Under the pieces are notes generated by a model. The model did not search any database, was not told the origin of the DNA, and was given only the letters and a program-made list of their open reading frames with translations. Shown here piece by piece: positions 1 through 64,000 of a DNA stretch of 64,000 bases. Within the stretch, counting starts at the first letter, position 1; each line of letters starts with the position of its first letter. Source of the DNA: Caldilineaceae bacterium (GTDB lineage Bacteria; Chloroflexota; Anaerolineae; Caldilineales; Caldilineaceae). Position numbers and translations under genes: made by a program. The stretch is from positions 1 to 64,000 of the forward strand of contig JADLDO010000028.1 of the NCBI GenBank assembly GCA_020846635.1, in the 5' to 3' direction.

Positions 1-380
1 AATCTCGCAAAACAGCGTTACAATATCCATCGGAGAATCCTTTCGGTAGCATAGGGCGTTCGCACTTCCTATCTTACCAAATCGGATTCTCCATTTCTTT
101 GTTCTGCCTTACATCGAACTCACGTTACTTAGCATATACCGGAGCTGTCGTCAGCATCCTACCTATGTGATCGGTACAGAACTACCCATTTGGCTAGTCC
201 TTATGCGTTTTGCACATACATAAGGAGCATCATTATCCCAGGATAAGATCAAGTGAAGCTGTCGAACATATTCCTTGAGCGAGGAAACGCTTGCTCAATT
301 CGCGAAGGGTATTCAGCCATGGGGCGTTAAACGTAGATATAACAGCTTTGATAGATTCAGCTTTATCTCCGCAAAAGGTT
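1..380. other. left-edge intergenic stretch, nothing recognised
   Basis: I find no open frame with coding character, no tRNA and no conserved RNA structure here. The base composition is more mixed and AT-richer than the neighbouring genes. It could be the remains of a decayed gene or the downstream region of a gene left of the window. Confidence 0.4.
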
Positions 381-409
381 CCGGCGCGACCCTTACAGAG
401 TCGCGCCGG
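381..409 (-). terminator. GC-rich hairpin downstream of the cupin gene
   Basis: A perfect 10-bp stem (CCGGCGCGAC with GTCGCGCCGG) surrounds a 9-nt loop. Read on the minus strand it follows the cupin stop codon by about 50 nt and is followed by AACCTTTTG, a short U-rich stretch. It is a plausible intrinsic terminator. Confidence 0.6.
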
Positions 410-457
410 CATGTCTAGCTCACAGATTCATGGGTTCTTCCGGATCTGCGCGATTGC

Positions 458-844
458 CTAATGGTGGTGTTCTTTCTCATAGGCGTCCGCTTCGGCCTTC
501 GTCTTGTGGATCGTGCCGTCGGGATGGTTGGGCGGCGTGTAGAGGGTGTAGAGCTTCAACGCTTCTGTCTTGGAACGATTGATAATATTATGTTCGGTCC
601 CTGCCGGGATGACCACTGCGGAGCCATCTGCCAAATCATGCTTTTCGCCATCCAAGAGCGCCGTTCCCTGCCCGGCCTCGACGCGAATAAACTGGTCAAC
701 ATCGCCGTGTCTCTCAAGGCCAATATCTTCACCGGGCTTGAGCGACATCACAACCAGTTGGCTGTGAGGGCCGGTAAAGAGCACCTCTCGAAAATAGCTG
801 TTCTCCAACGATTTCTGCTCAATATTGGTCACATAGCCTGCCAT
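458..844 (-). CDS. cupin-domain protein
   Basis: This 128-residue protein is a single small cupin beta-barrel. It has a cupin-1-like motif (GLERHGDVDQFIRVEAG, about residues 42-58) and a cupin-2-like segment (VVIPAGTEHNIIN, about 77-89), with the His and Glu residues that usually bind a metal. The C-terminus ends in EKEHHH. Cupins of this size are mostly uncharacterised and may be isomerases, dioxygenases or sugar-binding proteins, so no substrate is assigned. AGGAG lies a few bases before the ATG. It appears monocistronic, with a hairpin downstream, and lies tail-on to the MFS/MarR operon. Confidence 0.8.
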   Translation of the reverse strand: MAGYVTNIEQKSLENSYFREVLFTGPHSQLVVMSLKPGEDIGLERHGDVDQFIRVEAGQGTALLDGEKHDLADGSAVVIPAGTEHNIINRSKTEALKLYTLYTPPNHPDGTIHKTKAEADAYEKEHHH

Positions 845-994
845 GATTTATCTCCTATCTGGTGTAAATACCCTCATAAGTTAGATGCACCTGTGGGCTG
901 TAACTATAAGTGTATTCCTTTTCTATCCAGCTTGCGGTTGCCTGCATTACTGAACTTGTCACCAGAATAGACAATTTCGGCCAAATCCGCGTGC

Positions 995-2230
995 CTAATC
1001 TGCCGCGGCGCTTGTTTCCTCGGAGAGTTGCAGCGCAGGGGTGGGCAGCGCCGAGCGACCACGGGCAAAGAGCATAAAGGAGAGCAGATAAATGCTAAAG
1101 AAGACCACCGAGCCGACGATATAGGGCCACTGGTAGCCCAGCAGGTCAAAGATCACACCTCCCACAACAGGCCCAAAGACTCGCCCCAGACTGTTGTAGG
1201 AATTGACAATCCCCATCACACGCCCCTGCTGGTCTGGCGGCGTGCGCTTCGAAGCAAGCGAGTTGACCGCTGGATTGAGCGCAGCACTACCAATCCCCAT
1301 GATTGCCATCACAGTCATGATGCTGACCATGTTGAAGGTCAACAGAAAGAGGATGTAGCCGATTGCGCTGCTGATTAACCCGACCTGGATCATGCGCTCT
1401 TCGCCAAAACGATTGATAAAGCGCCCAACCAATAGCCCCTGGCTCAACGCCATGACCACACCCATGACGCCAAAGACCAGTCCCATTTCCGACTCGCCAA
1501 AGCCGAGGTGCTGTTGGGAAAAGAGCGCAAACGTGCCTTCCAGGTTGGCGCTGGCAAAGGTGGCAAGAAAGGCAATGATCAGCACAAAGCCAACAGGCCC
1601 GCTGAGCGCGCCGATAACATCTTTCAGCCCATTCGTACGCACTTGAGTACGGGCATGGCTGCGCTCTTCGGCAGTGCGCGATTCGGGGAGGAGAAGCAGC
1701 GCAAAGATCGAGACGGCAAACGCCAGGCCACCAGAGAAGAAGAAGGGGAGCGACGCGCTGTACTCGCCCAAGAAGCCACCCAGTACAGGGCCAAAGATCA
1801 TACCCATCCCCATCGCCGCGCCCAACATGCCGAGGCCACCACCACGCGATTTAGCGTCCGTGGTATCAGCAATATAGGCCATCACCGTCGGCAATGTGGC
1901 TGCCGAAAGCACGCCGCCCAAGATACGTGCAGCAAAAAGCATCCAAAGCGAATTCGCCATGCCAAAGAAAACAAAGGAGATGCCAAAGCCAATAAGCCCC
2001 AGGAGAATCATGGGTTTCCGTCCCACGCGATCCGACATGGTTCCCCAGATCGGCGCAAAAAAGAATTGGACGACAGAATAGCTGGCAAACAGCAGGCCCA
2101 GGTGCGTCGCCGTAGCGCCTAAATTTTCAGCATAGAAGGGCAGAATGGGCATAATTACCCCAAACCCAATCATGACAATGAACATGGTCATGAAAAGAAT
2201 CGGCATGGCCCTACGATTGGTCGTTTTCAT
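995..2230 (-). CDS. MFS efflux transporter (TetA/multidrug type)
   Basis: The 411-residue protein has about 12 membrane segments and the DHA1-type motif A (GTMSDRVGRKPMILLG, about residues 62-77) between TM2 and TM3. This is the signature of proton-coupled drug efflux pumps of the major facilitator superfamily, placed in the cytoplasmic membrane. A related motif recurs in the second half (VGRFINRFGEERMI). The ATG at 2230 is preferred over an upstream TTG because GAGGA lies about seven bases before it. The gene is downstream of a marR gene on the same strand, so MarR control is likely. A palindromic repeat sits between the two genes. The substrate is unknown. Confidence 0.85.
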   Translation of the reverse strand: MKTTNRRAMPILFMTMFIVMIGFGVIMPILPFYAENLGATATHLGLLFASYSVVQFFFAPIWGTMSDRVGRKPMILLGLIGFGISFVFFGMANSLWMLFAARILGGVLSAATLPTVMAYIADTTDAKSRGGGLGMLGAAMGMGMIFGPVLGGFLGEYSASLPFFFSGGLAFAVSIFALLLLPESRTAEERSHARTQVRTNGLKDVIGALSGPVGFVLIIAFLATFASANLEGTFALFSQQHLGFGESEMGLVFGVMGVVMALSQGLLVGRFINRFGEERMIQVGLISSAIGYILFLLTFNMVSIMTVMAIMGIGSAALNPAVNSLASKRTPPDQQGRVMGIVNSYNSLGRVFGPVVGGVIFDLLGYQWPYIVGSVVFFSIYLLSFMLFARGRSALPTPALQLSEETSAAAD

Positions 2231-2292
2231 CAAAATTCCTCAGTTAAGTTCCCTGTGTAGACACAGATGTACGATAACGTATTCTTACAATC

Positions 2293-2358
2293 TCATGTAC
2301 CGCAGAGGCCGCCCAGGGGGCTCCCGTTTTAACCTCCGGCGAGCGATGCGGTACATGA
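2293..2358. repeat. palindromic repeat, GGGAGCCC family, copy 1
   Basis: A 12-bp perfect inverted repeat (TCATGTACCGCA and its complement) encloses a core containing GCCCAGGGGGCTCCCG and TTTTAACCTCCGGCG. Closely related cores occur near 31330 and 57318, and the GGGAGCCC part also at 36185. This copy lies in the marR-MFS intergenic gap and partly abuts the marR stop codon. Confidence 0.7.
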
Positions 2359-2359
2359 T

Positions 2360-2833
2360 TTACAACCTTTCGACGGCGAGATCCACCTGTGGGACTTCTG
2401 GCCGCGTCGCATCGGCCACTCGTCCAAGTAATGTTGCCATCTGCTGGATCTCCTCCGGCTCCAGGCGACTCAAATACTTCGCTAAAATGCTGGCGCGCAG
2501 CCGCCGCACCTGCTGGAGCATCTGCGTTCCTTCTTCCGTGAGTTGTATCCAGACAACGCGTCGATCCGTCTCATCGCGGCTTCGCTCCACAAAACCGGCA
2601 GCAACAGCACTATCCACCATCGCCGTACATCCGCTCAACGTTACATCCATGTGGGCGGCAATGTCCGACATGCGCTGTGGCCCAGAGGCACCGAGGAAGT
2701 AAAGCAGGTGGCTTTGAGCAGCAGGGATTGAACATGCCGCGCGGAAATCGGAGGCAACATAGCGTGACAGTTGGCTCCAGGCTTCGCCAAGTTGAACAAG
2801 TGCATCTTCAAGTGCCTGTACTTGATGGGTCAT
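2360..2833 (-). CDS. MarR-family transcriptional regulator
   Basis: This 157-residue winged-helix protein has the MarR layout: an N-terminal dimer helix, a recognition region (MSDIAAHMDVTLSGCTAMVD, about residues 73-92), the wing with the typical DRR (DETDRRVVWIQLTEEG) and C-terminal dimerisation helices. MarR proteins usually repress an adjacent transporter and release DNA on ligand binding. The MFS gene directly downstream and the palindrome upstream fit this. The ATG at 2833 (AGGA eight bases upstream) is preferred; a GTG at 2851 is possible. Confidence 0.85.
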   Translation of the reverse strand: MTHQVQALEDALVQLGEAWSQLSRYVASDFRAACSIPAAQSHLLYFLGASGPQRMSDIAAHMDVTLSGCTAMVDSAVAAGFVERSRDETDRRVVWIQLTEEGTQMLQQVRRLRASILAKYLSRLEPEEIQQMATLLGRVADATRPEVPQVDLAVERL

Positions 2834-2896
2834 GAATGAATTCCTAATCACTCTCGCATTCCAAATAGTTCGACAACAACATTATTTATTTATTTG

Positions 2897-2920
2897 AATA
2901 GTTCATACAAATGAACTATT
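2897..2920. promoter_or_regulatory. palindromic operator upstream of marR-MFS
   Basis: AATAGTTCAT-ACAA-ATGAACTATT is a perfect 10-bp inverted repeat in AT-rich DNA about 64 bp before the marR start. A further half site, AATAGTTC, lies at 2864-2871, closer to the gene. Size, symmetry and place match autoregulatory MarR operators. That this MarR binds it is inferred. Confidence 0.65.
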
Positions 2921-3085
2921 TTACTCTTCGCCAAAGGTTTTGTCAAATTACAGAAGTGACGAGGATCTCTATGATTGATTCCGTCTAGCATTGGAGATTC
3001 GGACAACCTTTGTTACCTTTATGCTTCAAAGATCGCTGTGCAAAGGAAGCGTGATCGTGATCTTGTAATAAAAGGAGTTGTTGGC

Positions 3086-3277
3086 ATGGCACCTCCCAAA
3101 AGCGCGCCCAAACCGAAGGGAAACTGGCAGCCCGGCGACCGGCTCAAGCATACAACGCATGGAACCGGCATTGTCACAAAGGTTATTCGGCACAGCAACA
3201 AGACCTGGCTGGAGGTCAAGTTTGGCAGCGATTTTCTTCAAATTGCGCCGAATGATCCAGCCATCGAACGTATCTAG
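3086..3277 (+). CDS. small DUF3553/UvrD-C-tudor-like protein
   Basis: This 63-residue protein carries GDRLKHTTHGTGIVTKV (about residues 17-33), followed by LEVKFGS. The pattern matches the tudor-like fold at the C-terminus of UvrD/PcrA helicases and in stand-alone DUF3553 proteins ('GD.V.H..fG.G.V'). Such domains bind RNA polymerase or nucleic acid in the helicases; here the partner is unknown. The start is the ATG preceded by AAAGGAGTTGTTGGC. A longer frame from 2975 has no such site. It sits 41 bp before the pseudouridine glycosidase and may share its transcript. Confidence 0.65.
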   Translation: MAPPKSAPKPKGNWQPGDRLKHTTHGTGIVTKVIRHSNKTWLEVKFGSDFLQIAPNDPAIERI

Positions 3278-3318
3278 GTTATGCCTCAAATCCACATTGA
3301 AGGACCTACTACCCGATC

Positions 3319-4185
3319 ATGTCCCAACCCAAAGTCGCGCTAGAATCCACCGTCATTTCTCATGGTCTGCCCTATCCAGCCAATTTAGAATTGGCGCGGC
3401 GCATGGAGGAAACTGTGCGCGCCGCGGGCGCAGCGCCGGCCACGATAGGCATTCTTTCTGGCGAGTTGATCGCGGGGTTGAGTGATGATCAGATTGTCCA
3501 TCTTGCCACAGCGCAAGAGGTACGCAAGGTCAGCCGCCGCGACTTGCCCATTGTCGTGGCGCGCAAGCTCGATGGCGCGACCACGGTTGCCACCACCATG
3601 TGGATCGCGCAGCGCTTTGGCATCGAAGTCTTTGCTACAGGCGGCATTGGCGGCGTCCACCGCGGGGCGGGCTCCAACCCCAGCAGCGACATTAGCGCCG
3701 ACCTGCAAGAGCTCGCACAGACGCCCGTCATCGTCGTCTGTGCTGGAGCGAAGGCGATCCTCGATCTGCCGGCTACGCTGGAGTATTTGGAGACTCACGG
3801 GGTGACCGTAGTGGGCTACCAAACCGATAGTTTCCCCGCCTTTTACAGCCGCAGCAGTCACCTGGCTGTGGACGCACGCTGCGAGAGCGCGGCAGAGGTC
3901 GCGGCGATTTGGCGCGCCAAGCGCGAACTGGGGCTGCCCGGTGGGCTACTCGTCGCCAACCCCATCCCCCTCGCTGATGAAATTCCCGCAGAAGCGATTG
4001 AACCAGCCATCTTGCAGGCTGTCGAAGAAGCCGCGACGAGCGGGCTGCGCTCGGCAGAGGTGACGCCCTTTCTGCTGGCGCGCTTGGCAGAATTGACCGG
4101 CGAGAAGAGCATCCGCGCCAACATCGCGCTCCTGCTCAACAATGCGCGTGTTGCGGGCGAGATTGCGGTGGCGTTGGGGAGTTAG
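3319..4185 (+). CDS. psuG: pseudouridine-5'-phosphate glycosidase
   Basis: PsuG reversibly cleaves pseudouridine 5'-phosphate to uracil and ribose 5-phosphate. The 288-residue length and conserved blocks match the family: ALESTVISHGLPYP (about residues 7-20), the GGIGGVHRGA segment, CAGAKAILDLPATLEYLETH with the Schiff-base lysine expected in the CAGAK motif, and GLLVANPIP. No pseudouridine kinase gene (psuK) is visible nearby, so the phosphorylated substrate must come from a kinase encoded elsewhere. The ribosome site is weak (AAGGA about 15 nt upstream), which fits coupling to the small upstream gene. Confidence 0.92.
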   Translation: MSQPKVALESTVISHGLPYPANLELARRMEETVRAAGAAPATIGILSGELIAGLSDDQIVHLATAQEVRKVSRRDLPIVVARKLDGATTVATTMWIAQRFGIEVFATGGIGGVHRGAGSNPSSDISADLQELAQTPVIVVCAGAKAILDLPATLEYLETHGVTVVGYQTDSFPAFYSRSSHLAVDARCESAAEVAAIWRAKRELGLPGGLLVANPIPLADEIPAEAIEPAILQAVEEAATSGLRSAEVTPFLLARLAELTGEKSIRANIALLLNNARVAGEIAVALGS

Positions 4186-4200
4186 GGCACAACTTGTATG

Positions 4201-4242
4201 AAAAGAAAACCCTCCCGGCGACTTCTGAGTCGCCGGGAGGGT
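4201..4242 (-). terminator. strong intrinsic terminator after ftsH
   Basis: A perfect 15-bp stem (ACCCTCCCGGCGACT and its complement) has a TCTG loop. On the minus strand it is followed by TTTCTTTT, and it begins 28 nt after the ftsH stop. It also lies just after psuG on the other strand but lacks a T-run in that direction. Confidence 0.85.
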
Positions 4243-4270
4243 GGTAGGACAAATATGGGGTAGAAACTCG

Positions 4271-6184
4271 CTAGGCGGGCTGCTGCTTTTCGATCAACTT
4301 CAGGAACTCTGCGCGATCCAGGACTTCTTTTTCGAGGAGAGTTTCAGCCAGGAGTACGAGCTTATCCTTGTTGGAAAGCAGGATTTGACGGGCACGCGCA
4401 TAGGCATTATCCACAATATGGCGCACCTCTTGGTCGATCTTGCGCGCTACATTTTCACTGTAGGTACGCTGCTCGCCAAAGTCCATCCCCATAAAGGGAT
4501 TGCTATCAGCCTGCTGCAACTGCATGGGGCCGATGGTTTCGCTCATACCGAAGCGCGTCACCATCGCCTTCGCCAGCTTCGTCACCCGTTCCAAGTCATC
4601 GGTTGCGCCAGTGGTCGGCTCATCGAAGATGATCTCCTCGGCGGCACGCCCACCCAGGATACCGGCCATTTCATCTTCAAATTGGGCGCGGCTCTTGAGC
4701 ATATTGTCGGCTTCAGGGAGACGCATCACATAGCCAAGTGCCTGACCACGGCTGACAATGGTGATCTTGCCGACACTATCGGTGTTGACTAGATTCTCAA
4801 TCACCAGCGCGTGACCTGCCTCGTGGTAGGCGACCACCTTGCGGTCTTCCGGGCTGAGGACACGGCTGCGTCGCGCAGGGCCTGCCATCACCCGCTCGAT
4901 GGACTCTACCATCTCGTCCATGCTGATCAGGCGCTTGTTGCGTCGCGCTGCCAGGATGGCTGCCTCGTTGATCAGATTCTCCAAGTCGGCACCGACCATG
5001 CCCGGCGTCTGCGCCGCGATAACATTCAAATCGACATCAGGCGCAAGCGGTTTGCCCCGCGCATGCACCTGCAAGATCGCCTCGCGCCCGCGCCGGTCGG
5101 GGCGATCCACGACCACCTTGCGGTCAAAACGACCAGGGCGCAGCAGCGCCGGGTCCAGAATATCAGGGCGATTGGTGGCGGCAATGATGACGATGTTGGT
5201 CTCGCTGTCGAAGCCATCCATCTCCACCAAAATCTGATTGAGCGTCTGTTCGCGCTCGTCGTTGCCACCGCCTAGCCCTGCGCCACGATGGCGACCAACG
5301 GCGTCAATCTCATCTACAAAGATGATGCAGGGAGAATTCTTCTTGGCTTGGTCAAAGAGGTCGCGCACGCGGCTTGCGCCCACGCCCACAAACATCTCGA
5401 CAAACTCCGAACCGGAGCTGCTAAAGAAGGGCACGCCTGCTTCACCCGCCACAGCCTTTGCCAACAAGGTCTTGCCGGTTCCCGGCGATCCAATCATCAA
5501 CACACCCTTAGGGATACGCGCGCCCAGAGCGGCAAACTTTTGAGGCTCCTTGAGGAACTCTACAACCTCCGCCAACTCCTGCTTCGCTTCATCTGCACCC
5601 GCCACATCGGCAAAGGTGATGGTGGGCCGGTCGGCGTTGTCGAGCTTGCGGGCGCGGCTGCGGCCAAATTGCATGGCACGATTCTGCCCGCCAGAGCCCG
5701 CTTGGCGCATGATGAAGATAAAGAAGCCAAAGATCAAAACCATTGGCAGGAGCATGATCAACCAGTTGAAGATTGCGCCATTGTTGGGCGTGCTCTCCAC
5801 CACAATCGGCAGCCCTGCCAACCGCTCATCACTCACGCCCAACGCCTTGAGTGTATCCAAAAGGCTTTCGCCATTTTCCTTGCGGCTGCGTTTTTCGTCG
5901 CTGTTGTTTAGCTCCACCGTAACAATGTCGCCCTGTACCGTAATACGCTGGACATCGTTACTTTGCACATAGCGCGCAATCTCGTTGAGGCCGACCATGT
6001 TGGTGGTATCGGTACGGGGGCTAAAGAGGAAGCGCGAGCCAAAGAGCACAAGCACAGCCAACACCAACCAAAACCAACTCCGGCCCAAAAAATTGCCGCC
6101 GGAATTGCGTGGTTCCTGTGAATTGTTATTATTGCCCGCCGGGCGTTTGTCCTTGGGCGGGTCCTTGCGATTATCGGATGCCAT
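4271..6184 (-). CDS. ftsH: ATP-dependent zinc metalloprotease FtsH
   Basis: FtsH is the membrane-anchored hexameric AAA+ protease that degrades misfolded membrane proteins and short-lived regulators. The 637 residues show TM1 (about 36-54), an outside domain, TM2 (about 138-159), Walker A GSPGTGKT (232-239), Walker B IIFVDEID (287-294), the second region of homology ([18 protein letters not shown]) and the zinc site HEAGH (454-458). The N-terminus is polar, with NNNN and many lysines. Length and order are normal for the family. It is monocistronic by position. The start is ATG with a weak AAGAAAG site; a clean terminator lies downstream. Confidence 0.97.
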
Positions 6185-6270
6185 CGCGTCTTTCTTTGAA
6201 CTGAACGAGTTGCATAGCCATTTATATGTCTTCTACTATGGACTTCATGATACGCACCTAGTCACCAGGG

Positions 6271-6300
6271 GGAACGTACAGACGCAATCTATTGCGTTCC
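6271..6300 (-). repeat. short hairpin repeat (CAAT..ATTG family), copy 1
   Basis: Read on the minus strand: GGAACGCAATAGATTGCGTC then TGTACGTTCC. The centre pairs ACGCAAT with ATTGCGT. The same layout recurs in the ask leader (11945-11971) and after the enolase-superfamily gene (15755-15783). It lies in the roughly 290-bp gap between ftsH and the HAD-like gene, where I see no gene. Confidence 0.5.
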
Positions 6301-6442
6301 ACACTAAGCAGCATCCCCAATGACGAATCTTATGTCACCTACTCATCTATGACGTACAAAATGGCACTTCTGCAACGCTGTAACACGAAACGCCGCCCTT
6401 TCGCTTGCACGAACAGAGCGTCGTCATAGCGTAGTCTATCCG

Positions 6443-6471
6443 ATCTGCCCTACCTTGTCAGTAAGGCAGAT
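6443..6471 (-). terminator. hairpin after the HAD-like gene
   Basis: ATCTGCC pairs with GGCAGAT, extended by TAC/GTA across a one-base mismatch, with a 7-nt loop. It begins 7 nt after the stop codon at 6479. There is no T-run, so terminator strength is uncertain. Confidence 0.4.
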
Positions 6472-6478
6472 TGCCTCC

Positions 6479-7702
6479 TTAGCTCAATTCCTTCAGTTCT
6501 TCGGCAATGCTTGTGCCCACGCGGTGGGTCTCGGTTTGGTGGACAGGTGGCAAGTCAGCCGAATAATGAGGGTCTGGACGCGAAGCCTCGTCGGGCTTAT
6601 CGCTCATGCACAGCAAGAGGCAGCCGCGACCCAGCAACCATTCGGTTACTTCGCAGACCTCATTGGTTAACGTAATCTCACCATTCAATAGTTCCGCAAC
6701 TGGCGTATTATCGGGCATCGTGCCCATGCGCTCGACGGTCGTGATAAACTCCTCACGGCGAAAACGTTTGAAGGGAGTCGGATCGCCGTTCGAAACGCTG
6801 GCGGAGACGGCTTCATGCGCCTGGCGTAGATTCTCGCCGCCCACGCCACCAAACATCATTCGGCTGTTGACCAGACGGAGGAACTGTTCAAAGTTATCCA
6901 CGCTGCCATTCTGAATTTCACGCAAAATCTCCGCATGGTCAAAAAGACCCGCGTTGAGCGCCATACAGATATAGGCCAGGTAATCCTGGTTGTCCTCAGT
7001 CAGAAAGTGATACCGTGAGCGGTTGAGTTCGTTATAGTCGTTCTCAAAGGTGGCGCGGTCAAAATTGTCACCCAATACAGCGTCCATAGTGCGATAGATG
7101 CCTTCGAGGCGCGCTTCGTTAATTACCTGATCATTGCGCCCTTTGGCCCCCAACGCCGTCTTGTCAATGTCCACAATGACAACCGTACGCTGATCAACAT
7201 GCAGCCCTTGTTCCAGAACCCACTTCATCCAATCACTCAGGGCCGCCCAGCGGTTGGCGCTGTAGACATTGCCGTCGCCGATTTCGGCGATGGGCGCATC
7301 ATTGAGTTTTTCACCCCCAATGAAACAGGAGCCTGCCCATTCGCTGACCTCTATCATATTAGCGAACGCATGACCATCGTTATACAAGGTATCCCCAACA
7401 AAGAGGAGTTCATTTAGCTGCGCGTTACTGCGACGCACCTTTTGTGCTGCCTGCTTGGCAATCCAGACCGCAGCCTTCGCATAATCCCGATCCTGTTTGC
7501 GCGGAACCACATCGGCAGGAATTTCCATCTTGTAACTCGCCGCTCGCCGCCCCTGGATGCGTCGATCCAATGGCTCCAAGTTGCGATAAACCACAAGATC
7601 ACCGAAGTAATCCGAAAGTTTGGCTCTCCCAAAGTTCTTGAGCACCGTCTTTGCGCGATCGGCAGATAGCACACCTGTGGTTGACACAGTAGTCACATTC
7701 AC
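6479..7702 (-). CDS. HAD-like protein with permuted motif order
   Basis: I do not recognise this 407-residue family by name. It carries three motifs typical of haloacid-dehalogenase-fold phosphatases, but in the wrong order. First comes a motif III/IV-like stretch (PRKQDRDYAKAAVW at about 67-80, then LLFVGDTLYNDG at 99-110, with the GD....D pattern). The nucleophile motif I follows (VIVDIDKT, 175-182; Asp178 and Asp180). Motif II-like LLLCMSDKP (362-370) is near the C-terminus. A canonical HAD runs I-II-III-IV, so this looks like a circular permutation with a large cap-like insert between I and II. It may start at GTG 7702, or at GTG 7696, which has better spacing from GAGGGG. It is flanked by ftsH and asd but separated from both. 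Confidence 0.6.
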   Translation of the reverse strand: MNVTTVSTTGVLSADRAKTVLKNFGRAKLSDYFGDLVVYRNLEPLDRRIQGRRAASYKMEIPADVVPRKQDRDYAKAAVWIAKQAAQKVRRSNAQLNELLFVGDTLYNDGHAFANMIEVSEWAGSCFIGGEKLNDAPIAEIGDGNVYSANRWAALSDWMKWVLEQGLHVDQRTVVIVDIDKTALGAKGRNDQVINEARLEGIYRTMDAVLGDNFDRATFENDYNELNRSRYHFLTEDNQDYLAYICMALNAGLFDHAEILREIQNGSVDNFEQFLRLVNSRMMFGGVGGENLRQAHEAVSASVSNGDPTPFKRFRREEFITTVERMGTMPDNTPVAELLNGEITLTNEVCEVTEWLLGRGCLLLCMSDKPDEASRPDPHYSADLPPVHQTETHRVGTSIAEELKELS

Positions 7703-7858
7703 CCCCTCATAATCACAAAGTCTGCTGCGCGGTGGCGCTTATCGACATTGAACAATCAGTGACAGTTCAACACGGCTAAACAGCCGTAGAGTCGTCTATA
7801 ACTACCCACCTATAGACCCATGACGACAACGCCACCGGCAGCACTTCTCCCTGGACAG

Positions 7859-8962
7859 CTACGCTGCTTGCAGCACGTCGGCCCAGGCTGCGGCTTCCGC
7901 ACCCAAATAGCCCTGCGCCACAATCAATTCAGCGTTGAGCAGACTCCCACCCGCAGCACCGCGGATGGTGTTATGGCCGAGGACCATAAATTTATAATGA
8001 AACAGCGGGTCGGGTCGCAACCGTCCCACTACCGTCGCCATGCCCGGCACGCTGCCCTCCAGCCGATCCAGACGCGGTTGAGGCCGGTCTTGTGCCGGAT
8101 TCACTACAATCGCGGGCTGGGGCGCACTGGGCAGCTTTAACTGCTGGGCCAATGGCTGATACGATTGCCACGCCTGGAGAATCTCCTCCTGGCTAGGCTT
8201 CTGCTTAAATTCTACGCTGACCGCTTCCAAATGTCCATTTCTCACAGGAACCCTATTACAGTGGGCGCTGACAACGAAATCCGCATAGCGCACTTCCTGA
8301 CCGTCAAAAGTACCCAAGAGCTTGTGCGGCTCCTTATGCTCCATCTTCTCCTCTTCGCCGCCAATGTAGGGAACCACATTGTCCAGTATATCCATGCTGC
8401 TGACGCCGGGATAGCCCGCACCGCTGATGGCTTGCATGGTCACGACAAAGACTTTCGAGATGCCAAAGCGTTGGTGCAGCGGGTGCAGCGCGCTGACCAG
8501 ATGGGTTGTGCTGCAGTTGGGGTTGGTGGCGATAAAGCCCTCCCAGCCTCGCTTACGTTTCTGAAGGTCAAGCAGCCCCAAATGTTCGGGGTTCACTTCG
8601 GGAATCAAGAGCGGCACATCGGCATCATAGCGATGGTTGCTCGAATTGCTGCACACGCCATAGCCTGCCTGGGCAAAGGCGACTTCGATCTCACCCGCAT
8701 TGCTCGAAGGCAGCGCGCTAAAGACCAACTGTGCATCAAAACCCGGTTCGCAATCCTGCAAGATGACATCGCGCAGCGCTTCGGGCATTCCCCCGCGCAA
8801 ATTCCAACTGCATGCATCGGCATAGCGTTTGCCCGCGCTCCGCTCTGAAGCGCACAACGCTGTAATCTCAAACCAGGGGTGACCTTGCAATAGCTGCACA
8901 AAGCGTTGGCCCACTGCCCCGGTTGCTCCCAAAATACCCACTTTAATCTTCGCAGGTGACAT
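7859..8962 (-). CDS. asd: aspartate-semialdehyde dehydrogenase
   Basis: Asd reduces aspartyl phosphate to aspartate semialdehyde with NADPH, the second step of the aspartate family pathway. The 367-residue protein has the nucleotide loop GATGAVG (12-18) and the catalytic cysteine in ATNPNCSTTHL (Cys150). Segments such as CSNSSNHRYDADVPLLIPEVN and GYPGVSSMDILDNVVPYI place it in the archaeal/fungal-type branch rather than the common bacterial type. GGGAG lies about nine bases before the ATG. It follows hom on the same strand with a hairpin in the 129-bp gap. Confidence 0.93.
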   Translation of the reverse strand: MSPAKIKVGILGATGAVGQRFVQLLQGHPWFEITALCASERSAGKRYADACSWNLRGGMPEALRDVILQDCEPGFDAQLVFSALPSSNAGEIEVAFAQAGYGVCSNSSNHRYDADVPLLIPEVNPEHLGLLDLQKRKRGWEGFIATNPNCSTTHLVSALHPLHQRFGISKVFVVTMQAISGAGYPGVSSMDILDNVVPYIGGEEEKMEHKEPHKLLGTFDGQEVRYADFVVSAHCNRVPVRNGHLEAVSVEFKQKPSQEEILQAWQSYQPLAQQLKLPSAPQPAIVVNPAQDRPQPRLDRLEGSVPGMATVVGRLRPDPLFHYKFMVLGHNTIRGAAGGSLLNAELIVAQGYLGAEAAAWADVLQAA

Positions 8963-9028
8963 ACTCTGTTTGCTCCCTTAATATCATGCCAGGCGGGAGA
9001 AAGAAAGGGATGAGGGATGAATTATGAG

Positions 9029-9076
9029 GGATGAAGGCAGAGAAGGAATCGTGTCGGTACTCTCTGCCTTTCATCC
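9029..9076. repeat. stem-loop between hom and asd
   Basis: A 15-bp stem (GGATGAAGGCAGAGA with its complement, one bulged base) encloses a 17-nt loop. Short direct repeats of GGGATGA and CATCCTT flank it. No T-run follows on either side, so it could be an mRNA stability or processing hairpin, or a degenerate palindromic repeat, rather than a terminator. Confidence 0.45.
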
Positions 9077-9091
9077 TTCATCCTTCCTAAC

Positions 9092-10234
9092 TCACGCCGT
9101 ATAAGCCAGTTCGATAATATCACTTAGGACCCCCGCGGCGGTGGCATCTGTGCCTGCGCCGCGCCCCTGGACGACCAGGGGGTTGGGGTTATACCAACGC
9201 GTGGTGAATTCGACCAGGTTGTCAGTGCCGGAGAGCCGCCCCAGAGGGCTTTCCCCATACACGAGCGTCGGCCCCACTCGGCAGACGCCATCCTCCACCT
9301 GGGCCGCAAAGCGCAAGACCTTGCCTGTGCTTGCGGCTTCGGCTACCTGTGCCTGGAAGTGATCATCCAGCCGTGGCAGCGCGTCCATAAATTCAGCCAC
9401 CGTCAACCCGTCCATGTCGGCGGGGTATAGCCCCTGGACCTCCACATTTGCCAGGTCCAGTTGCCAGCCCAGGCCGCGAGCGAGGATCAACGCTTTGCGC
9501 GCCACATCCACACCGCCCAGGTCATCACGGGGATCAGGCTCGGTATAGCCCAACCGGTGCGCCTCACGCACAATGGCGCTGAAAGGCTTGCCCTCCTGCA
9601 ACCCTGTCATCACAAAGCCCAGGGTTCCGCTAAAGGTGCCGGTAATGCGCTTGACCTCATCGCCGCTGCTCACCAGACGGTTGAGCGTCACGATGACAGG
9701 CAAACCGGCCCCCACAGTCGTCTCCCAACGGCTGTGCGACAGTTGGCGCACAGGGGCGAGCCCCTCGCCATTGTCACCCATGCCACTACCATTCGTGACA
9801 CCGGCTGAGGTCAGCCGGTCGTACACCTCCTGGTCAATGGTTAAGGGCTTCTTGTTGGCAAGCACGATCTTATAGTGCTGATCGCGAGCAAAGAGCAGCG
9901 CCGGAACGGTGGCATCGGTGGCGGTGCAATCCACCACGACTGTGCCTGCCCGTCCAGCGATGTCAACAATCCCATAGAGATCATTTTGAACGCCGCCCGC
10001 GGGATGTTGGGCGAGCCGCCGGCCTGCTTCTTTGGCGGCGATGATCTCGTCGATCAACACATCGTCCAGCCCATCGCTGGGCTCGATCACTGCGCCGTCA
10101 CTGTCACAGACTGCCAACAACTCCAGCCTAAGGCCATATTGCAGCGCGTGAAAGCTGCGTTGTTCAACGATCTGGCGCAACAAGGCGCGGCCTACACCCC
10201 CCACACCAAATAAAATAATCGGCAGACTACGCAT
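9092..10234 (-). CDS. hom: homoserine dehydrogenase
   Basis: It reduces aspartate semialdehyde to homoserine, the branch towards threonine and methionine. The 380-residue protein opens with a Rossmann loop (LFGVGGVGRALL), followed by VVVDCTA, the VLANKKPLT substrate segment and the catalytic domain signature GTFSGTLGFVMTGLQEGKPF. It ends after the catalytic domain; I see no C-terminal ACT regulatory domain, so it lacks the usual threonine-feedback module. A terminator-like hairpin separates it from ask upstream. Confidence 0.93.
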   Translation of the reverse strand: MRSLPIILFGVGGVGRALLRQIVEQRSFHALQYGLRLELLAVCDSDGAVIEPSDGLDDVLIDEIIAAKEAGRRLAQHPAGGVQNDLYGIVDIAGRAGTVVVDCTATDATVPALLFARDQHYKIVLANKKPLTIDQEVYDRLTSAGVTNGSGMGDNGEGLAPVRQLSHSRWETTVGAGLPVIVTLNRLVSSGDEVKRITGTFSGTLGFVMTGLQEGKPFSAIVREAHRLGYTEPDPRDDLGGVDVARKALILARGLGWQLDLANVEVQGLYPADMDGLTVAEFMDALPRLDDHFQAQVAEAASTGKVLRFAAQVEDGVCRVGPTLVYGESPLGRLSGTDNLVEFTTRWYNPNPLVVQGRGAGTDATAAGVLSDIIELAYTA

Positions 10235-10340
10235 GACTCGCTCTTTACCCGTTGCTCTTTATCCGTTATGGTTTAAACCGCTACGGCCGAACCCTCCCGC
10301 AGCCAAAGGGCTTCCAGGAGGGTATCTCTAATCAACTCGA

Positions 10341-10378
10341 TAAAAGAAGGGAGCGGTGACGTTGGTGACCCGGCTCCC
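10341..10378 (-). terminator. probable terminator after ask
   Basis: GGGAGCGG and CCGGCTCCC form an 8-bp stem with one bulge. On the minus strand TTCTTTTA follows the stem. It lies about 60 nt past the ask stop codon, so hom may depend on readthrough or on its own promoter. Confidence 0.5.
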
Positions 10379-10438
10379 CTCGACACAATTGATTCGATTA
10401 TATCACAAGACCAGGGGGAATGTTCAAGCGTTGATCTG

Positions 10439-11893
<1,455 letters not shown>

Positions 11894-11944
11894 AGGGTGT
11901 TCCTCCACATCTACAGAAAATGGATGATATATATAATATAGACG

Positions 11945-11971
11945 TACGGACACAATGGATTGTGTCCCCCT
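11945..11971 (-). repeat. short hairpin repeat (CAAT..ATTG family), copy 2
   Basis: Minus strand GGGACACAATCCATTGTGTC followed by CGTACG. GGACACAAT pairs with ATTGTGTCC. It resembles the copy at 6271-6300, including the trailing GTACGT. It lies in the ask mRNA between the leader terminator and the start codon. Confidence 0.5.
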
Positions 11972-11977
11972 TCCGGT

Positions 11978-12021
11978 AAACAAAAACAACCCTCCCATCC
12001 AGACAACAGAATGAGAGGGTT
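11978..12021 (-). terminator. riboswitch expression-platform terminator
   Basis: On the minus strand AACCCTCTCATTC pairs with GATGGGAGGGTT across a 9-10 nt loop, followed by GTTTTTGTTT. Its 5' arm contains CTCTCATT, which can instead pair with GATGAGAG, the 3' strand of riboswitch helix P1. These are the mutually exclusive pairings expected of a SAM-OFF attenuator. Confidence 0.9.
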
Positions 12022-12049
12022 GAGCAGGAACGCGGCTGCGTACAGTCAT

Positions 12050-12165
<116 letters not shown>

Positions 12166-12186
12166 CTGTCTTCAATTCTGTGGGCG

Positions 12187-12215
12187 ACGATACCATTGGG
12201 TACGGGGGTTGTCAA
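12187..12215 (-). promoter_or_regulatory. sigma-70-type promoter for the ask leader
   Basis: A perfect -35 box TTGACA (12210-12215), a 17-nt spacer and a -10-like TATCGT (12187-12192) lie just upstream of the riboswitch. Predicted initiation near 12180 would give a leader of about 290 nt before the ask start codon. Confidence 0.65.
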
Positions 12216-12225
12216 ATTTCGCCAC

Positions 12226-12723
12226 CTAAAACGGCTTCATCACCATCAGATAGATGATCACGGCGATGACGATTTCTTCGCCAATGTGCGCGGCGCGCAC
12301 CACCGGATCGTTGATCGCGGCGCGCAATTCGGGCGTGATGACCCCCTCTGCCTGCGCGGTGGCAAGCCTCTCACGCAGGCGCTTGCCACGTGGAACAAAG
12401 ATCAAAGGGATCAGCGGGACGGTCGTCAGATAGAGCAGCAGCGAGACAAAGACCCAATTGATCGTGCTGCCTTGCAGCACACCGAACAAAGGCCAGCCGC
12501 GCACCCATGCGGTCGCCGTACCGAAGATGATGATGGCATGGGAGCCATGCATGACCAGGTTTCTTTCAAACCAGCGGCTCAGGCCCATCAATTGGGTAAA
12601 TGGATCGAGCTTCTCTTGACGCCGCGCATAAACACGGCTCACCTCGCGCCCGACCAACCCTGCAACAAAGCCGAATGCGCTGACAACATGCAGCAGAACC
12701 AACCACTGTCCAAGTACAGCCAA
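12226..12723 (-). CDS. DUF2269-like integral membrane protein
   Basis: A small protein of about 165 residues with four hydrophobic segments: LGQWLVLLHVVSAFGFVAGL near the start, HAIIIFGTATAW, INWVFVSLLLYLTTVPLIPL and a C-terminal EEIVIAVIIYLMVMKPF. The pattern and the conserved His/Gly/Arg positions recall DUF2269 (predicted integral membrane proteins, some copper-related). No function is assigned. The likely start is the TTG at 12723, with GGAG six bases upstream; a TTG at 12753 is possible. The stop lies just before the ask promoter, but the gene itself probably has its own AT-rich promoter upstream. Confidence 0.55.
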   Translation of the reverse strand: MAVLGQWLVLLHVVSAFGFVAGLVGREVSRVYARRQEKLDPFTQLMGLSRWFERNLVMHGSHAIIIFGTATAWVRGWPLFGVLQGSTINWVFVSLLLYLTTVPLIPLIFVPRGKRLRERLATAQAEGVITPELRAAINDPVVRAAHIGEEIVIAVIIYLMVMKPF

Positions 12724-13071
12724 AACACGCTCCTTGTGGCGCAGACCCGCCAAACAAGTTGAGAATATGATAATTAATTATAGGCCCTTTTTCCTTGTAA
12801 AGATATTCGTAAAGATATATAGAGCCTCTATCCAAAAAGAAACTCACCGTACAGTGAGGCGCATCGCGGCTATGAGAGAGCATTTAGACGGAACATTCGA
12901 CAGCACTCCGGCGTCATCTCTCTACTTGCCGCGCAAGCAACCAATAGGCGGCAAGCCTAGCTATCAATGAATAGGTTCATGGATCTATTCAGCCACTCTT
13001 GGCAGCGCAAAGAATGCCTTGCCAACGCAATACCAGGTAATACCAGTAGGTAACTCTAGAAAGAAAGTTGT
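12724..13071. other. AT-rich divergent intergenic region
   Basis: This gap between two divergent genes holds a perfect 12-bp palindrome ATAATTAATTAT (12770-12781) and two copies of GTAAAGATAT within the next 35 bp. A CTCAC/GTGAG hairpin lies further on. I see no gene or RNA. Promoters for both genes probably lie here, but none can be fixed with confidence. Confidence 0.35.
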
Positions 13072-13713
13072 ATGAAAGTTCGTACGCTGAACCAACTTCT
13101 GACACTGGCGGCACTCGTGGCTATCCTTGCCGCTTGTACTGGCGCACCAGCACCGGCAGCCAGCTCGGCAGAGGCAACCTCCCCCATCACCGCACCCGCG
13201 AGCGCAACCACAGTAGCTCCCGAAGCCGCGCCGGAGGTTGCCACAGAGGAGCCGGCAGCAGAGACAAGCGACAGTTCCGAACCGGTAGCTGTTGAGGCTT
13301 TGGCTCCGGCAGAATGTGAAGCCATCCATACAGCCGTTGTCGAACGACTAGGTGTCGAATTCCAAATGGCAGAGGTGCCCTTTAACAGTGAGATCGCCAG
13401 CCGGCAAGGGACAGCCTGTACGCTGACCGCGATGGGAACGGGCGAGGACTTTGGCAATTTCCTGGATGTCGCGCAGGCGTTGCGCGATGCGCTGGAGGCT
13501 GAAGGCTGGAGCGAGAACCAAGCCTATCTCGCCGATGGCCCAACGGGTACGGCCTTTGGCTATGAGAAGGATGGTCAATTCGCAATGGGCCATGTGGACT
13601 GGACGCCCTCAGAGGATGCGGAATGTCCCGACGATCAGCCCATCAGCGCCTGTGAGTTGGAGCCAAGCCAGCAGATCTTTACGGTGATGCTGCAACTGAT
13701 GCAAGCCAGCTAA
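13072..13713 (+). CDS. lipoprotein of unknown function
   Basis: The 213-residue protein begins with a lipoprotein signal (hydrophobic LLTLAALVAILAAC, lipobox cysteine Cys22), so it should be lipid-anchored on the outer face of the membrane. A Pro/Ala/Glu/Thr-rich linker of about 55 residues follows, then a compact domain from about residue 80 containing paired cysteines (PAECEAIH, QGTACTL, DAECPD, SACELEP) that could form disulfides outside the cell. I do not recognise the domain. A strong terminator follows at once, so it is monocistronic. Confidence 0.75.
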   Translation: MKVRTLNQLLTLAALVAILAACTGAPAPAASSAEATSPITAPASATTVAPEAAPEVATEEPAAETSDSSEPVAVEALAPAECEAIHTAVVERLGVEFQMAEVPFNSEIASRQGTACTLTAMGTGEDFGNFLDVAQALRDALEAEGWSENQAYLADGPTGTAFGYEKDGQFAMGHVDWTPSEDAECPDDQPISACELEPSQQIFTVMLQLMQAS

Positions 13714-13735
13714 AACACCCCACTAAAACCATCCT

Positions 13736-13774
13736 ATTACAACCGAGTCTCTTGAGACTCGGTTGTAATTTTTC
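13736..13774 (+). terminator. strong intrinsic terminator after the lipoprotein gene
   Basis: A perfect 16-bp stem with left arm ATTACAACCGAGTCTC and an apparent 2-nt loop (in practice a tetraloop) is followed by TTTTT. Confidence 0.92.
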
Positions 13775-13797
13775 TCGCCCCTCATCCTTAGCGTTTC

Positions 13798-13873
13798 AAG
13801 TGCGTAGGTTCGGCCTCTGGCCGGACAAGTGCATGGAGCGCACCGTCACGCCGGAGCCGTGACCTACGCACTT
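13798..13873. repeat. cruciform-type palindromic element
   Basis: Outer arms AAGTGCGTAGGT and ACCTACGCACTT (12 bp, perfect) enclose two inner hairpins: GTTCGGCC-TCT-GGCCGGAC (one mismatch) and TCACG-CCGGAGC-CGTGA. Folded, it makes a three-way junction of about 76 nt. It looks like a small non-coding mobile or REP-like element. No second full copy is seen in this window. Confidence 0.6.
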
Positions 13874-14091
13874 CCTCCCTCGCATTGGGCAGGTCTCTGG
13901 AAAAGCCAACACTTCCCATGTATAATTATGTATAATAGGTTTGGCTAGTCAGCCAATACGCAATCATTGAGCCACAATCCGTCATCAAGGCGATCAAATA
14001 CTGGCAGCCAAATATTGGTAGCGAATGCCGGTACATTTTGACGGAACCATACGGAGGAGAGTGATTGGAGAGCCAATAGGAGACAAGAGCG
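13874..14091 (+). promoter_or_regulatory. upstream region with tandem TATAAT boxes
   Basis: Two perfect TATAAT hexamers lie ten bases apart (13921-13926 and 13931-13936), about 160 bp before the next gene. No good -35 box is present at the right spacing (TGGAAA at best). The rest of the 218-bp stretch shows nothing recognisable. Confidence 0.3.
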
Positions 14092-14511
14092 ATGAAAACC
14101 CTTCTACGCTTGATTGTGTTGATCACGACAATGGCTGTGGTGCTGCTCCTGCTTTTCGGCGGAGTTTTCCTAGAGACCGGCAATCTCGATATTATGGCGA
14201 CGCGCAGCCTCTTGCCTGAAGTCGGGTCGCTTCAGACGATCCCCATCAGCGATACAATTGAACAGCAATCGGCGCAACAAACGGGGAAAGAGAGTGTCTT
14301 GCGCTTCATCTGGCGCGGCGGCAATATGCTTTACGACGACAACGTGATTGACGAGACTGAGTTCACTGCCTTGCTTGTACGAGCCAAAGCCAACAAAACC
14401 AAAGTGGAGATCGCCAAATTTCCCGATGTGCGCGGTATGGACGCGTATCGCTGGCGTCAACTGCTCGAAGACGCAGGGGTGCAGTATGAGATACTTCCAC
14501 AAGCGCGATAG
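14092..14511 (+). CDS. single-pass membrane protein of unknown function
   Basis: A 139-residue protein with one N-terminal membrane anchor (LIVLITTMAVVLLLLFGGVF, about residues 7-26) and an outside domain. The C-terminal part (RFIWRGGNMLYDDNVIDETE, then FTALLVRAKANKTKVEIAKF) has the alternating pattern of a small alpha/beta domain, loosely like the periplasmic part of ExbD/TolR. No ExbB partner is nearby, so this is only a shape resemblance. GGAG lies eight bases before the ATG. It is 44 bp upstream of the enolase-superfamily gene and may be co-transcribed with it. Confidence 0.6.
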   Translation: MKTLLRLIVLITTMAVVLLLLFGGVFLETGNLDIMATRSLLPEVGSLQTIPISDTIEQQSAQQTGKESVLRFIWRGGNMLYDDNVIDETEFTALLVRAKANKTKVEIAKFPDVRGMDAYRWRQLLEDAGVQYEILPQAR

Positions 14512-14555
14512 ACTTTGAGATAACCTGATTCCCACAAATAGAAGATTCTCACCCC

Positions 14556-15755
14556 ATGAAAATCACCAACATTGAAGTTTTCGTTCTTGGCGATCCGCAG
14601 CCTGACCACGAAATCGACATGGCGCGCGTCGATGGGCTGGCGTTTGTGCGTATTCAGACCGACGAGGGCATTAGCGGGCTGTCGGAGATCTTTACCGTAC
14701 CGCCGGGCGTGGCGCGCACAGTCCTAGATGGGCCGGATTCGTTCTTGGGCCGTTTGCTGATCGGCGAAGACCCGATTCACCCGGAGCGCATTTGGCAAAA
14801 GCTCTATAACAGTATGCTCCACGGCAACCGGCGCGGCTGGGTGATCATCTGCATTGGCGCGGTCGATGTGGCCTGTTGGGATATTTACGGCAAGGCGCTC
14901 GGTCGCCCGGTCTATGAGCTGCTTGGTGGCGCGGTGCGGGCGAGCCATCAAATTGAGAGCGAAGCGCAGCGCCAAGAGGTCATCCCCTACTGTACAATCG
15001 TCTCGGATCGGTGGGATCGGGAGAGCGTGCTCAAGGAGCAGGTGGAGCGCGTAGTGCGCCTGCGCGAATTGGGCTATCGCGCCTTCAAGATCGAGCCGAT
15101 GAAGCAGCCGCCCGCGACGATCATCGAGTTGACGCGCCGCACACGCCAAGCAGTTGGCGCGGATGTGACGCTGTGTGTGGATGTGGGCTATCTGTGGAAC
15201 GACGTGGGCACAGCGGTGAGTGTGATCAACCAACTGGCAGAGTTTGACATCGCCTTCTTTGAAACGCCTTTGCCGGTGGATTCCGTGGCTGCCTATGCTG
15301 CCCTCACGCGCCAGACTCGTGTGCCGATTGCGATGGGCGAACACACGACCACGCGCTGGGAGTTCTTGCAGATGATGGACGAAGGCGGTATCGGCGTGGC
15401 GCAGCCTTATATGACCACCTGTGGCGGGCTGACCGAAGCCAAGCGCATTGTCGAACTGGCCCAGCCGCGCGGCGTCTTGGTCTGCCCCGGCAACTGGTCT
15501 ACCAGCGTGCTGGGCATGGCAAATATCCATCTCGCTGCCTATTCGCCCATCACGCCCATCTACGAATCTGCCCCCGCCGAGGTCTACTGGTCACCGCTGC
15601 GTAAGGCGCTCCAAGAACTCGCTGCGCCAGTTGTCAATGGTGCGGTAGGCTTCCCCAGCACACCGGGCATTGGTATTGAACTGCCGGAAGATCTGATCAA
15701 GCACTTCCTAATTGCACCCAGCCAAGCATGGCAGTACCATGACCTACAGTCGTAG
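14556..15755 (+). CDS. mandelate racemase/enolase-superfamily enzyme (sugar-acid dehydratase-like)
   Basis: The 399-residue length and two-domain plan match the mandelate racemase/muconate lactonising group, which abstracts the proton next to a carboxylate. The three metal ligands can be seen as Asp in LCVDVGYLW, Glu in AFFETPLP and Glu in AMGEHTTT. The usual KxK on strand 2 reads FKIEP, so the second lysine is missing; this argues against a classical racemase and leaves the specificity open (sugar-acid dehydratase is one option). No sugar-acid catabolic genes lie next to it. The next gene, a HAD phosphatase, begins about 100 bp later. Confidence 0.8.
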   Translation: MKITNIEVFVLGDPQPDHEIDMARVDGLAFVRIQTDEGISGLSEIFTVPPGVARTVLDGPDSFLGRLLIGEDPIHPERIWQKLYNSMLHGNRRGWVIICIGAVDVACWDIYGKALGRPVYELLGGAVRASHQIESEAQRQEVIPYCTIVSDRWDRESVLKEQVERVVRLRELGYRAFKIEPMKQPPATIIELTRRTRQAVGADVTLCVDVGYLWNDVGTAVSVINQLAEFDIAFFETPLPVDSVAAYAALTRQTRVPIAMGEHTTTRWEFLQMMDEGGIGVAQPYMTTCGGLTEAKRIVELAQPRGVLVCPGNWSTSVLGMANIHLAAYSPITPIYESAPAEVYWSPLRKALQELAAPVVNGAVGFPSTPGIGIELPEDLIKHFLIAPSQAWQYHDLQS

Positions 15756-15783
15756 GGGCGCAATATACTGCGTCCTTGCGGAC
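15755..15783 (+). repeat. short hairpin repeat (CAAT..ATTG family), copy 3
   Basis: GGGGCGCAATATACTGCGTC followed by CTTGCGGAC, a diverged relative of the copies at 6271 and 11945 in the opposite orientation. Its first base overlaps the preceding stop codon. Confidence 0.4.
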
Positions 15784-15856
15784 GACTAGACGCGCGGTAG
15801 CAATCATCGTCATCGCAGTGCAAGGTGGGTATGCAAAGCAACTTATGGAGTGGTGC

Positions 15857-16492
15857 ATGAAGTATAAACTAGTTATTTTCGACTTTGACGGCACGCTTGC
15901 CGATTCGTTCCCGTGGTTCCTACGTATGGTCAATACCGTTGCCGCCAAATATCAATTCAAGCGGGTCGAAGAGGAGGAAGTTCAAGCCCTGCGCAGCCTC
16001 AGCGCGCTGCAACTGGTTCGGCATCTGGGCATACCCTTGTGGAAAATGCCGATGATTGCCCATCATGTGCGCCAGTTGATGATGAAAGAGCAGAAGGAGA
16101 TTGCTTGCTTTGAGGGTGTCGATCAGTTGCTCTCGCAATTGTCTGAGGCGGGCGTCCTGTTAGCGCTGGTCACGTCGAACTCCTATGCGAACGTGCGCGA
16201 GGTGTTGGGCGCAGATAACCTTGCGCTCATGACCTATATCGAGTGCGATGTCTCCTTGTTCGGCAAACGTTCTCGCTATCGAAAAATCCTCAAGCAAAGC
16301 GGCGTGCGCCCCATGGAAGCGCTCTGCATCGGGGATGAGATACGCGACATCGAAGCTGCCACACAGGAGTTGATCCCCTTCGGCGCTGTCTCCTGGGGAT
16401 ACACACATATTGAGGCGCTCCAGGCGCGGTCACCCGCCGAGGTCTTTGCGCGTGTAGATGAGATCGCCGGGCGGATCATCGAATCCGCCTAG
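15857..16492 (+). CDS. HAD-superfamily hydrolase (phosphoglycolate phosphatase-like)
   Basis: This canonical HAD phosphatase of 211 residues contrasts with the permuted one at 6479. Motif I VIFDFDGTLADS is at residues 5-16, motif II LALVTSNSY follows the helical cap, a lysine-containing motif III lies near KILKQSG, and motif IV LCIGDEIRDIEAA precedes the last helix. Subfamily features fit phosphoglycolate phosphatase-like enzymes, but the substrate is unproven. The ATG at 15857 is used, with GGAG six bases upstream; a longer frame from 15776 has no such signal. Its last bases overlap the end of nhaA on the other strand. Confidence 0.85.
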   Translation: MKYKLVIFDFDGTLADSFPWFLRMVNTVAAKYQFKRVEEEEVQALRSLSALQLVRHLGIPLWKMPMIAHHVRQLMMKEQKEIACFEGVDQLLSQLSEAGVLLALVTSNSYANVREVLGADNLALMTYIECDVSLFGKRSRYRKILKQSGVRPMEALCIGDEIRDIEAATQELIPFGAVSWGYTHIEALQARSPAEVFARVDEIAGRIIESA

Positions 16493-17868
16493 CCATTCTT
16501 CTGTCCCCCGCTCGTCACCCTACTCAGAAAGAACAGACCGGCGACACCCGCCAACGAGGAGGCGATCAAAATGGAGATCTTGGCTGTTGCCAGATTCTCC
16601 GCGTCAGCAAAGGCAAGCGAGGCAATAAAGAGCGACATGGTGAAGCCGATACCTGCCAGAACGCCCGTAGCCAGCATGTGAGGCCAGGTCACGCCAAAGG
16701 GCAGTTGGGCAATCCCCGCGCGCACCGCCAGCCAACAGGTGGCAAAAATGCCGATCGGTTTGCCCAGGGTCAGCCCCAACACGATACCGAGCATGATAGG
16801 CAGCGAATCCCCGCCCAAGCTGTCTGCGCGGATCACCACTCCCGCATTGGCAAAGGCAAAGATCGGCATAATCAGAAAGGAGACCCAGCCATGCAACTTG
16901 TGTTCCATCCTTTGCAGCGGGGCCTGCACCTGCTCGGATAGATCCTCAAGTTCGCGGACTGCGCTCTCCTGAAATTCACGATCCTGTTTCGATTTTCCCT
17001 GGCTTCCCTCCAGTTGCTTGAGGATTTGGCGGGCGCGCCCTAAAAAGGTGGGCGCGTCAATCCGGCTGCGCGCAGGGATGGTCATGGCAACCAGCACGCC
17101 CGCAATCGTGGCGTGGATGCCAGAGTTCAGGAAGGTCAGCCAGACAACCACACCCAAAATGGCATAGACAACCGGTGTGCGAATCCCAAAGAGATTGGCA
17201 AGCATCAGCAGGATCAGGACGCCAAAGCCAATGCCTAGCATCGTAAAGTCCAGCCCGCCTGAATAGAAGATGGCAATCACCAACACAGCGATCAGGTCAT
17301 CGACAATTGCCACCGCAGTGAGAAAAACTTTCAGGCCAAAGGGGACGCGGTTGCCAAGCAGCGCAAGACAGCCCAGCGCAAAAGCGATGTCCGTTGCCAT
17401 CGGCACACCCCAGCCACGCGCACCGCTGCCGCCAAAATTGAAACTTGTATAGATCAAGGCAGGGACCACTACGCCGCCGATTGCCGCCAGGATGGGAAGG
17501 GCCGCCGCGCGCGGGCTTGCCAACTCGCCAACCAATACCTCGCGCTTGATCTCCAGACCAACCACAAAAAAGAAGATCACCATCAAGCCATCATTGACCC
17601 AATGCAGCACACTTTCTTCCAGCACAAATGGCCCCACCGAAATGCCAATATGGGTGTCGAGCAAGGCCAAATAGCCTTCGCCAAAGGCAGAGTTGGCAAT
17701 GAACATCGCCAGTACAGTCATAGCAAGCAGCAAAATGCCAGCCGACTGTGCCTGGTGAATAAACGCCTGCATCGGTCTCAGAATATAAACGAGCGGTGTG
17801 GCGCTCCAGTGTGCGGCAGATCGTCGTGATCTTGCGGTCATTGACTTTCCTTTCATCATTACGCGCAT
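16489..17868 (-). CDS. nhaA: Na+/H+ antiporter NhaA
   Basis: NhaA exports sodium in exchange for protons across the cytoplasmic membrane. The 459 residues give 11-12 membrane segments, with the ion-site aspartates in AIVDDLIAVLVI (equivalent to Asp163/164 of E. coli) and the conserved ATDIAFALG. FFFVVGLEIKREVL near the N-terminus is also typical. A hydrophilic insert (about residues 285-330, rich in Gln/Glu/Lys) sits between membrane segments, as in many long bacterial NhaA forms. The N-terminus is 20-30 residues longer than usual, and a later methionine (MTARSRR or MQAFIH) may be the true start. Confidence 0.93.
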   Translation of the reverse strand: MRVMMKGKSMTARSRRSAAHWSATPLVYILRPMQAFIHQAQSAGILLLAMTVLAMFIANSAFGEGYLALLDTHIGISVGPFVLEESVLHWVNDGLMVIFFFVVGLEIKREVLVGELASPRAAALPILAAIGGVVVPALIYTSFNFGGSGARGWGVPMATDIAFALGCLALLGNRVPFGLKVFLTAVAIVDDLIAVLVIAIFYSGGLDFTMLGIGFGVLILLMLANLFGIRTPVVYAILGVVVWLTFLNSGIHATIAGVLVAMTIPARSRIDAPTFLGRARQILKQLEGSQGKSKQDREFQESAVRELEDLSEQVQAPLQRMEHKLHGWVSFLIMPIFAFANAGVVIRADSLGGDSLPIMLGIVLGLTLGKPIGIFATCWLAVRAGIAQLPFGVTWPHMLATGVLAGIGFTMSLFIASLAFADAENLATAKISILIASSLAGVAGLFFLSRVTSGGQKNG

Positions 17869-17948
17869 CGTAGCTACTTTTGGTGGGGCTTACTATATCA
17901 GAAAAGTGGCAAACGGTTCGTATGCTGTCGAGGATTGTGCAATATGAC

Positions 17949-19613
17949 TCAATGATGAAGGGCAGGGAGCAAGAGCGTCTGCGGGGCAGCGTGAGATTCT
18001 ACAGGTGCCGGCGGCGGCGCGGGAGGGTAGGCATAGAGCGCATAACGACCGTCGCCGTCGTAGTCTGCCTCGGCAAACGTGATTTGGCTGCCGGAGAGGA
18101 AAAGAAGATCAAAGGCAGGGATCCGACCGTCGCCCCCCATAACTTCCCTGGCTTCGCCACCCTCAATCGAAACCTGATAAAACCCATCAATCGGAGGCAT
18201 TCCCCCACCGGCGTCTTTGCTGGTCGCATAATAGAGCGTGCGGCTGTCTGGGCTAATCTGCGTCCAGGCGACCGCAGAACCCCTGGGCATCAACAAGTTG
18301 AGCTTGACCGGCGTGCCCCCCTCAACAGGCACGCTGTAGATGTCTGTGCCGGAAGATTCTCCCCGGATGCCATAGACGTACCAACGGCTGTCCGGGCTTG
18401 TCTGAATCCATCGCCATTCAGCCGGAAACGGAACCGGTGTGCCGCCGGAAATCGGCACACGAAAGGATCGGAGATCTTGTGAATCGCGCGGCCCTTGCTG
18501 ATAGAGTACGTATTGGCTGTCAGCACTGATCTGGAAACCGCGCATACCCTCCCCATCCGGCGGCGCGTCGTTTAGCTGGATCGGTGCGCCTCCTGCCACC
18601 GGCACGCTAAAGAGTGCGCGCCAATTGCCCTGTACCGCGCCAGAGTGGTAGAGCAGCCAACGGCCATCGGGGCTGAGTTGTGTGAAACCGATATGCTCAT
18701 AGTCAGGGAGTCCCATGCCTGCCAGCGTATTAAGTTGGCGCAGCGTGCCTCCCTGGATCGGTACAGTGTAGAGGTTGCCAAAGATAACCGTTTGGCTGTC
18801 GGGGGTGATGAAAAACGGCGATCCACTCCCCAGATTCGCCCCTGGATTGAGGTAAACTTGCTCGCCACCTTGAATTGGGACGCTGTAGAGTTCCCCAGGC
18901 CGGTCATAGCCTTCACCGACGCTGACAAAGACGACATAGCGGCTGTCGGGCGTAATCTGGAAACTGCTGCTGCTTGGCAGCCACCCCCCTAACCACACAC
19001 GTTTACCACCCGCCGGAGGGATGCTGTAAAGGCCATGTTCCCCGGTTTCATCTTCACCCCAGTAGACTACCCATTTACCGTCTGCGCTCAACACCGCTTC
19101 CCGAACCGTGTCGGTAGTCAGGGTGATGTGCTCTGTGCCAGTGATGGTGACGCTGTAGAGGCCGCTGCCATCATAGCCAGGATAGTAGACGACGCGCGTA
19201 CTGTCCGGGCTGATGGTGGGGTACAAGATGCTGTCAGCAAAGACGGCATGATTGAGGGGTACAGACGGGCCTCCTGCAAGCGGTGTGCTATAGAGGCTGG
19301 TATAACGCGTACCTGGATGCCCCGACAAGTAGACAAGGTAGCGCGCATTGGGGCTAACGAGCCGGTTAAAGCTGTTCTCCGGGGCCACAGGCCGCGCCCA
19401 CGGCGGAATTGACGACTCCTCGAAGCGTGGCGGGAGCAGTTCAAAAGGTGTCGAGCGTGGAGGCTCCAACGCGTTGACTGTGGGGATTCCAGCGAGCAGC
19501 GGGCTGATGAATGGGAAGGTTCTGCTCTCTTTTGAACCCCTGTTGGTACACCCGAACAGCCCCACAAGCAGACAAAGCATGGATAGATAGATGTAGCGCG
19601 GAGGCTTGGGCAT
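17949..19613 (-). CDS. PD40/TolB-like beta-propeller lipoprotein
   Basis: A 554-residue protein with a lipoprotein signal (MPKPPRYIYLSMLCLLVGLF, then Gly-Cys22), so it is anchored outside the membrane. About nine to ten repeats follow, each with a core such as TISPDSTRVVYY, FITPDSQTVIFG or QISADSQYVLYQ, and the LYSVP.AGG spacer. These are WD40-like PD40 blades as in TolB and Tricorn. The repeats carry the phrase 'SPDSR..VY'. Such propellers usually bind protein or peptide partners; none is evident here. The start at 19613 gives the signal peptide; the frame extended to 19685 does not. Confidence 0.8.
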   Translation of the reverse strand: MPKPPRYIYLSMLCLLVGLFGCTNRGSKESRTFPFISPLLAGIPTVNALEPPRSTPFELLPPRFEESSIPPWARPVAPENSFNRLVSPNARYLVYLSGHPGTRYTSLYSTPLAGGPSVPLNHAVFADSILYPTISPDSTRVVYYPGYDGSGLYSVTITGTEHITLTTDTVREAVLSADGKWVVYWGEDETGEHGLYSIPPAGGKRVWLGGWLPSSSSFQITPDSRYVVFVSVGEGYDRPGELYSVPIQGGEQVYLNPGANLGSGSPFFITPDSQTVIFGNLYTVPIQGGTLRQLNTLAGMGLPDYEHIGFTQLSPDGRWLLYHSGAVQGNWRALFSVPVAGGAPIQLNDAPPDGEGMRGFQISADSQYVLYQQGPRDSQDLRSFRVPISGGTPVPFPAEWRWIQTSPDSRWYVYGIRGESSGTDIYSVPVEGGTPVKLNLLMPRGSAVAWTQISPDSRTLYYATSKDAGGGMPPIDGFYQVSIEGGEAREVMGGDGRIPAFDLLFLSGSQITFAEADYDGDGRYALYAYPPAPPPAPVESHAAPQTLLLPALHH

Positions 19614-19839
19614 GGTGGCACTTCCAGGGAGTGATGAGCAATGGGACAGGACTCTATTGTGCCTTATTGTTCCCCATTGGCGCAATGTGTTGTCATCTGT
19701 TCCAGGGGGATGACAGATGGGATAGATTACTTTTTTCCCACGCTCTTTTCCCTATACTGAGAAATCACGACCCTCGCGACAGATTCCAGCAGGCAGAACC
19801 ATGTGAAGCTCCATACAGCAACCATGAAAGGGGTTCAAA

Positions 19840-20058
19840 ATGGCGGATAGCGTTTATAAGATCATTGAACTGGTCGGAACAAGCACAGAATCTTGGGAAA
19901 AGGCAGCAACCGTAGCCGTAGAGACCGCGGCGAAAAGCCTGCACGATCTACGCATTGCCGAAGTCGTCGAGCTTGACATGCAACTCTCCGAGGGCAAAGT
20001 AAGCATGTATCGAGCGAAGGTGCGCCTCTCCTTCAAGTATCACACCGAAGAGGCGTAA
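19840..20058 (+). CDS. dodecin, flavin-storage protein
   Basis: The 72-residue protein matches dodecin end to end: YKIIELVGTSTESWEKA, then AVETAAKSLHDLRIAEVVEL and YRAKVRLSFKYH. Dodecins assemble into hollow dodecamers that bind flavin pairs and buffer or protect free FMN/FAD in the cytoplasm. AAAGGGG lies upstream of the ATG. The gene stands alone, followed by a large palindrome. Confidence 0.93.
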   Translation: MADSVYKIIELVGTSTESWEKAATVAVETAAKSLHDLRIAEVVELDMQLSEGKVSMYRAKVRLSFKYHTEEA

Positions 20059-20096
20059 GCCCTATTCGGCACATCCCAATTTGAGGTTGTGCAACC

Positions 20097-20193
20097 AGAG
20101 AAGATCTCGCCCGGAGACGCAGAGAAGGAGAAATAAAGCCTCCATTTCTTCTTTCTTCTCCGGGCCACAGCGTCTCCGGGCGAGATCTTCTCT
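20097..20193. repeat. long perfect inverted repeat (24-bp arms)
   Basis: The arms at 20097-20120 and 20170-20193 are exact complements over 24 bp (core AGATCTCGCCCGGAGACGC). The 49-bp centre adds a GAGAAG/CTTCTC pairing just inside, so most of the element folds into one hairpin. It lies 39 bp after dodecin. It may end that transcript, since the sequence after it is pyrimidine-rich, or it may be a MITE-like relic. Confidence 0.7.
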
Positions 20194-20576
20194 CTCCTCT
20201 CTCCCCAACACTTTTCCCCCATCGTGCGGCACACCCAGGCCCAAATCACAACATTGATCCCTCCCCGGAAAGATGGTAAGATCAGCTAGTATTCTTTAGA
20301 ACCATCGTCTCCTCGCGCTTGTTGATCGATTATTTGCTCCCTTTTTCGTGCGACCCGTCCTTGTGATCCTGTTTTTGCGAATCGAAGCGTTTCAGTAATT
20401 CATGGATTTGGCCGGTATCTGCGACCTTCGCCCCTGTTAATCAGGTGGCGACTGAAGTCGTTTCTACGAATCTTCGACTGACTGAGTTTGCTCTCTATGC
20501 TGTTATCGTGTCGCCTTCCATGCGAAAGGCGTCACGTCTTTTGCGTTTGGTGGCCCTTCCTTAAGGAGGAATTGAC
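20194..20576 (+). other. korA upstream region
   Basis: I see no coding frame in this stretch before korA. Small hairpins are present: CGACT-GA-AGTCG near 20450 and CGCCTT/AAGGCG near 20511-20530. AAGGAGGAATTGAC precedes the korA ATG, a strong ribosome site. A promoter is expected here but not identified. Confidence 0.35.
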
Positions 20577-22409
20577 ATGGAGCCAACGAGTTTCGATTTT
20601 GTGATCGGCATTGGAGGCGCAGCGGGACAAGGGATTGCCACGCCCGGCAATATCCTCGCGCGCATCTTCGTACGTCGCGGTCTACATCTCTATGCCTACA
20701 ATGCCCATCAGTCCATCATTCGTGGTGGACACATTCTGCTCGCCTTTCGCGTGGCAAACCACCCCATTTACAGCCACGGCGATAAGCTTGACCTGCTGCT
20801 CTGCCTGAACCAAGACACAATGACCCGCCATCTGCGCCACATGGGGCCAGGCTCGTGGGTGCTGTATAACAGCGACGACGTTGTGCCTGGCGAAGCCGGC
20901 CCAGGCGTCCATCTCTGCCCGATGCCCATTGGCGAACTCACCAACAAATCCAGAAACAAGGTGATCCAAAACACGGTGGCGTTGGGTGCGATCCTCGCCA
21001 TCATGGGCCAAGATTTTGCCACGCTCGCTGAGATCTTGGAGAAGGAATTTGGGCGCAAGGGCCAGGAGGTCGTGGATGAAAATGTCGGTGCAGCGCGCGC
21101 CGGCTTTGAACACGCCCAGGCGAATTTCCAGGCGATGACACAAACCGTACCGGTTGGCCCAAAGCCCCTGGCGGTTTGGAGTGGCAACGAGGCATTGGCG
21201 ATGGGCGGTGCGGCGGCAGGCGTCAAGTTTTACAGCGCCTATCCGATGAGCCCATCGACAGGCGTTTTACACTGGATGGCAGCCAACGCACGCGATTTAG
21301 GCATCATCGTGCGCCAGGGTGAAGATGAACTCGCCGTTGCCAACATGGCAATCGGTGCCGCGCACACCGGCTGCCGCTCGATGTGCGCCACCTCTGGCGG
21401 CGGTTTTGCGCTGATGACCGAGGCGATTGGCATGGCGGGCATGATGGAAGTGCCAGTTGTTATCATTAACGTGCAGCGCGCAGGCCCCTCGACAGGCGTA
21501 CCCACCAAGACAGAACAAGGCGATCTCTGGCAGGCGTTGGGCGCAAGCCAGGGCGATTTTGAGCGTTTTATCGTTGCGCCCACAGATGCGCTTGACGCGT
21601 TCAACACCATTGCCGAACTTTTCAACCTGGCTGACAAATGCCAATGTCCCGGCATTGTCCTCACCGATCTGCTCATCTCTGAAGGCACTTTCAGCGTTGA
21701 CCCGGATGCCATCAACATGCAGCCCAGGATCGACCGCGGCGCGCTCATCCCCCACCCGGTGATGAATGGTGAGAATGGCGTAAACGGCAGCGATGGAGCG
21801 AATGGGGCCAACGGGACCCACGGCTATATGCGCTATCTCGATACCGAAACCGGCATCTCGCCGCGCGCCCTCCCCGGCATGGAAGGCTATATCTACGTCG
21901 CCGCGTCGGATGAACACGACGAAGAAGGCATTTTGATCAGCGACGAATTTACCAACCCGATCAAGCGCCGCCAGATGGTTGAGAAGCGCGCACGCAAGTT
22001 CCAGTATGTAGCACAGGATGTGCCCGCCCCACAGCTCGAAGGCCCGGCGGATGCCAGCGTCACCCTGGTCGGCTTTGGCTCGACCTACGGCGTGATCAAG
22101 GAAGCCATCGACTTGTTAGCCAAAGAGGGCGTGAGCGCCAATCAGCTTGCCATCAAGTGGATCGTGCCCTTCCACGCCGACGAAGTGAGCGAAATCCTCG
22201 GCAAAGCAAAGCGCATCATCATTGTCGAAAACAACTATTCGGGCCAGTTTGCCCGCTATCTACGCAGCGAAACCGGAATCGCTGCCCACGGTCATATCCG
22301 CAAATATGACGGCGAGCCTTTCCTGCCCCATCACATTGTGGAAGCTGTGCAGGAGCAGCTTGCCGGCAAGACCGATCGCTCTGTGCCTGTTCAAGAATAC
22401 ATTGTCTAG
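20577..22409 (+). CDS. korA: 2-oxoacid:ferredoxin oxidoreductase, fused gamma-alpha subunit
   Basis: With KorB it oxidatively decarboxylates a 2-oxoacid (2-oxoglutarate or a similar acid) to the acyl-CoA and reduced ferredoxin. The 610 residues join a gamma domain (about 1-190; IGIGGAAGQGIATPGNILAR near the start) to the pyrimidine-binding alpha domain (SAYPMSPSTGVLHWMA and GGGFALMTEAIGMAGMMEVP) and a C-terminal transketolase-like domain. A linker around residues 398-415 is a run of Asn-Gly repeats (ENGVNGSDGANGANGTHG), unusual for this enzyme. The partner gene begins 39 bp downstream. The exact substrate cannot be read from sequence. Confidence 0.88.
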   Translation: MEPTSFDFVIGIGGAAGQGIATPGNILARIFVRRGLHLYAYNAHQSIIRGGHILLAFRVANHPIYSHGDKLDLLLCLNQDTMTRHLRHMGPGSWVLYNSDDVVPGEAGPGVHLCPMPIGELTNKSRNKVIQNTVALGAILAIMGQDFATLAEILEKEFGRKGQEVVDENVGAARAGFEHAQANFQAMTQTVPVGPKPLAVWSGNEALAMGGAAAGVKFYSAYPMSPSTGVLHWMAANARDLGIIVRQGEDELAVANMAIGAAHTGCRSMCATSGGGFALMTEAIGMAGMMEVPVVIINVQRAGPSTGVPTKTEQGDLWQALGASQGDFERFIVAPTDALDAFNTIAELFNLADKCQCPGIVLTDLLISEGTFSVDPDAINMQPRIDRGALIPHPVMNGENGVNGSDGANGANGTHGYMRYLDTETGISPRALPGMEGYIYVAASDEHDEEGILISDEFTNPIKRRQMVEKRARKFQYVAQDVPAPQLEGPADASVTLVGFGSTYGVIKEAIDLLAKEGVSANQLAIKWIVPFHADEVSEILGKAKRIIIVENNYSGQFARYLRSETGIAAHGHIRKYDGEPFLPHHIVEAVQEQLAGKTDRSVPVQEYIV

Positions 22410-22448
22410 GAATACCCTGTCTAAGAGACTATCGAGGGAGGTCGAATC

Positions 22449-23378
22449 ATGGCAGTACCCACCAAACCAACAGCCGGTAGTGTCGCCAAAGCGGCTGCAA
22501 AGCCAGCCGGGCAACTCGACGTTAAGGATTTCAAGGGGAAAGTGAACCCGGATTGGTGTCCTGGCTGTGGCGATTTTGGCGTCTTGAACTGTGTGCAGCG
22601 AGCCTGCGCCGAGTTGGGATTGCTCCCGCACGAGATCCTGACCGTGAGCGGCATCGGCTGTTCTTCCAATTTCCCCGGTTACTTCAACTCCTATGGCATG
22701 CACACCCTGCATGGTCGCGCTTTGGCTGTAGCCACGGGTGCCAAAATGGGCAACCACCACCTGAATGTCATTGTCACGGGTGGCGATGGCGACGGCTACG
22801 GCATCGGCGGCAACCATTTCACCCATACGGCACGCCGCAACATTGATCTGACCTATATTGTGATGAACAACCAGATCTATGGCCTCACCACCGGGCAGCT
22901 TTCGCCCACTGCCATCGAAGGCATGAAGACCAAAAGCTCCCCTTATGGCAGCATCGAGGTGCCGGTGAATCCGATTCTCTCCTCGATCATGGCGGGGGCC
23001 ACCTTTGTCGCCCGCGGCTTCAGCGGTGACGGCAAACACCTGATCAGCCTCATCAAGCAGGCGATTCAGCACAAGGGCTTTGCCCATATTGATGTCTTTA
23101 GCCCCTGTGTCACCTTCAACCATGATAATACCTTTGCCTTCTTCCGCCAGCGCGTCAAACGCTTGGAGGATGAAAGCCACGACCCCAGCGACTGGAAAGC
23201 CGCCTGTGAGAAGGCGATGGTATGGGGCGACACGATCTATACCGGCCTTTTCTATCACTTCACCGACCGTGATTCGTTGGATGACAAAGAGCCGGTACTC
23301 GAAGGCCCGCCTTTGGCACAACGCCCCCTGGGGCTGAGCCAGGAGCAGGCAAGCAAAGTGCTCAAACGCATGATGTAG
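22449..23378 (+). CDS. korB: 2-oxoacid:ferredoxin oxidoreductase, beta subunit
   Basis: The 309-residue beta subunit binds thiamine pyrophosphate. Visible marks are the Cys pair in NPDWCPGCGDFGVL, a third cysteine in SGIGCSSNFPGY and the TPP/Mg motif GGDGDGYGIGGNH followed by MNNQIYGLTTGQ. The N-terminal 25 residues are a Lys/Ala/Pro extension. GGGAGGTCG lies before the ATG. It forms an operon with korA and probably with the small HTH gene after it. No delta (ferredoxin-like) subunit is nearby, as expected for the two-subunit KorAB form. Confidence 0.92.
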   Translation: MAVPTKPTAGSVAKAAAKPAGQLDVKDFKGKVNPDWCPGCGDFGVLNCVQRACAELGLLPHEILTVSGIGCSSNFPGYFNSYGMHTLHGRALAVATGAKMGNHHLNVIVTGGDGDGYGIGGNHFTHTARRNIDLTYIVMNNQIYGLTTGQLSPTAIEGMKTKSSPYGSIEVPVNPILSSIMAGATFVARGFSGDGKHLISLIKQAIQHKGFAHIDVFSPCVTFNHDNTFAFFRQRVKRLEDESHDPSDWKAACEKAMVWGDTIYTGLFYHFTDRDSLDDKEPVLEGPPLAQRPLGLSQEQASKVLKRMM

Positions 23379-23514
23379 CGTTTGGGCAACATGAACGCGC
23401 GAACAAGATGAAATTCCGGCAATGCGGTTTGTCCTGCCCGGCAGCCGCATTGCCCAAGCAGAGGAGGCCGGCAGGCAGCGTAGACAGGGGAATAGAAAGG
23501 GTTCAGGAGGAACT

Positions 23515-23853
23515 ATGGACCGCCATACATTTGAGATCACGGTCAACCGAGAGATCCAGCAGATGCTCGACGAGATTCTGCCCCAACATGCGTCCACCGG
23601 GAGTGTTTCGCGCCATTTGTTACAGCAGCAGCTTCAGGGGGTAATCGAACGCGTGCAGGCCGCGGCGCGCGATTATTATTTGGAAAGCCTGCGTACGGTG
23701 GACGATGTTGCCGACGAACTCGGCGTCAGCGTCGAGCATATGTGCGAATTGGCGCGCCACCGCCACTTCCACTATGGCATAGGTCGCAAATTTGGCGAAA
23801 CCTGGGTGTGGACACCGGACGAGGTCGATGTGCTACGCCCGCAGGGTGAATAA
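23515..23853 (+). CDS. small helix-turn-helix protein downstream of korAB
   Basis: This 112-residue protein is not recognised as a named family. The C-terminal half (TVDDVADELGVSVEHMCELA, then RHRHFHYGIGRKFGETWVWT and PDEVDVL) reads as an excisionase/MerR-like winged helix. The N-terminal half (ITVNREIQQMLDEILP and a helix up to about residue 50) looks like an oligomerisation segment. The ATG at 23515 has AGGAGG seven bases upstream; the frame extending upstream is judged non-coding. It lies 136 bp after korB and could sense or regulate that operon, but this is inferred only from position. Confidence 0.6.
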   Translation: MDRHTFEITVNREIQQMLDEILPQHASTGSVSRHLLQQQLQGVIERVQAAARDYYLESLRTVDDVADELGVSVEHMCELARHRHFHYGIGRKFGETWVWTPDEVDVLRPQGE

Positions 23854-24108
23854 GGCCCACGTTGAGCAAGACATAGAGTAAGACATACAGAACTCATGTT
23901 GATACCTAACGCGTTCGCACACAATGTCATTCCTCCTTCGTCGAAATGACAGATTGACCGATCTTCCGGCAATGAAAAGATAAAGGAGCAACTTAGGCTA
24001 AATAACGAGTAGATGACAGAAAGCATGTCACTAGCTTTGGCATGCAGGCTCCAACGCGCTACACTGTTCTGACAGATTATCTGTTTGTGTCGAGCGTAGG
24101 AGTATGTC
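23854..24108 (+). other. kup upstream region
   Basis: This 255-bp gap holds a small inverted repeat (TGTCATT at about 23925 with AATGACA at about 23946) and weak hairpins such as GCATG/CATGC near 24024-24046. I looked for the ydaO/c-di-AMP riboswitch often found before potassium transporters and did not find its conserved core. AGGAG lies a few bases before the kup ATG. Confidence 0.3.
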
Positions 24109-26019
24109 ATGGTCAAGCTACTCGTTGCCCCACAGACCACTCCCGGTCAAGCCCATCACCGCCCATTACTTTATCTAACTTTAGGGGCCTTAGGGGTCGT
24201 CTACGGAGACATTGGGACCAGCCCGCTCTATGCGCTGCGCCAATCGTTCCGTGGCATCTATGGAATTGCGCCCGTACCGGCCAATGTGCTGGGGATTCTC
24301 TCCGTCATCTTCTGGTCGCTGATTGTCGTGATCTCGATCAAGTACCTGGTCTTTGTGCTGCGCGCCGACAATCAAGGCGAAGGGGGTATCCTGGCGCTGA
24401 CCGCGCTGGTGATGCCCAGAGAAGGGGCGCGCAGGAATCGGCGCATGGGGCTTTTGGTCTTACTCGGCCTCTTTGGTACGGCGCTCTTCTACAGCGCGGC
24501 CATGATTACCCCGGCGATTTCGGTGCTGTCCGCGGTCGAAGGGCTGGAAGTCGCTACGCCCTTCTTCAAGCCCTATATCATCCCGATTACGGTAGCCATC
24601 CTCGTTACCCTGTTCGCCTTTCAGCGGCGTGGCACAGAAGGGATTGGCAAGATTTTTGGTCCCATCACCCTGGTTTGGTTCTTGATCATAGCGGTGCTGG
24701 GTGTTTACTGGATCATCCAGCACCCCACTGTGCTGGTGGCGATCAATCCCCTTTATGGTGTGGAATTCTTTGTTCACAACGGCTGGCATGGCTTCCTGGT
24801 CCTGGGGTCGGTCTATTTGGTGATCGCCGGGGTGGACGCGCTCTATGCGGACATGGGACACTTTGGCAAAGCGCCGATCCGCATGGCATGGTTCACGGTG
24901 GCTCTGCCCGCGCTGCTGCTCAATTACTTTGGACAAGGCGCGCTGCTGCTTGAGCAACCTGAGGCAACAGAGAACCCGTTTTATCAGATGACGCCAGAAT
25001 GGGCGCTTTACCCGATTGTGGTGATCGCCACGTTGGCGACCGTGATCGCCTCGCAATCCTTGATCACCGGCGCGTTTTCGCTCACCATGCAGGCCATCCA
25101 GCTAGGTTTTCTCCCCCGCCTCGACATCAAACATACCTCATCACGAGAACGTGGGCAGATCTTTATTCCGGGCATCAACTGGCTGTTGATGGTTTCCTGT
25201 ATTGCCCTGGTCTTGGTCTTTCAGTCATCCAGTGATCTCGCCCCTGCCTATGGCGTTGCCATTGCCTCGACCATGTTGATTACGACTCTTTTGCTCTTTG
25301 TCGTGCAGCGCGCCTTGTGGAAATGGTCGCTCCTCATTGCCGTGGGCTTTACTACGTTTTTTCTGGCAGTGGACTTGGCCTTTTGGGGAGCGAACTTGAT
25401 GAAGATTCCGGCAGGAGGCTGGTTCCCGCTGCTGATTGCCATTGCCGGTTTTACGTTGATGACAACGTGGAAGCGAGGACGGCAGATATTGGGTCGCCGC
25501 CTACAGGAAACATCGATCTCACTGGCCGATTTGAAGCAACGATTGAACAGCAATGAATTGGCGGGTATTCCGGGTACAGCAGTCTTTATGTCGCGCGATA
25601 CCGAGATGATTCCCCCTGCGCTGCTGCGTAATATGGAACATAACAAAATTCTGCATGACACGAACATCTTTTTGTCGGTCATTGTGGAAGATATACCGCG
25701 CGTCCCTGCCACCGAACGCATAGAGGCACAAAATCTCGGTGCAGGCTTCTACCGTATCAATTTGTACTATGGCTTCATGGACCAGATTGATCTGCCGCGT
25801 GCGCTGACCCTGGCGCGGCTAGAAGGCGTGGTCATTGACCCGTCGGAGCTTACCTATTTCCTGGGGCGCGAGCATATTTTGGCGACCGGACGACCGGGGA
25901 TGGCGCTTTGGCGTGAGCATCTGTTTGCCTTTCTCAGCAGCAATTCACGCCCTGCCACCGATTTCTTCCGCTTGCCGCGCGACCGCGTGGTGGAGATGGG
26001 GTCGCAGATTGAATTATGA
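24109..26019 (+). CDS. kup: potassium uptake protein Kup
   Basis: Kup imports potassium, driven by the proton gradient. The 636-residue protein has the family's opening (LGALGVVYGDIGTSPLYALR, about residues 24-43), about 12 membrane segments (GADN-type loop DNQGEGGILALTALV) and a C-terminal cytosolic domain of about 180 residues starting near ELAGIPGTAVFMS. Length is normal. It ends two bases from the stop of the convergent serine hydrolase. A cyclic-di-AMP receptor gene occurs at 38 kb; regulation of Kup by that nucleotide is known in some bacteria but not shown here. Confidence 0.93.
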   Translation: MVKLLVAPQTTPGQAHHRPLLYLTLGALGVVYGDIGTSPLYALRQSFRGIYGIAPVPANVLGILSVIFWSLIVVISIKYLVFVLRADNQGEGGILALTALVMPREGARRNRRMGLLVLLGLFGTALFYSAAMITPAISVLSAVEGLEVATPFFKPYIIPITVAILVTLFAFQRRGTEGIGKIFGPITLVWFLIIAVLGVYWIIQHPTVLVAINPLYGVEFFVHNGWHGFLVLGSVYLVIAGVDALYADMGHFGKAPIRMAWFTVALPALLLNYFGQGALLLEQPEATENPFYQMTPEWALYPIVVIATLATVIASQSLITGAFSLTMQAIQLGFLPRLDIKHTSSRERGQIFIPGINWLLMVSCIALVLVFQSSSDLAPAYGVAIASTMLITTLLLFVVQRALWKWSLLIAVGFTTFFLAVDLAFWGANLMKIPAGGWFPLLIAIAGFTLMTTWKRGRQILGRRLQETSISLADLKQRLNSNELAGIPGTAVFMSRDTEMIPPALLRNMEHNKILHDTNIFLSVIVEDIPRVPATERIEAQNLGAGFYRINLYYGFMDQIDLPRALTLARLEGVVIDPSELTYFLGREHILATGRPGMALWREHLFAFLSSNSRPATDFFRLPRDRVVEMGSQIEL

Positions 26020-26021
26020 GG

Positions 26022-27611
26022 CTATTCCACCCGCATCAGCGCGTGCAGGCTGAAACTCATATAGGCGATTGCACCCGACGCATCGCGCATGAAGGCGATC
26101 CGGGTCACAGGCTCCGCCGATTGCGGCACATAGAGGTCAAAGAGATCCGGCCCCACCGGGCGCAGTTCAAAGGTGACACCGGGCAGGCTTGCTGTCAGAC
26201 GCCTGCCTCGCATGGCTACAGTCATCGCCTCTGCCTCCTGACCGGATAGATCGGTGGGCATGGCATTGGGCATCACATAGCGTCCAGCATAGGCAGCCAG
26301 CGCCGCCTCATCCAGATCAGGCAGTTGTGTGGCGACAGGTGCAGCCTCAGCACGATCTATAAAGAGGTCGGCCACGGCGCGCGCAATGCGCGGCACCTCG
26401 AAATTGTTGCGGTTGCTCAAGACAATCACGGCGAGCCCGTGGCTGGGGAGAAGTTCCAGCGTCGCGGCATAACCGTTGATATTGCCATGATGACCGATGA
26501 TTGTCTCTCCCCCGCGCTGGCGCAGCAGCAACCCCAACCCATAGCCAATCTCCAGCGGTTCCACAAGGATCACGGGCGACTTCATCGCCTGCACCGATGC
26601 CGGTTGCAGGAGTTGCTGCCCATCCAACGCCCCATCGTTGAGCAGAAAAAGGGCCAGGCGCGCCAGATCCTCCACACTGGAAAAAGCAAAGCCCGCAGGA
26701 TATTCAGCGCCGTTGTCCGGGTCACGATCTACGGGCATAGGCGCATCGCGTGAAGGGTAATAGCCCAGCGCCAACCCCTGTTCCAACGCCACATCGCGGC
26801 GAAAGGTCGTGTGCGTCATGCCCAACAGGGGAAAGACTTGGGTGCTCATATAGTCGGCATAGGGCATACCGCTGACCACTTCGATGATGCGCCCCACGGT
26901 ATTAAAACCCGGATTCGAGTAGCTAAAGAGCGTACCGGGCGGGGCGAAGGCGCTCGACGGGGTGAGGCTTGCTACATAATCGTGCAGCGCCGCCGGATCT
27001 GTGCGCCCATAAGGAATGGCGGCATCACCCAAGCCGCTGCTGTGCGACAAAAGCTGGCGCACAGTAATCTGGTCGCTGACCTTGAACTCCGGCAAGTAGG
27101 TGACAACCGGGGCATCCAATTCCACTTGTCCGGCTTCGACCAACTGCATGAGGCCAATGGTGGTCAGTAGCTTGGTGATCGAGCCGATGCGAAACAGCGT
27201 GGCGGGCGTCACCGCGCGATTCTCCGCCACATCTGCCACGCCAAAGCCCTGGGCAAAAAGCTGCACACCGTTCTGATAGACCGCTACTGCCAGCCCTGGT
27301 ACTTGCTGTACCGCCATCTGCTGCTCAATCGTCGCGACCAATGGCGCGAAGTCGATTTCGCTCACTGCTTCTATCGTTGTCGCTCCTGTTGAGGTGACAG
27401 CGATACCCGCCGTTGCCGTGGGTTGAGCGGGTATAGTGGGCGTTGCAAGGGATTCAGCAGGCGGGATCAACGTTGGGAGCGCAGCGGTCGCGGTTGGTTG
27501 CGTTGGGATATCCTCCGCCCCCAACAAGCCACAGGCTCCCGTCAGCAGCAACACGGTCAGCAGCATGCTCAACAGCAATCCCTGGACGACGATCCGGCGT
27601 TGAATCCCCAT
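26022..27611 (-). CDS. serine hydrolase, class C beta-lactamase family, lipoprotein
   Basis: A 529-residue secreted serine hydrolase. The N-terminus is a lipoprotein signal (SMLLTVLLLTGAC, lipobox Cys27), followed by a Thr/Pro/Ala linker to about residue 85. The catalytic domain has the SxxK motif SITK (Ser144, Lys147), YSN (231-233) and a late GHHGNINGYAA corresponding to the third motif. A C-terminal domain of about 100 residues follows, as in many PBP4*/esterase-type relatives. Candidate roles are peptidase, esterase or lactamase. It lies six bases after hisS, so the two are probably one transcript. Confidence 0.87.
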   Translation of the reverse strand: MGIQRRIVVQGLLLSMLLTVLLLTGACGLLGAEDIPTQPTATAALPTLIPPAESLATPTIPAQPTATAGIAVTSTGATTIEAVSEIDFAPLVATIEQQMAVQQVPGLAVAVYQNGVQLFAQGFGVADVAENRAVTPATLFRIGSITKLLTTIGLMQLVEAGQVELDAPVVTYLPEFKVSDQITVRQLLSHSSGLGDAAIPYGRTDPAALHDYVASLTPSSAFAPPGTLFSYSNPGFNTVGRIIEVVSGMPYADYMSTQVFPLLGMTHTTFRRDVALEQGLALGYYPSRDAPMPVDRDPDNGAEYPAGFAFSSVEDLARLALFLLNDGALDGQQLLQPASVQAMKSPVILVEPLEIGYGLGLLLRQRGGETIIGHHGNINGYAATLELLPSHGLAVIVLSNRNNFEVPRIARAVADLFIDRAEAAPVATQLPDLDEAALAAYAGRYVMPNAMPTDLSGQEAEAMTVAMRGRRLTASLPGVTFELRPVGPDLFDLYVPQSAEPVTRIAFMRDASGAIAYMSFSLHALMRVE

Positions 27612-27617
27612 TTTTGG

Positions 27618-28991
27618 CTACTCCACCCGCTCGCGCAGCCAGGCTGTCGCCGCAGCCGCAGGCACTTCGACCTGTTCGCCGCTGACCAAATCCTTGATTG
27701 CCACCACGCCTGCCTCAATTTCGCGCGGGCTGAGCAGCGCGGCATAGCGAATCTGCCGCTCCTCAGCATACTTAAACTGGCGCCCATAGCGGTCTGTATC
27801 CGGGTAGAGGTCCACGCGCAGCCCTGCTGCCCGTAACTCGCGGGCAAGTTGTAGGCTCGCCGGAATGATGGCATCGTCAAAGAGCGTGACCAGCACCTGG
27901 GGCTGTCCCGCCAAACGTGGGGGGAACATATTCTGTTCCTCCATCAAAAGCAAAATACGCTCCAGCCCCAAGCTAAAACCACAGGCAGGGATACTTTGCC
28001 CGCTAAACATGCCCACCAGATCATCATAGCGCCCACCCGCCCCACCTGAGCCGCTGAAGCCAGGGAAATCAATCTCATAGATGGGGCCGGTATAGTAGCT
28101 CAAACCGCGCGCCAGGTAGGGATCGACGCGCAGATAATCGGCGGCAGGGCCCTGCGCGCTCAGGAGCAGCACCTGGCGCAGATCCGCTACGCCCTTGCTC
28201 CCCACTTCAGAATGCTCCAGGAGGTCGCTCAACCAGGCGAGCATCTCGCCGTTGTCAGTGGTGGGCGCAGCAGCCATTGTTTCCAGCAGTTTCGTCGATG
28301 TAGCGGTTTCGATGCCACGCTCATCCAATTCGCGGCGCACCCCGTCCATTCCAATTTTGTCCAGTTTATCAATCGCCACCAGCACCGTTTCCTCGGAGAC
28401 AGAGGGCACACCTGCCACCTCCATCAGCCCGCGCAAAATACCGCGGTGATTGAGACGCACAGCAAAGGGATGCTCCGGCCCAAAGCCCAACTCACGCAAG
28501 ACCTCTGCGCCCGCGGCCAGCACCTCGGCTTCGACAGTCATGCTGGTGGAACCGACGATATCCACATCACACTGGTAAAACTCGCGATAACGCCCCTTAG
28601 AGGGACGGTCGGCGCGGTAGACCGCCTGAATCTGATAACGCTTAAAATAGCGAGGAAGCTTGGCGCGATATTCAGCCACCACGCGCGCCAGCGGTACAGT
28701 CAGGTCATACCGCATCCCGGCATCGCTGACAGTTGCCTGGGTGGGCTGATCCGCCAGGGCCTCCTCCAACTTCTCGCCGCGCTTCAACACACGAAAGAGC
28801 AGGTGATCGCCCTCCTCGCCATATTTGCCCTCCAGGGTACTCAGCCGCTCCATTGTCGGCGTCTCCAACGGCTCAAAGCCATACTGCTGGTAGACACGCT
28901 TGATAATATCAATGGCATAATTGCGCCGCAGCACATCCAGCGGTAAAAAGTCGCGCATCCCACTCAAGGGCGCTGTATTCATCTTCGCCAT
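27618..28991 (-). CDS. hisS: histidyl-tRNA synthetase
   Basis: The enzyme charges tRNA-His. The 457-residue class II synthetase shows motif 2 around REFYQCDVDIVG, the two histidine-specific blocks (ARGLSYYTGPIYEID) and motif 3 GFSLGLERILLLM. The C-terminal anticodon-binding domain is seen from VLVTLFDD to KDLVSGEQVEV. It is slightly longer than the E. coli enzyme (424 residues). An upstream GC hairpin separates it from alanine dehydrogenase; the serine hydrolase follows immediately. Confidence 0.95.
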   Translation of the reverse strand: MAKMNTAPLSGMRDFLPLDVLRRNYAIDIIKRVYQQYGFEPLETPTMERLSTLEGKYGEEGDHLLFRVLKRGEKLEEALADQPTQATVSDAGMRYDLTVPLARVVAEYRAKLPRYFKRYQIQAVYRADRPSKGRYREFYQCDVDIVGSTSMTVEAEVLAAGAEVLRELGFGPEHPFAVRLNHRGILRGLMEVAGVPSVSEETVLVAIDKLDKIGMDGVRRELDERGIETATSTKLLETMAAAPTTDNGEMLAWLSDLLEHSEVGSKGVADLRQVLLLSAQGPAADYLRVDPYLARGLSYYTGPIYEIDFPGFSGSGGAGGRYDDLVGMFSGQSIPACGFSLGLERILLLMEEQNMFPPRLAGQPQVLVTLFDDAIIPASLQLARELRAAGLRVDLYPDTDRYGRQFKYAEERQIRYAALLSPREIEAGVVAIKDLVSGEQVEVPAAAATAWLRERVE

Positions 28992-29051
28992 GTTTCGTCT
29001 CGCTTATCGTTTTTTAGGTCAAGCACTTTTTGTCCACATATTTCGTCTACC

Positions 29052-29085
29052 ACCCTCCCGGAGGCTTTGGAGCCTCCGGGAGGGT
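29052..29085. terminator. perfect 15-bp hairpin between ald and hisS
   Basis: ACCCTCCCGGAGGCT pairs perfectly with its complement around a TTGG loop. The outer ten bases are the same as in the ftsH terminator at 4209-4242. There is no T-run on either side, so it may be a weak terminator for ald or a member of a hairpin repeat family. Confidence 0.5.
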
Positions 29086-29116
29086 TAGCTTAGTCGCGCT
29101 CACTAAACAAGTCATC

Positions 29117-30226
29117 CTATCCCAACGCCTCGCGTGGATCAACATAGGTCAAGCCAAACGCTTCAGCCACCGCCTCATGCGTCAGCTTGCCCGCATGGGT
29201 ATTCAGCCCATGCAGCAGCGGTTGGCTCCCGCGGACAGCGTCTAGCCCGGCATTGGCAAGGCTCAACGCATAGGCCATCGTCTGGTTGACCAGGGCAAAG
29301 GTGCTGGTGCGCGGCACCGCGCCGGGCATGTTCGCCACACCATAATGCACCACGCCATCAATCACATAGATCGGGTCGCTGTGCGTCGTGGGCCGGGTTG
29401 TCTCAATACAACCACCCTGATCCACCGCCACATCGACAATCACCGCGCCCTGGCGCATTTGCGGCAGCATCGCACGCGTCACCAACAAGGGCGCGCGTCC
29501 GCCAGGGATCAGGACGGCTCCGATGACCAAATCGGCACTAAAGATTGCTTGCTCCACGGAAAATTCGTTGCTGGTGCGCGTCTGCAAGCGTCCCTGAAAA
29601 ATGTCATCTAGATATTGCAGCCGGTCATGGTTAATGTCCAGCACTGTCACCTGTGCGCCCATCCCCAACGCCACTTTGGCCGCGTTGGTGCCTACCGTAC
29701 CGCCTCCCAGGATCGTGATATTCGCCGGGGCAACGCCTGGCACACCACCCAGCAGCACACCTCGCCCTCCATGTTGGCGCTCAAGATAAGTCGCGCCCAC
29801 TTGGGTTGCCATGCGCCCTGCCACTTCGCTCATGGGCATGAGCAGCGGCAGTTTGCCTTCGGAAGTCTGCACCGTCTCATAGGCGATGGCAGTTATACCG
29901 CTGGCAAGGAGCGCGTCGGTCAATTGGCGGTCGGCAGCCAGATGCAAATAGGTAAAGAGCAGTTGATCGGGGCGCAAGAAATGATATTCGCTAGGGATTG
30001 GCTCCTTGACCTTGACCACCAACTCAGCGGCCCACGCATCCGCAGCAGCAGGCACAATCTCGCCCCCAGCCGCGCGATACTCGTCGTCACTCAAAAAGCT
30101 GCCCATACCCGCGCCAGTCTCCACCAAGACCTGATGGCCGCGCCGGGCCAACGCCCTGACCGCGCCAGGGGTCAATCCCACGCGGTTCTCACCATCCTTG
30201 ATCTCTTTGGGCAACCCAATTCGCAT
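29117..30226 (-). CDS. ald: alanine dehydrogenase
   Basis: It reversibly deaminates alanine to pyruvate with NAD. From the ATG at 30226 (AGGAG nine bases upstream) the protein has 369 residues, the usual length. Family marks are MRIGLPKEIKDGENRVGLTP, KVKEPIPSEYHFLRPDQLLF, the nucleotide loop ILGGGTVGTNAAKVALGMG and VAVDQGGCIETTRPTTH. The frame continues upstream to 30295 without a credible start. It is a lone gene. Confidence 0.95.
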   Translation of the reverse strand: MRIGLPKEIKDGENRVGLTPGAVRALARRGHQVLVETGAGMGSFLSDDEYRAAGGEIVPAAADAWAAELVVKVKEPIPSEYHFLRPDQLLFTYLHLAADRQLTDALLASGITAIAYETVQTSEGKLPLLMPMSEVAGRMATQVGATYLERQHGGRGVLLGGVPGVAPANITILGGGTVGTNAAKVALGMGAQVTVLDINHDRLQYLDDIFQGRLQTRTSNEFSVEQAIFSADLVIGAVLIPGGRAPLLVTRAMLPQMRQGAVIVDVAVDQGGCIETTRPTTHSDPIYVIDGVVHYGVANMPGAVPRTSTFALVNQTMAYALSLANAGLDAVRGSQPLLHGLNTHAGKLTHEAVAEAFGLTYVDPREALG

Positions 30227-30319
30227 TGTGCGCTCCTTCTTTGTGAGGCCCCATACGCCATTTGGCAGTGTAGCAGCAGGGTATTGTTCAAGCAAGACTG
30301 ATAGGCCGCTCTACTCTGA

Positions 30320-31249
30320 TTATGTCTCCTCGTAACTCCTCAGTAGAAGCGGTTCAGCTTTCCTTAAATCCTCTATACTGGTAACGATGATCTCTAGCTG
30401 ACCTATGCCCCAGTGACCAATCTTGCTAACGTCTCGCGTGAAACCTGGCTCCAGTGTAATCGTAGCCGGATCTATTTTGGCATAGATAATCAGCGTTTTC
30501 TTTCGCACCACAACTTCAGCAAAATTCTTTATGCGCCGATAAGCCACATAAAGCTTTAGCTGCTTTTCTTGAACATCATCACCCAGGGCTAAAATATATG
30601 CCCGTAGACTCTCATACACATCTCGCAAAGGTGTATCCAGATCTTCTATCGCCTGACTTACATGCTTGTCGCCTGCGTATTGCTTTGACACTCGCGAAGT
30701 TTGTGTTTGCCCCCCAGGCGCTTCGGGCGGCAACGGCGAGGCAGCACTGGTTCGATGCACTAGTTCGAAGGCCAGTAAGTCCTCGCCAAAACGTCGATAG
30801 CGTACAAGATCGATATTGCGATTGATTTGTTTAACGGCATGTTCATCATACTTTGTGAAGTCTCCGGCGATGCAGATAAGTCGTGGTCCCGCCCAATCTA
30901 TTTCCTCAGCCGCATCTGCACCGAGCTTTTGCATAACCAATAAAGTATATTCACCCCGATGGTCGAGTAGCCAATCGAGATAAAACAAGCCCTGATTGAT
31001 TACATTTTCTGTGACGGCACGCTTGTATTCGATGATCACCGGAGAACCATTTTCATCTATGCCCAAAGTATCAATACGCCCTCCGTGGCTCTTGCCCGTT
31101 GTATATTCTGAATGCAAGAGACGCACACCCAACATAATCTCCGAATTGCGTTCAATCGTTGTCTGCAAGGATTTTTCGACACCGGGCAGGGCACTTGGAA
31201 CTTCCTCAGCATTTGGACCCTGTATCCGAAACAGCTTAATTTCGCTCAC
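30320..31249 (-). CDS. NucS-like/PD-(D/E)XK nuclease-fold protein with DUF5655
   Basis: A 309-residue two-domain protein. The N-terminal half has a PD-(D/E)XK-type core (GGRIDTLGIDENGSPVIIEYKR, here split as GRIDTLGIDENG with Asp and VIIEYKR with Glu/Lys), as in the DUF91/NucS endonuclease fold. The C-terminal half (AIEDLDTPLRDVYESLRAYI and KTLIIYAKIDPATI) matches DUF5655, which often follows such domains. The active-site D...E.K pattern is intact, so catalysis is plausible, but the target is unknown. It lies between ald and a repeat element, with no methylase or other restriction partner nearby. Confidence 0.75.
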   Translation of the reverse strand: MSEIKLFRIQGPNAEEVPSALPGVEKSLQTTIERNSEIMLGVRLLHSEYTTGKSHGGRIDTLGIDENGSPVIIEYKRAVTENVINQGLFYLDWLLDHRGEYTLLVMQKLGADAAEEIDWAGPRLICIAGDFTKYDEHAVKQINRNIDLVRYRRFGEDLLAFELVHRTSAASPLPPEAPGGQTQTSRVSKQYAGDKHVSQAIEDLDTPLRDVYESLRAYILALGDDVQEKQLKLYVAYRRIKNFAEVVVRKKTLIIYAKIDPATITLEPGFTRDVSKIGHWGIGQLEIIVTSIEDLRKAEPLLLRSYEET

Positions 31250-31270
31250 ATTGTCACCTCCTCCTGGGGG

Positions 31271-31366
31271 TAGACGGGGCTCAAGAAGTGAATTACCAAG
31301 CCCTGTTTAGAGGGCGTTGTTTACTAGCCGCGCCCAGAGGGCTCCCGTTTCAACCTCCGGCGACGC
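31271..31366. repeat. palindromic repeat, GGGAGCCC family, copy 2
   Basis: The element joins two parts seen elsewhere. TAGACGGGGCT...AGCCCTGTTTAGAGGGCG matches the element at 57246-57300. CGCCCAGAGGGCTCCCGTTT followed by CAACCTCCGGCG matches the core at 2310-2342. It fills most of the gap between the nuclease-like gene and the second marR. Confidence 0.7.
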
Positions 31367-31391
31367 TGGCAGCACGACTTGTTCGTATAAA

Positions 31392-31883
31392 TTAGCCAAG
31401 TTGGTGAGGGTTAGGGTGGGGTTCTTCCTCCCCCTCATTCAATTGTGTCAAGAGCGCATGCAGCGCCGGCCCAATCTGCCGCAACTCGGCGCGGTGGGCG
31501 GCGGACAAGCCTGCCAGCATCTCCTCACCGTGTGGGGTCAAGCTCAAATTCACCTGGCGACGGTCATCGGTCGCGTGGGTACGCTCTACCATTGCCTGCG
31601 CTTCAAGCCGGTTGACCAGTTCCACCGTACTGTGATGGCGCAGTTGCAGCCACTCGGCCAACTCGCTCACGCTGACATACTCACGGTCTGGAAAGCCTTT
31701 GATGGCAAGGAGCGCCTGGTGTTGTTGAGGCGTGATGCCCGCACTCTGCGCTGCACGCTCGCTAAACCGTATGAAGCGGCGCAAGGCATAGCGGAAGGCC
31801 GCCAACGTCTCATACTCTTGCTTGCTGATGGGTTGATCAGCTCTTGCCGCTGCCTCCACTTGTGGATGTTCAATTCTCTTCAT
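31392..31883 (-). CDS. MarR-family transcriptional regulator
   Basis: This 163-residue winged-helix regulator has SVSELAEWLQLRHHSTVELV as recognition region and the wing DDRRQVNLSLTPHGEEM. The ATG at 31883 is preferred over an upstream TTG because GAGAGG lies about five bases before it. The C-terminus is rich in Glu/Pro/His. A palindromic operator lies 22 bp upstream and the ClC gene is divergent, so MarR may control itself and perhaps the channel. Confidence 0.83.
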   Translation of the reverse strand: MKRIEHPQVEAAARADQPISKQEYETLAAFRYALRRFIRFSERAAQSAGITPQQHQALLAIKGFPDREYVSVSELAEWLQLRHHSTVELVNRLEAQAMVERTHATDDRRQVNLSLTPHGEEMLAGLSAAHRAELRQIGPALHALLTQLNEGEEEPHPNPHQLG

Positions 31884-31904
31884 AGCACCTCTCAAATTTA
31901 ACAA

Positions 31905-31921
31905 ATATCGTATTACGATAT
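31905..31921. promoter_or_regulatory. palindromic operator upstream of the second marR
   Basis: ATATCGT-ATT-ACGATAT is a perfect 7-bp inverted repeat, followed by another ATCGT at 31925-31929. It lies in AT-rich DNA directly before the marR start and within 180 bp of the divergent ClC gene. Binding by this MarR is inferred. Confidence 0.6.
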
Positions 31922-32086
31922 ATTATCGTTCAGTTGGAATTTCACGAAACTTGACGACGCCGCCGAGCCAGCCAGTTGACGTGCATCCTACAGAATAGCA
32001 GGGAATAGAAGTACAAATCAGTTTGATCATCGCAGTTTGCACATCGTTCTGAACGTCACCGTTTGGTGAAATTCAAGGAGGAATTC

Positions 32087-33925
32087 ATGTCTGTTGGACG
32101 CCGCACGCTGGACTATCGCACCGAACCTGGCATCTACCCATCCAGCAATTTCAGGCTGCTCTTTGTGTCGTTGTTGGCGGCGCTGATCGGCATACTCGCC
32201 GGCCTGCTCGCCTATGCACTCTATGTGCTTATTGCCGTTTTGTCTAACTTGATCTTTTACCAACGTGTGGGGCTAGAGATTCCGAGTCTGGCGGAGCATA
32301 CACTAGGCGCGTGGATCTTGATTGTGCCTGCCATTGGTGGCCTGCTGATTGGGTTGATGATCCGCTATGGCACGCCCAAGATCAGCGGGCATGGCATCCC
32401 CGAAGCAATGGAAGCTGTCCTCACTCAACGCAGCCGTGTCTCCCCGCGCGTTGCCATCTTCAAGCCAATTTCCGCGGCCATCGCCATCGGCACAGGGGGC
32501 CCATTTGGCGCAGAGGGGCCAATCATCCAGACGGGCGGCGCGCTAGGTTCCATCTTGGGCCAATTGCTGCACACGACCGCTGCCGAGCGCAAAGTATTGC
32601 TGGCTTGTGGCGCAGCCGCGGGTATGGCTGCCACCTTTAGCACGCCCATTGCCGCTGTGATTCTCGCCATTGAGCTGCTGCTCTTTGAATACAAATCGCG
32701 CTCGTTTATCCCCCTCGTCATCGCCAGCACCCTGGCAACGACCGTCCATTTTCAAATTGTAGGTCGCGGCCCCATGTTCAGCGTCGGTCAACTGGATTTT
32801 GGCATTCCCTACAACATGCCCTACTACCTGATTCTGGGGATACTTTGTGGTCTGGTCGCCGTGGGATTCAGCAACTCGCTCTATTGGGTGGAAGATCAAT
32901 TTGAGAAGCTGCCGGTTTCGTCCTTCTGGTGGCCTGCCATTGGGGGGCTTGCTCTGGGTATCATCGGCTACTTTTTTCCTACCGTCCTGGGCGTCGGCTA
33001 CGATCTGATCGAAGGGCTGCTCACCAACCGCTTTAGCCTGAGCGTTCTCTTGATGATCGCCATCTTCAAGACGTTGGCCCTCTTAATTTCGCTCGGCTCC
33101 GGCACTTCCGGCGGCCTCTTGGCTCCTATGTTTATCATCGGCGCGGCGCTGGGTGCGCTCTTTGCCACCCTGATCAATCAGATCATCCCAGGGGCCAACC
33201 TTTCACCAGGGGCCTTTGCCCTGGTCGCTATGGCCGCGATCTTTGGTTCGGCATCGCGCGCTACCTTTACCTTTATCATCTTCGCCTTTGAGATTACGCG
33301 TGACTATAACGCAATTCTTCCCCTCATGCTCGTCTCGGTCATTGCCGATGGTGTGGCGCTGAAGTTTATGCGCAACTCGATCATGACCGAAAAGCTGGCG
33401 CGGCGTGGGCTGCGCGTCCATCAAGATTACGAGACTGACGTACTCAACGATGTCAATGTAGGCTCGGTCATGGATCGCCACCCCACTATCGTCTCCAGCC
33501 AAATGACGGTCTCCGAGTTGGCGGATCGCATTGCGCGCAACGAGCCTCAATACACGCGCCACCAAGCCTTGCTGATCTTGGACGAAAACGACGAACTCAC
33601 AGGCCTTATCACGCGCGGTGATATCGTGGAGGCACTGCAAGATGGGCTGAACGCAAACCGGCGTGTGTTGGAAGCGGGCACGGACAATCTTGTTGTCACC
33701 TATCCCGATGAAACGATCCATGATGCGCTCAATAAGATGCAGCGCAATGATATCGGACGCTTGCCCGTGGTGGATCGTCACAACCCGCGTAAACTCGTCG
33801 GCTATCTGGGTCGCGCTGCGCTGCTCGAAGCTCGCCTGCACCGCCTGGACGAAGAGGCAGTGATGGAGCCCGGTTGGCTGCACAAGATGACGCAGAGCGC
33901 TAAAGAAGTGGTGTTCCCGCGCTAA
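32087..33925 (+). CDS. ClC-type chloride channel/transporter with CBS pair
   Basis: A 612-residue membrane protein with the ClC core and a C-terminal pair of CBS domains (about 460-570: VMDRHPTIVSSQMTV, GLITRGDIVEAL, DAL.KMQRNDIGRLPVVDR). Ion-path segments are KISGHGIPEAM (the usual GSGIP serine is His here, a known variant), GGPFGAEGPIIQTGG with the gating Glu, and GSGTSGGLLAPMF. CBS pairs bind adenine nucleotides and gate transport. The ATG at 32087 has AAGGAGG seven bases upstream, better than the ATG at 32063. Channel versus proton exchanger cannot be decided. Confidence 0.9.
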   Translation: MSVGRRTLDYRTEPGIYPSSNFRLLFVSLLAALIGILAGLLAYALYVLIAVLSNLIFYQRVGLEIPSLAEHTLGAWILIVPAIGGLLIGLMIRYGTPKISGHGIPEAMEAVLTQRSRVSPRVAIFKPISAAIAIGTGGPFGAEGPIIQTGGALGSILGQLLHTTAAERKVLLACGAAAGMAATFSTPIAAVILAIELLLFEYKSRSFIPLVIASTLATTVHFQIVGRGPMFSVGQLDFGIPYNMPYYLILGILCGLVAVGFSNSLYWVEDQFEKLPVSSFWWPAIGGLALGIIGYFFPTVLGVGYDLIEGLLTNRFSLSVLLMIAIFKTLALLISLGSGTSGGLLAPMFIIGAALGALFATLINQIIPGANLSPGAFALVAMAAIFGSASRATFTFIIFAFEITRDYNAILPLMLVSVIADGVALKFMRNSIMTEKLARRGLRVHQDYETDVLNDVNVGSVMDRHPTIVSSQMTVSELADRIARNEPQYTRHQALLILDENDELTGLITRGDIVEALQDGLNANRRVLEAGTDNLVVTYPDETIHDALNKMQRNDIGRLPVVDRHNPRKLVGYLGRAALLEARLHRLDEEAVMEPGWLHKMTQSAKEVVFPR

Positions 33926-33939
33926 ATCTTCTCCACACA

Positions 33940-33984
33940 ATACAAACGGCCTGTACAGCGATGCGCTGTACAGGCCGTTTGTAT
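33940..33984 (+). terminator. very long perfect hairpin after the ClC gene
   Basis: A perfect 21-bp stem (centre CCTGTACAGCG-ATG-CGCTGTACAGG) lies 14 nt past the stop codon. A short T-rich part is inside the outer stem (GTTTGTAT) and no long T-run follows. It is probably a bidirectional-type terminator. Confidence 0.7.
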
Positions 33985-34021
33985 CATTCCTGTTGCTGTT
34001 ACCATCGTAACTGGCTAATGA

Positions 34022-34135
34022 TTATGAGTCTTCCTTAGCCAGTTGTGCATCTACATAGGCTTTGAGAACGGCATTCATGCGGGCTTGATAGCCGCGACCA
34101 TCCTTTTTGAAATAGTTGACAACATGTGTGCCCAC
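34022..34135 (-). pseudogene. BrnA-type antitoxin C-terminal relic
   Basis: A 37-codon open stretch on the minus strand reads VVNYFKKDGRGYQARMNAVL then KAYVDAQLAKEDS and a stop. This matches the C-terminal ribbon-helix-helix end of BrnA-family antitoxins (pattern V..YF...G.GYQ.R.NAVL.AYV). No upstream antitoxin sequence and no BrnT toxin are present; a TAG closes the frame four codons before the match. It is a fragment left behind after loss of the rest of the module. Confidence 0.65.
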
Positions 34136-34216
34136 CTATCCCCAACCAACCCTATCCCTCGAACAGTTTGCCAAAGCTGCCATTTGTCGCGAGAATGCTG
34201 GCAATGAAGTCGCAGA

Positions 34217-36106
34217 TTGCCAGTTCATGGAGCAAGAGAGCCAACCGTCGTGCAAGCAGCAGATACACAGCAACAAACACCACCCCGCAAAGAGTCACAA
34301 GAATCACCTGTACGCTCATTTCTCCACGGGCTCGCCGCCTTTGGTGAGCAGCTAGGCTGTCTACTCGCCAATGCGCGGCGTGCGCTGTTCCGTGGGCGCA
34401 TGGCAGACTACGCCGTCATCCGCATGGATCGCGAAGTCTCCGAGCGCATGCCCCATATCCCCTGGTTCTATGCCTATCTGCCCAACTACAAGCCGCCCTT
34501 GAGCCTGGAATCTCTGCACAACGCGCTGCAACGCATTGCCGACGACCCCGATGTGCATGGGGTGATCTTCTTGATGAAAGGCCCGGCTCTCTCCCTATCC
34601 CAGGCGCAAAGCATGGCCGCGCTCTTTGCCCGTTTTCGCCGTTGGGATCAGCAGCATCGCCGCCTGGGTGTACCCGCGAAGCAGATCGTGGTGCATCTGG
34701 AACAGGTCAGCGCCCCCGCCTACCTGGTAGCCGCTGCCGCCGACCGTGTGACCATGCCCCCCCTTACCTCCTGGGATGTGATGGGGCTGCGTATTGCCCC
34801 GACCTATTGGAAAGAGACACTCACTCGCGTCGGTGTGGCCTTTGATGTGATCAAAGTTGCGCCCTGGAAAACCGCAGCCGACAGCTTTATCCGCAGTGAC
34901 ATGAGCGAGGCCGAGCGCGATCAATACAATTGGCTGCTCGACAGCTTGAGCGACGATATTGTCAGCGCCATCAGCCAGGGGCGCAATCTCTCGACAGAGC
35001 AAGTACGCGCGCTCATCGACCAGGCGCCGCTCACCGCCGAGCAAGCGCTAGCCGCCGGGCTGGTTGACCAGATTGCCTATGAAGACCAGTTGCCCGAACT
35101 GCTCAAGCCCGGCACACATGCCAATCAAAAGACCGACGACAAGCCTGCTGCGCTCAAACCCTATGCCCAACTCCACGGCCTGCTCTATCGCCGTCCGCGC
35201 CCGCAGCGCAGCGGGCAAATCGGCGTGATCAGCGTGCATGGCACGATCATTGTCGGTGAGAGCCGCTCCTTTCCCCTGCCCTTGCCTATCGTGGGCGATG
35301 ATATGATGGGCAGCGAAACTGTGCTGCAACAGCTTCGCGCCGCCCGCCAAGATCAACGCTTGGCCGCGGTCGTGCTGCATGTGGATTCCGGCGGTGGTTC
35401 TGCGCTTGCCAGTGACCTGATGTGGCGCGAACTCAAGCTGCTGGATCAGGAGAAGCCGCTCATCGTCTACATGGGCAACGTTGCGGCAAGCGGCGGTTAT
35501 TACATTGCCGCGCCAGGACGCAAAATTGTTGCCCAAAGCGCCACGCTCACAGGCAGCATCGGCGTGGTCATTGCCAAGCCCGTGACCAGCGAGTTGCGCG
35601 CCAAGATCGGAGCCAACCGCGAAGTCATCCGCCGCGGTGACAATGCCGGGGTATATACCGATGACCAACACTGGACAGCCGAGCAGCGGCGCAAGATGGA
35701 GGAGCAGTTGTTCAGCGTCTATGACACCTTTAAGCAGCGCGTTGCCGAAGGGCGCAGCCTGCCCTTTGAGGCGATTGACGATATTGCCAATGGCCGCGTC
35801 TGGACGGGTAAACAGGCCTTAGCGCATGGCTTGGTCGATCAGCTAGGCGATTTCGAGGATGCGTTTCTCGCCGCCTGCCGCGCTGCCAATCTCCCCGATG
35901 ATGGCAGCGTGCGATCTCATTTGATCACCAGGCCGCCAAGCCACTTGCTTGCCGAGCCGGCAAAGGCGACCCAGGCAGCATGGCAACAGGTAAATGGTCA
36001 TGGCTTTAGCGCTTGGGCGACGGCGTTGATCCAGGGGGAATGGCTGCGCCTCTTAACCCGCGACCCGATCTGGCTCATTCCCCCCGACCTGCCGCGCATC
36101 GAATAA
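34217..36106 (+). CDS. sppA: signal peptide peptidase SppA, long (67K) type
   Basis: SppA cleaves leftover signal peptides with a Ser/Lys dyad. The protein has two ClpP-fold halves. The lysine is in APWKTAADSFIRSDMSEAER (Lys218) and the serine in NVAASGGYYIAAPG (Ser425); the middle VLHVDSGGGSALASD is typical. The N-terminal 30 residues are hydrophilic (rich in Gln, Thr, Pro), and no clear transmembrane anchor precedes the first domain, which is odd for SppA. The start is unsure: TTG at 34217 has no good ribosome site and ATG at 34400 is an alternative. Confidence 0.82.
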   Translation: MPVHGAREPTVVQAADTQQQTPPRKESQESPVRSFLHGLAAFGEQLGCLLANARRALFRGRMADYAVIRMDREVSERMPHIPWFYAYLPNYKPPLSLESLHNALQRIADDPDVHGVIFLMKGPALSLSQAQSMAALFARFRRWDQQHRRLGVPAKQIVVHLEQVSAPAYLVAAAADRVTMPPLTSWDVMGLRIAPTYWKETLTRVGVAFDVIKVAPWKTAADSFIRSDMSEAERDQYNWLLDSLSDDIVSAISQGRNLSTEQVRALIDQAPLTAEQALAAGLVDQIAYEDQLPELLKPGTHANQKTDDKPAALKPYAQLHGLLYRRPRPQRSGQIGVISVHGTIIVGESRSFPLPLPIVGDDMMGSETVLQQLRAARQDQRLAAVVLHVDSGGGSALASDLMWRELKLLDQEKPLIVYMGNVAASGGYYIAAPGRKIVAQSATLTGSIGVVIAKPVTSELRAKIGANREVIRRGDNAGVYTDDQHWTAEQRRKMEEQLFSVYDTFKQRVAEGRSLPFEAIDDIANGRVWTGKQALAHGLVDQLGDFEDAFLAACRAANLPDDGSVRSHLITRPPSHLLAEPAKATQAAWQQVNGHGFSAWATALIQGEWLRLLTRDPIWLIPPDLPRIE

Positions 36107-36170
36107 CGCGTCTCCAATTCGCCCCTACTGCCACCACACGGTATCATGTACAGACAGATCATTCCATACT

Positions 36171-36213
36171 CCTTCCCGGAAGCGGGGAGCCCTCTGGGCC
36201 GCTTCTGGGAAGG
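36171..36213 (+). terminator. hairpin after sppA, with GGGAGCCC loop
   Basis: CCTTCCCGGAAGCGG pairs with CCGCTTCTGGGAAGG (one G-T mismatch), with a loop region holding GGGAGCCCTCTGGGC (36185-36199). The loop sequence is that of the repeat family at 2310 and 31331. It is followed by TAATCTTATT and probably ends sppA transcription. Confidence 0.6.
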
Positions 36214-36234
36214 TAATCTTATTGAGGTTTTCCC

Positions 36235-37476
36235 ATGCTCGACGTGACCAATATACGCCGCCAGTTTCCAGCCCTACAGGAGTCCTACAACGGTCGCCCT
36301 GCCATCTTCTTTGACAATCCGGGAGGCACGCAAGTGCCGCAGCAGGTCATCGGCGCGATGGTGGACTGTCTCACCCGGCGCAATGCCAACACCCACGGGC
36401 TTTTCGAGACGAGCGCCCGCGCCGATGCCATTATTGAGGGCGCACGCCAAGCCGCCGCCGACTTGTTGGGTGCCCAGCCGGATGAAATCGTCTTTGGCAA
36501 CAACATGACCTCCCTGACCTTTCACCTCAGCCGCTCACTTGCGCGCGAAATTCGCCCCGGTGACGAAATTGTCGTGACACGGCTGGACCATGATGCCAAT
36601 GTTGCGCCGTGGATGGCGCTGGCACGCGATACGGGCGCGGCGATCCAGGTGGTGGATATAGACTTGGAGAATTGCACGCTGGATATGGATCAGCTTCAAT
36701 CGCTCCTCTCGACCCGCACCAAGCTCGTGGCAGTCGGCTATGCCAGCAACTTGACGGGGACCATCAACGATGTCAAGACCATCACGGAATGGGCACACCA
36801 GGCCGGTGCGCTCTGCTTTGTCGATGCGGTGCAATATGCGCCCCACGGTCTGATCGATGTCAAGGAGATTGGCTGCGATTTCCTGGCGTGCAGCGCCTAC
36901 AAGTTCTTTGGCCCCCATGTGGGTATTCTCTATGGCAAAGCCGAACATCTAGCCCGCCTCCACGCCTATAAGGTGCGTCCTGCCTCCGATGCCGCACCCG
37001 ACAAGTGGGAGACCGGCACCAAGAACCACGAAGGGCTCGCCGGGGTCACAGCCGCGATTGATTATCTGGCCGAATTGGGTTCAGCCTATGGCCGCGTGCC
37101 CTTTAGCGCGCCACGTCGCGAGAAACTCACGGCAGCGTGGGTGGAAATTGAAGCCTATGAACAGATGCTAATCGAGCGGCTGATCGGGGGTATCGAAGTG
37201 ATCAATGGGGTGCGTATCTACGGCATCAGCCAGCGCGCCGATTGGAAATCGCGCGTGGCGACCGTCTCTATCCGCAAGGAAGGCACAACCCCAGAGCAGT
37301 TAGCCAGTGCCCTGGCGGCTGAAAATATCTTTGCGTGGGATGGAAACTCCTATGCGCTCAATTTGAGCGAGGCGTTGGGCGTAGAGGAAAGCGGCGGGCT
37401 GCTGCGGCTGGGCCTCGTCCACTACAACACGCTCGATGAGATCGAGCGCTGTTTGCGGGTGATTGAAAGAATGTAG
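36235..37476 (+). CDS. cysteine desulfurase-like class V aminotransferase
   Basis: A 413-residue PLP enzyme of fold type I. The PLP lysine lies in CSAYKFFGPHVGILYG, the aspartate in LCFVDAVQYAPHGLID and the phosphate-binding part in FGNNMTSLTFHLSRSL. The layout (IRRQFPAL at the start, FFDNPGGTQVPQQVI) matches the TIGR01976-type 'cysteine desulfurase family protein' better than IscS or SufS. Substrate and role are unproven; no Fe-S assembly genes are nearby. The start ATG is about 20 bp after the sppA hairpin. Confidence 0.85.
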   Translation: MLDVTNIRRQFPALQESYNGRPAIFFDNPGGTQVPQQVIGAMVDCLTRRNANTHGLFETSARADAIIEGARQAAADLLGAQPDEIVFGNNMTSLTFHLSRSLAREIRPGDEIVVTRLDHDANVAPWMALARDTGAAIQVVDIDLENCTLDMDQLQSLLSTRTKLVAVGYASNLTGTINDVKTITEWAHQAGALCFVDAVQYAPHGLIDVKEIGCDFLACSAYKFFGPHVGILYGKAEHLARLHAYKVRPASDAAPDKWETGTKNHEGLAGVTAAIDYLAELGSAYGRVPFSAPRREKLTAAWVEIEAYEQMLIERLIGGIEVINGVRIYGISQRADWKSRVATVSIRKEGTTPEQLASALAAENIFAWDGNSYALNLSEALGVEESGGLLRLGLVHYNTLDEIERCLRVIERM

Positions 37477-37544
37477 TCGGCTTGACGACTGCGTTTCATA
37501 ACCATGATCAGCCGCTCAAGATGGGCGTTATACAGATTCTATCC

Positions 37545-37933
37545 TGCAGTGCCTCTAATACGGCTTGAGGATTCTTGGCAATCACGCGCAGCTAGTTCTT
37601 GGCTGCACTGTCGGACATACTCACGCCCTGCTCCCAATCGCGTATGGTTCCCAGCGGCACTTGGAACTGTTCGGCGAATTGCTCTTGGGTCATGTGCAGC
37701 TTTTGGCGGATTTCCTTGAGGCTGGGAATACGGCTCTCTCTGAGCTCCTCATCTGTCAATAGCACAGTGTCCGGGTCGGACAACGCCGCCGCAGTGATCT
37801 CTTCTTCGGTAAGCGCGTCAAATCTCGCCCAATCAGTTTTACCCTTAAGAGGGCGTGTTGTGCCATCAGGCATCTCCTAGACAAACTTGCCCATAGCCAC
37901 GCGCCTAACGGTTATCATATTCTCGCTGCTCAT
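37545..37933 (-). pseudogene. broken BrnA/XRE-type antitoxin gene
   Basis: The open part (37592-37873, 93 codons) has the antitoxin N-terminus KTDWARFDALTEEEITAAAL and a helix-turn-helix (IRQKLHMTQEQFAEQFQVPL, then GTIRDWEQG). It stops at TAG where relatives have Tyr. Past that stop the same frame still reads LRVIAKNPQAVLEALQ, the expected family ending, so the stop is a nonsense mutation. Upstream, the frame from ATG 37933 (MSSENMITVRRVAMGKFV) is also cut by TAG before MPDGTT, although 37873 could be a true start with AGGAG directly before it. Truncation of the last helix probably impairs function. Confidence 0.7.
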
Positions 37934-37985
37934 TTTTCCTCACATTCCGGGCGGAAATAATGCGCCGTTTGTTGGCTCGACGGGT
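37905..37985 (-). pseudogene. BrnT toxin C-terminal relic
   Basis: The minus-strand frame reads RRANKRRIISARNVRKNEQR then EYDNR and a stop. This matches the C-terminus of BrnT ribonuclease toxins (pattern RIISAR.....E...Y). A TAG closes the frame just upstream, next to the end of the cyclic-di-AMP receptor gene, so the catalytic part is gone. Its stop overlaps the possible ATG 37933 start of the antitoxin, the normal brnT-brnA arrangement. Confidence 0.7.
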
Positions 37986-37990
37986 CTAAG

Positions 37991-38320
37991 TTACACCTTC
38001 TCGAAATGCTCCACATTCAACACGAAAATCGTTGCGCCGCCCATGCGCTTTTCGACAGGCGTGGGGATATGCACTTCGCCTGGCTCCATGACGGGGGGCA
38101 GCGGCGTTACATATTGGATGCGGTCGGGGCAGCTTTCGCGCACGATGCTCAGGACTTCTTCCACTTTAGGATCATCCACGCCCACAAAAACTGTCGTGTT
38201 GCCAATGCGTAAAAAGCCGCCCGATGAGGCAGTCACCGTCGCCGAATAGCCGCGCCGCGCCAGCCGGTCCAGCAAGTTACGGCTGTCGTCACTGTTGATA
38301 ATCGCCATGACCAGTTTCAT
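37991..38320 (-). CDS. darA: cyclic-di-AMP receptor (DarA/PstA family, PII-like)
   Basis: A 109-residue PII-like trimer protein (DUF970). Conserved blocks are MAIINSDDSRNLLDRLARRG, YSATVTASSGGFLRIGNTT and PVEKRMGGATIFVLNVEHFEKV. In Firmicutes this family binds c-di-AMP without a known enzymatic activity. It follows tmk by three bases, the same pairing as in Bacillus and relatives (tmk-darA), which supports the assignment. Its last codons adjoin the BrnT relic. Confidence 0.9.
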   Translation of the reverse strand: MKLVMAIINSDDSRNLLDRLARRGYSATVTASSGGFLRIGNTTVFVGVDDPKVEEVLSIVRESCPDRIQYVTPLPPVMEPGEVHIPTPVEKRMGGATIFVLNVEHFEKV

Positions 38321-38323
38321 GGA

Positions 38324-39001
38324 TCACTCCTTTTGAACGATTGAGTTACCCGCGACCCCACGCGCGGCGGGTGGCTTTGTGGCGATCAGGGCTTGCAGGC
38401 GCGTGAGGATCGCGCCATGAATCTCCTCAATGGATTGCGCTGCGTCAATTACAAGCCAGCGGTCTGGTTCTGCCTCGGCCAATGCCAAGTAACCTAACCG
38501 TACCGCCTGATGAAAGGCCAACGCCTTATCTTCCATACGGTTCCACTCGTCGACACTGCCCACTTGCTTGCGTAACAGCCCCTCACGCACGTCAATATCC
38601 AAATAGATGGTTAAGTGAGGCGTCAGGCCACCTGTGGCATAGTCGGCCAAAAGGCGCAGAGGGGCCAGCGGCTGCCCATGCCCATAGCCCTGGTAGGCCA
38701 ATGTGCTGTCCGCATAGCGATCACACAGGACCAACTGCCCGGCTGCGAGTGCCGGGCGGATCACCTGATCTACAAGTTGGGCGCGCGCGGCATGAAAGAG
38801 CAGCGTCTCGGCGCGCGGGCTCATCTCGGTGCGCGCGGGGTCTAGTAATATGGCGCGCACCGCGTTGCCGATGGCAGTGCCACCGGGTTCACGCGTGACC
38901 AATACGGGCACATTCTGGGCCTCAAGCGCAGCGGCAAGCCGACGGATCTGCGTCGACTTGCCGCTGCCTTCCGGCCCCTCGAAGGTAACGAAGAGGGACA
39001 C
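38324..39001 (-). CDS. tmk: thymidylate kinase
   Basis: The enzyme phosphorylates dTMP to dTDP. The 225-residue protein has the P-loop GPEGSGKST (9-17), the DR[YH] motif in LVLCDRYADSTLAYQGYG and the lid region further on (RKQVGSVDEWNRMEDKALAF). The last 15 residues extend past the family core. It is transcribed with darA; the R3H protein gene lies 20 bases upstream, so all three may share a transcript. Confidence 0.95.
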   Translation of the reverse strand: MSLFVTFEGPEGSGKSTQIRRLAAALEAQNVPVLVTREPGGTAIGNAVRAILLDPARTEMSPRAETLLFHAARAQLVDQVIRPALAAGQLVLCDRYADSTLAYQGYGHGQPLAPLRLLADYATGGLTPHLTIYLDIDVREGLLRKQVGSVDEWNRMEDKALAFHQAVRLGYLALAEAEPDRWLVIDAAQSIEEIHGAILTRLQALIATKPPAARGVAGNSIVQKE

Positions 39002-39021
39002 GATATAATTACCACTCTAGC

Positions 39022-40869
39022 TTATTTGCGAAAGATGCGTACCCGGCGATAGGGTTCACGCCCATAGCTGTGGCTGATGAGGTTGGCCGCACGCGCCAGT
39101 TGGTGTTGCTGGCTGCGAATGGCTGCTGACCGGGGGAGCAGTTCTGCATCGGATGAACCATTGAGCACCTTTTGGATGCCTTCCTGGGTTTCGCGCATCG
39201 CCTCGGTAAAGACATCAATGGGGTCGGATGGCATATGGAAGATATTTGCCAGCGACTGCTCCATTTGTGTCACCGTGTTGCTGCGCAAGATGTAGATCGG
39301 CACGCTGCGCCGTTCCGCATCGATCAACGGCTGCGGCTGCTGGCGATAGTAGTTCTTGAGCGTCATGACCACATCCGCCGCGTTCAGATTATCTACAATC
39401 ACCACCGGTACGTTGAGACTGGCCGCGGCGGAACGCAGCCGGTTCTGACCGATGCCATAGGGAAAGATACGCACAGGCTTGCCCGCCGGCGGCGCTTCAG
39501 CGCCCTCTGCGCGCGGCTCCGCAACAAGCTCGCCCACACTACTCCAATCGGTGTCTGCCAAGTCATTGCGCCGGCTCTCGCCATTGCCGGCATGCGTGCG
39601 GCCCTCACGACTATCGCGGTAGCCGCGTGGTTCGCCATAGCCGCGCGGTTCGCTGCCGCGCGGGTCGCCATAGGCGCGGCTGTCCCCATAGCCACGGGTT
39701 TCGGTGCTGTCGCCATATTCACGGTCGCGGCGGCGACGTCCTCCACGGTCGTTCCCTTGATCCGGATATTGGCCGCGGCCGGTTTCGCTGCCTCGCTCCA
39801 CGTGCAGCTCACCCTTCTCGTCGAGATAGCGCACTTCCGGGATGAGCGGTCGCCCGCGCAGCAGCGCATCCACCGATGCGCCGACATCGTGATGGATCAC
39901 CATGCGCTGGCGATCCTGAATCTCGATCAGGACGCTAAAAGTGGGAGGCGCTTTGCGCTCCAGCACGCTCTTTTGGGTGCCGCGACGGCGTGCTTCCTCG
40001 TCGGAAAGCGTTACGGACTCGATCCCACCCACAAGATCGCTCAGGGTCGGGTTCATCAGCAGGTTTTCCAACGAGTTGCCGTGGGCAGTGCCAATCAGTT
40101 GTACACCGCGCTCGGCAATGGTGCGTGCCGCAATGGCTTCCAGTTCGCGCCCGATTTCATCAATAATGATCACCTGGGGCATGTGGTTTTCCACAGCCTC
40201 GATCATCACCTCATGCTGCAACGAAGGATTGGGCACCTGCATGCGCCGCGAACGGCCAATCGCCGGGTGGGGAATGTCGCCATCCCCGGCAATTTCGTTG
40301 CTGGTATCGACAATCACCACGCGCTTCTGATCGCCGCGCACGCGCGCCGCTTCACGCAGAAGGGTGGTCTTGCCGACGCCGGGTCGCCCCAAGAGCAAGA
40401 TGCTCTTATCACTGGTAACGATATCTTTGATAATGTCGATGGTGCCATAGACGGCGCGCCCCACACGACAAGTTAAACCGATAATGTCACCACGCCGGTT
40501 GCGGATGGCGGAGATACGGTGCAGCGTGCGTTCGATGCCTGCACGATTGTCCGCGCCAAAGGCACCGACCCTGGTGATGGCCTGTTGCAGATCCTCATTG
40601 GTTATCTCCGTCTCGCTCAGGTACGCTTCGCCTGTGCCAAAGCGCGCTTCAGGCAGGCGTCCGAGGTCGAGTACCACCTCGATCAAATCGGCCAAACGCT
40701 CTTCACGCTGGAGCGCAGCGCGAATTCGTTCGGGCAGGATGCTGAGAAGTAGATCTAGGTCATCTGTGATCTGGAGAGTTGTCATATTGTCGTCGCCGGT
40801 GGACGAAGGATCTTCGCCTAAATGATTAGAACTGTCCGATTCGAGTTGATCCAAAAGCACGTTAGTCAT
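39022..40869 (-). CDS. R3H-domain AAA ATPase (Ycf45/SpoIIIAA-like)
   Basis: A 615-residue single-strand nucleic-acid-binding ATPase of the Ycf45 type. Walker A is GRPGVGKT (about residues 161-168), Walker [14 protein letters not shown], and the C-terminus carries the R3H-like end [17 protein letters not shown]. Between them lies a low-complexity region of Arg, Gly, Tyr, Asp and Glu ([20 protein letters not shown] and more). The N-terminal PilT/SpoIIIAA-like domain starts near [20 protein letters not shown]. Its role in bacteria is poorly known. ATG 40869 is chosen; ATG 40785 is the other option. Confidence 0.82.
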
Positions 40870-41164
40870 TCTATCTATTACTATAATCCTCTTTCTCGGT
40901 TGATTCAGTAATGACACCGCAAATGTGTTCTGGCTCCCAAGGATGCTCGGTTGCAGTCGCCCTAAGCAGTGTCAGAAGGACGGTTGGCCCTGCCTTGTTA
41001 GCGGCATATGCTGTGTACATTGATTCCTATCCTGTATTACTTCCTACTGTATACGTCCTAAGCACATATTCTATATACGTTACGATGAGAGCAGCAGTTC
41101 CTTCACCATGATTTGCTCTACCTCCTTGCTTCTGGACAGCTAAAAAAGGTTGATGACTCCTGAA
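40870..41164. other. intergenic region between the R3H and GNAT-like genes
   Basis: This stretch of nearly 300 bp holds no gene that I can support. An AT-rich part around 41040-41090 with TATATACG/CTATATAC could carry a promoter for the R3H gene. A six-base T-run on the minus strand (41141-41146) follows the GNAT-like gene but has no hairpin in front. Confidence 0.3.
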
Positions 41165-42307
41165 CTACAGCAGATCGGCTTGCGCCGCGGGATGAACACC
41201 TACGCGCCGCACAGGCGGATCACCTCCATTGCCCTTCGTTACACCGGCATCTATCAGCACGCGTGAACGAGGCAGAGGGCTCTCTGGCGGGGTAGGTAGA
41301 ATAAAAGGCGCACCGATTACCGGAGCCGTTCGCTTCAAGATTACTGACGGTTCCAGGGCTAGCTCGCGCACCCACTGCATGACCGGCCTGACCATCTTGG
41401 CGCGGTCGGTGATGGGCGCAAAGCCGTAATCCGATAACAGCGTGCCCAAACTCCCATGATAATCACAGACACCCACATAGACGGGCTGGTTGACACTGCG
41501 CTGGACATCCTCTTGGGCAATCGTCGCCAGGCTGTGACGTACCAGTTGATGCACCACATGGCTGTCTGGGTTATAGAAGTCGGCCCAGAGTTGCAGCCAG
41601 TAGCCGCGCTGCCCATAGACAATCTGCACAGCCCCCACCACATCGCCGCGCTGCTCCAGCACAAAACTGCTGGACGCGCCTACTTGCCACCAATCCAAAA
41701 TCGGCGGCTTGACGGGCGTCGGACCATCGACACCTTCTGCCACCTGCACGCTTTGCGGCACGACACGCGTGTATAGCTGCCGCAGAGCCCACTCATCGGC
41801 CTTTGTCTGCGGACGGATATTGGTCGGGTTGGGATGTGGGTAGGTGGTTAACTCGTGGCGCGCCAAACGCCAAATACTTTGACGAGCATAGGTGCGGAAT
41901 CCTACATGGCTAAAGGTATTGACCGGCAATGGCTGGTCAGGCACATCTACATAAATACGCGTAATCTGTTGCTGCGCTGCCACAGCATTGTAATAAGAAA
42001 GCAGTTTTTCCCAGATAACAGGATGGCCGCGCGCAGCATCAAGCCCAGGCGCGAGGCTGGTAATCTCCGCTTCGGGCCGCCCAGGCCGCTTTTGCACTTG
42101 CAAATAGCCTATCCCCACCAAGCCATGCCCCTGCTGGCGCAAGACGTAGGTGGTGACTTTGGCATCATTCCAGGGAATGATCGCCGAAAGCGACGCCCAA
42201 ATCGCAGATTGCGGTTGTAACAAAGACTGAACCACGTCCAGTTTTGTCGATTGGCGACCCAAACGTTGGATCAAAACAATGTCACCAAATTGGAACGGGC
42301 GAATCAC
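41165..42307 (-). CDS. GNAT-fold-like protein, large
   Basis: About 380 residues with two halves that each resemble an N-acetyltransferase fold: RPFQFGDIVLIQRLG near the start, YVLRQQGHGLVGIGYLQV, then a second unit (IRPQTKADEWALRQLYTRV, FVLEQRGDVVGAVQIVYGQ). The acetyl-CoA loop is not clear in either half, so enzymatic function is uncertain. GTG at 42307 is preferred (AGGAG 11 nt upstream); a TTG at 42382 also opens the frame. The tail is Pro/Val/Arg-rich. It lies at the distal end of the glycan cluster, next to a second GNAT protein. Confidence 0.6.
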   Translation of the reverse strand: MIRPFQFGDIVLIQRLGRQSTKLDVVQSLLQPQSAIWASLSAIIPWNDAKVTTYVLRQQGHGLVGIGYLQVQKRPGRPEAEITSLAPGLDAARGHPVIWEKLLSYYNAVAAQQQITRIYVDVPDQPLPVNTFSHVGFRTYARQSIWRLARHELTTYPHPNPTNIRPQTKADEWALRQLYTRVVPQSVQVAEGVDGPTPVKPPILDWWQVGASSSFVLEQRGDVVGAVQIVYGQRGYWLQLWADFYNPDSHVVHQLVRHSLATIAQEDVQRSVNQPVYVGVCDYHGSLGTLLSDYGFAPITDRAKMVRPVMQWVRELALEPSVILKRTAPVIGAPFILPTPPESPLPRSRVLIDAGVTKGNGGDPPVRRVGVHPAAQADLL

Positions 42308-42503
42308 CGACTGGTCAACTCCTGGTAGGAAGGGCGTTCCCCGCCTCTTGATTCCAGCACCTGTTAATCTACATGGTAACAACCATTAACTGCTGCATAC
42401 ATTCTACTAAAGGTAGAGACGCTTAGCAAGTAATCTAAGATACACTTTTTTATGTAAAATAGAGCAGCCCTTTTTCTCGAAGGCAGTGCAAAATCAGCAA
42501 AAA

Positions 42504-42527
42504 TGGGGATAACTCTGGGGATAACTC
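42504..42527. repeat. tandem 12-bp repeat TGGGGATAACTC
   Basis: Two exact copies of TGGGGATAACTC follow each other upstream of the GNAT-like gene. On the minus strand each reads GAGTTATCCCCA, which contains TTATCCCCA. It may be a regulatory site. Confidence 0.6.
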
Positions 42528-42595
42528 GCTGTAAAGAGGAAAACTCTACAATAAGCGCGACAAGATCGGCTGGCTCAAGGCTGCTGCGTGCCCAC

Positions 42596-42623
42596 AAAAG
42601 TGACGCCTATCATCCGAAGTCAC
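42596..42623 (-). terminator. weak terminator after the second GNAT gene
   Basis: GTGAC and GTCAC form a 5-bp stem with a 14-nt loop. On the minus strand TTTT follows directly. It lies about 20 nt after the stop codon at 42645. Confidence 0.45.
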
Positions 42624-42644
42624 CTGATCCTTCGCTCACTGAGC

Positions 42645-43523
42645 CTATGCTACCGTCAGCCCCAAGACGGCGAGTGACATGCCAATTGGACGGAAGCCCA
42701 GGCCGCGATAGAGGCTTTGTGAGCGGCTGTTGTCGATCTGGGTATTGAGCACCAACACGGAAAAGTCGCCCGCTGCATAGCGGATGGCATCGCTGAGCAA
42801 GGCGCGCCCAATGCCGCGCCCCTGATAGCCTGGAAGCACAGCCAGACGCGCTAACTGCGCTTCACTCTGCGTGTTGGCACAGACCGCGCTGTATCCAACC
42901 ATCTTCCCCTCCCACCAAGCAACCTGCATACGCCCGCGCATCAGCAGCTCAAAGAGATCGCGACGGCCAAAGTGCCAGAGTGGATCAAAGGTTGCCGCAT
43001 CCAAAATGGCAAGCTCATCCAGTTGAGCAGGATGCAGCGGTGTAAAGGAGATCTGCGCCGGAGTGGGCGGCAACGAATGTAAACGGCTGCGTAGACGATC
43101 AAGCTGATAAAACTGCACAGCCTCAACTTGGGTAAAGCCTGCTTCCTTGAGCGCCTTGGAAAGCCAATACTCAGCGCCATAGCAGAGATACTGAACCGGA
43201 TACGGCTCTGCCTGGTCAGCCACAATCACGCGCATCAGCCGCCCCAATTCAACTTCGGGTGAGTGATTGTGCTGGAAGGCAACGGCGCGCAGATGTCCAC
43301 GGGTGGGCGCATGGTCAGGCATGGTGATCGGTCGTTCTTCGACCTGCACACCGACAAAACCCCACGCCTGTCCCTGGCTTGCCTCCTGCCCTACGGCAGC
43401 CGCGCCCCCCGCCAACAGACCAGAGAGATCCTCCATCCCCATGTCCACATAGCGATAGTAGGCATTTTGTAGGAGCTGCTTAACGGCAGTGAAGTGGTTT
43501 GGTGTGGCCCGCTGAAGCTGCAT
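42645..43523 (-). CDS. GNAT-family N-acetyltransferase
   Basis: A 292-residue protein with a clear C-terminal acetyl-CoA motif: LARLAVLPGYQGRGIGRALL, then VLNTQIDNSRSQSLYRGLGF. The N-terminal half (MQLQRATPNHFTAVKQLLQN) is a second, degenerate GNAT-like unit. ATG 43523 is used; the frame runs further upstream through the end of rmlB but that part is not coding. The gene follows rmlB by seven bases, so they form one operon. It may acylate a sugar or a small molecule in the cluster, but the substrate is unknown. Confidence 0.8.
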   Translation of the reverse strand: MQLQRATPNHFTAVKQLLQNAYYRYVDMGMEDLSGLLAGGAAAVGQEASQGQAWGFVGVQVEERPITMPDHAPTRGHLRAVAFQHNHSPEVELGRLMRVIVADQAEPYPVQYLCYGAEYWLSKALKEAGFTQVEAVQFYQLDRLRSRLHSLPPTPAQISFTPLHPAQLDELAILDAATFDPLWHFGRRDLFELLMRGRMQVAWWEGKMVGYSAVCANTQSEAQLARLAVLPGYQGRGIGRALLSDAIRYAAGDFSVLVLNTQIDNSRSQSLYRGLGFRPIGMSLAVLGLTVA

Positions 43524-43530
43524 CGCTGAT

Positions 43531-44565
43531 TTACGGGCGTTCCAGCACCTTGCGGTTGCCATAGACCTGCTGATAGTACTCTTTGAACTCGCCGTTGCGA
43601 ATGGGTTCCCACCACCAGGGGTTCTCCATATACCAACGCGCGGTGGCACGAATCGCTTCCTCGTGGGTGTAATCGGGCTCCCAGCCCAACGCCATGAGCT
43701 TTTGCACATCGAGACAGTAGCGGCGGTCATGGCCCAGCCGATCTTCCACATGACGGATCAGGCTGCTCGGCTTGCCCAGTTCGTCGAGTAGAATCTCCAC
43801 CATTTGCAAATTGGTCATTTCGGTGCCGGTTCCCACGTTGTAGGTGTCGCCAATCACCCCCTGGCGCAGGATCAGATCAACCGCCTGGCAATGATCCAGC
43901 ACAAATTGATAATCGCGCCGCTGCTGTCCATCGCCATAAATGGGCAGTGGTTGGTCATTGAGCGCATTGGTGGCAAAGAGCGGGAGCGCCTTTTCGGGAT
44001 ATTGATAAGGGCCGATGTTGTTGGCTCCGCGGCTGATCGTAATGGGCAGCCCATAGGTGATGAAGTAGGAATTGACGAGATGATCGCCGCCGGCTTTGGA
44101 GGCAGCATAGGGGCTGCGCGGGGCTAAGTTGTCAGTCTCCTTGCTGCGATGCCCACCCTCAATGTGACCATAGACCTCATCGGTGCTGATTTGGTGATAG
44201 CGCAGCTTTCCCGCCTGGCGTGCAGCTTCCAACAAGACATAGGTTCCATAGACATCGGTCTGGATAAACGCATCGGGGTCAAGGATGCTGCGGTCAACAT
44301 GGGTCTCGGCGGCAAAATTGACAATGGTGTCAATGTTGTGTGCAGCAAGCACCTCGCTCACGCGGGCGGCGTCGGCAATATCACCCTGGGCAAAGGCGTA
44401 GCGGTCGGCGTAATTCTCTGCCACATCCTGCAAATTCTGCAACAGCCCGGCATAGGTGAGCTTGTCATAGACGGTGATATGCAGGTCGGGGTATTTCGCC
44501 AACATCCAGCGGACAAAGTTAGAACCAATGAAACCGGCACCGCCGGTTACAAGAAGATGCTGCAC
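43531..44565 (-). CDS. rmlB: dTDP-glucose 4,6-dehydratase
   Basis: RmlB turns dTDP-glucose into dTDP-4-keto-6-deoxyglucose, precursor of rhamnose and other deoxysugars. The 344-residue SDR protein has the NAD loop TGGAGFIGSNF (7-17), the TDEVYGH motif and the catalytic YAASKAGGDH. It starts at GTG, with GGAG about ten bases upstream. RmlA is encoded two genes upstream on the same strand; rmlC and rmlD are not in this window, so the final sugar is open. Confidence 0.95.
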   Translation of the reverse strand: MQHLLVTGGAGFIGSNFVRWMLAKYPDLHITVYDKLTYAGLLQNLQDVAENYADRYAFAQGDIADAARVSEVLAAHNIDTIVNFAAETHVDRSILDPDAFIQTDVYGTYVLLEAARQAGKLRYHQISTDEVYGHIEGGHRSKETDNLAPRSPYAASKAGGDHLVNSYFITYGLPITISRGANNIGPYQYPEKALPLFATNALNDQPLPIYGDGQQRRDYQFVLDHCQAVDLILRQGVIGDTYNVGTGTEMTNLQMVEILLDELGKPSSLIRHVEDRLGHDRRYCLDVQKLMALGWEPDYTHEEAIRATARWYMENPWWWEPIRNGEFKEYYQQVYGNRKVLERP

Positions 44566-44595
44566 GTTTTGTTTTCTCCTAATAGCAACTTAAAT

Positions 44596-45453
44596 TCATT
44601 CACCACTGCGATGACGGCGCGTGCCGCGCTCGTTCTGTTCCATCAAGCGGCGGCGACGTCCGGGCTGGCGATAGGTTGGTAACGGGAAATCAATCGCCAG
44701 GGTCAATGTCGGCGTCTGGGCCAGCGGCGGCAACAACCCGGCGTCGATACCGGGGGCCGGTTCGCTTGCCCAGGCCCAGCGCCAGCGTGCGCGCTCGTCG
44801 CTGCTGCCATTCGCCGCCCAAAAGCCAATCTCATTGTCCAACAAGGCACGCGTCGCGCGGATCACTGCCTGCAACCGCTGCCAGTGGGCAAGCATCTGCG
44901 GCTGGCTGCGCTCGGCAAAGGCCAGCACCGGGCCTGCGGGCTCGCTTCCTTGCCGCAAATGAGTGCGTAAGTCCAGGTAGCGGGGCCGGAAATCCTCCTG
45001 CCAAAATGCCTCAGCAATCTGAAACGAGGGCAAGAGCGCATCGGCATAAAAGACGACATGCACCATCGTCACGCGCTCACTGATCTGCACCAGCCGGTCA
45101 CTCTGCGGCTCGGTCAGGTCAAAATAGGCACAGGTATCAAAATGCCGCCATGCGCCATAGGCACCACGCAAACGGCGCAAACGGTCAGCCACAGCCATCA
45201 GCATGTGGGCAGCAGAGTGCGCTTCACTCTCTATACTGTTCTGCCCCTGCCCCGATGAAACGTGATACATCTGTACCACAGGATTGTGGCGCAGCAAGGC
45301 GCGCATGGAGCCGGGAATTTCCATCCGCTTGTGCGTGCGCCGGATGGCCGCGGCCAGTGCGGGGGTCGAACCGATGCCAATCGGCGCCTGGGGTGGCGAA
45401 GGATGCGATAAAGTCAATGACAGGCGTGCTGTCCTACCAGCGGTGAATGGCAC
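44596..45453 (-). CDS. unknown protein between rmlA and rmlB
   Basis: About 285 residues that I do not recognise. It has no membrane segment or signal peptide. The middle part is helical and rich in Leu/Arg (HMLMAVADRLRRLRGAYGAW, MVHVVFYADALLPSFQIAEA, FWQEDFRPRYLDLRTHLRQG), with aromatic clusters. The end is basic (RQPGRRRRLMEQNERGTRRH). GTG 45453 has GAGGAG ten bases upstream; the frame is open to TTG 45471. Its place within the rml genes suggests a role in the glycan pathway, but this is position only. Confidence 0.55.
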   Translation of the reverse strand: MPFTAGRTARLSLTLSHPSPPQAPIGIGSTPALAAAIRRTHKRMEIPGSMRALLRHNPVVQMYHVSSGQGQNSIESEAHSAAHMLMAVADRLRRLRGAYGAWRHFDTCAYFDLTEPQSDRLVQISERVTMVHVVFYADALLPSFQIAEAFWQEDFRPRYLDLRTHLRQGSEPAGPVLAFAERSQPQMLAHWQRLQAVIRATRALLDNEIGFWAANGSSDERARWRWAWASEPAPGIDAGLLPPLAQTPTLTLAIDFPLPTYRQPGRRRRLMEQNERGTRRHRSGE

Positions 45454-45480
45454 TACACAACTTCTCCTCAACGAACTCTA

Positions 45481-46548
45481 TCAAAGCAGCCCCACTTTCG
45501 AATTATCACCCAGCGTCATCTTATACGCCTTCGGCTTGATAGGGCTAACCGTTACCTCAACCTCGCGGCCAATGATGCTGTCGACAATACGGCTGGGCAC
45601 GTCGCGAATGTGGCTGTTGTCCAGCACAATGCTATGTTCGATCTCGCTGTTTTCAATCACCGTCTGGTTGTGGATACTGGTGAAGGGGCCAACATAGCTG
45701 TTGACAATGCGGCAGCCCTCGCCAATGATGGTTGGCCCGCGCACCACGCTATTGATGATCTCCGCGCCTGCTTCCACTGTCACCAGGTGATCAATTTTGC
45801 TGTCCCGATCCACATAGCCGTTGACCTCGTAGCAAATTTCAGCCAACACCCGGTCATTGGCGGCGAGCATATCCGACGACTTGCCCGTGTCGATCCACCA
45901 GCCATTGTGGATATAGGGAAAGACGCGACGACCATGATCGACCAACCATTGGATGGCGTCTGTAATCTCCAACTCACCGCGCCAACTGGGCTGGATGGCG
46001 TTCACCGCTTCAAAGATATGATGGTCAAACATATATATGCCGACCAGCGCCAAATTCGAAGGAGGGACGCGCGGCTTTTCGACCAAGCGCACGATCTGCT
46101 GCTGCTCGTCCAACTCCGCCACACCATAATGTTCGGGTTCGTCCACCTGGGTCAGCACAATCTGGCTGTTCCAATCGCTGTCGGCGAATTGGCTGATCAG
46201 CGGGCTAATCCCCCCCTGGATCACATTGTCGCCCAGGAACATGACAAAACGGTCATCGCCCAAAAACTCCTGGCTGATCTTGACCGCATGGGCCAGACCC
46301 AAAGGGGCCGATTGGGGAATATAGGTGATGTTGACACCCCACTGACTGCCCGCGCCTACAGCCTGGCGAATCTCGTCGCCGGTATCGCCAATCACGATGC
46401 CAACCTCGTCAATGCCCGCGTCCCGAATCGCCTCGATGACACGGAACAAGACAGGCTTATTGGCAATGGGTATGAGCTGTTTGGCACGGGTAAAGGTCAG
46501 CGGGCGCAGCCGTGTCCCCTTGCCACCACTTAGGATTAGACCCTTCAT
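45481..46548 (-). CDS. rmlA: glucose-1-phosphate thymidylyltransferase, RmlA-long type
   Basis: It makes dTDP-glucose from glucose 1-phosphate and dTTP, feeding RmlB. The 355-residue form has the nucleotidyltransferase signature LILSGGKGTRLRPLT (residues 4-18), FLGDNVIQGG and EKPRVPPSNLALVGIYMF, then a C-terminal left-handed beta-helix (from about residue 245, with hexapeptide repeats such as EGCRIVNSYVGPFTSIHNQT). Short RmlA lacks this helix; the long form is common in Chloroflexota, actinobacteria and archaea. GGAG lies six bases before the ATG. Confidence 0.95.
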   Translation of the reverse strand: MKGLILSGGKGTRLRPLTFTRAKQLIPIANKPVLFRVIEAIRDAGIDEVGIVIGDTGDEIRQAVGAGSQWGVNITYIPQSAPLGLAHAVKISQEFLGDDRFVMFLGDNVIQGGISPLISQFADSDWNSQIVLTQVDEPEHYGVAELDEQQQIVRLVEKPRVPPSNLALVGIYMFDHHIFEAVNAIQPSWRGELEITDAIQWLVDHGRRVFPYIHNGWWIDTGKSSDMLAANDRVLAEICYEVNGYVDRDSKIDHLVTVEAGAEIINSVVRGPTIIGEGCRIVNSYVGPFTSIHNQTVIENSEIEHSIVLDNSHIRDVPSRIVDSIIGREVEVTVSPIKPKAYKMTLGDNSKVGLL

Positions 46549-46614
46549 AATTTCTCCAGGTTCATAAAGTATAGGCCGCGCTGTTGCAGGGGCGAATCCC
46601 CTACAAACCTGTCT

Positions 46615-47262
46615 CTAGCGATAATAGCCCGACATCGTCACATCGCGCTCGGCATTGAGCAGCACAGCGCCGACCATGCGCGCATGGACTGTCTCCAAGA
46701 CGGCTTTGGCGCGCTGGGCATGGTCACGCTTGGTTCCGCCCGCATTGATCAGCAGCACGACGCCGTTGACCTTGCCTGCCCATATGGCGGCATCGGTCAC
46801 AGCCAGAACCGGCGGCGCATCCACTAATACATAATCAGCCTGCTCTTGTAGCTCGATCAGAATATCGGCCATGCGTTTGCGGCTGAGCAGCGCCACAGGG
46901 TTTGTCACCAGCGGGCCACTGACCAGCACTTGCAGCCCTTCCACCTGGGTCTTTTGCAGCGGAGCCGGAATCTCCTCTTGCAGCCAGGTAGTTAGCCCGC
47001 GCTGGTTGCTCAGGCCAAAGATCTCATGCTGTTGGGGGCGGCGCAAATCGCCATCGACCAGGGTGATGCGGTCACCTGCCTGGGCCATTGCCACTGCCAA
47101 ATTCGCCACCGCGCTGCTCTTTTCGACCATGTTGTCGGCGCTGGTGACAAGAATGGAGTGCAGCGGCTGCTCCAGGCTGGAAAACTCCAGGTTGGTACGC
47201 AAGCTCTGATAGGCTTCCGCTGCTGCGCTGCGCGGGTCGGTCAAGGTTATCAAGTTGATCAT
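46615..47262 (-). CDS. CpsD/CapB-type BY-kinase-like ATPase, degenerate P-loop
   Basis: A 215-residue cytosolic partner of Wzz proteins in polysaccharide export. It opens with the family's AAEAYQSLRTNLEFSSL, then Walker A' ITLVDGDLRRP (to residue 76) and Walker B YVLVDAPPVL. The P-loop, normally SxxPGEGKST, reads TSADNMVEKSSAVANLA (40-56): the glycines are gone but Lys48 and Ser49 remain. The C-terminal tyrosine cluster is reduced to SGYYR. It may bind nucleotide weakly or act as a non-kinase partner. It lies beside two wzz genes and a DUF2079 gene. Confidence 0.85.
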   Translation of the reverse strand: MINLITLTDPRSAAAEAYQSLRTNLEFSSLEQPLHSILVTSADNMVEKSSAVANLAVAMAQAGDRITLVDGDLRRPQQHEIFGLSNQRGLTTWLQEEIPAPLQKTQVEGLQVLVSGPLVTNPVALLSRKRMADILIELQEQADYVLVDAPPVLAVTDAAIWAGKVNGVVLLINAGGTKRDHAQRAKAVLETVHARMVGAVLLNAERDVTMSGYYR

Positions 47263-47282
47263 GGTCAGATTCCTATTCTAAT

Positions 47283-49775
47283 TCACTCAACCCGCACCGG
47301 CCCCAGCCCTACCGCATCGCCGCCGATCACCCCTTGTCCGAAGGCGGGAAGGCGGCTGCCGTTCTGCCAGTTGTAGAAGCCCACCAGCAAGGTATAGTCG
47401 CCAGGGGCTAGGTCAGCAGGCAGCGGCAATGCCTGCGTGTCGGTCGCGGGCCAGCCCTGCGGCCAGGCGCTGGTGGGCAAGAGGCCCATGCGGTCGTGCG
47501 GCTGCCAATCCAGTTGCGCCACCTTGTTGCCCTGGGCATCGAGCAGATGGGCAAAGGCCGAATAATCGAAATCCACCGGCGCGCTTGCCTGCCAATGCAG
47601 GGTGAAGCGCAACGCCTCACCTGCTTGTGCTTCTGCGGGCAGATCGACACCGCGCAAGCGAATCATCCTGCCAAAGTCTACATCCAGCGGTGTGGACGGG
47701 GTTGGCGCAACGTCCGTGATGGGCTGCCACACGCCTGCGTCAGCACGCTCATAGCCACCCAAACGGGCCACGGTTCCCCCTTGCAGGAGAGGGAAAGTAG
47801 GACTCTCCCCTGCGCCCATCTGGATTGTCCCCTTTGGGGTGATGGGCAGTGCTTCACCCTCTGCCCAATTCTCCCCCGTATAGAGCCCGACCAGCGGCAC
47901 AAACTGGTCAGCCTCCAGCGTCCAGGGCAGTGTGCGAATTCGCACAGGCACACCAGGCTCCCACAACGTTGTAGGATACCACAGGACGTTAATGGGTTGG
48001 TAAAACTCGCTGTCATGCAGCACAGAGCCATCGGGGGCGAGATAGGCCACATAGAAACGCAGTTCCTGCTCGATCTCTTTGCCGGGCAGCCAGGTCATCT
48101 CTGCCACCACTTCGCCATAGCGGTCGGTGATCACGCGAAAATCCAAGAGCGCAAGCTTCCCCCCAAAGACCAAGCCAATGCGATTTGCGGCTTCGCTCTC
48201 TTGCGGATGCCACGCCGTATAAAAGCTGTCGGGCAGCGTCTTGTTTGCCACCCCCTGGCGCAGCAGCAAATAGCCATCATCCGCCGCGACCACGCCAAAA
48301 CCCTGCGCCAACAGATCATCCACGCTGGCGCGCAGGTCATTCGGATGTTGGGGCCAGGCCGGGCCGGTCACGTCCACAAAAACGGTATCGGCGATGCCGA
48401 CACGCTCATCCTGCACACGCGGGAAGATATAGACCGTCTCGCGCCCGCTGACATGGGGGTTCAGCCGGTCTTGGGCGCTGACCGCGGCGTTAGCGGGAAT
48501 CTGCTCGATGATGGCCGCGGCGCGGCGGTGATGATCGGTAATGGTCAGGGGCAGGTAGTTGCCGCTGCCGGGCAGATAGCCATGCAGCCGTTGATCGGTC
48601 AATCCCAACAGCAGGATCAGCGCGGCTACTAGCGATGTCAAGGGTTGGTAGCTTATCACCCTGCGCGCTTCCACCCATCGCAAAAGGCGCGCTAATCCCA
48701 TGATCGCCGCAGCAAAGACAAAAGGCACAATAGGCGCGGCATAGATCAGCGTGTGAACTTCATGCATCGGCGGAAAGTCAGCCAGTAAGTTGATCGCCAA
48801 TGAGGGCAGTGTCAACAGCAGCACTTCCGGTGCGAGCAGTGCCAAGAACGCTGTGGGCCAGAGCAGCGCCCAGAGATAGCCGCCCGCATCGGCTGCGCTC
48901 AACTGCGCCCAAACGAGATCGGGGCGAGTGAGCAGTGACACAAGCATTTGCGCGGGCGAATTTCCCAGATAGGCATAGCGGTTCCAGTGGATATTGCCGT
49001 CGGCAAAGAGTTGTTGGATGCCCAGTACCGCGAGCAGCGCCCACGCCATTGCCAGCCCCATGGTCAGCACTCCCCAGCGCGGGCGGCGACGAATCAAGAG
49101 CGCATAGGCCCCCATCATAAAGACCAGCAGCGCCATCTCCTCTTTGCAGCTTGCGGCGAGGATGGCAAAGAGCGCAAAACGCCCAGGTCGATCGGTGACG
49201 AGATAGTAAAACGCTGCCAGCAGGAAGGTGGGCGCCAGCGTGAGGGGGTGAAACTCCAGCCAGTTCGCCGCCTGCAGGGTGGGGTTGAGCAGATAGACGA
49301 TGGCAAAGGCCAGCGCCACCCACTCCCCACCTAATTTTGTTGCGCCTATTTTTGTTGTGCCCAGCTTGTGGCGTGCGAGCGCAAAAAGCGGGATCGCCCC
49401 CAACGCCACCACCATCGCTTGCAGCACCAAAAGCAGCGGCGGTGCGGGATAGAGCCGGTAGAGCCAGGAAATGGGAATCAGGATCGGCTCGACATGCAGG
49501 CTGAGGCGATTGACCGTTCCCGGCTGATTGGTCAGGTGAAACCAGTTGCCGTGGGCCGTATTCCAGATCGCCTGGTTCAAGTTGCCCATGTCCAGCGCGC
49601 GCGCCTCAAAGGCGGCATAGCGCACCAGAGTTAGATAGCTAAAGGTGACGGCATAGCCCACGACGACCAGGATCAACAAAATCCTCGCAAGGGAGGCAGA
49701 GGGCAGTGCGTATGGGAAAGAGCGTGGGGCAGGTTGGGCAGACAAGGGAGGAGTTAGCGTGACGGGTAGGGACAC
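47283..49775 (-). CDS. DUF2079 membrane protein with C-terminal beta-domain
   Basis: A large (830-residue) protein with about 10-12 membrane segments in the first 400 residues, matching DUF2079 (MGNLNQAIWNTAHGNWFHLT, HVEPILIPISWLYRLYPAPP, WLEFHPLTLAPTFLL). A long outside domain follows. Its last 150 residues (FTLHWQASAPVDFDYSAFAH and APGDYTLLVGFYNW) repeat the same module found at the ends of the two glycosyltransferase-39-like proteins at 57-62 kb. DUF2079 proteins are GT-C-like and of unknown activity; a role in glycan assembly fits. It starts at GTG. Confidence 0.82.
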   Translation of the reverse strand: MSLPVTLTPPLSAQPAPRSFPYALPSASLARILLILVVVGYAVTFSYLTLVRYAAFEARALDMGNLNQAIWNTAHGNWFHLTNQPGTVNRLSLHVEPILIPISWLYRLYPAPPLLLVLQAMVVALGAIPLFALARHKLGTTKIGATKLGGEWVALAFAIVYLLNPTLQAANWLEFHPLTLAPTFLLAAFYYLVTDRPGRFALFAILAASCKEEMALLVFMMGAYALLIRRRPRWGVLTMGLAMAWALLAVLGIQQLFADGNIHWNRYAYLGNSPAQMLVSLLTRPDLVWAQLSAADAGGYLWALLWPTAFLALLAPEVLLLTLPSLAINLLADFPPMHEVHTLIYAAPIVPFVFAAAIMGLARLLRWVEARRVISYQPLTSLVAALILLLGLTDQRLHGYLPGSGNYLPLTITDHHRRAAAIIEQIPANAAVSAQDRLNPHVSGRETVYIFPRVQDERVGIADTVFVDVTGPAWPQHPNDLRASVDDLLAQGFGVVAADDGYLLLRQGVANKTLPDSFYTAWHPQESEAANRIGLVFGGKLALLDFRVITDRYGEVVAEMTWLPGKEIEQELRFYVAYLAPDGSVLHDSEFYQPINVLWYPTTLWEPGVPVRIRTLPWTLEADQFVPLVGLYTGENWAEGEALPITPKGTIQMGAGESPTFPLLQGGTVARLGGYERADAGVWQPITDVAPTPSTPLDVDFGRMIRLRGVDLPAEAQAGEALRFTLHWQASAPVDFDYSAFAHLLDAQGNKVAQLDWQPHDRMGLLPTSAWPQGWPATDTQALPLPADLAPGDYTLLVGFYNWQNGSRLPAFGQGVIGGDAVGLGPVRVE

Positions 49776-49798
49776 TCAGTTCCCCACCCGCCACATGA

Positions 49799-50518
49799 TT
49801 AGGCAGTCTTAGCGGCAGGGATTGGGTTGGGTGAGGTTGCAGGCTGGGCTACCTCGCGCGGGCTGCTGCCAATGGGAATTGCGCCCAACACAGGCACACC
49901 CAATGCCCGTTCCAGCGCGGCAGGCGTACGCAGCAGGTCCGACTCCACCCAGGTCAGCATCAGAACCAGCCCCAGCCCGAGCAGCAGCCCCAGTGCGCCC
50001 CCGGCAATGGCATTGACCAGCGGCTTGGGCTGATACTGGTCATAGCCAATCGCGCGGCTGCGCAGCTTGACCTCGATGCGGTTGTTCAAATCCTGTTGGG
50101 CATAGTAGGCAGTGCGCTCCTCTACAAACTCATCGGCCAGCGTCAGCGCCATCAGTTTGGCAATTTCACCATCGCGGGCACGCGCCTCGATCTTAATCGT
50201 GAAATCGCTCGATTCAGCCACGACATTGACATTGGAGAGGAAGTCATAGGGGTTCATATCCAGTTGGGCGCGGTCTATCACCTTCTGGGCAATTTCCGGC
50301 GTCTGCAAGTTCGCAGCAAAGTTCCTCATCAGGTCTTTGGCCGTATTGCCCAGACCCCAATCAGGCCGCGCCGGCACAGTGCTGACGTAGACTGTGGCGC
50401 GATACATATCCTCCTGGAAATAGCTGATGCCAAAAGCGCCCGCCGCGGCCAAAAGCACAGCCACAACAATGATCCAGCCGCGCCGCTGGATAATGCGTAG
50501 ATATTCTTGAATCGTCAT
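49799..50518 (-). CDS. Wzz-type chain-length determinant protein
   Basis: The 239-residue protein has a Wzz domain flanked by two membrane segments (RRGWIIVVAVLLAAAGAFGI near residues 12-31 and AGGALGLLLGLGLVLMLTWV near 192-211). It belongs to the polysaccharide co-polymerase family that sets chain length and recruits the CpsD-type ATPase. The C-terminal 35 residues are cytosolic and Pro/Ala-rich. A paralogue precedes it by 51 bp. Confidence 0.85.
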   Translation of the reverse strand: MTIQEYLRIIQRRGWIIVVAVLLAAAGAFGISYFQEDMYRATVYVSTVPARPDWGLGNTAKDLMRNFAANLQTPEIAQKVIDRAQLDMNPYDFLSNVNVVAESSDFTIKIEARARDGEIAKLMALTLADEFVEERTAYYAQQDLNNRIEVKLRSRAIGYDQYQPKPLVNAIAGGALGLLLGLGLVLMLTWVESDLLRTPAALERALGVPVLGAIPIGSSPREVAQPATSPNPIPAAKTA

Positions 50519-50569
50519 AATGTGAGACTCCTCACGTCCAAATCCGTCAACATCACGTCCCCGTCTATC

Positions 50570-51262
50570 TTACCGATCTTTGGGGATTTCGCCAATGACA
50601 CGCAGCCCTAGCATTTCGACCTCACGGCGATTACGCACAGAGCTATCCAAATAATCCATCAGAAAAACCAGCCCCAGCCCCACCAACAGCCCCAAGCCAA
50701 TACGCATGGGCCACTCCAAGCGGTCGCGCAAACTGGCCCCCACAACGCTGATCGCCGGGCCATCGAGCAGCGTCACCCCCGCGCCTTCTGTGCCCAATGC
50801 CTGGAAATAGGTGGCGGCGTTCTCGGTGATTTCGGCAGCGGCGGCATTGGCAATCGCGGCCAGTTGATCGGCGTCGCCCCAACTAAAATTTAGCGTTAGG
50901 ATGCGGTGCTGCTGTCCCGTCGCCGCGCTGCCCTGGATCACGCCAGGAGGAAGTTCAATGGCTTGATCGGCCAAGCGCGCGCTGACGCCCTGGGCAAAGA
51001 GTTCGCTACGCACTACCTCGGTAAAATCGTCCACCAGATATTCACTGGTGAGCCACGCATAATAGCGCGGGTCATAGGCGCTCTGTGGCGCATCCGTGGC
51101 AGGCAGCACCCCCACCAACAGCCGCATGGATGCGCTGTAGCTGGGCGGTCGCGTCTCCCACGGGCGCAGTTGCAGCGCGCTAATCAATGCCACCAGCCCG
51201 GCTAAGAGGATGGGCAACCACCAACGACGACGCAAAATCTCCCAATAGGCACGTAGTTCCAT
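50570..51262 (-). CDS. Wzz-type chain-length determinant protein
   Basis: A second 230-residue Wzz-like protein with N-terminal TM (LRRRWWLPILLAGLVALISA) and C-terminal TM (RIGLGLLVGLGLVFLMDYLD). The outside domain differs from its neighbour (SASMRLLVGVLPATDAPQSA). Having two co-polymerases side by side is common where one modulates chain length; which does so here cannot be told. Confidence 0.82.
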   Translation of the reverse strand: MELRAYWEILRRRWWLPILLAGLVALISALQLRPWETRPPSYSASMRLLVGVLPATDAPQSAYDPRYYAWLTSEYLVDDFTEVVRSELFAQGVSARLADQAIELPPGVIQGSAATGQQHRILTLNFSWGDADQLAAIANAAAAEITENAATYFQALGTEGAGVTLLDGPAISVVGASLRDRLEWPMRIGLGLLVGLGLVFLMDYLDSSVRNRREVEMLGLRVIGEIPKDR

Positions 51263-51314
51263 AGCAGGTCAGAGCTTCTTCATGGCAGTTTTGTGGATGT
51301 CAGCGGCTGCGGGG

Positions 51315-51566
51315 CTATGCCGGTTCGGGCTTGATTTCCGGTAGGGGTACAGTCAAATACAGGGCTGTGCCATCCGACCCTTCTGGGATTTCTTGGCCGC
51401 GCAGGAGAATACCTTTTAAATGAAACACAAGGGCACTTCTCATATTGTCAATTGCCTCGCCCAGTGTATCACCTGTAGCAACGCATCCTTCCACGTCGGG
51501 GGAGTAGGCAGAATAATTTTGTCCATTTCCCCCCTCGACAACCACGAGATACTGTCTTGGTTCCAT
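51315..51566 (-). CDS. orphan HicB-family antitoxin-like protein
   Basis: The 83-residue protein has the HicB partial RNase H fold: YLVVVEGGNGQNYSAYSPDV, EGCVATGDTLGEAIDNMRSA and a C-terminal strand. HicB normally neutralises HicA, whose gene is usually next to it. No HicA-size frame is seen on either side: GT4 ends 24 bases upstream and wzz begins 52 bases downstream. There is no C-terminal DNA-binding domain (it ends EIKPEPA). It may have been adopted for another role or be a relic. Confidence 0.8.
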   Translation of the reverse strand: MEPRQYLVVVEGGNGQNYSAYSPDVEGCVATGDTLGEAIDNMRSALVFHLKGILLRGQEIPEGSDGTALYLTVPLPEIKPEPA

Positions 51567-51590
51567 TTTTCATTCCTCTCCAGGTTCAGC

Positions 51591-52733
51591 TCAAACAGGT
51601 TCTAGCTTGCCTGCTGTCGCCAAAAGTTGGTCGAGATGAGCGAGCAGTTTATCTCGAAAGGCAGCGCTGCTGAAACGGGCGGCTTGGGCTTGGCACGCGG
51701 CTGGATCATAGTGGCTGGGATCAAACGTAGCAAGCAGTTGCGCCATACTCTCTGCCGTCTGTTCGGCAAAGTGTTCACCCGTGACACCCGGCACGACGGT
51801 ATCAAGCGCGCCGCCACCGCCAAAGGCGATGACCGGACGCCCCACACTCATCGCCTCGACAGGCGTAATGCCAAAATCCTCCAGGCCTGGGAACAAGAAC
51901 GCTTTGCAGCCCCGCAACAGTTCCCGCACGCGTGACCGCTCTTGATAGCCTAAAAAGGTGACATTAGGCCCCGCTGCCGCTTGCAGCGCATCGAGATCAC
52001 GACCTTCGCCCACGATGACCAATTTTTTGTGTGGCAGTTGGCGGAAGGCTTCCACTGCCAGGTCGATCCGCTTATAGGGAATGAGACGGCTGACGATCAG
52101 ATAATAATCACCCACAGGCATCACCGGGTCGGGCGTGAAATAGCTTGTGTCAACCGGCGGGTGAATGACGACACTCTCACGACCATAGATACGCTGGATA
52201 CGCTCTTGCACAGTACGACTGATGGCGATGAAGTGATCGACCTGTTGGGCTGCGGCATAGTCCCAACGACGCAGCAGGCTCAAAACCGGCTGGAGAAGGG
52301 CATCGAGCGCGCCGCCGATTTGCTCTCGCTCGCGGTACTGCTCATAGAGCCAGAGGAAACGGGTGGGCGTTAGGCAATAGCAGACATGCAGCGGGCGAGG
52401 CGTGCCCAGGCCAATGCCGTGACAGAAACCGCTCTTATTGCTCAGAACCAGGTCATAGCCGCTCAAGCGAAAGCGCGAGAAAGCCAGGGGATAGAGGGGT
52501 AGGTAGCGTTGGTGATGGGTCATGACACCGGGGAGCCGCTGCATAAAGCTGGTCTGGATCTCCCAGGTGCGATAGGCATCGGGCATCCGCTCTGGCGCAT
52601 AGATGCTGGTATAGACGGGCGCGCCCGGAAAGAGCGCCACCAATTCCTCTAGGACATTTTCCGCGCCGCCCAATTGATTGAGCCAATCATGGACCAGCGC
52701 CACGCGCCCCCCTTGCACGCCGCCATCGTTCAT
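51591..52733 (-). CDS. glycosyltransferase family 4
   Basis: A 380-residue GT-B-fold glycosyltransferase. The N-terminal acceptor domain opens with VALVHDWLNQLGGAENVLEE. The donor-binding half has YLIVSRLIPYKRIDLAVEAF, VIVGEGRDLDALQAAAGPNV and the E-x7-E motif in FPGLEDFGITPVEAMSVGRP. It is probably a cytosolic enzyme that adds a sugar to a lipid-linked glycan. It lies five bases after the PchB-like gene, so the two are translationally linked. Donor sugar is unknown; a mannosyltransferase-like enzyme is possible. Confidence 0.9.
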   Translation of the reverse strand: MNDGGVQGGRVALVHDWLNQLGGAENVLEELVALFPGAPVYTSIYAPERMPDAYRTWEIQTSFMQRLPGVMTHHQRYLPLYPLAFSRFRLSGYDLVLSNKSGFCHGIGLGTPRPLHVCYCLTPTRFLWLYEQYREREQIGGALDALLQPVLSLLRRWDYAAAQQVDHFIAISRTVQERIQRIYGRESVVIHPPVDTSYFTPDPVMPVGDYYLIVSRLIPYKRIDLAVEAFRQLPHKKLVIVGEGRDLDALQAAAGPNVTFLGYQERSRVRELLRGCKAFLFPGLEDFGITPVEAMSVGRPVIAFGGGGALDTVVPGVTGEHFAEQTAESMAQLLATFDPSHYDPAACQAQAARFSSAAFRDKLLAHLDQLLATAGKLEPV

Positions 52734-52738
52734 CGCGT

Positions 52739-53053
52739 TCAGGAGTGATCTGTCTCCACCAACTGTAGATCCTTGAGTTCTTCAGCCACAAAGTGATCGA
52801 TGAGCAGCCGGTAGACCTTCTCAACGACATCAGGGTCCAGCCCGACCTCAGCGGCCCAAGCACGCCGCTGGCGGATCACCGTTGCCTGGCGCACAGGGGC
52901 ATGCACATCTTCCGCGGTCTTCTTGAAGCGAGTAATAGCTTTAACATATTGCGCGCGCAGCCCCAACGCTGTCACTACCTCATGGTCAATGGCATCAATG
53001 GCGGCGCGTACTTCTTCGATACTGTTACATTCTGCTGGCGATTTCATAGACAT
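52739..53053 (-). CDS. chorismate mutase type II / PchB-like isochorismate lyase
   Basis: A 104-residue AroQ-fold helix protein. It resembles PchB (isochorismate-pyruvate lyase) closely: SPAECNSIEEVRAAIDAIDH, then LGLRAQYVKAITRFKK and APVRQATVIRQRRAWAAEVG. PchB gives salicylate, but also has chorismate mutase activity; which holds here is not decidable. No salicylate or siderophore genes are near. It begins the GT4/Wzz transcript, an unexpected place for it. Confidence 0.8.
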   Translation of the reverse strand: MSMKSPAECNSIEEVRAAIDAIDHEVVTALGLRAQYVKAITRFKKTAEDVHAPVRQATVIRQRRAWAAEVGLDPDVVEKVYRLLIDHFVAEELKDLQLVETDHS

Positions 53054-53162
53054 GCTGCCTTATAACATGCTGCCCAGTTAAAAACGGAGTCAAAAATGGA
53101 TATGAAGGTCTATTGTACCGCAAAGTAGCCCGTGCGTGGGAAATGCAGAATCGCTCTCTTGC

Positions 53163-53375
53163 TCACGGATAAACCTGCACGACAATGGGTAGATCGCTGC
53201 TGCTCTTGCCCATGAGCGTGATCTCGCGCCGCCCTGGCGCCCAGCGATATTGATACCACTGGTTCTCGCCCTTATGATAGACATAGAGCATCTCGTTTGA
53301 GACATCTTGGAAAACTTCAGATTCAAAGCGGTCGCCCAGCGATTCGATAGAATCAAAGGTTTTGATGACACGCAT
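53163..53375 (-). CDS. small conserved-looking protein of unknown function
   Basis: A 70-residue protein with AAGGAAG before the ATG. Its middle (EMLYVYHKGENQWYQYRWAP, GRREITLMG) suggests a small beta-sheet fold. No signal peptide and no cysteine. I do not recognise it. It is on the same strand as fmdB 30 bp upstream and may be co-transcribed. Confidence 0.55.
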   Translation of the reverse strand: MRVIKTFDSIESLGDRFESEVFQDVSNEMLYVYHKGENQWYQYRWAPGRREITLMGKSSSDLPIVVQVYP

Positions 53376-53405
53376 GGCTACTTCCTTTCGCTGGATTAGG
53401 TTGCT

Positions 53406-53816
53406 CTAAAAGTCATCATCACCAAACGCGCCGCCCATATCCATGCCGGAGTCTGCGCCCACATCGGGAAATGCCTGGTCAATGGATTCGGGACTTTCCC
53501 CCGCCTCAAGCCGGTCGAGCACCTCGCTCATCTCGGCATCGAGCGGCTCGCCCATCTCCCCGCTCATTTTACGCATAAAGTTCGCCAATGCGCGCGGGTC
53601 CTCGTTCTCCAAGCCGGACATCAGCGATGGATCCGCCAGATTGTCCAGCCGGCTCTCCTCGGACTTTAGCAGCGCGACGCGGCTCACCAAGCGACGTAAG
53701 CGCGCACCCTCGCAATTTGGACAGCGCGCCGCCTCATCGCTCGCCTCGCTCATCGTGCGGAAAAAGACATTTACCCGTTTGCGACAATCCGCGCAATAAT
53801 ACTCATAGATCGGCAT
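53406..53816 (-). CDS. FmdB-family zinc-ribbon protein
   Basis: A 136-residue protein with the FmdB/DUF zinc ribbon at the N-terminus: MPIYEYYCADC...CPNC, with cysteines at 8, 11, 32 and 35. The remaining 80 residues are acidic and end in Asp/Gly/Phe (GGAFGDDDF). FmdB was named as a putative regulator; most members have no tested role. Confidence 0.85.
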   Translation of the reverse strand: MPIYEYYCADCRKRVNVFFRTMSEASDEAARCPNCEGARLRRLVSRVALLKSEESRLDNLADPSLMSGLENEDPRALANFMRKMSGEMGEPLDAEMSEVLDRLEAGESPESIDQAFPDVGADSGMDMGGAFGDDDF

Positions 53817-54078
53817 ACCCTTACCCCTGATATTCCCTCAACATGCCCCGAAAATTCCGTGGGCCTGCCCGTTGCAGCGCTGTTCCGCTGCACAGACCAA
53901 TTTCGTACTGTGACCGCAACTCGCGTATACTTCCCGACAGTATCGCAACGATTATACTATAGTATGTATAGTCAAGAGCATGTAGGCTCAGGTTCGTGTG
54001 ATCATCATTCGATCCGTTCTACAACTTGTTCATTCTTTATTTCGAAATTTGTCGCGAATTGCTATAAGGGGCTTGTGC
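53817..54078. other. divergent promoter region between fmdB and gmk
   Basis: I see no gene here. Around 53948-53972 there is an AT-rich pseudo-palindrome with ACTATAGT at its centre. TATAAT occurs on the minus strand at 53951-53956, facing fmdB, but a nearby TTGACT is too close (13 nt) to form a normal promoter with it. Confidence 0.3.
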
Positions 54079-54729
54079 ATGACCCAATCGTCCGAAACCG
54101 ATGCCGAAGTCACGGCGCTCTACAACAGTCTGACCGCGCCGCGACCTGTGCTGGTTGTCATCTCCGGGCCAAGCGGCGTGGGCAAAGACGCAACGATCCA
54201 GGCCATGCAGCAGCGCAATACTCCCTTCTATTTTGTCGTCACTGCCACCACTCGCCCCCGCCGCCCTACTGAAACAGATGGTGTAGATTATCACTTTATC
54301 AGCATGGGCGAATTCGCCGAGATGATTGAAAACGGCGAGCTGCTGGAATATGCCATTGTCTATGGCGACTATAAGGGTATTCCCAAAAAGCATGTACGTT
54401 CGGCATTGGCAAGCGGCAAAGATGTGATCATGCGGATTGATGTCCAGGGAGCGGCAACCATCCGCAAGCTGATTCCCAACGCGGTGACAATCTTCCTCAC
54501 GGCAGAGAGCGAAGATGAGTTGGTGCGACGGTTGCATGAACGCAAGACCGAAGCGGATGACAAATTGAAGATGCGAGTGGCAACGGCGCGCCAGGAGTTG
54601 AAAAACATTGTCGACTTTGACTATGTTGTGGTCAACCGTGACAGCGAACTGGAAGAGACTGTAAATCGGGTATTGAGTATCATTGCTGCTGAAAAGAGCC
54701 GGGTCGATTGGACGCCGGTGGAACTCTAA
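54079..54729 (+). CDS. gmk: guanylate kinase
   Basis: The enzyme phosphorylates GMP to GDP. The 216-residue form has the P-loop GPSGVGKD (30-37), TRPRRPTETDGVDYHFIS, ELLEYAIVYGDYKGIPK and the lid segment FLTAESEDELVRRLHER. The first 20 residues precede the kinase core. The ATG at 54079 is used; 53998 also opens the frame but has no family match. The rhomboid gene follows after 15 bases. Confidence 0.95.
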   Translation: MTQSSETDAEVTALYNSLTAPRPVLVVISGPSGVGKDATIQAMQQRNTPFYFVVTATTRPRRPTETDGVDYHFISMGEFAEMIENGELLEYAIVYGDYKGIPKKHVRSALASGKDVIMRIDVQGAATIRKLIPNAVTIFLTAESEDELVRRLHERKTEADDKLKMRVATARQELKNIVDFDYVVVNRDSELEETVNRVLSIIAAEKSRVDWTPVEL

Positions 54730-54744
54730 AAGGGATAAACCTAC

Positions 54745-55632
54745 GTGAGCAACCTCGATCCCCACAAACCGGTTGGATACGACGCGGCAGACGAAGCGAT
54801 TGATCGCCCTAGCCGGGATCTGATTGCGATTGAACACAACACCACACCAAGCAGCGTACCGCCGTCCTCTGAAGATTTGCGCCCGCGCTTTGCGATCCGC
54901 CAGACCAAGCCGCGCATAACCCACTACCTGCTCGCCGCCAACGTCGCGGTCTTTATCGCCATGATCGCCTATGGCTATTTCCAATTTGGCACGATTAACG
55001 GTTCGCAGGATTCGCGCGTGCTGACCATCTTTGGCGCGAAGATCAATTCTCTGGTCGCCGCGGGGCAGGTTTGGCGGCTGTTTACCGCCATGTTCCTGCA
55101 TATCGGCGTGATCCATCTGCTCTTTAACCTCTATGCGCTCAATGCATTGGGGCCGCTGGTCGAGAGCTATTTCGGCCATCTGCGCTTTACTGCTATCTAC
55201 CTGATCGCGGGGCTCTTTGGCAGCCTTGCTTCCTATGCCTTTTCGCCTGTGCCATCGGCAGGAGCATCAGGGGCCATCTTTGGCCTGGCAGGGGCCATCA
55301 CCGTCTACTTTTTACGCTATCGCGAAAACTTTGGAGCGCGTGGGCGCGCTATCCTCAACAATATGTTTCTGGTCATCGGCATCAACCTGGTCTTTGGAAT
55401 GACACAACCGGGGATCGATAATTGGGGACATATCGGCGGCTTGCTCGGCGGCGCGCTGGTCACCGCGGGTGTGCTGCCCACCTATACCCGGCCCGGCGTC
55501 ATCACCTATGGCACGAATATCATGGAAGAAGAACCGCGCCAATGGCTGCACGCAGGCTGGGTGATTGTCTCTTTGGCGCTGTGGTATTATGGCGTGCAAT
55601 GGGCTACGGATCGCTTTTTGGGCCAGCTTTAG
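54745..55632 (+). CDS. rhomboid intramembrane serine protease
   Basis: A 295-residue membrane protease with about six or seven TM segments after a cytosolic N-terminus of about 55 residues. The catalytic Ser175 is in SAGASGAIFG, His229 in DNWGHIGG; the HxxxHLxFN pattern is FLHIGVIHLLFNLY (His120, His124). The start is GTG, with GGGA upstream. It cleaves membrane-anchored substrates; none is known here. It is in operon with gmk and malQ (16-bp gaps). Confidence 0.92.
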   Translation: MSNLDPHKPVGYDAADEAIDRPSRDLIAIEHNTTPSSVPPSSEDLRPRFAIRQTKPRITHYLLAANVAVFIAMIAYGYFQFGTINGSQDSRVLTIFGAKINSLVAAGQVWRLFTAMFLHIGVIHLLFNLYALNALGPLVESYFGHLRFTAIYLIAGLFGSLASYAFSPVPSAGASGAIFGLAGAITVYFLRYRENFGARGRAILNNMFLVIGINLVFGMTQPGIDNWGHIGGLLGGALVTAGVLPTYTRPGVITYGTNIMEEEPRQWLHAGWVIVSLALWYYGVQWATDRFLGQL

Positions 55633-55647
55633 GGAGCTAAATTTCTC

Positions 55648-57222
55648 ATGGACTACCCTCGACAAAGCGGTGTTCTACTACATCCCACCTCTCTGCCCGG
55701 TCAATTCGGCATCGGCAGCATGAACGGCGCGGCCTATGAGTGGGTGGACTTTCTCGCCAGCACACGCCAAAGCCTGTGGCAAGTGCTGCCACTCGGCCCA
55801 ACCGGCTATGGGGACAGTCCCTATCAGAGCTTTAGCTCCTTTGCCGGCAATCCCTATTTGATCAGCCTAGAAGATATGGTCGAAGAAGGGTTACTGGATC
55901 AGGCCCTCTTGGCAGATGCGCCCGACTTTCCGGCGCATCATGTCGATTATGGCACGATTTACACCTGGAAGCTGCCGGTGCTGCACCAAGCAGCCACAGC
56001 CTTTGCCACGGGTGGCACGCCCGAACTGCAAGCGGAATTCACCGCCTTCTGTGCGGATCAGGCCGGTTGGCTGGAGGATTTTGCGCTCTTTATGGCGCTC
56101 AAGGATGCCCACAATGGCGCGGCCTGGAATACGTGGGAGATGCCGCTGCGCAGCCGCAAAGCCAGCGCGCTGACCCAGGCCAAAAATGAACACGCCGCTG
56201 CCATCCACACCCATAAATTTAACCAATGGCTTTTCTTTCGCCAGTGGAGCAAGCTCAAAGCCTACGCCAATGCCCAGGGGATTCGCATCATTGGCGACAT
56301 TCCCATCTTTGTGGCGATGGACAGCAGCGACACCTGGACCAGCCCGCAAGAGTTCTTCCTGGATACTGAGTTTCAACCGACGGTCGTCGCCGGGGTTCCG
56401 CCCGATTATTTCAGCGCGACAGGGCAGCTTTGGGGCAACCCGCTCTATCGCTGGCAGCACATGAAGACGAACGGCTATGCGTGGTGGCTGCGTCGTATGC
56501 ATGCCGCGCTCCGCCTCTATGACCTCATCCGTGTAGATCACTTCCGCGGCTTTGCGGGCTATTGGGAGATCCCCGCCGGTGAACCCACTGCCGAAAATGG
56601 TCAATGGGTGCAGGGGCCGGGCGAGGACTTCTTTGCCGTCGTGCAGCGCGAACTGGGCGACTTGCCGATTCTTGCTGAAGACCTGGGCGAGATTACCCCC
56701 GATGTCATCGAGCTACGCAACCGCTTCAACTTGCCGGGGATGAAGGTGCTTCAATTTGCCTTTAGCACCGATGGCAGCGACAAGTTTCTGCCTCACAATT
56801 TTCGTCATAACTTCGTGGTCTATTCAGGAACCCACGACAATGACACCACGCGCGGCTGGTATGAACAGAGCGCCACCGACGAGGAGCGGGATTTCTTCCG
56901 TCGCTATTTCCACACGGATGGACACGAAGCGGCGTGGACGCTCATCAATGCCGCCTGGAGCAGCGTTGCGGTGCTTGCCATCGCGCCGCTGCAAGACCTG
57001 CTGAACCTGGACACGTCTACGCGTATGAACCTGCCGGGCCGCGCCACCGGCAATTGGACATGGCGTTTTACGTCGGATGCCATTAACCATTGGTTGATAG
57101 ACCGCCTCTTGGAGACGACCACCCTATATGGCCGCGACCCTGCGATCTATGCCGGTAAAGGCGAGGAAGCCGGTGGACAATCGGGCCAAGATGCAGTTGG
57201 CACAGGGGGACGTGCCCCGTAG
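55648..57222 (+). CDS. malQ: 4-alpha-glucanotransferase (amylomaltase)
   Basis: A GH77 disproportionating enzyme that moves alpha-1,4-glucan segments. The 524 residues start with RQSGVLLHPTSLPGQFGIG, and the GH77 marks are RIIGDIPIFVAMDSSD, the nucleophile region LIRVDHFRGFAGYWE, the acid/base LPILAEDLGEITPDV and FVVYSGTHDNDTTRGWY. The last 30 residues (EEAGGQSGQDAVGTGG) extend past the family core. With the glycogen system it handles maltodextrins. GGGAG lies close to the ATG. Confidence 0.95.
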   Translation: MDYPRQSGVLLHPTSLPGQFGIGSMNGAAYEWVDFLASTRQSLWQVLPLGPTGYGDSPYQSFSSFAGNPYLISLEDMVEEGLLDQALLADAPDFPAHHVDYGTIYTWKLPVLHQAATAFATGGTPELQAEFTAFCADQAGWLEDFALFMALKDAHNGAAWNTWEMPLRSRKASALTQAKNEHAAAIHTHKFNQWLFFRQWSKLKAYANAQGIRIIGDIPIFVAMDSSDTWTSPQEFFLDTEFQPTVVAGVPPDYFSATGQLWGNPLYRWQHMKTNGYAWWLRRMHAALRLYDLIRVDHFRGFAGYWEIPAGEPTAENGQWVQGPGEDFFAVVQRELGDLPILAEDLGEITPDVIELRNRFNLPGMKVLQFAFSTDGSDKFLPHNFRHNFVVYSGTHDNDTTRGWYEQSATDEERDFFRRYFHTDGHEAAWTLINAAWSSVAVLAIAPLQDLLNLDTSTRMNLPGRATGNWTWRFTSDAINHWLIDRLLETTTLYGRDPAIYAGKGEEAGGQSGQDAVGTGGRAP

Positions 57223-57240
57223 AGCGCCCAGGGCTATGGT

Positions 57241-57346
57241 ACAACGCCCCCCTAGACGGGGCTTGGCAAGCCGCCTCTTAAGCCCCGTTTAGGGGGCGTT
57301 GTTACGTAGCCGGATGGTTTTAACCTCCGGCGCTCTGTGACGTAAA
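57241..57346. repeat. palindromic repeat, GGGAGCCC family, copy 3 (composite)
   Basis: The left half is a near-perfect inverted repeat with arms of about 22 bp (GCCCCCCTAGACGGGGCTT and its partner, one mismatch and one gap) at 57241-57264 and 57280-57303. The right half reads TAGCCGGATGGTTTTAACCT then CCGGCG, bounded by TTACGT and ACGTAA. The same two-part order occurs at 31271-31366. It lies 19 bp after malQ and 12 bp before a glycosyltransferase gene. Confidence 0.7.
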
Positions 57347-57357
57347 GAAAGTTTGGA

Positions 57358-59979
57358 ATGAGTTCGACCCTATCTAATCCTATATCCACCCCTGCATCGA
57401 GTCCTGTCTCTACCACGCGATCCAACCTAGAGCAACGAGGGTTGCTTTTTGCGGCGCTGCTGCTCATCGCTGCGAACGTGATGACGCTGTTCCCTGGCTG
57501 GTTCACTGTGGCAGGGGTGCTGATCCTGGGCGTGCTGCTGCCTGGCACAATGGCCGCGGCATGGCTCTTGCGCCGCGCGCTTCCGTCCACGTCGGAATTC
57601 ATCGCCTACAGCCTGGGGCTGGGCTTCACGCTCTATGTGCTGGCGCTGTTGGTGGTGACGGATGTACCGGGGCCGCTGCATGGCTGGCATGTGCTGCTAA
57701 CGCTCAACCTGCTCTCTGTTGCGTTGGGCATCGGCTGGTGGCGCGCCCAACGTACCCCGGCGCTGTGCCTCCCCGAACCCCCGCAAGATCGGCGCGGGCT
57801 GGATCGTTGGGCAATGGTGGGGCTGTTGAGTGTCCTGATCGTGGCTGCACTGCTGCGCCTGCCCAACTTGGGCTATTCCGATTTTCAGGGGGATGAAGCG
57901 CGCGCCTTGCTGCGCGCCTCCGAGGCCATCCAGGGCTATCCCAGCGCACTGGTGATCCACAAAAAGGGGCCAACCGAGATCCTCATACCGCTCGGCATCT
58001 ATGCCATACAAGAGCAGATCACCGAGGCACAGGCCCGCTTCCCCTTTGCACTGGCAGGGATTGTGGGCATCTTCGCCCTTTATTTGTTGGGCTGGCGCAT
58101 GTTTGGCGCGGTGGCGGGCTGGCTTGCGGCGATGCTGCTGGCAGTGGATGGCTACTTCATCGGCTTTGCGCGCATTGTCCAGTATCAGAGCGTTGTCTTT
58201 CTCATGAGCGTGCTGGTGGTGCTGGCGCTCTATCGCCAGGCACGCGCCGACCGGCCTCTCCCCTCCTATCTGCTCCTGGCAGGGCTTTGCATGGTGGGCG
58301 GCATCTATGCCCATTACGAGACAATTTGGGTCTTGATCCCAGCCCTCTACCTGCTCTATGTTTATCTGCGCCGCACAAGCGATCTCAAGGGATGGTTGCA
58401 GTCGGCGATTGTGCCTTTGCTGGTGACGGCTGGGCTGCTCATGCTCTTCTATGTGCCGTTTGTGTTGGATGCACAGTGGAACGAGACGGCAACCTATCTC
58501 TTTGAACACCGCATCGACAGCACCTCTTTCCCGCACAACAACACATGGGATGTCTTTCAACGCAGCGCCATCTATGATTCCGCCTACCAACTTTTCTTTA
58601 TGATCCTCATGACGGTGGTCGCGCAAGGGGTCGTGCTGCGTAAAATTTGGCCGCGCTGGGCTGTGTGGAGCGTGGCGGCGCTGACGCTGGCGGGGTTGGC
58701 GGCGAGCCTGCTGTACCGTCACGACTGGCTGATTATCGGCGGCACAGATCACACATGGCTTTTCTATACCCTTGCCGTTGCGGTTGCCTTTGTGCCGCCG
58801 CGCATCACCGACGAGGAGCGCACCGTCTGGAGTTGGTTTGGCATTGCGATGGTCGTCTCGCTCTTCTATGTCGCCCGGCCCAACACCCATGTCTATGGCT
58901 TCTTTATCCCCTGGGCGCTTGTGGTGGGCTTGGCAGGGGAAGCGATCTGGCGCGGGCTGCGCGGCATCACCGGCTTAGGCCGCGCGCGCCTGGTGGCACT
59001 GCCGGTATCGGTTCTGCTCTTTGCGATCTTCGCCAACTATGCATTTCAAATCTTTACCTACACGGACGTGGAAGTCTATCGCACCTGGCTCACCAACCGT
59101 CCCTGGGGCTATTGGACACCCTATGAGATTCCCAACCGCGGCTCGCTCTTTGGCTTCCCCTATAAAAACGGCTGGAAGGTCATCGGCGCGCTCTATGCAG
59201 ACGGGACGTTGGATGCGCCCTTTGATTCGAACGAGACGTACCGCATGGCCGACTGGTACAGCCGCGGCCTCCATTTCTGCCCGTCCGACGCCGAATATTA
59301 TATGCTGCCCACCACGCAGCAGCCGGACGAGGCATTGGAGGATCCGGCAAAGTTGTTTGAGCTGACCTCTGCGGGTTTTCGCCAATGGGGGGTGATCACG
59401 GTCAATGGGGACGAGCGTATGCGCATCTTTTCCAAGCGACCCGGCGATGAGCCTGTGCGCGTCTTTGAAGAGAGCGACTATGCACCGGTCTTCGATGCCA
59501 CGTTGACTTCGCCGCTCTTCATCAAGCGCGGTCCTGCCCTGCTCGCACAGCCGGCTACGACGGTCGAGTATCGTCTGCAAGATCATCTGTGGCTCAAGGG
59601 CTACACCTTGCCCCGTACACAAGTCGCCCCTGGTGAGCAGTTGGAGTTGCAGCTCTTTTGGGAAGTAACGCAGATGTTCCCGCGCGGCGACAAGAGCTTC
59701 ATCCAACTGATTGATCTCGACACGCTCCACAAAGCAGCCCAGCGCGATGGCGAACCAGGCTGCGGCGTCTATCATCTCGGCGAGTGGCGCACAGGCGAAC
59801 TCAACCTTGATCCCTACACGCTCAAGATTGCGCCCGACACCCCACCCGGAACCTATACGCTGCTGGTGGGTATGTATGACGACGAGACTGAGGAACGCTA
59901 TCCAGTCTTTGCCGCAGATGGCGCGCATCTGGGTGATGCGATCCATCTGGCAACCGTCGAAGTCGTCGTCGCCAAGTAA
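57358..59979 (+). CDS. glycosyltransferase-39-like membrane protein (paralogue A)
   Basis: An 873-residue polytopic protein with about 12 membrane segments and a long outside C-terminal region. The GT39/ArnT-type acidic motif is NLGYSDFQGDEARALLRASE, and HKKGPTEILIPLGIY follows. Such proteins use a polyprenyl-phosphate sugar as donor. A beta-rich module at the end (DTPPGTYTLLVGMYD) is shared with its neighbour and the DUF2079 protein. The next gene, ten bases on, is a paralogue of the same length. Substrate unknown. Confidence 0.8.
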   Translation: MSSTLSNPISTPASSPVSTTRSNLEQRGLLFAALLLIAANVMTLFPGWFTVAGVLILGVLLPGTMAAAWLLRRALPSTSEFIAYSLGLGFTLYVLALLVVTDVPGPLHGWHVLLTLNLLSVALGIGWWRAQRTPALCLPEPPQDRRGLDRWAMVGLLSVLIVAALLRLPNLGYSDFQGDEARALLRASEAIQGYPSALVIHKKGPTEILIPLGIYAIQEQITEAQARFPFALAGIVGIFALYLLGWRMFGAVAGWLAAMLLAVDGYFIGFARIVQYQSVVFLMSVLVVLALYRQARADRPLPSYLLLAGLCMVGGIYAHYETIWVLIPALYLLYVYLRRTSDLKGWLQSAIVPLLVTAGLLMLFYVPFVLDAQWNETATYLFEHRIDSTSFPHNNTWDVFQRSAIYDSAYQLFFMILMTVVAQGVVLRKIWPRWAVWSVAALTLAGLAASLLYRHDWLIIGGTDHTWLFYTLAVAVAFVPPRITDEERTVWSWFGIAMVVSLFYVARPNTHVYGFFIPWALVVGLAGEAIWRGLRGITGLGRARLVALPVSVLLFAIFANYAFQIFTYTDVEVYRTWLTNRPWGYWTPYEIPNRGSLFGFPYKNGWKVIGALYADGTLDAPFDSNETYRMADWYSRGLHFCPSDAEYYMLPTTQQPDEALEDPAKLFELTSAGFRQWGVITVNGDERMRIFSKRPGDEPVRVFEESDYAPVFDATLTSPLFIKRGPALLAQPATTVEYRLQDHLWLKGYTLPRTQVAPGEQLELQLFWEVTQMFPRGDKSFIQLIDLDTLHKAAQRDGEPGCGVYHLGEWRTGELNLDPYTLKIAPDTPPGTYTLLVGMYDDETEERYPVFAADGAHLGDAIHLATVEVVVAK

Positions 59980-59988
59980 ATAGAGCCT

Positions 59989-62610
59989 ATGAACCTATCT
60001 CGAATTGACCTAGCCCAATCCTTGCGCCGCCCGCAGTTTGCACCGCTGCTATTGCCCGTCCTTGCAACGGCCCTCGTCGCCCATGCCTTGATCTTTGCTC
60101 CTTTGCCATTGAGTTGGCGCGCGGGTGCGGCGCTGATCCTGACTGGCTTGCTGCCGGGTCTGCTGCTGGTCGAGTGGTTGGTGGGCAGCCGCGCCGAAGC
60201 CCCACTCGATGCGTGGGAGCGCACGCTTTACAGCGTGGGCGCGGGTACAAGCATCCTCGTCGTAGGGATGCTCCTGCTCTCCTATCTACCGGGGCCAATT
60301 GTGCGCTGGCAGACCTTTGCGCTCTTTGACACGATTTTGCTGGTGCTGATACTAGGGGTAGCGCTGCGTCCTACCTCCTCAGAAAGCGCAACCACCCTAG
60401 ACGAGTGGCCTCCACTCTGGCCCACCGTCCCGCGCGGCTGGCTGCTGGCCGCGATCATTTCGCTGCTGCTGGTAGCGGGCTTTTTGCGCTTCTACAGCCT
60501 CGACTATTCCGAGTTTCAGGGGGATGAGACGCGCGTGCTGCTGCGCACCGCCGAGGCGATCCAGGGGCTTGAAGACACACTGATGATCCACAAGAAGGGG
60601 CCTGCGGAAATCCTCTTGCCTAGTTCGATCTATTCGCTGGTCGACCGGCTCAACGAGGTCAGCGCGCGCCTGCCCTTTACCCTGCTCAACATGGCGGGGT
60701 TGTTGGCGATCTTCCTCTTGGGCTGGCGCATGTTTGGCGCGGTGGCAGGGTGGAGCGCGGCCATGATCCTGGCGTTGGATGGCTATTTCGTCGGCTTTGC
60801 GCGCATTGTCCAATACCAGAGCATGGTCTTTTGCCTGGTGGTGCTGACCGTCCTCATACTTTACCGGCTGGTACGAACACCGCGGCTGCTGCCCAACTAT
60901 CTCACCCTTGCCGCCATCTTCCTGGGTACAGCCATCCTCTCTCACTATGAGGGCGCGCTGGCGGCGATACCGGGCGCATTCTTGCTCTTTATGCTCTGGC
61001 GGCGAGGGACATCGCTGGCGCGCCTGGGCCGAGCGATGATCGCGCCGCTGCTCATCGGGGCAGCGATCCTAGCCTCCTTCTATGTGCCCTTTGTCCTGCA
61101 TCCCTCCTTTGCGACGACCTATGACTATATCGCCGGCAGCCGTATCGGCTCCACCTTCCCCTATAACAATCTCGAAGATTTCTGGATTCGCACCACCCTC
61201 TACAGCACGACTTACTATTTGGTGCTGATGATCGGGGTAACAGTCCTGGGGCTGGCGCGTGTCTACTGGCGCAATTTGCCGCGCCCATTGGCATGGGCTG
61301 CCATTGTCCTGCTTGTGGGCGGCCTGGTGATGAGCTTCATCCGTCCCTCATGGCTGGTGATTGGGGGGACGGATCATACCTGGCTCTTCTTTGCGCTGGC
61401 GTTGGCAGGGGCCTGGTTTGCGCCGCGCCTCACGCCGGAAGAGCGCACTGCCTGGCTCTGGTTTGGCATCGCCGCCATCTTTATGCTCTTTTTCACCCTG
61501 CTCCCCAACACCCATGTCTATGGTTTTATCATCGGCTGGGCATTGGCGGTAGGCATGGTCATCGGGGCAGGCTATCAGGCGTTGGCGCGCGCCATCAGCC
61601 TGCCCAGAGCGCGCCTGGTTGGGGGCGCGCTGGCGGCGCTGCTGATCCTCCTCTTTGGCAACTATGCCGCCTGGTATTTTACGCTGGGCGACCTGGAGGT
61701 GCTGCGTAATTGGCGTACACTGCGACCGCCCGGTTATTGGGTCAGCTATGAGATGCCCATCGGCAGGTCAATCTTTGGCTTCCCCTTGACCAATGGCTGG
61801 AAGGCGGTAGGCGTGCTCTATGCTGATGGGGTTCTAGATGCGCCCTTTGAGGTGCATGGCAAAGAGCCTGTCGCCGACTGGTATACGCGCGGGCAAGTCT
61901 ACTGCCCGCGTGACCATGTCTATTACCTCTGGCATGATGCGGTCGAGCCAGGGGATCAAAGCTACCATCGCGGCGTGCGCCAGCAGATCGAGAAGGATGG
62001 CTACCAACTCTTTGGCGAGATCACGGTCAACGACCAGCCCCGCCTTGCCATCTACAAGATGAGCGATGCGCCGCTGACACCCCAGCTTTTCGCCGCAGAG
62101 GAGTACGCGCCGCGCTTTGATGCCGAACTCTCCGGCCCCATCTTTGAGATGGATGGCCCGACCGCTGTGCCTCAGATTCAAAAGCCGGTCGATTTCCGCT
62201 TTGGCGACCCGGTTCATGGCAATTCCATCCGCCTGATAGGTTACACCCTGGAGGGGCAAGATAACGTCCCAGGTGGCGCTGTTCATCTCACCCTCTATTG
62301 GCAAACAGACGCGCCGGTCGAACCCGCCTATAATGTCTTTGCCCAAGTGGTTGACCGCAGCGATGATTATAAAGCGGGGCAGGCCGATGGCGAACCGGCC
62401 TGCAACAACTACGCCACCTACGCATGGCAGCCCGGAGAGACCATCGCTGACCGCTATTACATTCCTCTCGCAGCGGATGCGCGGCCCGGAACCTATACTT
62501 TGTTGATCGGCATGATGGGCAAAGAAGGCAACCTTGAGATCTCCACGGCGGATGGCACGCTACTGGGCGGAGCGATAGGCATTGATGAAGTCCGCATTGC
62601 CCAACCCTAA
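59989..62610 (+). CDS. glycosyltransferase-39-like membrane protein (paralogue B)
   Basis: Also 873 residues, aligned with paralogue A through the whole length: LDYSEFQGDETRVLLRTAEA, HKKGPAEILLPSSIY, then the matching stretch GWRMFGAVAGW. The C-terminus carries the same beta-module (ADARPGTYTLLIGM). Identity looks moderate, so the duplication is old. The two genes are in one operon with ten bases between them. Confidence 0.8.
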   Translation: MNLSRIDLAQSLRRPQFAPLLLPVLATALVAHALIFAPLPLSWRAGAALILTGLLPGLLLVEWLVGSRAEAPLDAWERTLYSVGAGTSILVVGMLLLSYLPGPIVRWQTFALFDTILLVLILGVALRPTSSESATTLDEWPPLWPTVPRGWLLAAIISLLLVAGFLRFYSLDYSEFQGDETRVLLRTAEAIQGLEDTLMIHKKGPAEILLPSSIYSLVDRLNEVSARLPFTLLNMAGLLAIFLLGWRMFGAVAGWSAAMILALDGYFVGFARIVQYQSMVFCLVVLTVLILYRLVRTPRLLPNYLTLAAIFLGTAILSHYEGALAAIPGAFLLFMLWRRGTSLARLGRAMIAPLLIGAAILASFYVPFVLHPSFATTYDYIAGSRIGSTFPYNNLEDFWIRTTLYSTTYYLVLMIGVTVLGLARVYWRNLPRPLAWAAIVLLVGGLVMSFIRPSWLVIGGTDHTWLFFALALAGAWFAPRLTPEERTAWLWFGIAAIFMLFFTLLPNTHVYGFIIGWALAVGMVIGAGYQALARAISLPRARLVGGALAALLILLFGNYAAWYFTLGDLEVLRNWRTLRPPGYWVSYEMPIGRSIFGFPLTNGWKAVGVLYADGVLDAPFEVHGKEPVADWYTRGQVYCPRDHVYYLWHDAVEPGDQSYHRGVRQQIEKDGYQLFGEITVNDQPRLAIYKMSDAPLTPQLFAAEEYAPRFDAELSGPIFEMDGPTAVPQIQKPVDFRFGDPVHGNSIRLIGYTLEGQDNVPGGAVHLTLYWQTDAPVEPAYNVFAQVVDRSDDYKAGQADGEPACNNYATYAWQPGETIADRYYIPLAADARPGTYTLLIGMMGKEGNLEISTADGTLLGGAIGIDEVRIAQP

Positions 62611-62617
62611 GCCACCC

Positions 62618-64000
62618 ATGCCAACCAATACAATTTGGTCTTCGCTGCCCCCGCGACGACGGCTGTGGATTGCCACGCTGCTCCTGTTTTCGTGGATTCT
62701 CTTGATGCGCCTGCCCGCGCTGGATCGTTTTGTCACTGCCGACGAACACGCATGGCTGGCGCGTTCGGGCAACTTCTACTATGCGCTGGCCCACGGCGAT
62801 TGGGCAGGCACTTTTCAACGCCACCACCCCGGCGTTACGGTCACTTGGGCAGGGCTGGTGGGCTATCTCTTTACCTATCCAGGCTATGCGGCTGATGCAC
62901 CTGGGCAATTTGGCTGGCTGACCGAGGAGATTGAGCCATTTCTGCGCAGCCACAGTCATGACCCAATCACGATCCTGGCAGCAGGGCGCGCCGCCAGCGT
63001 CGTTATGATTGCCCTTGCGCTGGTGGGCTGTTTTGTGCTGGCGCGGCGACTTCTGGGTGGCTGGGCGGCCTTCCTGGGCATGGCGCTCATTGCCTTTAAC
63101 CCTTTCCACATAGCCCACTCGCGCTTTCTCCACCTCGACGGGCTGGTTTCAAGTTTGATGCTGCTGGCAGTCTTGGCCTGGCTCCACCATCTTCAGGCTC
63201 GTCACGCTGAGCGCAGCGAAAAGTCCCCTCATGCCGCGAGCAGAAGGGGATTCCGCCTGCGCCGGAATGAGAATGGGACATTGGCGCTAGCTGCCATCGC
63301 CGCCGGGCTTTCCTGGCTGACTCGCTCGCCTGCGCTCTTTCTGATCCCGCTTTTTGGGCTGCTAGCCTTGCTCCATGTGTGGCACGCCCCTGACCATCCC
63401 TGGCGATCCACCCTGCGCAGCCTGCTCATCGGTGGGGCTGGTGCGTTTGCTCTGTTTGTGTTGCTCTGGCCCGCCATGTGGGTAGACCCGGTGGGAAGCC
63501 TCTATCAAGTCTTGACCGCGGCAGGTGACTATGCCGCCGAAGGCCATCTCAAGCCCACCTTTTTCAATGGCGAGATCTACGCGGGCGACCCTGGCTTTTG
63601 GTTCTACCCGATCACCTATCTTTGGCGCAGCACGCCTATCACCTGGATCGGGCTGGCAATGGCGCTGGTTGGGTTGATTTTGCGCGTGCCGCCGCTCAAT
63701 GAGCGGCGCGTGCGTGCGGTGTTGGGTGCGCTGCTGCTCTATGCGCTGGGCTTTATGCTCTTTATGGACATCGGCGCTAAGAAATTCGACCGCTACCTGC
63801 TTCCTGCTTATCTACCGCTGGAACTGATCGCCGGGGTTGGGTGGGTGGTGGCGCTCAACTTGGCACAGCAGCGCGGGGCCAAGAGAGGCGCGGCACGCTT
63901 TTTCCCCCTGGCAGCGGCATCGGTGATCATGGCGCAAGCCCTCTTTGCGCTGCCCACCTTTCCCTATTATCTCACCTATTACAACCCAGCAATGGGGGGT
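62618..64000 (+). CDS. glycosyltransferase-39-like membrane protein, partial (cut by window end)
   Basis: The frame opens with MPTNTIWSSLPPRRRLWIAT and stays open to the window edge (461 codons). The acidic motif is FVTADEHAWLARSGNFYYAL, followed by FQRHHPGVTVTWAGL, and about seven membrane segments are visible. It belongs to the same broad family as the two genes before it but is a different branch. A palindromic repeat (63198-63276) is built into the frame between two membrane segments. It is probably co-transcribed with its neighbours (7-bp gap). Confidence 0.78.
   Translation, partial: MPTNTIWSSLPPRRRLWIATLLLFSWILLMRLPALDRFVTADEHAWLARSGNFYYALAHGDWAGTFQRHHPGVTVTWAGLVGYLFTYPGYAADAPGQFGWLTEEIEPFLRSHSHDPITILAAGRAASVVMIALALVGCFVLARRLLGGWAAFLGMALIAFNPFHIAHSRFLHLDGLVSSLMLLAVLAWLHHLQARHAERSEKSPHAASRRGFRLRRNENGTLALAAIAAGLSWLTRSPALFLIPLFGLLALLHVWHAPDHPWRSTLRSLLIGGAGAFALFVLLWPAMWVDPVGSLYQVLTAAGDYAAEGHLKPTFFNGEIYAGDPGFWFYPITYLWRSTPITWIGLAMALVGLILRVPPLNERRVRAVLGALLLYALGFMLFMDIGAKKFDRYLLPAYLPLELIAGVGWVVALNLAQQRGAKRGAARFFPLAAASVIMAQALFALPTFPYYLTYYNPAMGG
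63198..63276 (+). repeat. in-frame REP-like repeat inside a glycosyltransferase gene
   Basis: TCGTCACGCTGAGCGCAGCG and GGGATTCCGCCTGCGCCGGA are of the kind found in abundant intergenic repeats of bacteria ('CACGCTGAGCGCAGCGAA', 'ATTCCG..CGGAAT'). They are read through in frame as RHAERSEKSPHAASRRGFRL then RRNENG, a basic loop between two membrane segments. Confidence 0.5.

Follow-up and report, generated by a model that had tools for sequence, protein, structure and literature searches.

An open reading frame among aspartate-family genes

The window analyzed here, a stretch of 64,000 nucleotides from a Caldilineaceae genome, carries on one strand the genes lysC, hom, asd, and ftsH in this order, and between the last two an open reading frame that had been annotated, from its letters alone, as a HAD-like protein with circularly permuted catalytic motifs. 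We refer to its product as cpHAD (Table 1). The boundaries assigned to this frame hold, and its full-length conservation across many genomes identifies it as a real gene, whose start codon may be the GTG at 7702 or a second GTG two codons further on. A single copy was found in the window's own genome (6.8 Mb in 79 contigs). For the neighboring lysC, the match to TIGR00657 begins only at residue 53-54, so that the true start probably lies downstream of the listed one; the listed frame is about 50 residues longer at its 5' side than the kinase domain, and an internal ATG (MLVMKFGG) is the probable start. Downstream of ftsH, on the opposite strand, positions 3319-4185 encode an indigoidine synthase A-like protein (PF04227, pseudouridine-5'-phosphate glycosidase family), a gene that is likewise found near cpHAD in regions of two relatives.

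Table 1. Genes around cpHAD and sequence features within it (positions in the window)
Feature	Position	Strand	Basis and remarks
cpHAD, permuted HAD-like protein (name coined here)	6479..7702	-	407 aa; open reading frame, translation, homologues
Motif II, S367-D-K-P-x-E372	6587..6604	-	185-sequence alignment
Cap insert between motifs I and II	6683..7156	-	predicted all-helical
Cap signature T309-P-F...F314-R315..E318	6749..6778	-	185-sequence alignment
Cap signature T235-x-D-N-Q-D240	6983..7000	-	185-sequence alignment
Motif I, D178-I-D180-K-T182 (putative nucleophile and general acid/base)	7157..7171	-	alignment and motif profile on canonical HADs
Motif IV, G103-D104-T105...D109 (predicted end of strand S4)	7376..7396	-	alignment and motif profile on canonical HADs
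Proposed motif III lysine, R68-K69	7496..7501	-	K69 in 184/185, one gap
asd, aspartate-semialdehyde dehydrogenase	7859..8962	-	TIGR00978 above cut-off; directly upstream of cpHAD
hom, homoserine dehydrogenase	9092..10234	-	PF00742, E=3e-48
lysC, aspartate kinase	10439..12049	-	TIGR00657 above cut-off

A homologue search returned 184 further distinct full-length sequences, with identities between about 30% and about 71%; together with the window protein these make up an alignment of 185 sequences built from genome DNA. Homologues occur in all 46 sampled genomes of the window's order, in 94 of 249 genomes of its class by single-sequence search (142 of 396 by profile), and in 44 of 158 genomes of a second Chloroflexota class, the names Anaerolineae and Chloroflexia for the two classes being deduced from named relatives and the phylum. 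Two relatives in the genome collection have names, Litorilinea aerophila and an Anaerolineae bacterium; both are metagenome bins from the Chloroflexota, with 51% identity each, and no relatives were found in plasmid and viral collections. cpHAD is a previously unnamed, conserved, and unusual protein family of the Chloroflexota. Two genomes, G087 and G052, hold a second, more divergent copy (L214/L215 and L224/L225) that is 31-34% identical to the window protein; these are the only clear paralogues seen.

The position next to asd recurs throughout the family. The 175 testable loci are those of distinct homologues for which 1 kb or more of upstream sequence was available; in 150 of them, from both classes, asd precedes cpHAD on the same strand. 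The median gap of 41 bases between the projected asd stop and the conserved cpHAD start suggests that the two genes are co-transcribed. Within 17 kb of cpHAD, lysC and hom are frequent; thrC, encoding threonine synthase (TIGR00260, above cut-off), clusters with asd and cpHAD at two loci (L127 and L128), and metX, metW, and metY (O-acetylhomoserine sulfhydrylase) lie nearby at others. These neighbors (asd, lysC, hom, thrC, and the met genes) converge on homoserine, and we consider it likely that cpHAD acts in the pathway of aspartate-derived amino acids. A canonical HAD conserved beside asd in non-carriers, which could have represented the ancestor of cpHAD, was not found. Four Anaerolineae regions (L120, L121, L123, and L125) show a DUF1015 protein clustered with asd and cpHAD (PF06245, E=1e-80, in L123), with a serine hydroxymethyltransferase gene adjoining it in L120 and L123; this protein, which comes after cpHAD in some Anaerolineae, might be part of the same pathway or tied to a phosphoryl donor of the kind considered below, which we note only as a lead.

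Motif order and relationship to HAD proteins

The initial annotation had read VGDTLYND (residues 102-109), VDIDKT (177-182), and MSDKP (366-370) as motifs III/IV, I, and II, whereas the HAD superfamily (PF00702 and relatives) has the order I-II-III-IV. All three motifs stand at these positions in the translation, and a permuted pattern with limits on spacing matches 184 of the 185 family members, the full order being III (K69), IV (GDT..ND, 103-109), I (DIDKT, 178-182), cap, and II (SDKP, 367-370). The lysine suspected between residues 69 and 83 is K69, in the sequence PRK. Both aspartates of motif I and, nearly without exception, the GD....D pattern proved intact across the family: D178, D180, D109, and G103, as well as K181, are found in all 185 sequences, and D104 in 183, the other two having asparagine. 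Position 367 is serine in 183 sequences and threonine in two, the same variation as in HADs; D368, P370, and E372 are each invariant (185/185), and H388 is kept in 184. The cap also has the extent of roughly 180 residues first attributed to it, D180 and S367 being separated by 184 residues in the median (5-95%: 168-187), and it carries two signatures that matched no family in the present comparison. These are TxDNQD, in which T235, D237, N238, and D240 are invariant and Q239 is present in 181 members, and TPFxxFRxxE (309-318), in which T309, F314, and R315 are invariant and P310, F311, and E318 are each present in 183. Median spacings elsewhere are 33 residues from K69 to D104, 73 from D104 to D178, and 35 from S367 to the C terminus. 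Given this conservation, the near-constant spacing, and the permuted pattern in 184 of 185 members, we set aside a chance arrangement or a degenerate copy. A second GD/DD...D motif C-terminal to motif II was found in none of the 185 sequences, and, as none of them contains a second set of motifs, we do not favor a fusion of two incomplete HAD domains.

What cpHAD has in common with the HAD superfamily are the elements themselves: DxD at motif I, serine or threonine at motif II, lysine at motif III, GD...D at motif IV, a cap insert after motif I, and a predicted alternation of strands and helices. Sequence similarity, in contrast, falls below routine detection. The initial annotation had named no family with this order, and the window protein has no significant match in Pfam, NCBIfam (including the GHMP kinase profile TIGR00191), PHROGs, or PDB sequences. 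PF00702 is matched by 2 of 26 native family members (best E=8e-4), the window protein not being one of them, and in a Pfam scan re-permuted sequences gained nothing over native ones. An hmmsearch with the two halves of the family against the HADs of the genome likewise gave no significant match. When 11 canonical HADs of the window genome, picked with PF00702, were compared with 70 decoy proteins, a cap-less family profile scored the HADs higher than the decoys (p=8e-5), as did the N-terminal part of the profile alone (p=4e-4), a similarity that is weak and driven by the motifs. Separate profiles of motifs I, II, and III/IV often fell on the corresponding motif of canonical HADs from the same genome (e.g., NRRLVVFDMDSTLIQ, AELRRQGKRTLFVTNKPVDSR, and VNPQRVLAIGDSDNDIPML), and motif I was placed before III/IV in 17 of 20 of these, several placements being non-specific. 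Against PDB entry 2hcf, a solved HAD, the re-permuted profile aligned weakly, in three pieces and in canonical order (E=0.17). Since re-permuting the profile raised local scores no more for HADs than for decoys, the case for HAD membership rests on motifs, spacing, and conservation. On these grounds cpHAD is very probably a permuted HAD, and the sequence data support the interpretation first given to it; because its motifs do not follow the order I-II-III-IV, we place it in no canonical HAD family. A full-text literature search, whose coverage leaves out most subscription journals, found no described permuted HAD.

AlphaFold models built from three input sequences were of low confidence, with a mean pLDDT of 47 for the full-length protein and 52 for a fragment covering residues ~24-200, and their predicted secondary structure fits a permuted HAD. 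The predicted N-terminal elements are a helix after PRK, a strand (98-103) running into GDT, a helix, a strand (125-129), and a helix; later elements are a strand (173-178) running into DxD, an all-helical cap (pLDDT of 60-85 across most of 200-310), a helix (347-358), and a strand (362-366) running into SDKP, behind which the serine or threonine of motif II sits. Foldseek with the full model gave no meaningful match, and the fragment model weakly matched generic alpha/beta folds, with no HAD among the matches listed. A mean-field analysis of couplings (129 effective sequences at 80% weighting) yielded strongly coupled pairs within the halves (177-353, 101-129, and 179-365) and, among ten strand pairs, the highest best-register mean for S1-S2; the inter-half pairings S4-S1 and S2-S3 gave no resolved signal in this noisy analysis. 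If cpHAD is permuted as we propose, the permutation point would lie between strands S2 and S3. Residues ~25-135 would then correspond to the usual C-terminal half (S3, the motif III lysine, S4 with motif IV, and S5), a linker (~135-165) would join the halves, and the remainder up to the chain end would be the usual N-terminal half, with motif I on S1, the cap, and motif II on S2.

The same features could be read differently. The active site of CheY-like receivers resembles that of HADs, and cpHAD might be a Rossmann-like enzyme outside the superfamily whose acidic and lysine motifs arose by convergence; the failure of the window protein to match a HAD in Pfam, NCBIfam, or PDB sequences and the generic alpha/beta folds found with the fragment model would agree with this. 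We nevertheless regard such an origin as improbable, because four motifs occur with the residues, spacing, and preceding hydrophobic strand of HAD half-domains, serine and threonine exchange at motif II, and HAD profile scores, though weak, exceed those of decoys. Equally small is the probability we give to a domain-swapped dimer, in which the halves would be exchanged and the active site built between two chains. Sequence data are blind to intra- versus interchain pairing, and a linker of about 30-40 residues would suit a swap, but one full motif set per chain, at near-constant spacing in 184 of 185 members, makes it unneeded.

ThrB distribution and the missing homoserine kinase

Threonine synthase uses O-phosphohomoserine as its substrate. 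The homoserine kinase ThrB (TIGR00191) scored above cut-off in none of 18 cpHAD carriers, whose GHMP-like matches were all partial and did not exceed 39.5 bits, compared with 9 of 20 non-carrier Chloroflexota (Fisher p=0.0013, shared ancestry ignored). Among Anaerolineae with an Asd of the window type, ThrB was found in none of 13 carriers and in all 8 non-carriers, these being raw counts that ignore ancestry and take the Asd status of carriers from neighborhood counts and not from a genome-wide search of each genome. Most Anaerolineae non-carriers without ThrB were also without window-type Asd. Two carriers, G615 and G249, belong to families in which there are also non-carriers with ThrB. In Chloroflexia, however, ThrB was absent from non-carriers (0/7) as well as from carriers (0/5), which means that cpHAD does not replace ThrB one-to-one across the phylum and implies that a further homoserine kinase, or a loss of the pathway, must exist within it. 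Six Chloroflexia genomes (G377, G412, G602, G608, G654, and G667) have Asd and lack both ThrB and cpHAD, suggesting either a further homoserine kinase of another kind or threonine auxotrophy. The PGM-like homoserine kinase (TIGR02535) was never above cut-off; absence of homoserine kinase here refers to the families of TIGR00191 and TIGR02535.

According to Price et al. (2018), there are novel homoserine kinases still to be discovered, and they name Dehalococcoides, another member of the Chloroflexota, in this context (PMC5764234). With its gene adjoining amino acid genes, cpHAD is a candidate for the enzyme that is missing at the homoserine-phosphorylating step of threonine synthesis, an assignment that we make tentatively.

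A possible reaction of cpHAD

A precedent is offered by ThrH, which, unlike cpHAD, is a HAD of canonical order. In Pseudomonas, ThrH phosphorylates homoserine with the phosphate of phosphoserine (reviewed in PMC1079889), so that a HAD can fill the homoserine-phosphorylation step. By analogy with this phosphoserine:homoserine phosphotransferase of Pseudomonas aeruginosa, cpHAD may use HAD-type chemistry and may stand in for homoserine kinase by forming O-phosphohomoserine without ATP-dependent kinase chemistry. With ThrB, a GHMP homoserine kinase, it would share the product and the position in the pathway, whereas the proteins are unrelated and their distribution is complementary in Anaerolineae. 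Taken as a whole, the proposal that cpHAD is a permuted HAD and replaces ThrB, making O-phosphohomoserine through an aspartyl-phosphate transfer of the ThrH kind, is to our minds quite possible while falling short of probable.

Roles for individual residues can be modeled on established HAD chemistry. Asp178 would attack the phosphoryl group of the donor and become the phosphoryl carrier, and Asp180 would serve as acid/base, protonating the leaving group and then activating the homoserine hydroxyl (or water). Ser367 and Lys69 would grip the phosphate, Asp104 and Asp109 would complete the Mg2+ site, and substrate selection would fall to the helical cap, with R68, R40, K369, and residues of the cap probably binding the substrate. 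The phosphoryl group would thereby pass from a donor, phosphoserine in the case of ThrH, to homoserine, yielding O-phosphohomoserine for threonine synthase. HAD proteins are seldom net phosphorylating enzymes, which counts against this reaction.

Alternatively, cpHAD may be a permuted HAD that works as a plain Mg2+-dependent phosphatase of a serine or aspartate-family metabolite, for instance phosphoserine, phosphohomoserine (as a clean-up activity), or some other phosphate ester, and carriers would then lack ThrB by an accident of lineage. Most HAD enzymes are phosphatases, there are Chloroflexia with neither ThrB nor cpHAD, and SerB (TIGR00338) scores above cut-off in just 2 of the 18 carriers, all of which makes this a real possibility, though one that we would not call probable. 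On the other side, the genes that recur beside cpHAD are asd, hom, lysC, and thrC, and both the window genome and G038 hold SerB and cpHAD together, so that cpHAD is not simply a replacement for SerB.

Should the proposal of a homoserine-phosphorylating HAD be correct in full, cpHAD would be the first natural circularly permuted HAD and, at the same time, the enzyme by which much of the Chloroflexota phosphorylates homoserine, through aspartyl-phosphate transfer and without an ATP kinase, a combination that we hold to be possible, though less likely than not. The HAD superfamily is among the largest groups of enzymes, and a natural permutation, if true, would mean that its core withstands being cut between motifs II and III. 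Given that known profiles miss the cpHAD family almost completely, other permuted HADs could have been overlooked. For the Chloroflexota, cpHAD provides a concrete candidate for a recognized gap, the missing homoserine kinase.
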